A stretch of DNA of 32,505 nt, from assembly GCA_017858255.1 (NCBI GenBank), contig JAFMBV010000035.1, positions 1 to 32,505 of the forward strand, in the 5' to 3' direction. This document shows, in pieces, positions 1 through 32,505 of the stretch (positions are counted from its first letter, which is position 1; each line of letters starts with the position of its first letter). This DNA is from Bacteriovoracaceae bacterium. GTDB taxonomy: Bacteria > Bdellovibrionota > Bacteriovoracia > Bacteriovoracales > Bacteriovoracaceae. The notes below the pieces were generated by a model. The model had not been told where the DNA came from. It searched no databases and saw only the letters and a list, made by a program, of their open reading frames with translations. The translations under genes and the position numbers were made by a program.

Positions 1-103
1 GTCTTTGCTCTTTGTTATACTTGTTTACCTTTCTATTTTACCCATAAATGGCACACTTCGAGAAATCAAAGGCCTGACACCCTATCCTTCTTTCAATATT
101 TGT

Positions 104-883
104 CTAAGTGCCAGTAAATTCAGGCTTTCTTTTGTCAAAAAAGGCCTTTAAACCCTCTTGATAGTCATTTGAAGCCCCTAGGAAGCGCTGTGTCGCCGTT
201 TCCATGGCCATAACTTCGTTAAAAGTCATCTCTTGGGCATTTTGGAGATTTTTCTTTATGAGCTCTAAAGATAGAGGCGCCATGCGATTAATTTTTAAGG
301 CCATCTCCCTTGCTGTTTCCAATGAGTTATCACTTACTTTATTTAGCATACCAGCCTTTTCAAGATCTTCTGAAAAGAGGGGTTGGTTGAATAGAAAAAA
401 CTCAAGAGTCCTTTGGTAGCCAAGGCCCTTGATAAAGGTAAAACTTGAACCGGCATCAGGGGCGAGTCCTAGCTGACTAAAGCCAGAGACAAATTTTATC
501 CCTTTATTAGCAACAATAAAATCACATGCCATGGCCACACTTAAGCCGGCACCAGCAGCGACACCATTGATGGCGCCGATGATAAGTTTTTTTGAGTTCT
601 TAATGGCATTTATAAGAGGGTTCCATTCGGTTTCGAGTGTATGACCTAGGTCTACCTTCTCTCCATGCACACTGCGATCGTTTAAATCTTGACCAGAACA
701 AAAGGCCTTGCCTTCTGCTGTCAAAATAATAGAGCGAACTTCGTCGTCTTTATTGCCCTCTCTAATCGCGCGTATAATTTCCATCTTGGCGTTTATGTTA
801 AGGGCATTGTAAACCTCAGGACGATTGATCTTTATTTCTAAAGTTTGGTCATTTTTTTCAACAACTAAAAATTCGTAGCTCAT
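104..883 (-). CDS. PaaG-like enoyl-CoA hydratase/isomerase
   Basis: A 259-residue crotonase-fold protein, full length for the family. The motif FCSGQDLNDR near residue 62 is nearly identical to the one in PaaG, the 1,2-epoxyphenylacetyl-CoA isomerase of phenylacetate degradation. The first catalytic Glu of hydratases is absent (GAGLSVAM), but the PaaG-type Asp is present in GLAPDAG. This favours isomerase chemistry over simple hydration. The ATG at 883 has an AAGGA ribosome site 6 bases upstream. The gene is last of three in an operon with HPPD and a PaaF-like gene, 11 bases after the latter. A role in aryl-acetyl-CoA catabolism is likely, but the exact substrate cannot be read from sequence. 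Confidence 0.85.
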   Translation of the reverse strand: MSYEFLVVEKNDQTLEIKINRPEVYNALNINAKMEIIRAIREGNKDDEVRSIILTAEGKAFCSGQDLNDRSVHGEKVDLGHTLETEWNPLINAIKNSKKLIIGAINGVAAGAGLSVAMACDFIVANKGIKFVSGFSQLGLAPDAGSSFTFIKGLGYQRTLEFFLFNQPLFSEDLEKAGMLNKVSDNSLETAREMALKINRMAPLSLELIKKNLQNAQEMTFNEVMAMETATQRFLGASNDYQEGLKAFFDKRKPEFTGT

Positions 884-894
884 AATATTTCCTT

Positions 895-1686
895 TTATTG
901 ACCAGTGTATTGAGGTGGACGTTTTTCAAGAAAGGCCTGCATGCCTTCTTTTTGATCATCCATGGAAAACGTCAGATAGAAGTTGCGTCTTTCCAGTTTG
1001 AGACCTTCATTTAGAGTGGTATTAAAAGCGGCATTAATACCTTCTTTGATTAGACGCAAGGCCATGGGAGATTTTTGTGCCATTTTCTTAGCACATTCCT
1101 TTGCCTCAACAACTGTTGTTCGGTATGGAACAACCTTGGCCACTAGGCCCATCTTTTCTGCTGCAAAGGCATCAAACATTTCTCCTGTTAAGGCGTAGTA
1201 GCTGGCCTTTGCCTTGCCAACAGTTCGCGTAAACCGTTGGGTACCACCTGCTCCAGGAGTTGTTCCAATATTTATTTCGGGTTGGCCAAATTTTGCATTG
1301 TCTCCTGCAATTATGAGGTCACATGCCATGGCCAATTCGTGACCACCACCAAGACAGAAACCATTGACGGCCGCAATGATAGGAAAAGGAAAAGAGCAAA
1401 ACTCTGTCCAAAGCTTTTCACGATCATCATTAATCTGATCACTAGGTTTAGCCGCAAGCATTTGCTTAATATCGGCACCTGCTGCAAAGGCCTTATCGTT
1501 GCCAGTTAAGACAACAATAGGGGACAGCTCTTTAATGCCGGATAACGCCGCTACGATCTCCCTTAGGGTATGAGTATCAAGAGCATTGAGGACTTTTGGT
1601 CTATTAAGGGTAATTGTAACAACACCACTTTGAGAGAGGTCTTTTGTATCAACTAGGATATTTTCAAAATCGAAGTGGCTATTCAA
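895..1686 (-). CDS. PaaF-like enoyl-CoA hydratase
   Basis: A 263-residue crotonase. Both hydratase glutamates are visible: GGGHELAMACD (first Glu) and GQPEINIG followed by PGAGGTQR (second Glu). An active syn-hydratase is therefore expected. The closest remembered relatives are PaaF (2,3-dehydroadipyl-CoA hydratase) and short-chain enoyl-CoA hydratases; the DREKLW segment after GADIKQM fits PaaF. The start is a TTG at 1686, with AGAGG about 5 bases upstream. It overlaps the 3' end of hppD by 8 bases, so translation is probably coupled. No ATG lies near the N-terminus, and starting at the TTG gives the normal family N-terminus. General beta-oxidation is the alternative role. Confidence 0.85.
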   Translation of the reverse strand: MNSHFDFENILVDTKDLSQSGVVTITLNRPKVLNALDTHTLREIVAALSGIKELSPIVVLTGNDKAFAAGADIKQMLAAKPSDQINDDREKLWTEFCSFPFPIIAAVNGFCLGGGHELAMACDLIIAGDNAKFGQPEINIGTTPGAGGTQRFTRTVGKAKASYYALTGEMFDAFAAEKMGLVAKVVPYRTTVVEAKECAKKMAQKSPMALRLIKEGINAAFNTTLNEGLKLERRNFYLTFSMDDQKEGMQAFLEKRPPQYTGQ

Positions 1687-2761
1687 GGTAACCTCTTTTC
1701 ATTTGATCTCGTTCAATGGCATCAAAGAGTGCTTGGAAGTTTCCTTCTCCAAAGCCCCAGTGCTTCTTTCTTTGAATGTACTCAAAGAAAAGAGGGCCCA
1801 CATAAGTTTCTGAAAAGTTTTGAATGAGATAACCCTCTTCGTCTCCATCTACCAGAAGCTGTTTTTCTTCTAAAACGGATATATCTTCTTCAACCTTAAA
1901 TGGGCGGTTCGGAATATCCTCATAGTAAGTTTTTGGAATATCCAAAAACTTCATACCTCTGTCTCTAAGTTCACCGACGGTTTCAATAATGTCGCCAGAC
2001 ATGAGGGCAATATGTTGGACACCAGCGCCGTTATGAAGATCAAGAAATTCCTGGATTTGTGATTTACCGTTTTCTGCTTCAGGCTCATTAATAGGGATAA
2101 TCACTGAGTTGTTAGGAAGTTGAACAACTTCAGACTGAAGGCCTGTCTTTACGCCCTTTATGTCAAAGTAACGAGTTACTTTCATGCCAAATATTTTTTT
2201 ATAGTATTCCACCCACTTCTTCATCTCACCTTTTGGAACATTATTAGTAAGATGATCAATACGAGCGACTCTTTGCTTTAATGGATTCGCTTCTGGGTCT
2301 TCTGTTTTTTCAAAGCCTGGACGAAAGCCGTCGTTAGGGCGCTCTATAAATTCATTATGGACATCACCAAAGCCTTTAATGATCGCATTTTTATAAACGC
2401 CAGATGGCCCTTCTGTAATTTTTAATTCTTGAACAACTTCAGCTCCGCGAGACTTTGCTTCATTAATGGCGTGTTCACAATCTTCAACTTGAAAAGAGAG
2501 AGTTGATACACCTTCGCCATGATTTTCAAAGTAGGTACGAGAGTGACCTGTTGGTGCGGCCTTTAAAAGGAAGCGAACTTGTCCTTGAGAAAAGAGTTCT
2601 TGATTGTCTGGACCCTTTTCCGTCAAGACAAAACCAATGCGATGGAAAAGTTCTCTTGTTGGAGTCGTTAACTTTTCACAAGTAAACTCCAGGTGGTCTA
2701 TGGCCTTAATGCCGAGAGGGTTATCAGGTGAAATTGTTGATCTTTGGCTAGCTTCAGTCAT
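1679..2761 (-). CDS. hppD: 4-hydroxyphenylpyruvate dioxygenase
   Basis: A non-heme Fe(II) dioxygenase that converts 4-hydroxyphenylpyruvate and O2 to homogentisate and CO2, the second step of tyrosine breakdown. At 360 residues it matches bacterial HPPDs. The two vicinal-oxygen-chelate halves are visible. The metal ligands are His170 (RIDHLTNN), His250 (GVQHIAL) and Glu327 (LFFEYIQR). The C-terminal GEGNFQALFDAIERDQ helix that closes the active site is present. The ATG at 2761 has AAGGA 6 bases upstream. It is the first gene of an operon with two crotonases, not with homogentisate dioxygenase as is common. The intergenic region upstream is shared with a divergent secreted-protein gene and carries a 9-bp tandem repeat. 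Confidence 0.95.
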   Translation of the reverse strand: MTEASQRSTISPDNPLGIKAIDHLEFTCEKLTTPTRELFHRIGFVLTEKGPDNQELFSQGQVRFLLKAAPTGHSRTYFENHGEGVSTLSFQVEDCEHAINEAKSRGAEVVQELKITEGPSGVYKNAIIKGFGDVHNEFIERPNDGFRPGFEKTEDPEANPLKQRVARIDHLTNNVPKGEMKKWVEYYKKIFGMKVTRYFDIKGVKTGLQSEVVQLPNNSVIIPINEPEAENGKSQIQEFLDLHNGAGVQHIALMSGDIIETVGELRDRGMKFLDIPKTYYEDIPNRPFKVEEDISVLEEKQLLVDGDEEGYLIQNFSETYVGPLFFEYIQRKKHWGFGEGNFQALFDAIERDQMKRGYLE

Positions 2762-2826
2762 CTCAAATCCTTGGGCCTTTAGGTGATAATTTCAGAATAT
2801 TTTCTTTGCTCGCTATTCTTCCTAAT

Positions 2827-2844
2827 CATTTCAAGCATTTCAAG
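2827..2844. repeat. 9-bp tandem direct repeat, possible operator
   Basis: CATTTCAAG occurs twice, back to back and without mismatch, 66-83 bases upstream of the hppD start in the divergent region 2762-2954. This spacing would suit a regulator site, but a two-copy 9-mer in AT-rich DNA can be chance. I see no other clear motif in the 193-base region. No good ribosome site precedes the 2955 gene. Confidence 0.35.
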
Positions 2845-2954
2845 GTGTTTCCCGTCAAGTTTTCATATCGTCCATGATTCAGACAGGCAGGTAGAAGTTT
2901 CATGATAGGGAGTTAAATAGTGAATTTGTTGAGGCGGTGCGTTAAGTTGTTAAT

Positions 2955-3989
2955 ATGAAGATCTGGATTGGAATTTGTCTCATGTGGTTAATGGTGCGCG
3001 TCGTATCGGCGGTTCCTATGACCAATCAATTAACAACAGATTCCGCCATCACAATTGATCGAGGTCTTGGTCTTTTTTCTGGGCTGAGGACTGCGCTGGA
3101 AGACATTCCAATGCGGGTTATATCTGGAGATCGCCAGGAAAACCGCAAAGTACTGTCCATCCTAAAGAGTTATGAGTCATTTGGAGAGTTTCTTCGCGGC
3201 CCGATTCCGGGGAGAGTATTTAATATTCCAAGATCAAAAGTTCCTCTAAATAATTTTGAGTATCAAGTTTATCGGGTTTTGGCCGTTCAATACCTCCACC
3301 CTGAATACCGGCTCGTTTTTGAACTCAGTCATCTTGTTAATGAGCGAATTGCTGCTGGTGGTTGGTTTATCGGCCATGCTGAGCGTGGCAGGGCACAAGA
3401 TCGCTGTTTTAAAAAGAATGATTTTAGTGAAGACTGTTTGTTAAATATTGCCTTTATTCCTGCAATTAAGGAATTTGTTGAAAAGGTAAATCTTAAATAT
3501 GCCTCACGCTTAGATCAGGAAGATGTGACGAAAGAGGTGCTTAGGCTTGTCAAAAAGAAGCAATCAGACTCCGTCTACTATCGGGAAGGCTTTATTGCTG
3601 ATGGAGCTCATTTTTATCAAAATAAGTTTAGTTCTGGGTTCCATATCGCCTTATGTATATCTCAGCCAATACCCTTTAATACTTGGGAATTAATTGGCAG
3701 CAATCGCTGTGAAAAAGCGTTTAAAAAACACTTTGAAGAGCAACTCATTATGGATGAAGCGGTTCAAAGCAGGGTTCTAAAATATCTCTTTAATCCCTAT
3801 TCTTATTACCAATTGGCTATGGCAAGTTTGACGGAAGATGTGCTTAACAGGGGGCTTATCTGCTATTCAAAGGATTGTGTCCGCCGAAAAATTAGTGAGA
3901 GAATAGCAGAGTGGAATTATCGCAGTCTTCTCAATAATGATCAAAGAAGGCGAATAATCTATAAGATATCAATGTTTTGGCTTGAATAA
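2955..3989 (+). CDS. Secreted or periplasmic protein of unknown function
   Basis: A 344-residue protein I do not recognise. Residues 1-19 look like a Sec signal peptide: Lys2, then a hydrophobic stretch rich in I, W, L and V, ending VVSA before VPM. The mature part is mixed charge and probably alpha-helical, with no second membrane segment. It has about seven cysteines, including RCFKKNDFSEDC (about residues 154-165) and a CYSKDC pair near residue 305; these could form disulfides in the periplasm. The gene is monocistronic and diverges from hppD. No strong Shine-Dalgarno sequence precedes the ATG. No catalytic motif is visible, and I assign no function. Confidence 0.7.
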   Translation: MKIWIGICLMWLMVRVVSAVPMTNQLTTDSAITIDRGLGLFSGLRTALEDIPMRVISGDRQENRKVLSILKSYESFGEFLRGPIPGRVFNIPRSKVPLNNFEYQVYRVLAVQYLHPEYRLVFELSHLVNERIAAGGWFIGHAERGRAQDRCFKKNDFSEDCLLNIAFIPAIKEFVEKVNLKYASRLDQEDVTKEVLRLVKKKQSDSVYYREGFIADGAHFYQNKFSSGFHIALCISQPIPFNTWELIGSNRCEKAFKKHFEEQLIMDEAVQSRVLKYLFNPYSYYQLAMASLTEDVLNRGLICYSKDCVRRKISERIAEWNYRSLLNNDQRRRIIYKISMFWLE

Positions 3990-4084
3990 GCTTTGTTAAT
4001 TTTTCCTGTCTATAAAATATGATTGGCCTATTTCTACATCCTCGTGAGATTTAAATTCCTACTTAACCCTCTAGGAGTACTTTA

Positions 4085-4690
4085 ATGAGAACTTTATTAG
4101 CTTTTTTTGTTTTTGCTGTCCTCTGCTTGCCTGCGAATGCAGTGTTGCTAACTCAGGAGAACCCTGGAGCTTTTGAAGTTTCTTCTTATCTTGGTGAATG
4201 GTACGACTTCGCTCGTACTGCTAATAATTTTCAAGACAATACACCTGAAAGAGATGGCGTAAAGTACAGTGGCTGCTTTGATTCCACAGCGGAATATAAA
4301 TTAAAGAATTCAAAAACTATTACTCTTGTGAATACTTGTTACAGACGTGGTGAAGACGGAAGTTTAGATGTTGAAGACATATCTGGTAAGGCCAAAGTTG
4401 CTAAGAAAAGTCATGGAACTCGTTTAAAAGTTGCCTTCGGAGGATTCGTTGCTCGCTTCTTTCAAAGGGTGTTTACATTTGGTGGTGCTAATTATTGGAT
4501 TTATGCTGTAGGTGATAAAAATGCTGAAGGTGAATATTCATGGGCACTAGTGAGTGGACCTAAAAAAGACTATATCTTTGTCCTGACAAGAAGCTTAAGA
4601 GTTGAGCCTGAAGTTAAAGAAGAGATCGTTAAAACGGCAACGGATCTGGGCCTACCAGTTGATGAGCTTATTTTTAACGAAGATAGATAA
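4085..4690 (+). CDS. Blc-like bacterial lipocalin, exported
   Basis: A 201-residue exported lipocalin. Residues 1-19 form a signal peptide ending PANA. There is no lipobox cysteine, so it is probably soluble in the periplasm or secreted, unlike the lipid-anchored E. coli Blc. Lipocalin landmarks are YLGEWYDFAR (the GxW motif, about residues 36-45), NTCYRRG in the mid-barrel, and SWALVSGPKKDY followed by FVLTRS (the conserved late-strand motif with closing Arg). The family binds fatty acids or lysophospholipids and helps in envelope lipid handling. A good AGGAG ribosome site lies 8 bases before the ATG. An insertion around GTRLKVAFGG to FTFGGANYW is a small departure from Blc. The ligand is unknown. 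Confidence 0.85.
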   Translation: MRTLLAFFVFAVLCLPANAVLLTQENPGAFEVSSYLGEWYDFARTANNFQDNTPERDGVKYSGCFDSTAEYKLKNSKTITLVNTCYRRGEDGSLDVEDISGKAKVAKKSHGTRLKVAFGGFVARFFQRVFTFGGANYWIYAVGDKNAEGEYSWALVSGPKKDYIFVLTRSLRVEPEVKEEIVKTATDLGLPVDELIFNEDR

Positions 4691-4704
4691 ATATTTAAGA
4701 AGGT

Positions 4705-4998
4705 TTAAAGAAAAGAAGATTTCAAACTTCTAAGAAAGTTAATCAGCCCTTGTGCAAGGGGCTGGCGCTTTTGGGGATATTTCTCTAAAACGCTAGGACA
4801 AAGCTCAAGCTCGGCTTGGATTTTCTCAAGCTCCTCATAAGTAAGGCCATTTTTAACCAAAGATTCCATGTGACGCTGTAGATGCGCCGTAAGATGAACC
4901 TTTACTTGCTCACGAACGGCATAATCTAGATGGTGAAAGAGCTGGCGCTTTCTAAAGTTTTCAATTGGTCGCCAAATTTCCTTTACCGCTGGTTCCAC
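4705..4998 (-). CDS. Small cytoplasmic protein of unknown function
   Basis: A 97-residue protein rich in charged and helical residues (His, Gln, Glu, Leu), without signal peptide, membrane segment or a motif I recognise. The start is a GTG at 4998, supported by AGGA about 7 bases upstream inside a longer purine tract (GAGGAGAGGAAA). It lies convergent to the lipocalin gene with only 14 bases between the stops. It is 93 bases downstream of endonuclease I on the same strand, so it may be cotranscribed with it. The ribosome site and sensible composition argue that it is a real gene, but conservation would have to confirm this. Confidence 0.6.
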   Translation of the reverse strand: MEPAVKEIWRPIENFRKRQLFHHLDYAVREQVKVHLTAHLQRHMESLVKNGLTYEELEKIQAELELCPSVLEKYPQKRQPLAQGLINFLRSLKSSFL

Positions 4999-5038
4999 TA
5001 TATTTCCTCTCCTCTAGATTGTGGACGACAGATGCCAC

Positions 5039-5084
5039 ACTAAAGTAGTCGGTTATTCGGAGAGAAAACTTTAGTCTTTTTTTT
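5039..5084 (+). terminator. Rho-independent terminator reading rightward
   Basis: ACTAAAGT (5039-5046) and ACTTTAGT (5068-5075) form a perfect 8-bp stem with a 21-base loop, followed by C and eight T residues (5077-5084). The T tract is on the plus strand, so it would stop rightward transcripts. The only rightward gene upstream is the lipocalin, and reaching this point would cross the 97-residue minus-strand gene in antisense. The stem is AT-rich and the loop long, so termination may be partial. Confidence 0.55.
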
Positions 5085-5091
5085 AGGTATT

Positions 5092-5871
5092 TTAGAAATC
5101 GTTTATACGTGAAACGACTTGTGGGAAGTCGATAAAGGGGTTTCTATTACCCTGTATTTCTTGGATTCCTTCGTTACGTCTAAGTTCTTCGCTATCAACA
5201 GGGTCATCTTTGTGCCACTTACGAAGGTAAAACTCTTCTATGCTACTTATACGATAACCATAGCGGGCCGAAACATAGAACATGGCGCGAGCGGTATTTC
5301 CTCTGTGTTCTTTAGGTGGCTCAAAACCATAAGTTCCCGAGGTATTTCCTGTTTTAGGATTGATAATGGAGCCTCTTTGAGAAAGGGGACACAACTCTGT
5401 AGCGTCTTTTCCGTTTACCTCGCCAAAGGGATGATTTCCTCTGGCAGAGTTAGCACGGCTGTTGGTCGGGTAAAGGTGGTGGAGATCTCCACGAGCAGGT
5501 TCTCTTTTTGCGCCTTTAGATTGGGGCCAGGTATGCTCTGTGTTCATCTCGTTATTGTTTGGAATTCGATTGGGTCCAACATTTTTGCGAATGATAAAGC
5601 CGCAGTAAACATCGCGAACGAATCTTCCCTCACTGTCTCTTTCTAAATAGATATTTCCAAAAAGCTCTTTTTTGGCGCGTTTTTTATAACCAAGGCCGTG
5701 AAAGCTTCTTCCTGAGGCGCTTTTGAGAACATCCATCAAAGCCTTGTCACGCCTTTGACCGCTTTCAAGTTCTCGTTGAGTATTTTCATCATAATAGGAG
5801 TAGGAGTCGGAGTTGTTACGGGCAAGAGCATTACCTGTTAATAAAAAGAAAACCAGCATTAAAGTCTGCAT
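5092..5871 (-). CDS. Secreted endonuclease I family nuclease
   Basis: A 259-residue nuclease of the EndA/NucM (endonuclease I) family, which cuts DNA non-specifically in the periplasm or outside the cell. Residues 1-18 form a signal peptide (LVFFLLTGNALA). The beta-beta-alpha-metal active site is visible: NTEHTWPQS (Glu112, His113), then DLHHLYPTNSRANSARGNHPFG, with His131/His132 and Asn residues at 137 and 141. Further family signatures are EHRGNTARAMFYVSARYGY and the C-terminal RNEGIQEIQGNRNPFIDFP. The ATG at 5871 has AGGAG 5 bases upstream. The likely use is degrading foreign or prey DNA for nucleotides; that role is inference. Confidence 0.92.
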   Translation of the reverse strand: MQTLMLVFFLLTGNALARNNSDSYSYYDENTQRELESGQRRDKALMDVLKSASGRSFHGLGYKKRAKKELFGNIYLERDSEGRFVRDVYCGFIIRKNVGPNRIPNNNEMNTEHTWPQSKGAKREPARGDLHHLYPTNSRANSARGNHPFGEVNGKDATELCPLSQRGSIINPKTGNTSGTYGFEPPKEHRGNTARAMFYVSARYGYRISSIEEFYLRKWHKDDPVDSEELRRNEGIQEIQGNRNPFIDFPQVVSRINDF

Positions 5872-6019
5872 TTACACTCCTAATGGTCTTATGGGTCGTA
5901 AATACGTTAACGAAGTTACCCCCCGTCGACAAGAATTTTGGGTAATACTTTTGTCAGGATTTCTTTAGGAAGATTTTAACGCAGTCAGTCTGTAAGCTAA
6001 ACAGGATTGAGCTGTTTCC

Positions 6020-6047
6020 TTGGCCACAAAAGCGGGATTTTGATAAT
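6020..6047 (+). promoter_or_regulatory. Candidate sigma70-type promoter for the ior operon
   Basis: TTGGCC (6020-6025) and GATAAT (6042-6047) are separated by 16 bases and match 4/6 and 5/6 of the -35 and -10 consensus. They lie 52 bases upstream of the preferred start of the oxidoreductase, in the 192-base divergent region between endA and ior. The rest of that region shows only the 8-bp palindrome CGTTAACG at 5905-5912. Confidence 0.4.
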
Positions 6048-6099
6048 GTTTTTTAAAGTTTAGATGAAGAATTTCAGTGGTTTAGAAGAAGGTAAGTCC

Positions 6100-9000
6100 G
6101 TGTCTAAAAAAATACAAATACTAAATGGAAATGAGCTCATTGTTCAAGGTGGCCTCGAAGCGGGATTTTCTCTTTATACCGGTTACCCCGGCTCTCCTCT
6201 CGCCGATTATTTTAATATTCTTCATGGGCGAAAAAATGAACTTGCCGAAAAAGGTATCAAAGTCGTTATAGCAAATTCGGAGGCCAATGCTGCGGCCATG
6301 GCATCAGGGGCCAAACAGGCCGGGCGTGATTGCATTGTGGCGATGAAATCGATGGGCCTTCATGTGGCCTCAGACGCTCTGAGTGTTGGTAACTTTGCTA
6401 ACCCAGGTGATACTTCAATAGACCCTGAAAATGGAGATACCATTTATCCAGGCGTTGTTGTTGCCGTTGGTGACGACCCTTGGTCAATTTCAACATCGAC
6501 TCCGGCCGATAGCCGTTTTCTTTATAAACACTTACACATTCCTTTCTTAGAGCCCAGTTCTCCTCAGGAGTTAAAGGATTGGATTGCCCATGCTCTTTAT
6601 ATTTCAAAACGCACGAGTATATATCAAGGCCTTCTTCTCACCACTTTCTTAGCTGAAGGCGGAGGAAGGGTTGAGATAGGTGAAGAGGTCGCAGTTCAAA
6701 AGGAAGTGACGACTCTTGATCCTTCAAAATTTGATCTCTCAAAAAATGTTATGGTTCCACCGAACTCACTGCTTGCAGATGTCTCCATGATCAAAGAGCG
6801 CTTTCCTAAAGTTAAAACAATTTTGGGGCGACTTAAGCTTGATAAGACATTTGGAATGGACAGCTCTATTGGTTTTATTTCTAGTGGGGTGATCTTTGAA
6901 ACCTTAAAGCAGGTATTAGAAGAAGGGGATTATCTAGAGCGCTATAGTCTATACAAGCTTGCCTCAAGCTATCCACTCGTAGAGGACCTTTTACTACCTT
7001 GGTTAAAAAATAAAAAGACCGTCATTGTGGTCGAAGAAAAGCGAGGCTTCTTAGAAACTGAGCTCAGAGAGTTTTGTCAAAAGCATTCGTTGTCACTCAC
7101 TATTTTTGGTAAAGAGCTGGGGGATGTCGAAGGTTTTCCCGCTCATGGTGGTCTTACTTACGAGCTTATTCGCGACAAGGTAAAAGAGGCATTAGAAGTA
7201 ACAGGAGAAGTCGCCTGTTCCGGCCTTAACTGGGAGTTTAAAAAGTGGGGCGAGCCCTTACCTCGGCGCTTACCAACTTTTTGTCCTGGCTGCCCACATA
7301 GGGAGACTTTAAGTTTATTAAAAGATCTTCGCCAAACGCTTAAAGACGAGGGCGTGGATCTTATCAGTCACGGAGATGTTGGCTGTTACTCACTGTCTTT
7401 TTTACCGCCTTTTAAAGAAATGCATAACCTCTCGGCCATGGGTCAAGGTGGTGCACTAGGGGCAGGGCTTGATATTTTTACGGATAATCCTTCAGTTGTT
7501 TTAATGGGTGATTCAACATTCTTCCATTCAGGTATAACGGATATCTCAAACTCCGTTCAAGCTAGTCACAATATAACTTATATCCTTCTTGATAATGATA
7601 ATACTGCCATGACAGGCCACCAGATGACTCCGGCCTCTGGTCAAAACGTCGAGGGCAAGACGCGACCACGCCAGGATATGCTGAACTCGGTTTATGCTTT
7701 AGGTGTAGATTACGCTACAGAAGTTAACCCTAGTGATCGTTATTTTTACAAGAGTCTCTTAAAAGATGTTGTTAAGAAAAATGGTGTAAAAGTTATTGTA
7801 TCTAATAAAGAATGTGCTCTGACTTTTCATGGTAGAAAAAAGAGAGAAGAGCGAAAAATTTTCTCTCAAAATAAAACTCTTTCGGAACAAGTCTTCTTTC
7901 AAATCAATACAGATGCCTGTGAAGACTGCAGGGCCTGTGTGGATGCCACTGGTTGTCCAGGCCTAGGGCAAGTTATGGACGCTTATGGCACCAAGGTGAT
8001 TATTGATCAGCAGATTTGTGTCGCGGATAGTTATTGTACAAAAATTAAAGCGTGCCCAAGCTTTGAAGAAGTCATTGTTAAGAATTATCATCCTACTCTT
8101 CATCAGAAGGCCGTTGGGATTGGTGACGAAGATAAAACCTATCCAGAGCCGATTGTAGAAAAAACATTTGAAAAAATAGCTTCCGGAGAAGACTTAAGAA
8201 TTGTTGTCACAGGCGTTGGTGGCTCTGGTGTTACAACTATTAGTCGTGTACTTGCGGAAGCTGCCAAAGGTATGGGTGGCCGCGAAGATTTAGACTTTAA
8301 GTTTGTGGATCAAAAAGGTCTTGCTCAAAGAAATGGTAATGTTACCGGTCATTTGGCGATTTTTAAGAAGGGTAAATCCTATGGGGCCGTAACTCCTCTC
8401 GGAACTGCTGATCTCTTGGTCTCGCCAGACCTCTTAGATGGAAGCCAACATGTGCACTTTATTGGAGAAAAAGGTCTTTGCTTATTAGATAATAAATTTC
8501 AGATACCTTTGAGCCTCATGCTTGACGACGGCGTTGAGAAAGAGCCACTAAATGAATCTGAGCTAAGACGAAAGCTTTCTAATCTCTTAGGGGAACAAGT
8601 TCGCTATTTCTCTCTCAAGGAACTCTCTCATATAGGTCTAGGAAAAAGTGTATACGCTTCAGCGATGATTCTTGGCGTTTCCTATCAGGCAGGGAAGTTA
8701 CCATTTTCAGTTGAAGACCTCTATCAGGCCTTTCAAAAAACTGTGCCTAAGGCCGAATTTGACAATAATTGGCAGGCCTTTCAATGGGGACGAGAAATCT
8801 TTTTGGAAGGAGATAAGGATCTATTGGCAAAGTTTAGAAAAAGAAGAAAAAGAACGCGTGAAGAACTTCTTTATAGGTCTCTGGAAGAGAGCATGCTTCC
8901 TTGGCAAAATAAAAAAGTCATTTTGAATATATTTAAAAATCAGTTAGAAAAACTCATTAAGTATTTTCCAGAAGTGAAAAGGGTTTATTTAGCGCAATAT

Positions 9001-9525
9001 CTACACGATCTTTATATCTACGATAGAGGTGCCAGAGCGCCAGAGTTTATTTCGAAAGCGGCAGAGCTTGGAGAGTACTTTAAAGAGAGTAATTCTCTTC
9101 GGGCCATGGCCTTAAGAACGCTGGCAAAGACTTACTTTGTGAAAGATGAGGTTTTTGTTTCTCATATTATGATTAGTCCCCAGAAAAGGGCCGATGATGC
9201 TAATCGCTTTGGTAGTCTTGGAAAGAGTTTTCGCCTCAATCGTATCAATAGACCGGCGTTCGAAGTTCTTGGAAAGAAAATAGAATTTGATGTTAGTCCA
9301 AAGGACTGGATGCTTAAAATTATGCGACACATGCGCCTCTTAAGACTTCTTCTAAGGTCTTGGCATGGAAAGGAAAGAAAGATTGCGGGCCTTATCCGTA
9401 CTGAACTTATGGAGGTTGTTCCAAAGCTTCAGGAGAGTGAGCAAAGGAGCGCATTGAAGCGACTTGAAAATATAAAAGGTTATCGAGAATTTCGTTATCA
9501 AAAGGCCGAAGGTTTGTTGGGGTGA
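6100..9525 (+). CDS. Indolepyruvate/arylpyruvate:ferredoxin oxidoreductase, fused IorA-IorB type
   Basis: A single-chain 2-oxoacid:ferredoxin oxidoreductase of about 1141 residues. It oxidatively decarboxylates arylpyruvates to aryl-acetyl-CoA with reduction of ferredoxin. In order: N-terminal pyrimidine-binding domain (GYPGSPLADY near residue 25); TPP domain with GDVGCYS and the motif GDSTFF to NDNTAMTG (about 469-505); a two-cluster ferredoxin-like segment (CEDCRAC with CPG, then CVADSYC with CP, about 606-652); the gamma/IorB domain beginning VTGVGGSG (about 703); and a basic C-terminal extension of the DUF6537 kind (about 900-1141). I prefer GTG 6100, which has AGAAGG 7 bases upstream; ATG 6064 is in frame but has no ribosome site. 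It is the first gene of a three-gene overlapping operon. Confidence 0.9.
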   Translation: MSKKIQILNGNELIVQGGLEAGFSLYTGYPGSPLADYFNILHGRKNELAEKGIKVVIANSEANAAAMASGAKQAGRDCIVAMKSMGLHVASDALSVGNFANPGDTSIDPENGDTIYPGVVVAVGDDPWSISTSTPADSRFLYKHLHIPFLEPSSPQELKDWIAHALYISKRTSIYQGLLLTTFLAEGGGRVEIGEEVAVQKEVTTLDPSKFDLSKNVMVPPNSLLADVSMIKERFPKVKTILGRLKLDKTFGMDSSIGFISSGVIFETLKQVLEEGDYLERYSLYKLASSYPLVEDLLLPWLKNKKTVIVVEEKRGFLETELREFCQKHSLSLTIFGKELGDVEGFPAHGGLTYELIRDKVKEALEVTGEVACSGLNWEFKKWGEPLPRRLPTFCPGCPHRETLSLLKDLRQTLKDEGVDLISHGDVGCYSLSFLPPFKEMHNLSAMGQGGALGAGLDIFTDNPSVVLMGDSTFFHSGITDISNSVQASHNITYILLDNDNTAMTGHQMTPASGQNVEGKTRPRQDMLNSVYALGVDYATEVNPSDRYFYKSLLKDVVKKNGVKVIVSNKECALTFHGRKKREERKIFSQNKTLSEQVFFQINTDACEDCRACVDATGCPGLGQVMDAYGTKVIIDQQICVADSYCTKIKACPSFEEVIVKNYHPTLHQKAVGIGDEDKTYPEPIVEKTFEKIASGEDLRIVVTGVGGSGVTTISRVLAEAAKGMGGREDLDFKFVDQKGLAQRNGNVTGHLAIFKKGKSYGAVTPLGTADLLVSPDLLDGSQHVHFIGEKGLCLLDNKFQIPLSLMLDDGVEKEPLNESELRRKLSNLLGEQVRYFSLKELSHIGLGKSVYASAMILGVSYQAGKLPFSVEDLYQAFQKTVPKAEFDNNWQAFQWGREIFLEGDKDLLAKFRKRRKRTREELLYRSLEESMLPWQNKKVILNIFKNQLEKLIKYFPEVKRVYLAQYLHDLYIYDRGARAPEFISKAAELGEYFKESNSLRAMALRTLAKTYFVKDEVFVSHIMISPQKRADDANRFGSLGKSFRLNRINRPAFEVLGKKIEFDVSPKDWMLKIMRHMRLLRLLLRSWHGKERKIAGLIRTELMEVVPKLQESEQRSALKRLENIKGYREFRYQKAEGLLG

Positions 9526-11288
9526 AAATCTTTCTAACTTTATTATGTTTGTTTTCTCTCTCCTTTCAAACCTATGCCTTTGTTCCTGGTCTTTTAGAAC
9601 AAGGCCGCCTCATGGTCGGCTTAATCGAAGAGGCCCGTACTTGTTCAGTAAAGTATGAAGCTGAAAAGTTAACGCTTTGTACGGGATTAACCCTAGATAA
9701 GGCAGATATTAAGTTCCTTAATGATCTCAATCTTAATTCTTGTAAACTTTTTCTCAAACAAATGAAGTATCAGGTTCACGAGGTGACGGCCAAAAGTGAC
9801 CTCTCTGGAATTAAGAAAGAAATTTTAGAAGACTTTTTTAATTCCACCAAACTTGCCCTTATTTTACATCGGGAACGGGCAATCCTATTTAAAAGGGAGG
9901 CCAAGAGAGGGGATTGCCTTCACGAGGTAATCCACTTCTATCAAAGAAAAAGGCCCAATCTTCTGTCTCTTTCACCCTTGAAGCGAAAAGAAAAAGAGCG
10001 TCGTTTACAGTATCTATTAGAACAAGCTGTTCTTGAAGTTGAAAAAATTGAAAAGAAAGGAGATATCTCCAAGGCAAAGAAAATGGCCGCCCAAATTGGA
10101 CCTTTTATTAATCTCCAACGGGAATGGCAACGCCTTATCAATTGGCTTGATGAAAAAGAAATTTATCAAGTCTTCTTTGATTATCCAGCACTCTTCTCCC
10201 TTGGAGAGAGAGATCAGGACATCGCCTTGTCTAATTTAGTGCGTTTAAAAGACTCTCTACCTTGGGGACTGCGGGAGCGAGTTTTGCGAGGTGCTCAAAT
10301 TGAGCTCAATAAAAAGTATGCCAATATCACAACCCCTAAAAATCTTCTGAAACTTAAAAGTGAAAAAGGCTACAGTGAGGCCTTTAATAAAGGCCAAATT
10401 AGTCGCGATGTATTTGAGGCAAAAGTGATTGCAAGAAGAAAGTACCTCGCCTATGAATTGGTGAAAGAGGGCAGAAGAAAAGGTAAATTAGAATTAACGT
10501 TTAAGGGGCTAGCAAGGGCAAGGGCCTTTCAAGTACCAATCGAATATGAATCATCTGTTATAGATTTAGAGTTTCCTTACACTATTAAAAATGAACTACC
10601 TCAAGTTGTTATAAATGGATTTAACTTTGTTATTGATACCGGTGCTCAAGATAGTGTCGCACCATGGGCCTTCTTTAAAGATATAAAAGAGAGTGACCTG
10701 TCTCTGATTAAAGAGCTTAGATTGCAAACGGTAAAGGGGAGACCAATCTCTGCTCCCGTTGTGCAATTTAAGAAAAAAATAACTCTTGGTGGTAATGCCT
10801 TGGCCGGAATGACTTTTGCAATTGCAGATTTGGGAATGCCAGGTATCGAAGGCGTCCTAGGCATGGACTTTTTTCACCGCTTTAACAATGGGCTTTGGCA
10901 GTGGAATAGGGATACATTGAAATTGTCTTCTCTCTCTTTAAATACCCCATGGGAGAAGACCTACTTTCTTGTGGGCAATGGTCTCAAAGAGTTTGATGCT
11001 CTTGAGTTTTATTGCTCCGAAAAGAAAGTGACTAAGCTCCGCCTTGATACAGGAAGCCAACTATTAGGAGATGTCCAAAATAATATTCCAATGGATAATT
11101 TTAAAGCGTGCATGGCCCCCAAGATGATTTCTAAGTTAAATAAACTTAGTGCAGGGCTCGTTCTCTTTGATCGTGAAGTGGCCGCGAATCTTGGTTTCCC
11201 TTTTCTAAAAGAGCATAAGGCCATGGGCATTGACCTCAAGAAGGGGGAACTCTATTTGACGACCAAGGGAGCAGTTGGTGGCAAGTAA
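9522..11288 (+). CDS. Exported protein with two retropepsin-like aspartyl protease motifs
   Basis: A 588-residue protein with a signal peptide (residues 1-19, LCLFSLSFQTYA), a long charged helical N-terminal half (about 25-340) and a C-terminal part resembling aspartic proteases. The first site is FVIDTGAQDS, catalytic Asp372, followed by GVLGMDFF, the usual late hydrophobic-Gly motif. A second site, LRLDTGSQLL, has Asp509 and is followed by ANLGFPFL. The two DTG motifs are 137 residues apart, suggesting two lobes in one chain. The GTG start at 9522 overlaps the ior stop (GTGA), so translation is coupled. The next gene overlaps its end. Retropepsin-like domains of bacterial type usually have one DTG. 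The substrate is unknown, and it could also be a non-catalytic peptide binder. Confidence 0.75.
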   Translation: MKIFLTLLCLFSLSFQTYAFVPGLLEQGRLMVGLIEEARTCSVKYEAEKLTLCTGLTLDKADIKFLNDLNLNSCKLFLKQMKYQVHEVTAKSDLSGIKKEILEDFFNSTKLALILHRERAILFKREAKRGDCLHEVIHFYQRKRPNLLSLSPLKRKEKERRLQYLLEQAVLEVEKIEKKGDISKAKKMAAQIGPFINLQREWQRLINWLDEKEIYQVFFDYPALFSLGERDQDIALSNLVRLKDSLPWGLRERVLRGAQIELNKKYANITTPKNLLKLKSEKGYSEAFNKGQISRDVFEAKVIARRKYLAYELVKEGRRKGKLELTFKGLARARAFQVPIEYESSVIDLEFPYTIKNELPQVVINGFNFVIDTGAQDSVAPWAFFKDIKESDLSLIKELRLQTVKGRPISAPVVQFKKKITLGGNALAGMTFAIADLGMPGIEGVLGMDFFHRFNNGLWQWNRDTLKLSSLSLNTPWEKTYFLVGNGLKEFDALEFYCSEKKVTKLRLDTGSQLLGDVQNNIPMDNFKACMAPKMISKLNKLSAGLVLFDREVAANLGFPFLKEHKAMGIDLKKGELYLTTKGAVGGK

Positions 11289-12633
11289 GTTAAGAGAGTC
11301 AGTCTCTGCCATCTTTCGCTCTCGTGAAACAGGAAAAATATTTACTATTAAGAGACAAAATTATCTCTCTGTCTTTCCTGGTTACACTGCCTTTCCAGGT
11401 GGTAAAGTAGACCCTGAGGATACCCAACTAAGCGCCAAGTCTGGAGATGTAGCACCATTTGCTCTTAGTGGAACTCATTGGCAAGCTCTCTCAAGAGAAA
11501 TGGAAGAGGAGATAGGTTTTTCTCTCATTGAAAACTTATCCCTTATTAAAGACATTTTCCTATTTGGCACGGCGATAACCCCTGAGTTTAATCCTTACCG
11601 TTTTAAGGCCCACTTCTTTATTGTTGAGCTTGAAAAAGAAATTGATTTCAAGGTAGATGCTGGTGAGGCCGTGGAGAGTGGTTGGTTTGGTTGTGAAGAG
11701 CTTCTCTCTCTTTATGAGAAAAATACGTTGATGGCCGTTCCACCAATTGTCTTTATGATCCAAAGGCTATGCCAAAAGGACTTACCTCAAGGGGAACAGG
11801 ACTTAACTCTTCCTCATATTGTAGGTCGTGAAGTACCAATGATTGAATCCCTATATGGAGTTAAGCAATTCCTTCCTCTTTCAAATACTTTTCCACCAGC
11901 AAATAGGACAAATTGTTTTATTATTGGAGATGAACCTCTAAAGCTACTTGTCGATCCTAGCCCAAAGGATGAAGAGGAGTTAGAAAAACTGTGTCGCAGC
12001 GTTGATAAGGTAGGCTTCGATGCTTTCTTAATTTCGCATCATCACTCAGATCACCATGAGCATTTACCATTAATGCATAAACGCTATCCTTTACCGGTTT
12101 ACATGAGCGAGGTGACTCATCAATTTATCGTAAATAAGTGGGGCCTTGATTATTTAAAAGGAATGGACATTCATTTCTTAAAAGAAGGTGACAGTATAGG
12201 CAGTAGTCTTGGAAGGCGCCTTATGGTTTATGAGGTTCCTGGTCATGATGAAGGTCAGCTTGCTCTCGCCCCAGATGATATGTCTTGGTTCTTTGTGGGG
12301 GACCTTATTCAAACTATTGGAACCGTAGTTATTGGTGGTGTCGAAGGTGATATGATTAAGTACTTTGAGAGTCTGAACAAGGTCATAAATTTAAATCCTA
12401 AGTTCATCATCCCCAGTCATGGCATCGCGCTTGGTGGTGTTCATAAATTAAAAATGACTTTAAAGCACCGAGTGCATCGTGAAGAGCAAATCATTGAACT
12501 TCTTAGAGAGGGAGCAGATGAAGAAAAGCTTCTCAATGTTATTTATGAGGGACTTGAAGAGCGCCTTATCCCATACGCGAGAAAAACAATTACTGCCCAT
12601 CTCAATAAGATCAGGACTGAGAAAAGATCTTAA
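11278..12633 (+). CDS. Nudix hydrolase fused to metallo-beta-lactamase domain
   Basis: About 451 residues in two domains. The N-terminal Nudix domain has AFPGGKVDPED and, after an insertion of roughly 20 residues, REMEEEIGF (about residue 73), so its Nudix box is split as in CoA-diphosphatase-like members. The C-terminal metallo-beta-lactamase domain has SHHHSDHHEHL (HxHxDH, about residue 253), VPGHDEG, FVGDLI and IPSHGIALGG, a complete set of two-metal ligands. It looks like LACTB2/glyoxalase-II-type hydrolases. AAGGGAG at 11265-11271 favours GTG 11278; TTG 11275 is the alternative. It overlaps the preceding gene by 11 bases. Its stop overlaps the convergent stop of the next operon. The joint substrate, perhaps an acyl-CoA or nucleotide thioester, is inference. 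Confidence 0.85.
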   Translation: MASKLRESVSAIFRSRETGKIFTIKRQNYLSVFPGYTAFPGGKVDPEDTQLSAKSGDVAPFALSGTHWQALSREMEEEIGFSLIENLSLIKDIFLFGTAITPEFNPYRFKAHFFIVELEKEIDFKVDAGEAVESGWFGCEELLSLYEKNTLMAVPPIVFMIQRLCQKDLPQGEQDLTLPHIVGREVPMIESLYGVKQFLPLSNTFPPANRTNCFIIGDEPLKLLVDPSPKDEEELEKLCRSVDKVGFDAFLISHHHSDHHEHLPLMHKRYPLPVYMSEVTHQFIVNKWGLDYLKGMDIHFLKEGDSIGSSLGRRLMVYEVPGHDEGQLALAPDDMSWFFVGDLIQTIGTVVIGGVEGDMIKYFESLNKVINLNPKFIIPSHGIALGGVHKLKMTLKHRVHREEQIIELLREGADEEKLLNVIYEGLEERLIPYARKTITAHLNKIRTEKRS

Positions 12634-13229
12634 TTGGAAAAAGCATCCACGCGGAAATAAATTCTAAACTTAGAAACTTTTAACCCCTGAAACGTAAACT
12701 CTTCGCAGAAATAAGCCTTTTTTAAACTGAGCTCCTTTTCTAAGTCTAGGCGCTCCCAATCTTTCTGAATATGGATTTCCCCCATGCCAACGAGACCTTT
12801 GATACCTTCTCGTAAGGAAAGTTGTAGGGGACCATTTAAACTCTCAAGTGCCTTCTTCTCTAGCTTTGTTAGTGCTTTTTCATCTAAGAGGGTCTCGACA
12901 TTATCTGCCCCCCCAAGGAGTTTATGGAGGGCCTCAGAAATAAAACTTTGGCCTAAGACGACAAAGCCTAACAGACCTCTATCTTGATGAGTGAAAGGTA
13001 AAATAAGAAAATGATCAGAGTATTGATCAAGTTCTGGAGCATAAAGAAGTAGAGATTCTTTAGACTCTATTTTTAAGTTTAATCCTTTTAGCTGGATGAG
13101 CTTAAGCCATGATGCCAAAAATTTGTGTTGGAAAAAATCCTTTTGATATTTATTTGATTTAGGAACCAGTGGTCTGGTGTTTCCTTGGGTGAGAAGATTT
13201 ACCCATTGCTTTTTTTCACTGTCTCTCAA
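12630..13229 (-). CDS. Protein resembling the FliM/CheC-like middle domain
   Basis: A 199-residue cytoplasmic protein without signal peptide. About residues 73-145 look like the middle domain of FliM/CheC-type flagellar switch proteins: a hydrophobic strand segment (LLGFVVLGQSFI), a helix ending LLGGADN, which matches the NFFGGDGR-type glycine turn, then LTKLEKKALESLN, which matches the following helix. The FliM EIDALL N-terminal peptide and the SpoA/FliN C-terminal domain are not apparent. The start is a TTG at 13229 with AAGGA about 9 bases upstream, overlapping the cytidine deaminase stop (TTGA). The last gene of a five-gene operon. The domain match is from memory and remote; a plain hypothetical protein is the alternative. 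Confidence 0.6.
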   Translation of the reverse strand: MRDSEKKQWVNLLTQGNTRPLVPKSNKYQKDFFQHKFLASWLKLIQLKGLNLKIESKESLLLYAPELDQYSDHFLILPFTHQDRGLLGFVVLGQSFISEALHKLLGGADNVETLLDEKALTKLEKKALESLNGPLQLSLREGIKGLVGMGEIHIQKDWERLDLEKELSLKKAYFCEEFTFQGLKVSKFRIYFRVDAFSN

Positions 13230-13660
13230 GATCTCTGTCCTTCTGAAAGTGTGTCAAAGGAGTGAGGTAAAAAGTCTTTAAAGGTCATTTTCTTCAAAAG
13301 ACCATTTTCATTGCCCATGTATATTGGAAAATCCACTTCACAAAATTCACTAAAAACTTGCAAGCACATAGCGCAGGGATAGGTTGGATTGGTTGTGTGG
13401 GCAAGGACGACTGCAAATTCAAGGTGTCCCTTGCCTTTATTGGCGACTCTCGAAAATACCGCTGTTCTCTCTGCACAGATTGTTCCGCCATAACTGGCAT
13501 TCTCAACATTACAGCCGGGGTAAATGAATTCATCGTTTTTAAACTTGAGGGCCGCACCCACGGCAAAGTGAGAATAGGGACTGTGGGAATTGGCCTGCGC
13601 TTTGATGGCAACCTTAAAAGCGTCTGCGACAATTGGTGATACTTCAATCTGATGTTTCAT
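13226..13660 (-). CDS. cdd: Cytidine deaminase
   Basis: A 144-residue zinc-dependent cytidine/deoxycytidine deaminase of the homotetrameric short class, producing uridine for pyrimidine salvage. The zinc and catalytic site is visible: CAE (Cys62, Glu64) in GGTICAERTA, and PCAMC (Cys96, Cys99). YSHFAVGAAL and GCNVENASYG are the substrate-binding motifs. Met98 replaces the more usual small residue in PCGAC, and LQ follows instead of RQ, so this is a slightly divergent member. The ATG at 13660 has AGAGGA upstream. Neighbours are 1 base away on one side and overlap by 4 on the other, so it is expressed with acs and the DUF2797 gene. Confidence 0.93.
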   Translation of the reverse strand: MKHQIEVSPIVADAFKVAIKAQANSHSPYSHFAVGAALKFKNDEFIYPGCNVENASYGGTICAERTAVFSRVANKGKGHLEFAVVLAHTTNPTYPCAMCLQVFSEFCEVDFPIYMGNENGLLKKMTFKDFLPHSFDTLSEGQRS

Positions 13661-13661
13661 G

Positions 13662-14477
13662 TTATTCCTCTACACATAAATCAATAGCATAACCATTGTG
13701 TTTTCTTATGTTAATGACACCGTTGTCGAAAATAAGGTACTGACCCTTTATCCCTTTGAGAGTTCCTTCAACATCTTTGGTTTTATCAAAAGATAGGCTA
13801 GTAACCTTTTCTGGTAACTGAAGGACGGGGTATTCTATCTCTAACACTTCTTCTTCGACTTCCTCGGCATCTGCATCATCAAGGAGATCACCATAGGTTT
13901 CATAAATATTGTCTCGAATGGCTTCGAGGTCAACATCAGTGTAGACACCCTTAAGCATATTACGCCAATTTGTTTTATCGGCCATCTCTTTTGCTATCTC
14001 TACTTCTACCATGCCGGAAGTTTTTCTATCGGCGACTTTTAAAATCGGCAAGGCCTTAACGGCTCCTTGATCCACCCATCTTGTTGGTACCTGAGTTTCT
14101 CTAGTGATGCCAACCTTTAAACCGCTAGTGATAGAGAGATAAATATAGTGAGGAATATTACAATTCTTCTCGCCCCACTCTGGGTCTCGACAAGTACCTT
14201 TGTGGAAGTGGCACAACTCAGGTTTGACTATGCAGGTGTCGCATTGAGGAAGGGTGATAAAGTTTTTATAGCTATAACCTTGGGCGTAGCTCTTTTTAAT
14301 CTCTTTTCCGTCGTAAATGTCATAAATTTTTTCTTTCCATGAAAGTTTGATTCTCTTTCCAAGAAAAGCGTTCATTGGGATGAGTTCATCACCAATCGGA
14401 AGGGCGTATTGGACTGGTCCCTTAGAAGGGATTTCAGATTTCATTTTTAAGAGAGATCCGGATGCCTTAAGCTTCAT
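13662..14477 (-). CDS. DUF2797 family protein
   Basis: A 271-residue protein of the DUF2797 family, whose function is not known to me. It carries a cysteine-rich segment: CDTC (about residues 79-82), then CHFHKGTC and a further Cys before NIPHYIYL, probably binding zinc or another metal. The family signature GLKVGITRETQVPTRWVDQGA is present; its VGITR part recalls a GIY-YIG-like strand, but I would not claim nuclease activity. An acidic patch, DDADAEEVEEEVLE, lies at about 200-213. The ATG at 14477 has AGGA 5 bases upstream. It is between an esterase and cytidine deaminase in a compact operon, which does not explain its role. Confidence 0.8.
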   Translation of the reverse strand: MKLKASGSLLKMKSEIPSKGPVQYALPIGDELIPMNAFLGKRIKLSWKEKIYDIYDGKEIKKSYAQGYSYKNFITLPQCDTCIVKPELCHFHKGTCRDPEWGEKNCNIPHYIYLSITSGLKVGITRETQVPTRWVDQGAVKALPILKVADRKTSGMVEVEIAKEMADKTNWRNMLKGVYTDVDLEAIRDNIYETYGDLLDDADAEEVEEEVLEIEYPVLQLPEKVTSLSFDKTKDVEGTLKGIKGQYLIFDNGVINIRKHNGYAIDLCVEE

Positions 14478-14479
14478 AT

Positions 14480-15181
14480 TTATCCTACTTTATTTTTTAT
14501 AAAATTAATGAGTTCTTGAAGAACGACAGGAGGAATTTCGTGTCCGCCTGGGAATTCATGATAAGACAAATCTCTATGGTAGGCCTTAAAGGTATCTCTA
14601 AGTTCTCTTGCCATTGAAATTGGTAGCACTTGGTCGCTGATACCATGGCTTTGAAAAATTGGTTTTCCCCAAGAAGATGTACTTAGACGACTTTCCCATC
14701 TGCTCTTTGCGACAAGAGTAGAGGAGAGGAGAAGTAGTGCTTCTGGAGAGCAATCTTTTTCAAACGTGAGGTAGTTGGCCAACATCGAACCTTGGCTAAA
14801 ACCACCGAGGAGATAAGGAGAGTCCACAACACTTTCTAAAAAATCTTGTATGGCCAAGGATGATTCCTCTAAACCTTCTGGGACATGATCTGCAAAGAGG
14901 TGCTCATAACCTCCATTCATCATGGCCTGGTTAAGAAGTTCCATATCAATAGGAAACCAAGCTTTGCCTGTCATAAAGGGGCCAATAGGAACTTTTATAA
15001 TCCCATCGGGAAAATACCAATTGAAGTTTTTAAAGAAAGGGTTGATAGAGGCAAGGCCCGCAAGGTCCTTCATGTTAGCGCCATAGCCATGAAGGAGAAC
15101 AATGGAACTCTTCGCTTGATTATCAATCATGAGATAATCAAGGGTGAGATTTTTATTTTGGAAGGTTTTTAATTCACTCAT
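14480..15181 (-). CDS. Phospholipase/carboxylesterase family hydrolase
   Basis: A 233-residue alpha/beta hydrolase of the phospholipase/carboxylesterase (PF02230-type) family. The oxyanion-hole strand is LLHGYGANMKDL (about residues 29-40). The nucleophile is the Ser in GGFSQGSM (near 121), the acid is Asp in SDQVLPIS, and the base is His in FPGGHEIP. There is no signal peptide, so it is cytoplasmic. The ATG at 15181 is only 4 bases past the acs stop and has no close ribosome site, which suggests translational coupling. The substrate could be a short acyl ester, lysophospholipid or acyl-protein. Its place after acs hints at acyl turnover; that is inference. Confidence 0.85.
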   Translation of the reverse strand: MSELKTFQNKNLTLDYLMIDNQAKSSIVLLHGYGANMKDLAGLASINPFFKNFNWYFPDGIIKVPIGPFMTGKAWFPIDMELLNQAMMNGGYEHLFADHVPEGLEESSLAIQDFLESVVDSPYLLGGFSQGSMLANYLTFEKDCSPEALLLLSSTLVAKSRWESRLSTSSWGKPIFQSHGISDQVLPISMARELRDTFKAYHRDLSYHEFPGGHEIPPVVLQELINFIKNKVG

Positions 15182-15185
15182 AATT

Positions 15186-17096
15186 TTAGAGACCAGCTCC
15201 CTTTTTAATTTCTTCTACGATTTCTGGATTAAGCAGGGTTGAGATATCACCGAGGTTGTTGCCATCTTTTGCTGCAATCTTTCTAAGAATTCGTCGCATG
15301 ATTTTTCCAGAGCGAGTTTTTGGTAAACCACTTACTGGTAAAATAAAGTCAAGCTTAGCGATGGGACCAATCATTTTCATGATTAGGGCATCTAGTTGTG
15401 GTTTTAAAACTTCTGCTGTTTCTTCCTGACCAGGTTGGCAGATAACATAAGCATAAATTCCTTGACCTTTAATCTCATGGGGATAACCGACAACGGCACT
15501 CTCTACGATGGCCGGATGCTCATTAATTGCGTCTTCTACTTCTGCCGTCCCTATGCGGTGACCGGAAACATTGATGACATCATCAACTCGTCCAGTAATG
15601 CGGTAGCGGCCTTTATCGTCTCTTCTAGCACCATCACCGGTAAAGTATTTTCCAGGATAGGTGGTAAAGTAAGTTTCTTTGTAGCGTTTGTGATCGCCCC
15701 AAATCGTGCGGGCAATTCCAGGCCATGGTAGCTCCATGCAAAGGTTTCCTTCTCCTGGATTTCCAAGGATTGTCTTTCCTTCACTATCCACGAGAACAGG
15801 ATTTACTCCAGGAAGAGGATAGGTGGCATGGGCAGGAATGCTCTCTGTTACTCCGGCCAATGACGTGATCATGATGCCACCGGTTTCTGTTTGCCACCAA
15901 GTGTCTACAATCGGGCAGCGCTCTTTTCCAACTTCTTTGTTATACCACTCCCAAGCTTCTTCATTTATAGGCTCTCCAACTGAGCCTAGAACTTTAAGAC
16001 TTGAGAGGTCATGCTTTCTGACCAGGTTTATATCGCACGCTTGCAAAGCACGTATGGCCGTTGGTGCCGTATAGAAATGAGTGATTTTAAATTTGTCGAC
16101 GATATCCCAAAAGCGACCAGCATCGGGATAAGTCGGAACTCCTTCAAACATAATAGTAGTCGCGCCATTAAGAAGCGGACCGTAAGTTATATAACTATGA
16201 CCAGTGATCCAACCAATATCTGCGGTACACCAGTAAGTGTCGTTCTCTTCCATTTGAAAAACATTTTCAAAAGTGTAACCGGCCCAAACCATGTAGCCCG
16301 CAGTTGTATGCATAAGTCCCTTGGGCTTACCTGTTGAACCGGAAGTGTAGAGAATGAAGAGGGGATCTTCCGCCTTCATCTCTTCTGGAGGACAATCATC
16401 TTTTGCCGCTTTTATGAGGGGGAGGAGAGAATAATCTCGACCTTCCTTGTAAGTGATACTTCCACCAGTTCTTTCGCGCACCAAAACGGTCTCAATAGTG
16501 TCACAGCTTTCAACGGCCTCATCTGTTATGGCCTTAAGAGGAATTGTCTTTGCCCCTCTGTAGGCCTCATCACAGGTGATGACCATCTTTGCCTGACAAT
16601 CCTGAATACGTCCTGCTAGCGCCTGGGCACTAAAGCCACCAAAGACCACGGAGTGAACCGCACCAATACGAGCACAGGCCAAGACACCTGTTAGAAGTTC
16701 AGGCACCATGGACATATAAAAACAAACACGATCACCTTTTTTAATGCCCTTTTCTTTGAGTACATTGGAGAAGCGACAAACTTCTGCGTGTAATTCTGTA
16801 TAGGTATATTTAATAGGGGCCTCATTAGGATCATTGGATTCCCAGATCACTGCCGTCTTATCTCCACGAGTTTTAAGATGGCGGTCAAGACAGTTGGCCG
16901 TGATATTAAGTGAAGCACCTTCAAACCATTTAATTTCTAAATCATTAAAGTCACCGGACTGAACTTTATCCCAAGGCTTCATCCACTCATAGTTTTCTGC
17001 GGCCTTGGCCCAAAACTCTTGGGGTACTTCATGGGCCATTTGCCAATGTGAGAGATATTCATCTTTGGTGGTGATTTGAGTAGATTTTATGGGCAT
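15186..17096 (-). CDS. acs: Acetyl-CoA synthetase
   Basis: An AMP-forming acetate:CoA ligase of 636 residues, the usual Acs length (about 650). It activates acetate to acetyl-CoA by way of acetyl-AMP. The P-loop-like motif YTSGSTGKPKGLMH, the acetate-pocket VDTWWQTETGG, the hinge segment YFTGDGARRDDKGRY, and the C-terminal PKTRSGKIMRR are all present. The Lys of SGKIMR is the site acetylated in Acs regulation in other bacteria. I chose ATG 17096, which has AAGGA 8 bases upstream and gives the normal N-terminus. An in-frame ATG at 17219 would add 41 atypical residues. It heads a five-gene operon with 4, 2, 1 and -4 base spacings. Confidence 0.96.
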   Translation of the reverse strand: MPIKSTQITTKDEYLSHWQMAHEVPQEFWAKAAENYEWMKPWDKVQSGDFNDLEIKWFEGASLNITANCLDRHLKTRGDKTAVIWESNDPNEAPIKYTYTELHAEVCRFSNVLKEKGIKKGDRVCFYMSMVPELLTGVLACARIGAVHSVVFGGFSAQALAGRIQDCQAKMVITCDEAYRGAKTIPLKAITDEAVESCDTIETVLVRERTGGSITYKEGRDYSLLPLIKAAKDDCPPEEMKAEDPLFILYTSGSTGKPKGLMHTTAGYMVWAGYTFENVFQMEENDTYWCTADIGWITGHSYITYGPLLNGATTIMFEGVPTYPDAGRFWDIVDKFKITHFYTAPTAIRALQACDINLVRKHDLSSLKVLGSVGEPINEEAWEWYNKEVGKERCPIVDTWWQTETGGIMITSLAGVTESIPAHATYPLPGVNPVLVDSEGKTILGNPGEGNLCMELPWPGIARTIWGDHKRYKETYFTTYPGKYFTGDGARRDDKGRYRITGRVDDVINVSGHRIGTAEVEDAINEHPAIVESAVVGYPHEIKGQGIYAYVICQPGQEETAEVLKPQLDALIMKMIGPIAKLDFILPVSGLPKTRSGKIMRRILRKIAAKDGNNLGDISTLLNPEIVEEIKKGAGL

Positions 17097-17231
17097 GAAT
17101 GAGGTCCTTGTTTGCCAAAGCGGGTTAAAGAGAAATCGATTCAATATTATCCATTTTGAGGGTGTAGTGACAAATTTTTGAGGCAGATTAAGAACATGTT
17201 TAAGTGAACTAAATCTCATTACTCACCTTGT

Positions 17232-17276
17232 CATTTCGCCCACTTATCCTTACATGTATGGGCCGAAGTGGAAATG
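17232..17276. promoter_or_regulatory. Interrupted inverted repeat in the divergent acs region
   Basis: CATTTC (17232-17237) pairs with GAAATG (17271-17276) and CACTT (17241-17245) pairs with AAGTG (17266-17270). This makes an 11-bp stem with a 3-base bulge around a loop containing ACATGT. It lies in the 288-base region between acs and the large secreted-protein gene. It could be an operator or an RNA hairpin. A TTGAC at 17339-17343 follows, but I see no convincing -10 for it. Confidence 0.35.
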
Positions 17277-17384
17277 TCCTAGGGCGTGAAGTTAGCTTCT
17301 ATTATCATTGACTTAAGCACTCAAGTATTAGGCTGAAGTTGACGAAGAGTTAGAGTGCCGTACCGCTGATAAAGAGAGTTAGAT

Positions 17385-20300
17385 ATGAATCACTTTTCAA
17401 AAGTTGCCCTAAACTTTTTAGTCTGTTGGAGCTTGTTATTTACACAAGCAGCTTGGTCCGTTGAGGATACAACGCCATCCCCTGAGGCAGGAAGTTTCTT
17501 TAGTAATATTACTACTGGAGTGTACGATTGGTTTAACAAACGAATCTATGGCGATGATAATGCAGATTCGATTACAGTTGAAAGTGGTAGTAGAGGCTCT
17601 CGTAGGGAACTTCGCAGGAGCGGATATAATAGTGCTCCAGTAAATTTAGGAATTGATCCAGCCCTTGGTAGAATTTCTAACTCCTGCTCTAGCGTCAATA
17701 CATTAGAACTTTCCATTCCTGGCATCGAATCTCTTGCCGATCACTTTAGTGAATCTTCTTGTTCAAGCGAAGCCTTTCAATCTCTCGCAACTGTTGGAAG
17801 TGAAAATGGTGAAGCTAATTCTGTGAATCTTTGTAAAAACCTTGAAGCATTGAAGGATTCTGGGGCTTGCGTCTCCTCGCCAATGCCTGCGGTGTCCTTG
17901 CCTTTAGAAATACGTGAGTGGCGAAATGATCCAGAGATGAGAGAACTTGAAGTTGAGCTTAAAGCGAAGACGCTTGAAAAGGAATGGGGAGAATTAGCAA
18001 AGATTGCCGAATTACAGGCAACCCTTGCTAGTGATATGGAGTTAATGAATTACTTCTATAAAAGTTTACAGTCTGAAACAGACCCTCAAATTAGAGAAAA
18101 TTACAAAGCTCAATACGGTCTTGAAGATAGTTTCTTTAATAGTGGTAACGATATGCCTCTGAGCCAGTTTGTGAATAAAGTTTTTTCCTGTCTTCCTGGT
18201 GGCCAAGGACTTGCTAAATTAGATTTGAAAAATAACATGTGTGAAGGTTCGGATTCTCTTTTACCCGGAGAAGATACTGGCAGTAGTGTTTTAGATGAAG
18301 CAAGAACAAGATTTGCGACAAATTGTATGGCCAACGAAGAGTGCTCGTTAAATGGCTATATCGATGCGGAAGGAAATGATTTATCAAAAACTCTTTCTAT
18401 AAGTGTGGGAGACTCTATTGCCGCTAATGCCGGTGAGGGGCAGGGCCATATGGGGAATATTGCTGCCATTGATAGCAATTTAGGAATGGACCATCTTCCA
18501 GAGGCCATTAAAATGATGGACTTCTTTAATAATGATACTAGTGATAGAAATGGTAATCCGAAAGTTTTTGAAATAGTCGGCAGAGCTTTAAATAGACATA
18601 ATAGAACTAATAGTCGCCATGGTGATGATAGTCTTCAACTCGCACGTAAAACAGCCTTAAATTATACTTTGAATCTTATTAGAGAAGAATCAGACTTCTT
18701 AGAAGATGAGGCCAGCTTGGCCTACTTTAACGGCATTATTGAATCATCCACTAAGAACGACCTTTTGGACTTTGAGGGATATGACGTTGGTCAGATTATG
18801 CCTTTAATTGAGAGATACCAAACAGAAAACCCCGAGCTGGAATTTTACCCAGAAGGTTTTACAGAAGAGGAAAAAATCGAAAAAAATCGGGCCTTGGTTG
18901 CCCTGATTCAAAGAGCTGCCGTCGGTCAAAGAATGGGCGACTATATTGTTGAAAACCGCAGAAGTTTAAGAGCACAGGCCATAGTACTTGGTGGAACTCA
19001 AACATCAGATAAAATAAACGCTATCTCTACAAGTTTAAATAATACATTAAATGGTGGGCGCTCTGGAACTCTGAGCTCTCAAGAAGTTGGTTCTGTTCTT
19101 AATAATTTGGAAGGAGGTCAGAAATTGGGCGTTCTTTGGAAGAGTGCTGCTAACTTTGAATCAATTTTTAGCTCTTATGGCAGTCCTTTGAATATCGCCC
19201 ATGGTGCTCGAAATCTTGCAAAAGTTCTAGAAAGGACAAATGAAAATTTATCTCGGGAGGAAATTCTTAAAGCTCATCCTGACCTTGCAAATCTCAGCCA
19301 TGAGGATTTCATGTTTATGAGAATGAAGCTTGTTAAGAATCAAGCCTTCGCTTTAGTTGCCCAGCGCTCTGCAATGGCCTGTAATGAGAAGATTAAACCA
19401 GTCTATATGAAACATAAACTTTGTAGCCCTTTGTCTGAACCAGAATATAGTAATAAGGCGCTTGAAAAACTTCTAGGGACATCTGGTCTAAATAGACAGG
19501 CCGGAGATATTCTTAACTCTGCTTCCGTGCTATGTACTTCGATTCTTAATGAAGACTTTGAGAGGCGAGTGGAGGCCCAAAACTATGACACTCTCTCTCC
19601 TAATATTGGCGAAATCCGTCAGCAAAGGTGTAATGAAAAATCAAATAGCCTATTTTGTGGGGAAGTTTGTACAGGAGATCAAATAAGAGGGGTCACAAAT
19701 AACCAAGTTCTTCTTTTCGGATTTGTTTGTCAACCAGGTCATCAAACTGTTGAAAACTCCCAGGTTATGGCAAGCGTTGATTCGAATGGAAGGACCACTT
19801 TTCCAAACTTTGCAGGTATAACGAATATTGAGAATACCTCGGCTGATGATGTTTTGAAGACTGATAATCTTAGGGCACCAGTTGCGACTGCAGGTAGTTT
19901 CGACAGTGGTCTAAGAGCGACAACATCTCTAAAAAATCGAGGTTCAAAATTTCCATCTAGAAGAAGTTTGGTGGCGGGGCCTGGCGGTAACGCCATTAGT
20001 TCCGGCCAAAAGGTCACTAGCATTATTCCGAGTGCAAATGCAAAAGTGAGTAATAGTTTTGAAACTAGTAAAGGAGAAGTTGCTGGTGGTTTCAGCAGTT
20101 CTCCCACTACGGTATTTCCTAATCAAATTAGGGCCAATACTGGAGAGAAAGAAAGTTTAGCTCAGGAACTCCAAGGTCAAGAAAGTACACTGGACCCCGC
20201 TAGCCAGGTACTACTTAAAAGACTTGAAGAAATGGAGCGCCGTCAGGCCAACCTTCAAAGAGAACTTGAAGAGTCCCGTAAATCTCTCGGAGAAGAAGAG

Positions 20301-21041
20301 GATGAGGGAAGGGCCAAACTAGTGGCAGAGTTGAATAAGTTAAAATCTGAAATACCACTTCTTGAAGATAAGTTGCGAGAAAAACAAGATGTTAGGCGTG
20401 CTTTGGCCGAGGCCAAACCTGAAGTAAGAAATAGCGCACCAGTACCCACGCCAGTTAGGAGAAGTGCTTTTGGTGGTGGATCGAATGTTGGTCGATCGAT
20501 TGCTTCGGTTGCCCCTACTTCAAATGGACCATCTTCTGCTCCAGTTGATAATAGTAGTGATGATGGTGGTGGTGGTTCTTCTCCTAGTGGAGTAAGAAAT
20601 TTTACAAGAGGAGGGGGTGCAGAGATTTCAAGCCTCACGACTTCTGGGAGCGGTAGAGGTGATGGTCTTCTCACAACAGACTCTGTGGTTACCCTTACCC
20701 AAGAGATTCGTGATCGCGCTGTGATTGTGGCACCAGGTGTCTCTCCAGAAGATGCCGTTTTGCAGGCACGAGGTCCTATTTTGATTCCCATCGGTGAAGA
20801 AGGCGAGTTCATTATGTATGAGCCAGAGCTCACTGTAGATGGAGAAGTTAAGACCGAGGATGGTCAGGTTGTCTTTAAAACAGTGGTAAAGGTTAGTGAT
20901 TTATTGGCAAGAGATAGATTCGCAAGGCTTCCAGCTAGCATAGAGGAGGCGCCATTAGAGGAGTTGCCTGAGGGCTACGATCCACGTCGCTTATTTCAAT
21001 TAGACGGACTTCTTGATAATGTCGTTCCAGTAAGCAATTAA
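17385..21041 (+). CDS. Large secreted protein of unknown function
   Basis: A 1218-residue exported protein I do not recognise. Residues 1-25 form a signal peptide (LLFTQAAWS). The N-terminal part (about 100-330) is Ser/Asn-rich with repeated Cys pairs, for example SCSSVN to SSCSSE and NCMANEECS. Residues about 335-720 look globular and helical. More Cys follow at about 670-790 (QRCNEK to FCGEVC). Then comes a coiled coil (about 925-1010, Leu/Glu/Lys/Arg heptads), a Gly/Ser/Pro linker (about 1015-1080, with GGGGSSPSG) and a C-terminal acidic domain of about 130 residues. No membrane anchor, lipobox or catalytic motif is visible. GGCC, common in neighbouring genes, is absent from its first 800 bases. 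It is followed at 81 bases by another secreted orphan. Confidence 0.75.
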   Translation: MNHFSKVALNFLVCWSLLFTQAAWSVEDTTPSPEAGSFFSNITTGVYDWFNKRIYGDDNADSITVESGSRGSRRELRRSGYNSAPVNLGIDPALGRISNSCSSVNTLELSIPGIESLADHFSESSCSSEAFQSLATVGSENGEANSVNLCKNLEALKDSGACVSSPMPAVSLPLEIREWRNDPEMRELEVELKAKTLEKEWGELAKIAELQATLASDMELMNYFYKSLQSETDPQIRENYKAQYGLEDSFFNSGNDMPLSQFVNKVFSCLPGGQGLAKLDLKNNMCEGSDSLLPGEDTGSSVLDEARTRFATNCMANEECSLNGYIDAEGNDLSKTLSISVGDSIAANAGEGQGHMGNIAAIDSNLGMDHLPEAIKMMDFFNNDTSDRNGNPKVFEIVGRALNRHNRTNSRHGDDSLQLARKTALNYTLNLIREESDFLEDEASLAYFNGIIESSTKNDLLDFEGYDVGQIMPLIERYQTENPELEFYPEGFTEEEKIEKNRALVALIQRAAVGQRMGDYIVENRRSLRAQAIVLGGTQTSDKINAISTSLNNTLNGGRSGTLSSQEVGSVLNNLEGGQKLGVLWKSAANFESIFSSYGSPLNIAHGARNLAKVLERTNENLSREEILKAHPDLANLSHEDFMFMRMKLVKNQAFALVAQRSAMACNEKIKPVYMKHKLCSPLSEPEYSNKALEKLLGTSGLNRQAGDILNSASVLCTSILNEDFERRVEAQNYDTLSPNIGEIRQQRCNEKSNSLFCGEVCTGDQIRGVTNNQVLLFGFVCQPGHQTVENSQVMASVDSNGRTTFPNFAGITNIENTSADDVLKTDNLRAPVATAGSFDSGLRATTSLKNRGSKFPSRRSLVAGPGGNAISSGQKVTSIIPSANAKVSNSFETSKGEVAGGFSSSPTTVFPNQIRANTGEKESLAQELQGQESTLDPASQVLLKRLEEMERRQANLQRELEESRKSLGEEEDEGRAKLVAELNKLKSEIPLLEDKLREKQDVRRALAEAKPEVRNSAPVPTPVRRSAFGGGSNVGRSIASVAPTSNGPSSAPVDNSSDDGGGGSSPSGVRNFTRGGGAEISSLTTSGSGRGDGLLTTDSVVTLTQEIRDRAVIVAPGVSPEDAVLQARGPILIPIGEEGEFIMYEPELTVDGEVKTEDGQVVFKTVVKVSDLLARDRFARLPASIEEAPLEELPEGYDPRRLFQLDGLLDNVVPVSN

Positions 21042-21122
21042 TTTCTTCTGGGCCTCATGACTTGGGGCCTATTCTTAAAATATGTTAGAATAAATGCGTA
21101 CTCATTTAATCAAGGAAGAATG

Positions 21123-22148
21123 ATGAGATTGTATATTATTCTCGTGACCCTAATGGTCTGTTCTCCTCTGTTTGGCGCTGGAGTTGCAGAATATTCTGAG
21201 TCAACAGACGTTTTTGAACTTATGGACCATGTCACTCGCTGGGATAATTCTTTAACTCCCATTTATCGAGATGCTTGGGTCAAAAAGTTTTCTTTAACCC
21301 TTGAAGACAAGAGTCAATTCTCCCAATATGCAGCGATTAGGAAAAAATCCTATGAAAAATCTCCAATGGGCCAAGGAGATGGAAGTGATATTTTTGGTGA
21401 TTTTCCAAAAGGCTACGATCCCTTTTCACATGCTTTCTATTCTTCAAAAAGTATTGGTGAAGCGCTAAGAAAACTAGAGAAAAAGGGAGTAACGGCTGCT
21501 GAGATAAAGTTCTTATCGAGCTTTTATCAAAAGTACAAAAAGAATATTTCAGAATTTGTTAAAGAGAGTTCTCACTTTAGTGTGAAACTCTTGGATCTTA
21601 ATAAAGACTGGAAATACTCTGCAATGGATAAATCGATTAAGAAGGCGATCCCTTTTATCTTAGGTAAGCAAGGTCAAAAAGTTAAGATTCTACTTCGCCC
21701 TGTATGGTGGCCAAAAAATATTCCACCGGTAGTGGATATTCGTGGGCCTTATTTAATTTTACGCTATCATCCACTGGCCCATACAAATAACTGGCAAATT
21801 TCAACTATTGGCAAAAAGGCCATTATGGCGATTTTACAGGCACAACCCAAAAACCAGCGGTCAAACTTAACAAAGGTTTTTGAAGAGAAATGTAAAGGTC
21901 GCGACATTGAGCTTCAATCGGCCTTGCTTACTCTCTTTGGTGAGATGATGCCTGCAAAGTATAAGGAAAAGAAGAAGTTCGACCTCTACCAAGATTGGGG
22001 ACCTTCAACATTTGTAGATATCTATCTAAAGTTACTCTTTCCACTCTTGGAGACAGAGATAAAAAACCGTGGTGCTTTCGCAGGGCGCTTCATGTCCACA
22101 GCATCTAGTTTATGTCGAAAAGTGCATCGTTTGGCCGTAGTTCCTTAA
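21123..22148 (+). CDS. Secreted protein of unknown function
   Basis: About 341 residues, not recognised. A signal peptide spans residues 1-19 (IILVTLMVCSPLFGAG). The mature protein is basic and probably mixed alpha/beta, with an aromatic stretch LRPVWWPKNIPP and DIRGPYLILRYHPLAH near the middle, and two cysteines (KCKG and the late SLCRK) that could form one disulfide. The start at ATG 21123 is chosen because AAGGA ends 6 bases upstream; ATG 21120 is adjacent. An in-frame upstream ATG at 21057 would bury the signal peptide and lacks a ribosome site. It sits 81 bases after the 1218-residue secreted protein on the same strand, so the two may share a transcript and process. Confidence 0.7.
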   Translation: MRLYIILVTLMVCSPLFGAGVAEYSESTDVFELMDHVTRWDNSLTPIYRDAWVKKFSLTLEDKSQFSQYAAIRKKSYEKSPMGQGDGSDIFGDFPKGYDPFSHAFYSSKSIGEALRKLEKKGVTAAEIKFLSSFYQKYKKNISEFVKESSHFSVKLLDLNKDWKYSAMDKSIKKAIPFILGKQGQKVKILLRPVWWPKNIPPVVDIRGPYLILRYHPLAHTNNWQISTIGKKAIMAILQAQPKNQRSNLTKVFEEKCKGRDIELQSALLTLFGEMMPAKYKEKKKFDLYQDWGPSTFVDIYLKLLFPLLETEIKNRGAFAGRFMSTASSLCRKVHRLAVVP

Positions 22149-22202
22149 TAATATAGTTTCGCATATTCCTAAATGAGATCATTCTAAATCCAGAGCTTTA
22201 GC

Positions 22203-22239
22203 ATGCCCCGCCTAGACGAATTAGTGCGGTGAAAGGCAT
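22203..22239. promoter_or_regulatory. Possible hairpin upstream of the liu operon
   Basis: ATGCC-CCGC (22203-22211) can pair with GCGG (22226-22229) and, across a TGAAA bulge, GGCAT (22235-22239). It lies within the 142-base leader before mccB. Nine pairs with a five-base bulge is weak, so it could be chance or an operator. Confidence 0.2.
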
Positions 22240-22290
22240 ACTGGAGCGAATTAAATCAGTTTTTTAGACACACTGGGCAAGAGGTGATTC

Positions 22291-23928
22291 ATGGATATTT
22301 TAGAAGCGTCTATCTTTGGCGATGGGCGTTCTCCTGATTTTCAGGCCAATAAAGAACATAATCTAAATTTACTAAATGAACTGCGCTCGCGCCTAAATAC
22401 CGCAGAAAAAGGTGGTGGTGCTGCCTCCGTTGAGCGCCATCGTAAAAGAGAAAAGCTTTTGCCTAGGGAGCGTATTGAACGCATTCTCGATGAGGGTTCT
22501 CCTTTCTTAGAATTAAGTGCTCTAGCAGCAGATGATTTGTACGAAAAAGAAGGTCCTGTTCCCTCGGCAGGTGTCGTGACGGGAATTGGGAGAGTGCACG
22601 GTGTGGAGTGCATGTTTGTCGCTAATGATGCCACTGTTAAAGGCGGCACTTACTTTCCCATGACAGTAAAGAAACATTTGCGTGCCCAAGATATTGCGAG
22701 AGAAAACCGTTTACCTTGTATTTATCTAGTCGATAGTGGCGGCGCTTTTCTTCCTATGCAAGATGAAGTCTTTCCCGACCGAGATCACTTTGGTCGAATT
22801 TTTTATAATCAAGCTCAGATGTCCGCTTTAGGTATTCCACAAGTTGCAGTAGTTCTCGGTTCTTGTACGGCCGGTGGAGCATATGTTCCAGCGATGGCCG
22901 ATGAATCGGTAATTGTAAAAGGCAATGGCACGATATTTTTAGCAGGGCCTCCTTTAGTTAAAGCTGCGACCGGAGAAGAGGTTAGTGCTGAGGATCTTGG
23001 AGGAGCACATGTTCATACGAGTGAGTCAGGAGTTGCTGATCACTTTGCCGAAAATGAAGAAGAGGCCTTAAGCATCACTCGAAATATTATTGAAAACCTA
23101 AATTATCAGTCGTTAGGAAAAGATCAAAATTTTATTAAAAGAAAAGAAGTGAAAGATCCACTTTATCCGATGGATGACGTTTATGGCATCTTGCCAAAAG
23201 ACACGACTAAGACACCTTTTGATATACGGGAAATCATCGCGCGCTTAGTTGATGGCAGTGAGTTTCATGAATTCAAAGAGCGCTATGGGACTACCTTGAT
23301 TTGTGGTTTTGCGGCCATTCATGGCATCCCTGTCGGAATTGTTGCTAATAATGGCATCCTCTTTAGTGAAAGTGCTCAAAAAGGCGCCCACTTTATTGAA
23401 CTCTGCGGACAAAGAAAAATACCTTTAATCTTCCTCCAAAATATTACCGGTTTCATGGTTGGACGTAAGTATGAGTCAGAGGGAATAGCCAAGCACGGCG
23501 CAAAAATGGTGACGGCAGTGTCTACTGTTAATGTTCCGAAATTTACTGTGCTTATTGGTGGCTCTTATGGAGCTGGAAATTATGGAATGTGTGGGCGTGC
23601 TTACTCGCCTCGTTTTCTTTTCATGTGGCCTAACTCTCGTATCTCCGTGATGGGTGGCGAACAAGCCGCTGGGGTTTTAACGACAGTTCGCCAGGGTGGT
23701 TTGGCGGCCAAAGGAAAGCCAGAGATGACGGATGGGGAAGTGAAAGAGTTTCAAAAGCCTATTTTAGATAAATATGAAAAAGAAGGCTCTTGTTACTATT
23801 CAACTTCACGATTGTGGGATGACGGCGTTATCGATCCAGCTAAAACACGAGATGTATTAGGATTGGCCTTAGAGTCTAGTTTAAATGCACCTGTAGATGA
23901 CGTGAAGTTTGGCGTCTTTAGGATGTGA
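22291..23928 (+). CDS. liuB: Methylcrotonyl-CoA carboxylase beta subunit (carboxyltransferase)
   Basis: A 545-residue biotin-dependent carboxyltransferase (MccB, about 535 typical). It moves CO2 from carboxybiotin to 3-methylcrotonyl-CoA, giving 3-methylglutaconyl-CoA in leucine breakdown. N-terminal signatures are [20 protein letters not shown] and [16 protein letters not shown]. The oxyanion turns are [16 protein letters not shown] (N-half) and [16 protein letters not shown] (C-half), with [19 protein letters not shown] diagnostic of MCC/geranyl-CoA over propionyl-CoA carboxylases. The ATG at 22291 has AGAGGTG upstream. It is the first gene of a six-gene run; an isovaleryl-CoA dehydrogenase gene, which commonly precedes it, is absent. 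Geranyl-CoA carboxylase is a less likely alternative. Confidence 0.93.
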
Positions 23929-23935
23929 GGAATTT

Positions 23936-24745
23936 ATGCCACTAAAATATATAAAAATTGAAAGTGATAGGAGAGGTGTTTGTCGCCTAACTCTAAATCG
24001 CCCAGAGCTTCATAATGCCTTTAATGATGAATTCATTTTAGAGCTAATTCATGCCCTTCAAGATCTAAAGAAAGACAAGGAAGTGCGCTTATTAGTCGTC
24101 ACGGGAGAGGGGAAATCTTTTTGTGCAGGTGCTGATCTTAATTGGATGAAGCGCATGAAAGATTACTCCGATGAAGAAAATTATCAGGACTCAGTTCGCT
24201 TAAGTAATCTTTTTGAAGAACTCAATTCAATGGCCATACCTGTTATTGCCCAAGTAAATGGTGCGACATTGGGTGGAGGTACCGGCCTCGTTGCTAGTTG
24301 TGATTATGTGATTTCTAGCTCTGAAGCTAAGTTTGGTTTTACAGAGGTAGGACTTGGTCTTGTTCCTGCCGTTATTTCTCCATACGTTATGGCCAAAATC
24401 GGAGAATCCTATGCACGAGCTTATTTCTTAAGTGGTGAGCGCTTTAGTGCTGATGAGGCCTTGAAGATGCAACTTGTTCACAAGGTCGTTAAAAGTGATG
24501 ACCTCTCAGGGGCAACAGATAAAATAATTGAAAGGTTTCTCAGTGCTGGTCCAGGCGCGCAAGTTGAAGCAAAAACTCTGATAAAAGGAGTTTTCGCTCG
24601 TATGACGAAAGGTGAAGAAGCGGTGAAAGAGTATACTTGCCGTACGATTGCGAGAGTTCGTACTACAGCGGAAGGACAAGAAGGCATGTCTGCCTTATTA
24701 GAGAAAAGAAAGCCTTCTTGGTCAATCAAGGGAGAGGACTCATGA
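23936..24745 (+). CDS. liuC: Methylglutaconyl-CoA hydratase
   Basis: A crotonase of 269 residues that hydrates 3-methylglutaconyl-CoA to HMG-CoA. The second catalytic Glu is present in GFTEVGLGLVPAVISPYV. The PAVISP string and the following KIGESYARAYFLSGERF match the LiuC group rather than general hydratases. The first Glu position is Gly (GGGTGLVASCD), which is normal for LiuC as I remember it. I chose ATG 23936, with GAGG 5 bases upstream and immediately after the liuB stop; an in-frame ATG at 23909 inside liuB is less likely. Its stop overlaps the next start (ATGA), so translation is coupled to the biotin carboxylase. Confidence 0.9.
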   Translation: MPLKYIKIESDRRGVCRLTLNRPELHNAFNDEFILELIHALQDLKKDKEVRLLVVTGEGKSFCAGADLNWMKRMKDYSDEENYQDSVRLSNLFEELNSMAIPVIAQVNGATLGGGTGLVASCDYVISSSEAKFGFTEVGLGLVPAVISPYVMAKIGESYARAYFLSGERFSADEALKMQLVHKVVKSDDLSGATDKIIERFLSAGPGAQVEAKTLIKGVFARMTKGEEAVKEYTCRTIARVRTTAEGQEGMSALLEKRKPSWSIKGEDS

Positions 24746-26232
24746 AAAGCTTTAAAAGAGTTCTGATCGCCAATAGAGGGGAGATTGCTATTCGGGTGGC
24801 AAAAACCTTGCGTGAACTTGATATTGAATCCGTGATGTTATTTACCGAAGAAGAAAAAGATCTACCTCATTCAAGTTTTGGAGATATTTCCATTAACTTA
24901 GGCTCAGGTCCTTTAAGTGAAACCTATTTGAATATTGAAAGACTCGTTAAAATTTGTCAGAAGTTTAAGGTAGATGCCGTTCATCCGGGCTATGGATTTT
25001 TGTCTGAAAGAGCACCCTTCGCCAAGGCGCTACAAGAGGCCGGTGTTGAGCTTATTGGACCTCCCACGGCAGCTATGGAATCAATGGGTGATAAGAAGAC
25101 ATCAAAAGAGATCATGGAGAAAGCGGGGATTCCTCTCATTCCTGGTTATCATGGCGACAATCAAGACGGCGATTTATTAGCGAAAGAGGCCGTCAAAATA
25201 GGTTTTCCAGTACTCATTAAGGCCAGCGCCGGTGGCGGTGGTAAGGGCATGAGAATTGTCGAGCAGGAATCGGATTTTTCTGAAGCACTCAATAGTGCAA
25301 AGAGAGAGGCCATGAATGCTTTCGGTGACGATAAGGTTTTAGTAGAGAAGTATATTACTGACCCAAGACATATTGAAGTTCAGGTTTTGAGCGATACTCA
25401 CGGACAGCATTTTCATTTTTGGGAAAGAGAATGTTCAATTCAAAGGCGTTATCAAAAGATAGTTGAAGAGAGTCCTAGTCCTGCTCTTACTCAAGAACTA
25501 AGACAAAGTATGTGTGATACAGCGGTTAAAATTTCTGAGACCATGAATTATGTGGGGGCAGGAACCGTTGAGTTTATTCTCGATAAAGATGGAAGCTTCT
25601 ATTTCCTAGAGATGAACACTCGTCTACAAGTCGAACACCCCATCACAGAAATGGTGACTGGACATGACCTAGTTCAATTGCAAGTAAGAGTGGCCCAAGG
25701 AGAAAAACTTCCCTTTAAGCAAAGTGAAATTTTACAAAATGGTCATGCTATTGAAGTGCGTATTTATGCCGAAAATCCAGATAAGGACTTTATGCCCTCT
25801 ATTGGAACTATTGATGTTGTTGGCGAGAGCCGATTACTGGGAGTACGCCTTGATAGTGGTTACAAATCAGGTAATGAAGTGACGACAAGCTTTGACCCTA
25901 TGATTGCTAAGCTGATTGTATGGAGCACGGATCGGACACAGGCCATTAGGAAAATGGATAAGGCCTTAAGTGATTATCCTTTCTTAGGAATAACGACCAA
26001 TAGAGATTATTTGAAAAGAATTTTAAAGCATGATGTATTTCTAAAAGGAGTTACTTTTACTCATTTTGTTAAAACATATGCTGATGATTTAGGCCCTCGC
26101 CCTTTAAGTCTTGAGGATAAAGCGCTGGCAATAATGACGAATGGACTGATTTCAACAAGAAAGAAAGAGACAAGAGAAGGAGTGGCCGTGACCACGGCCT
26201 GGGATCAACTCTCTGGCTTTCGCCTTAATTAA
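24742..26232 (+). CDS. Methylcrotonyl-CoA carboxylase, biotin carboxylase protein (alpha subunit N-terminal part)
   Basis: A 496-residue biotin carboxylase that carboxylates the biotin of BCCP using ATP and bicarbonate. It starts VLIANRGEIAIRVAKTLREL; the ATP-grasp loop KASAGGGGKGM is near residues 159-169, ERECSIQRRYQK near 227-238, and FLEMNTRLQVEH with the catalytic Arg and Glu near 287-298. A complete MCC alpha chain has about 660 residues with BT and biotinyl domains; this one ends at SGFRLN, exactly where the BT domain normally begins. The next gene supplies the missing part. ATG 24742 overlaps the liuC stop; an in-frame ATG at 24637 inside liuC is rejected. It corresponds to the N-terminal part of LiuD. 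Confidence 0.92.
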   Translation: MKSFKRVLIANRGEIAIRVAKTLRELDIESVMLFTEEEKDLPHSSFGDISINLGSGPLSETYLNIERLVKICQKFKVDAVHPGYGFLSERAPFAKALQEAGVELIGPPTAAMESMGDKKTSKEIMEKAGIPLIPGYHGDNQDGDLLAKEAVKIGFPVLIKASAGGGGKGMRIVEQESDFSEALNSAKREAMNAFGDDKVLVEKYITDPRHIEVQVLSDTHGQHFHFWERECSIQRRYQKIVEESPSPALTQELRQSMCDTAVKISETMNYVGAGTVEFILDKDGSFYFLEMNTRLQVEHPITEMVTGHDLVQLQVRVAQGEKLPFKQSEILQNGHAIEVRIYAENPDKDFMPSIGTIDVVGESRLLGVRLDSGYKSGNEVTTSFDPMIAKLIVWSTDRTQAIRKMDKALSDYPFLGITTNRDYLKRILKHDVFLKGVTFTHFVKTYADDLGPRPLSLEDKALAIMTNGLISTRKKETREGVAVTTAWDQLSGFRLN

Positions 26233-26241
26233 GTAGGGACT

Positions 26242-26730
26242 ATGGAAAAAGAACTCCTCATCAATGATGAAACAATTCGCTACTCTTGGGTAAGAGGCGA
26301 GGGTGATCAAGTCGAACTGACAATTGAAGGACAAACCTTTAAAGGTCGACTCTTAGAGAGAGAAGGCGCTCGTGCAGTTATCGAATTTGAAGGAAAGAAT
26401 ATACAAACATGGAAATCTGGAAACCATGTCAGCTTAGGAGACTTTAGTCTTAAACTGGAGAATCCTCGTGATAAGCGTAAGAAAAAGGGAAGTGGAGGAG
26501 CTAATAATGAGATGTCTTCTCCCATGCCTGGGAAGATTCTTAAGCACCTAGTAAAGGTTGGGGATAGTATTGTCGCCGGCCAAGGTCTTATTGTCATGGA
26601 GGCCATGAAGATGGAGCATACAATAAAGGCCGCTTTTGACGGAACTGTATTAAAAATCATGTATCAAGAAGGTGAGCTTGTTGGTGGAGATGTCGACCTG
26701 ATTGATATAGAAAAGAGCGCGGAGGATTAA
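26242..26730 (+). CDS. Biotin carboxyl carrier protein of methylcrotonyl-CoA carboxylase (alpha subunit C-terminal part)
   Basis: A 162-residue biotinyl protein. Residues about 1-75 are beta-rich and correspond to the BT domain that docks alpha to beta subunits. A Lys/Gly linker (RDKRKKKGSGG, about 77-87) follows, then a biotinyl domain with SPMPGKI and VMEAMKMEHTI, in which Lys123 is the predicted biotinylation site. With the preceding 496 residues it totals 658, the length of one intact MCC alpha chain. AGGG lies before ATG 26242, 9 bases after the biotin carboxylase stop. The split leaves both domain borders intact, so it looks like a functional two-chain alpha subunit and not a pseudogene. 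Confidence 0.9.
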   Translation: MEKELLINDETIRYSWVRGEGDQVELTIEGQTFKGRLLEREGARAVIEFEGKNIQTWKSGNHVSLGDFSLKLENPRDKRKKKGSGGANNEMSSPMPGKILKHLVKVGDSIVAGQGLIVMEAMKMEHTIKAAFDGTVLKIMYQEGELVGGDVDLIDIEKSAED

Positions 26731-26731
26731 G

Positions 26732-27676
26732 ATGAACTTCTCAGCTTTTCCAAAAAAGATAAAAATTGTTGAAGTCGGACCACGCGATGGTCTTCAAAAT
26801 GAAAAAAGTGTCATTGAAACAAAAGACAAAGCTACCTTAATCAATATGCTCGAAGATTGTGGTCATCAGTCTATTGAGGTCACAAGCTTTGTGAGACCAG
26901 ATCGAATGCCACAGATGGCCGATGCAAGGGAGCTTTTTCCTTTAGTAAAAGGTCTTAGCGAAAAAGGAGTGGCACTGACTTGTTTGGTTCCTAATCTTAA
27001 AGGCCTTGAAGTGGCCAAAGAGTTGGGAGTTAAGGAAATCGCCGTCTTTACGGCAAGTAGTGATACGTTTAATAAAAAGAATATTAACGCCACTATCTCT
27101 CAAAGTTTTGATCGTATTGAACCCGTTATTAAAGATGCACTGGCCTCAGGGATAAAAGTCAGAGGTTATGTTTCGACGGCCTTTGGTTGTCCCTATGAAG
27201 GATATATTGATCCTGCTAGCGTTACAGAAGTTGCAAAGAGACTAACAGAACTTGGATGCTACGAAATTAGCCTCGGGGATACTGTCGGTACGGGTTCACC
27301 CTTAAGTGTTCAAACAACTCTTGATTTAGTTTTAAAAGAAGTGCCAAAGGAAAATGTCGCCCTTCATTTTCATGATACACGCGGCATGGCCGTCACTAAT
27401 ATATTAATGGGCCTTAGCTATGGTATTACTACTTTTGATGCTTCAACAGGAGGCCTTGGTGGTTGTCCCTATGCTTTGGGTGCAACCGGGAATGTTGCCA
27501 CAGAAGACCTTGTTTACTTGTGTGAAACACTTGGGATCGAAACTGGTATCGACTTAATGAAGCTAAGCCTTGCTTCTGAATTTATTCTTGGAATTTTAAA
27601 GAAGAAAACGACTTCGAAATTTCTACAAGCCTATATTAATAGCGAAAAGAACCTCTATATTCCTAAACCTCTTTAA
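26732..27676 (+). CDS. liuE: Hydroxymethylglutaryl-CoA lyase
   Basis: A 314-residue TIM-barrel lyase that splits HMG-CoA into acetyl-CoA and acetoacetate, the last step of the leucine pathway. VEVGPRDGLQNE holds the catalytic Arg18 and Asp19. HFHDTRG gives the metal-binding His212 and His214. GGLGGCPYA holds the signature Cys245 in the flexible G-loop that distinguishes the lyase from related condensing enzymes. The ATG at 26732 is just after the BCCP stop, with GGAGGA about 6 bases upstream, a strong ribosome site. No signal peptide. It is full length, without visible defects. Confidence 0.95.
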   Translation: MNFSAFPKKIKIVEVGPRDGLQNEKSVIETKDKATLINMLEDCGHQSIEVTSFVRPDRMPQMADARELFPLVKGLSEKGVALTCLVPNLKGLEVAKELGVKEIAVFTASSDTFNKKNINATISQSFDRIEPVIKDALASGIKVRGYVSTAFGCPYEGYIDPASVTEVAKRLTELGCYEISLGDTVGTGSPLSVQTTLDLVLKEVPKENVALHFHDTRGMAVTNILMGLSYGITTFDASTGGLGGCPYALGATGNVATEDLVYLCETLGIETGIDLMKLSLASEFILGILKKKTTSKFLQAYINSEKNLYIPKPL

Positions 27677-27690
27677 AAGCGAAATTATTT

Positions 27691-28509
27691 ATGAAATTGG
27701 ATCAGCTTAAAAATCTCCAACATATTGAAGTGAAACTTGAAAACCACCAATTGTGGATGACTCTCAATCGACCAGAAGCTGCTAATGCATTTCATCTCTC
27801 AATGATAGAGGAATTGGTCACAACGTTGGAGTGGGCCGACCATCATGATGATGTAAGAGTGATCGTATTCACAGGAGCTGGAAAGAACTTCTGTGCTGGT
27901 GGTGACGTATCTGCAATGAAAGAGAAGCGTGAGATGTTCTCTGGAGACAGTGATGAACTTCGAAGGAATTATCAAAAAGGAATTCAGAGAATTCCACAAA
28001 TAATGGAAAGGCTACAAAAGCCAACGATAGCTCTCGTTAATGGTGCTGCCATTGGTGCCGGTTGTGATTTTGCTTGTATGAGTGATATTCGTATCGGTAC
28101 AGCTCATACAAAAATGGGCGAAACCTTTACCAAACTCGGCCTTGTTCCTGGAGATGGAGGCACTTACTTTCTTCCTCGTGTTGTTGGTTATACCAAGGCC
28201 GTGGAAATGTTTTTAACGGGAAAAATTTATAAGGGCGAAGAGTGTTTGAAAATGGGTCTTCTAAACGCATGTGTAGGAGATGAAGAGCTCATTAATGAGG
28301 GCAAGGGTTGGGCATCTCAAATAGCTCAGAATGCACCCGTTGCCGTACAAATGACGAAAAAGGCTTTAAAACTTGGCTTTCAACGAGATTTACAAACTTC
28401 TCTTGATCTCCTTGCTGCATTTCAAGGGATTACCCAAAGAACAGAAGATCACTTTGAAGGCCTAAATGCACTTCAGGAAAAAAGAACGCCAACGTTTAAA
28501 GGTATTTAA
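27691..28509 (+). CDS. Enoyl-CoA hydratase/isomerase family protein, substrate unknown
   Basis: A 272-residue crotonase at the end of the liu operon, 14 bases after HMG-CoA lyase. The fold is clear: FCAGGDVSAMKEK, NGAAIGAGCDFACMSD, LGLVPGDGGTYFLPRVVG. The usual hydratase glutamates are not conserved: Asp replaces the first (GAGCDFA) and Phe the second (GETFTKLG). An Asp is present in PGDGG, as in some isomerase or atypical hydratase groups. It is therefore probably not a second methylglutaconyl-CoA hydratase. The long segment EMFSGDSDELRRNYQKG after the GGD motif is also atypical. The position implies a role in branched-chain or short-chain acyl-CoA catabolism, which is inference. Confidence 0.85.
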   Translation: MKLDQLKNLQHIEVKLENHQLWMTLNRPEAANAFHLSMIEELVTTLEWADHHDDVRVIVFTGAGKNFCAGGDVSAMKEKREMFSGDSDELRRNYQKGIQRIPQIMERLQKPTIALVNGAAIGAGCDFACMSDIRIGTAHTKMGETFTKLGLVPGDGGTYFLPRVVGYTKAVEMFLTGKIYKGEECLKMGLLNACVGDEELINEGKGWASQIAQNAPVAVQMTKKALKLGFQRDLQTSLDLLAAFQGITQRTEDHFEGLNALQEKRTPTFKGI

Positions 28510-28531
28510 TAAGAGATAATAAGGAATAATG

Positions 28532-28837
28532 ATGAAAACGATTTTTCTTACTTTTTTAATTCTTTCTTCAACGACTTTTGCTAATTCAAACTCTGAGATA
28601 AACTCCTTAAAAAAAAGAGTGAGTATACTAGAGAGTCTTGTGAAGAGACTTGAGAAGTCCGTGTCGACACTTGAAGATTCTTCAAATGTCTCAAGTTGGG
28701 TTTGTAGAGTATCTGCTTTCGGTAATGACTATACTTCATTTGGTGGTAGTGAGGCCGTCGCTCGTGCTCTAGTTCTAAAGAAATGTACCAAGTCGAATAA
28801 TAAAATGCATTGTGATGAAATCAAATGTGAAAAGTAG
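28532..28837 (+). CDS. Small exported coiled-coil protein with Cys-rich C-terminal domain
   Basis: About 101 residues. A signal peptide at 1-16 (FLTFLILSSTTFA) is followed by a short heptad segment (INSLKKRVSILESLVKRLEKSV) that should form a coiled coil, perhaps trimeric or dimeric. The last 45 residues form a small domain beginning WVCRVSAFG, with YTSFGGSEAVARALVLKKC and a final HCDEIKC. The four Cys could make two disulfides. I have seen this kind of W-C...A...G...A...C...C module in other small secreted proteins but can name no function. ATG 28532 is preferred over 28529 because AAGGA at 28521-28525 then has a normal spacing. It may be cotranscribed with the liu operon by read-through. Confidence 0.65.
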   Translation: MKTIFLTFLILSSTTFANSNSEINSLKKRVSILESLVKRLEKSVSTLEDSSNVSSWVCRVSAFGNDYTSFGGSEAVARALVLKKCTKSNNKMHCDEIKCEK

Positions 28838-28858
28838 TTTGCTCTCATTTTGCTGAAG

Positions 28859-28888
28859 TTGACAATCGGTGTTTAAAAATCTGACAAT
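28859..28888 (+). promoter_or_regulatory. Candidate promoter for the Bor-like lipoprotein pair
   Basis: A perfect TTGACA (28859-28864) is followed after 18 bases by GACAAT (28883-28888), a 4/6 match to the -10 consensus. It ends 46 bases before the GTG of the first lipoprotein. The preceding GCTGAAG forms, with TTGAC, a 12-mer that also occurs upstream of the 17385 gene. Confidence 0.4.
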
Positions 28889-28934
28889 TAAGTAAATCCA
28901 AAGACATAGGAAGGAACTGCGGGAGGCACCAGGA

Positions 28935-29312
28935 GTGGGAAAATTATTTCCACAGGCATACTATTGTTTAGTAATAGGGATCATCCTGCTAACAATGTGT
29001 GGTTGCACCCATATTTCATTTCATGGCAAAGGGCTCATTCCTATTTATCTGACACCTCGACCTGAACATACTAAGTATACTGAAATTAGCGGTTCTAAAG
29101 AATTTTACTTGTGGGGTCTTATTGGTCCCGATAGTGAAGTTTTCTTAGATGAAGAATTTTACAACAACGGTCTCGCAAGTGTTGCGGGCATTTCAATTCA
29201 CGAATACCAAAAAACGTCTTCGTTTTGGAAGGCCATTTTGAGCTTGGGTTTCTATATTCCTAAAGATTACGTGATTTCAGGTCACGGGATAAATCCAGGG
29301 GGAGAGCGATGA
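28935..29312 (+). CDS. Bor-like lipoprotein, first of a tandem pair
   Basis: A 125-residue protein with a signal sequence and a lipobox-like end (TMCGC; Cys24 would be lipidated), so probably membrane-anchored. The body resembles the Bor/Iss family of small lipoproteins: a strand KEFYLWGLIG, a variable middle ending SIHEYQKTSSFW, and the closing ILSLGFYIPKDYVISG, which parallels the ITLGIYTP end of phage lambda Bor. The GTG start at 28935 is supported by GGGAGG 8 bases upstream. Its stop overlaps the next start (ATGA). Bor and Iss affect serum resistance in E. coli; no such role can be assumed here. The family match is from memory and is moderate. Confidence 0.65.
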   Translation: MGKLFPQAYYCLVIGIILLTMCGCTHISFHGKGLIPIYLTPRPEHTKYTEISGSKEFYLWGLIGPDSEVFLDEEFYNNGLASVAGISIHEYQKTSSFWKAILSLGFYIPKDYVISGHGINPGGER

Positions 29313-29656
29313 AATTATCTCTCCTCTTCTTCTTATTGATGTTCTTATCTTCATGTGGCGGCAGCCTCAAGGTTACAGGACGTGGTTGTCAAGCCTTTGA
29401 TGCCCAGTTTGTGAATGCCAATGTATTTTTTAAACCAAACTTTACTTGGCAGAAAAAGGTTTGGACCTTTGGTGGGACTAGGGAGTCTGCAACGGTTTTG
29501 AAACTATCAGAAATTATGGCCGATAAAAAAATTGAATGTCGCAATCTTGCTTTTATTCGTTATCAAATTAGTCAGTCATTTTGGGATCAAATCTTTAGCG
29601 TCTTTCCCTTTGTGCAAAGAATGACTCTTCAGGTTGAGGCCCAAACGAAAAGTTAA
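29309..29656 (+). CDS. Bor-like lipoprotein, second of a tandem pair
   Basis: A 115-residue lipoprotein with a clear lipobox, LSSC, after a hydrophobic signal (LLFFLLMFLSSC; Cys16). It aligns along its length with the preceding protein: GKG/GRG after the lipid site, FYLWG/VWTFGG in the first strand, and EYQKTSSFWKAI/RYQISQSFWDQI before the last strand. The two therefore look like an old tandem duplication that has diverged. Two extra Cys (GRGCQ and IECRN) are absent from the partner. Translation is coupled by the ATGA overlap. The two may form a heteromer or act at different membranes; neither can be judged from sequence. Confidence 0.65.
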   Translation: MKLSLLFFLLMFLSSCGGSLKVTGRGCQAFDAQFVNANVFFKPNFTWQKKVWTFGGTRESATVLKLSEIMADKKIECRNLAFIRYQISQSFWDQIFSVFPFVQRMTLQVEAQTKS

Positions 29657-29727
29657 ATAATTACTATTTTGTCAAGGAAGACATTGTTACCCAAGGATGG
29701 GGTGTTCGAGCTCAGAAAGAGCGCCCC

Positions 29728-29752
29728 GGGGCCATGAAGGCCCCTTTTTTTT
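29728..29752 (+). terminator. Strong Rho-independent terminator
   Basis: GGGGCC (29728-29733), loop ATGAA, GGCCCC (29739-29744), then eight T residues (29745-29752). It closes the lipoprotein transcript. A second hairpin, GCTC-AGAAA-GAGC (29710-29722) flanked by GGGG and CCCC, sits directly before it. Confidence 0.9.
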
Positions 29753-29812
29753 AGAAAATATTAAGAAATATTAATTCAGTAATTTTTAAATAGTTCGTTA
29801 GAATAGCTATCA

Positions 29813-30175
29813 ATGGATACAAAAAGCACAAAAATTCTAATCGTCGATGATGAAGTTCAGCTCCTCGAACTCTTACAGATGGAATTCGAAGAAGATGACT
29901 TCTTAGTTAAAACGGCAGAAAGCGTTGATGCTGCCATTGAAATCATAAAGGTGGATTGTCCCCATCTCATCTTGAGTGACCTTAAGATGCCTTGTCGATC
30001 TGGTAAAGAGCTCTTGGCCTATGTGCGTGAGAATCACCCTGAAGTGCGATTTCTCTTCATGAGTGGTCATGCAGAATCAAGTGATCCAGATGTGTCAGGG
30101 GTTGAACACTTCTTTCAAAAGCCTTTTAGCCTGCAATCGGTTGTTGAGCAGGTAAAGTCTCTGTTGAATTCTTAG
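29813..30175 (+). CDS. Single-domain response regulator (CheY-like receiver)
   Basis: A 120-residue stand-alone receiver domain with no output domain. The acidic pair is Asp12/Asp13 in ILIVDDE, the phospho-acceptor is Asp56 in LILSDLKMP, the switch Ser is 84 in FMSGHAE, and Lys103 in FQKPF completes the site. It would accept phosphate from an unlinked histidine kinase and act by protein-protein contact. No kinase gene is near. No Shine-Dalgarno sequence precedes ATG 29813. A TAGAAT box at 29799-29804 lies so close that the transcript may be leaderless. Its stop overlaps the convergent helicase stop by 4 bases. Confidence 0.9.
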   Translation: MDTKSTKILIVDDEVQLLELLQMEFEEDDFLVKTAESVDAAIEIIKVDCPHLILSDLKMPCRSGKELLAYVRENHPEVRFLFMSGHAESSDPDVSGVEHFFQKPFSLQSVVEQVKSLLNS

Positions 30176-32211
30176 TCCTCTCCTAAGAGGTCTGCAAAGT
30201 TAGCAAATGTACTTTTAATATGATCATCTTTCTCATCCTCTGACATGTGGCCAAAGGTTGTGCGGTCTTGATTAACATAAAGAGCATCAAGGTCATTAAG
30301 GAAACGCGAAGGGTGGCGCGGAACTTTTCGGCCGTAGATTTTTCTTTCCTTACAATAGGTCATGATAAGTTTTTCTTTTGCACGAGTGACGCCTACGTAG
30401 GCCAAGCGTCTTTCCTCTGATATATCTTCACCATTTACGATTGTCCGCTTATGGGGAAGAATTTCTTCTTCCATGCCGATGAGGTAGACAATATCGAATT
30501 CGAGTCCTTTTGAAGAGTGGAGAGTCATAAGAGTGACTTCGTTTTTACGAAGGTCATCATCATCGAGCTCTTCTTCATTGTCTTGGTTGTCTTGAAGAAG
30601 TAGCCTTTCTACAAAGTTTTTAAGTGATGCGTGTTCTCCATGAAAGCGAGTAAACCTCTCCGCTGATTCAAGAAACATCATAATATCTTTTTTTCTGCGG
30701 TCAGCTTGCTTAAGATTATCGTATTGCTTATCGATAAATTTTAAAAAGTCGATTTCTTCAATAAGAGTAGAACTCGCCTGAGCAAGAGGAAGCTCTTTAA
30801 ACTTCTTTTGGTAAGAACGAATAAGTTTAACAAACTTAACGATATGATCGGCCCGTGATCCAGCTAAATCAGGTCCTGTCTCGAGAGCTTCGAAAACACT
30901 AATTTTATCTTGTTCACTTTTAAGAAGGAATTTATTGAGAGTGGCATTTCCAATCCCACGATTGGGAACATTGAGAATACGCCGCAAGGCCATTTGATCG
31001 TGAGGATTAAGAATCAAAGAGAAATAAGCAATGAGATCCTTGATCTCTTTTTTCTCGTAGAACTTTTGACCACCAAGAACGGTATAAGGAATTTGCGAAA
31101 TACGCAGCTGGTCCTCAATTGGTTGAACTTGAGTATTAGAGCGATAGAGAACAGCAATATCTCCGAGGTGTGCTCCTGTCGCCTGATACTTGGCGATGTC
31201 ATCGACAACAACTTGGGACTCGTGATCAGTGTCACCCATCGCCCATAGGAGTGGTTTTTGATTGGACTCCTTGGTTGACCATAGAGTCTTGGGTCTTCTA
31301 TTAGGGTTATCTTTAATGACATGATTCGCTAGACTAAGGATGGGAGATACAGAGCGGTAATTTTGTTCAAGCTTTATAATCTTGGCGCCTGGAAATGCTT
31401 TTTCGAATTCTAAAATATTTGTAATATCCGCCCCTCGAAAAGCATAGATCGATTGGTCATCATCTCCTACAACGCATAAATTACTGTGGCGAGAAGTGAG
31501 GCCCCGGATAAGAGCGAACTGTAGACCATTCGTGTCTTGATATTCGTCCACCATGATATATTTAAACCTATCTGAATAGGCTTCTGCGACATCGGGATAA
31601 TCTCTAAAAAGGCGCACCACTAAAAAAAGGATGTCATCAAAATCAATAGCATTATAAAACTTTAATTTTTCTTGATAAAAGCGATAAACATATTCGCAGG
31701 CCAAGTCGTAGGGGTCATCTTCGTCAAAATAAGGACTGGCCCCAAAGACATCAGCGGTGATCGCCCTATTTTTTAAATAGCCAATCTTTGACAATATTCT
31801 TTTGTGATCAAACTTCACTTCCGCGTGATAAAGCTTCAGGGCCTCTCGCACAATACCTAGCTGGTCACTTGTGTCGTAAATGGAGAAATTTAAATGATAT
31901 CCAAGTTTGTTAATTTCTTTTTTGAGTATTTTCACCCCGAGGGAATGAAAAGTCGTAAGGGTTACGCCTTTTGCCTGGCGTTTACCAAGTAGAGTTACAA
32001 CTCTCTCCCGCATTTCCTTAGCTGCTTTATTGGTAAAGCTTACACCAAGGATACTTTTCCCCTTGATTCCAAGATTGGCGACCATGTGAGCAACGCGGTA
32101 GGTAATTGTACGCGTTTTACCTGAACCAGCTCCCGCAAGAATGAGCACTGGCCCCTCTACGGTTTCTGCAGCAATGCGTTGTTCAGGATTTAGTCCACTA
32201 AGTGAGATCAT
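30172..32211 (-). CDS. rep: Rep-type superfamily 1 ATP-dependent DNA helicase
   Basis: A 679-residue UvrD/Rep/PcrA family 3'-5' helicase. Motifs in order: Q-motif LNPEQRIAA; Walker A AGAGSGKT (residues 26-33); SFTNKAAKEMRERV; TFHSLG; DEYQDTN (about 220); GDDDQSIYAFRGA; EQNYRS; LMTLHSSKGLEFDIVY; EERRLAYVGVTRAKEKL. It tracks E. coli Rep (673 residues) in length, in FYNAIDFDDIL and in CKERKIYG near the C-terminus; the PcrA/UvrD Tudor-like tail is not evident. It helps replication forks and clears proteins from DNA. The ATG at 32211 has AAGG 7 bases upstream. PcrA or UvrD is the alternative name. Confidence 0.93.
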   Translation of the reverse strand: MISLSGLNPEQRIAAETVEGPVLILAGAGSGKTRTITYRVAHMVANLGIKGKSILGVSFTNKAAKEMRERVVTLLGKRQAKGVTLTTFHSLGVKILKKEINKLGYHLNFSIYDTSDQLGIVREALKLYHAEVKFDHKRILSKIGYLKNRAITADVFGASPYFDEDDPYDLACEYVYRFYQEKLKFYNAIDFDDILFLVVRLFRDYPDVAEAYSDRFKYIMVDEYQDTNGLQFALIRGLTSRHSNLCVVGDDDQSIYAFRGADITNILEFEKAFPGAKIIKLEQNYRSVSPILSLANHVIKDNPNRRPKTLWSTKESNQKPLLWAMGDTDHESQVVVDDIAKYQATGAHLGDIAVLYRSNTQVQPIEDQLRISQIPYTVLGGQKFYEKKEIKDLIAYFSLILNPHDQMALRRILNVPNRGIGNATLNKFLLKSEQDKISVFEALETGPDLAGSRADHIVKFVKLIRSYQKKFKELPLAQASSTLIEEIDFLKFIDKQYDNLKQADRRKKDIMMFLESAERFTRFHGEHASLKNFVERLLLQDNQDNEEELDDDDLRKNEVTLMTLHSSKGLEFDIVYLIGMEEEILPHKRTIVNGEDISEERRLAYVGVTRAKEKLIMTYCKERKIYGRKVPRHPSRFLNDLDALYVNQDRTTFGHMSEDEKDDHIKSTFANFADLLGED

Positions 32212-32319
32212 GGAGTTACCTTACTCCACCTCTGGCCTGAATGGGAATGTCCCGATAAGATTTCTTCATCTAAATATTCACTAAACAACTAATAATACTC
32301 AATTAAAGGCGAAAATTTT

Positions 32320-32505
32320 ATGGCGAAGAAAGTAACAAAGAAGAAGGTAGCTAAGAAAGTGGCCAAGAAAGCGACTAATAAGAAAGTGGCCAAGAAAGCG
32401 ACTAAGAAGAAAGTAGCTAAAAAAGCGGCTAAGAAGAAAGTAGCTAAAAAAGCGACTAAGAAAAAAGTAGCTAAGAAAGCGACTAAGAAGAAAGTAGCTA
32501 AAAAA
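32320..32505 (+). CDS. Lysine-rich histone H1-like protein, 5' part
   Basis: An open frame from ATG 32320 to the window end, 62 codons without stop. It encodes almost only Lys, Ala, Val and Thr, in a 9-residue period of the type ATKKKVAKK (27 bases). This is the composition of bacterial H1-like proteins such as those of Bordetella and Chlamydia, which bind and condense DNA through a disordered basic tail. It diverges from the rep helicase across a 108-base region holding AT-rich stretches (TAATAAT at 32290-32296) that could serve as a -10. The C-terminus and true length lie outside the window, and copy number of the repeat is likely to vary between strains. Confidence 0.85.
   Translation, partial: MAKKVTKKKVAKKVAKKATNKKVAKKATKKKVAKKAAKKKVAKKATKKKVAKKATKKKVAKK
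32339..32505 (+). repeat. 27-bp coding tandem repeat, continuing past the window
   Basis: Units close to GCGACTAAGAAGAAAGTAGC plus TAAAAAA repeat about five times with a few substitutions, mostly silent or Thr/Ala/Asn exchanges. Near-identity of the later units suggests recent expansion by slippage or unequal recombination inside the H1-like gene. Confidence 0.8.

Follow-up and report, generated by a model that had tools for sequence, protein, structure and literature searches.

A putative exported protein of Bacteriovoracia joining a zincin-like HExxH domain to a predicted pepsin-like module

The window, that is, the whole stretch of 32,505 nucleotides that was analysed, carries at 9522-11288 on the forward strand an open reading frame for a protein of 588 residues, hereafter the window protein. 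Its GTG start shares four nucleotides (GTGA, 9522-9525) with the stop of the upstream gene, and the downstream reading frame begins at TTG 11275 or GTG 11278, 11-14 nt before the 588-residue frame ends. An earlier note, made from the DNA letters, had described translational coupling to both neighbours; the overlaps are indeed there, and from them we infer the coupling itself, which stays putative. The protein starts with a signal-peptide-like stretch (Table 1), with a mean hydropathy of 2.44 across the 12 residues of its hydrophobic core, and an equivalent start is found in most homologues. This call was made from residue composition and the comparison with homologues, and would make the protein a putatively exported one, either periplasmic or secreted. 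Neither an NCBIfam search nor a PDB sequence search with the single window protein returned a match.

Table 1. Positions in the window of the 588-residue protein's features and of its genomic partners
Feature	Residues	Coordinates	Strand	Remarks
Signal-peptide-like N-terminus, MKIFLTLLCLFSLSFQTYA followed by F	1-19	9522..9578	+	Charged start, hydrophobic core, A at -1
N-terminal HExxH (zincin-like) domain	20-272	9579..10337	+	Motif, conservation, predicted fold
HEVIH motif	134-138	9921..9935	+	Candidate zinc ligands H134/H138, candidate catalytic E135; invariant 20/20
E211 in WLDEKEIY, candidate third zinc ligand	211	10152..10154	+	Invariant 20/20
Helical linker	273-344	10338..10553	+	Collinearity with HESLH, the second HExxH copy of L045, via the longer Halobacteriovorax linkers
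Bilobal pepsin-like aspartyl protease module (predicted)	345-583	10554..11270	+	Lobe 1 matches Pfam Asp_protease_2; A1 pepsins align over the two lobes
First catalytic motif (candidate), D372-T-G, NFVIDTGAQDSV		10635..10643	+	D and G kept 12/12
Second catalytic motif (candidate), D509-T-G, KLRLDTGSQLLG		11046..11054	+	D and G kept 12/12; T or S 12/12
Upstream partner, indolepyruvate:ferredoxin oxidoreductase, 1153 aa		6064..9525	+	Pfam TPP_enzyme_C and POR
Downstream partner, NUDIX + metallo-beta-lactamase-fold fusion protein		11275..12633	+	Pfam
4-Hydroxyphenylpyruvate dioxygenase-like (HPPD) gene		1679-2761	-	Near the oxidoreductase

The N-terminal part had been noted earlier as having no familiar motif; HEVIH, and with it a conserved HExxH...E signature, had been overlooked. 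Across 20 diverged relatives (18-63% identity, some of them without any protease module), only six alignment columns are invariant, namely H134, E135, H138, Q141, R155 and E211, and the motif itself varies among relatives as HEVLH, HETLH, HEIIH, HEFLH, HELLH, HELIH, HELMH, HEYIH, HEYLH and HEWIH. Modelled alone with AlphaFold2, the domain gave a confident prediction (pLDDT 93.3, pTM 0.86), with HEVIH on a helix (129-143 in the full-length model) preceded by strands at 112-115 and 120-123. E211 lies 73 residues past H138 in the window protein, and H134/E135/H138...E211 together read as a gluzincin-like HExxH...E signature and a predicted zinc site. Cys41, Cys53, Cys74 and Cys132, invariant in all 12 members of the full family, would fit an oxidising compartment.

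No Pfam profile matched the domain above cut-off. Below it, the set of relatives gave DUF6782, a 'putative metallopeptidase' (3.7e-4, three members), Tox-MPTase4 and SprT-like, and the ImmA/IrrE (M78) profile was absent from the matches of all 20 members at E ≤ 1. A profile of the domain had no match among PDB sequences, and fold searches of the PDB with Foldseek and VIA gave no significant match: the VIA rows were mostly helical bundles at background level (Z 8.8 or less), with no zincin among those listed. For this reason, the label 'zincin' rests on motif and conservation. IrrE and IrrE-like MtPrpR, which is related to IrrE (PMC6765138), were among the top Foldseek rows at a non-significant E above 0.7, and we treat this structural resemblance of the model as a lead only. 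The IrrE/PprI (M78) zincins have HExxH on a helix and a downstream Glu, as does the window domain, whereas the Foldseek E value, the H138-to-Glu spacing of 73, the signal-peptide-like start and the conserved cysteines set the latter apart. The HExxH domain, which in relatives also exists apart from the protease module, is a new family candidate with no above-cut-off Pfam match.

Clues to the origin of the short helical linker (FNKGQISRDVFE) come from relatives. A protein from another family within the same phylum (L045, 246-1721, plus strand) is of the exported type and carries two HExxH copies of the window N-domain type (HEWIH and HESLH) and no DTG. The long linker of the Halobacteriovorax homologues, which has lost the HExxH motif, can be aligned with the second half of L045 (blastp 3e-8 for L043). 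The window's linker corresponds to part of this long linker, non-significantly by itself, and the window protein against the second half of L045 is likewise not significant alone (blastp 0.19). The collinearity makes an HExxH-HExxH-lobe-lobe ancestor conceivable, from which the window protein may have derived, and the linker would probably be the leftover of a second, degenerate HExxH repeat.

In this family a second HExxH repeat has apparently already degenerated, which can be held against an enzymatic role of the remaining one. Pepsins carry propeptides at the N-terminus, and the HExxH domain occupies the same place; moreover, the N-domain matched no known peptidase fold (Foldseek, VIA). It could accordingly be pictured as a prodomain, structural or stabilised by zinc, through which the aspartyl module, as the sole enzyme, is kept under control. 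A purely structural domain, however, would have no need of E135, a residue that is invariant to the same degree as the putative ligands, even in proteins lacking the aspartyl module. We regard the prodomain explanation as rather improbable, and prefer the one in which both modules are peptidases.

The C-terminal module was approached by profile and by structure prediction. Residues 367-450, in lobe 1, matched Asp_protease_2 (PF13650, clan AA) above the curated cut-off (1.7e-9, 38.7 bits vs 24.3), and lobe 1 also matched gag-asp_proteas; no second Asp_protease_2 protein was found in the same genome. Lobe 2 gave no Pfam match, and PF00026 had no match in the window protein up to E 10. Since PF00026 is not matched, we name the module pepsin-like and keep it out of family A1. 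An AlphaFold2 model of the full protein, built from 12 sequences (pLDDT 85.3, pTM 0.79), superposed with VIA-align over residues 346-583 on both lobes of complete single-chain pepsins. The predicted model fitted chymosin with Z 16.8 over 218 residues at 3.7 Å, and all 50 matches listed were A1-type bilobal enzymes (Z 15-16.8, ~220 residues). The model contains, in a single chain, two lobes with one D[ST]G each, which is the A1 arrangement and not that of the A2 retropepsins, with one lobe per chain and a homodimer. Because the model is confident and superposes on single-chain pepsins, we accept, at model level, a pepsin-type pseudo-dimer within one chain, an idea already put forward in the earlier note.

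Aligning the two lobes with hhalign revealed similarity in the DTG neighbourhood only, and a recognisable internal duplication was rejected on that ground. Pepsin lobes are likewise alike in sequence only near the DTG, according to Rawlings and Bateman (PMC2761423). The A1 pepsins, including the bacterial shewasins, are single-chain and bilobal with one D[ST]G per lobe, as in the window model, but the window module has smaller lobes (about 240 residues in total) and no PF00026 match. In addition, the bacterial A1 homologues described so far are without signal peptides (PMC2761423), whereas the window protein has a signal-peptide-like start.

The bacterial retropepsin-like proteases of the Asp_protease_2 type (APRc, RloA, RimB) share PF13650 with lobe 1, and APRc (ApRick) came up as a weak profile match. 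These enzymes have one lobe per chain and act as dimers; the dimerisation of single-lobe bacterial retropepsins (PMC12239564) would allow the two half-lobes of the window protein to be active between molecules rather than within one chain. The window protein, in contrast, has two lobes that have diverged to the point of having only the DTG neighbourhood in common, and the pepsin two-lobe arrangement is already present in the single-chain model, which makes an intermolecular dimer very improbable.

Conservation of the candidate catalytic residues was followed in 12 homologues, the window protein counted in. Asp372 and Asp509, with their hydrophobic-Gly partners GVLGMDFF and ANLGFPFL, are present in the window protein as reported earlier, and every homologue that covers them keeps the two Asp, the two Gly and the hydrophobic-Gly motifs, with a spacing of 129-141 residues between the equivalents of the two Asp. 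The second motif is embedded in R-x-D-[ST]-G-S-Q. Two observations had been named beforehand as fatal to a pseudo-dimer, the absence of the second DTG from close homologues and its location in an unrelated fold or far from the first; neither was encountered, as the second D[ST]G is found in every covering homologue and both motifs lie in the pepsin-like module of the model. A chance origin of the pair was considered as well and is ruled out by this conservation (12/12) together with shuffling: at least two D[ST]G arose in 1.1% of shuffled versions of the protein, and at least two in a hydrophobic-x-D[ST]G-small context in 0.005%.

The third position of the first motif is less constant. It is T in 6/12, L in 5/12 and F in 1/12, so that half of the family has DLG or DFG and has lost the fireman's-grip Thr of lobe 1, which counts against a working aspartyl site. 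One may then suppose that the working enzyme is the HExxH domain only, and that the pepsin-like module has turned or is turning into a binding or inhibitor-like domain whose task would be to trap peptides on behalf of the metallo-site. The protease region is also less conserved than the N-domain (23-39% vs 25-63% identity to the window protein), and the HExxH domain does exist without it. Furthermore, the pepsin fold acts as an inhibitor in plant EDGP-type proteins, where a VDLG first site goes with a lost second Asp and lost activity (PMC11313796). In the window-protein family, by contrast, both Asp are retained, with the Gly and hydrophobic-Gly motifs intact in all covering homologues, and each of the two sites is still DTG or DSG in the window protein and its closest relatives. 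We consider this alternative unlikely, and return to the reading with two working modules.

In its genomic setting, the gene has the oxidoreductase upstream in 11/11 named carrier loci, and the NUDIX-MBL gene downstream in 10/11, the 11th contig stopping before that point. Of 24 loci inspected in relatives that lack the gene, about ten have oxidoreductase and NUDIX-MBL next to each other. The NUDIX-MBL fusion is present in 98/125 family genomes, and its tree has protease carriers in two places (two changes, which may be gains or losses). Upstream of the 588-residue gene, the window also has HPPD and genes for two enoyl-CoA hydratases, and HPPD is close to the oxidoreductase in L040, L041 and L043 as well. 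An Endonuclease I family gene at 5092-5871 (-), a candidate exported nuclease, adjoins the operon and is kept in L034, L036 and L038. The gene content, amino-acid catabolism with the tyrosine-catabolic HPPD nearby, suggests that released amino acids would feed amino-acid, especially aromatic, catabolism. The operon context gives no direct indication of the substrate.

Full-length homologues were found in 12/129 family genomes, and when the GTDB collection was scanned by pattern, a method that reaches fairly close relatives only, 11 full-length loci came up. In these searches they occur only in Bacteriovoracaceae/Halobacteriovoraceae-type genomes, i.e. within Bacteriovoracia. This absence from most of the family could speak for a regulatory protease of the RloA kind, with one particular envelope protein as its target and a place in the operon that reflects co-regulation only; among bacterial retropepsin-like enzymes, those characterised have regulatory functions or links to the envelope (PMC12239564, PMC4140852). 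Such a role, which concerns function rather than architecture and can coexist with the fold proposed here, has the constant position within a catabolic operon against it. We judge it possible, though on the unlikely side.

With moderate confidence, we favour an exported two-module peptidase, with a zincin-like module 1 and a predicted pepsin-like module 2, that has a nutritional role within the operon. Module 1 (residues ~20-272) would carry an HExxHxxQ...E site in which zinc is probably held by H134, H138 and E211, with E135 as the putative general base. In module 2 (345-583), the catalytic dyad would consist of D372 and D509, one on each side of the interface between the lobes. Peptides or proteins outside the cytoplasm are the probable substrates of both modules, and the amino acids set free might supply the catabolic enzymes of the same operon, as one would expect of a bacterium living by predation or by scavenging protein. 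Since predatory lineages, Bacteriovorax among them, digest entire prey proteomes, a protease tied to an amino-acid catabolic operon is an obvious candidate contributor to that digestion.

If so, this would be an exported protease family uniting a new HExxH metallopeptidase with a complete pepsin-like aspartyl protease, two unrelated mechanisms side by side, which we put forward tentatively, as something short of an even chance. Zinc-type and aspartyl-type active sites in one chain would be unusual; a narrow literature search found no single chain described with both. The bilobal module, probably exported and strongly diverged, would also be relevant to the origin of pepsin-type enzymes from retropepsin-like halves.

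Tandem-DTG exported bacterial proteins, on the other hand, are already known, which weakens the earlier view of tandem DTG as uncommon in bacteria. The best Foldseek match (E 2.6e-8) was PDB 9iy9, an exported 'putative endopeptidase' of Bacteroides fragilis released in 2025, on which a literature search found no paper. Like the window protein, it has two DTG (YQFIFDTG and LMLHFDTG, at about 179 and 318) ~139 residues apart, and also bears a hydrophobic-Gly motif, NIGMDMI. The two proteins are only weakly similar in sequence (E 0.001), and no sequence match was obtained between the HExxH domain and the first ~165 residues of 9iy9. As far as the tools used here show, the fusion of a tandem-DTG module with this conserved, unnamed HExxH domain is undescribed.

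Other Bdellovibrionota proteins with tandem DTG likewise weaken the view of the pair as uncommon in bacteria. L095 and L096, from the same phylum, have tandem DTG without the N-domain, with two Pfam stretches each. In L032 (280-2157, minus), L033 (1321-3195, plus) and L092 (229-2109, minus), the tandem D[ST]G module comes first and an HExxH domain of a different type (NHE..H ... REFFSYTFE) last; given this reversed order, the association of tandem DTG with HExxH is known in two arrangements. The fusion in the window, if true, would be a single product of a combinatorial repertoire from which Bdellovibrionota assemble exported proteins, with tandem-DTG, HExxH of two kinds, transglutaminase-like and TPR as its modules.

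Several further proteins were seen alongside these. L123 (679-2151, plus), L125 (1228-2682, minus) and L127 (1156-2823, plus) have 'HERLH ... REFFSYT' and 'HEY[IL]H' domains in either order; L123 and L127 gave no Pfam match. L029 (418-2346, minus), L030 (1384-3219, plus) and L031 (418-2256, minus) join the window N-domain type to a transglutaminase-like domain and TPR, the domains being taken from Pfam for L030 and assigned by similarity for L029 and L031. Finally, L126 (1201-2967, minus) combines in a single protein a matrixin-like HELGH domain, TPR repeats and, at the C-terminus, an HEYLH domain.
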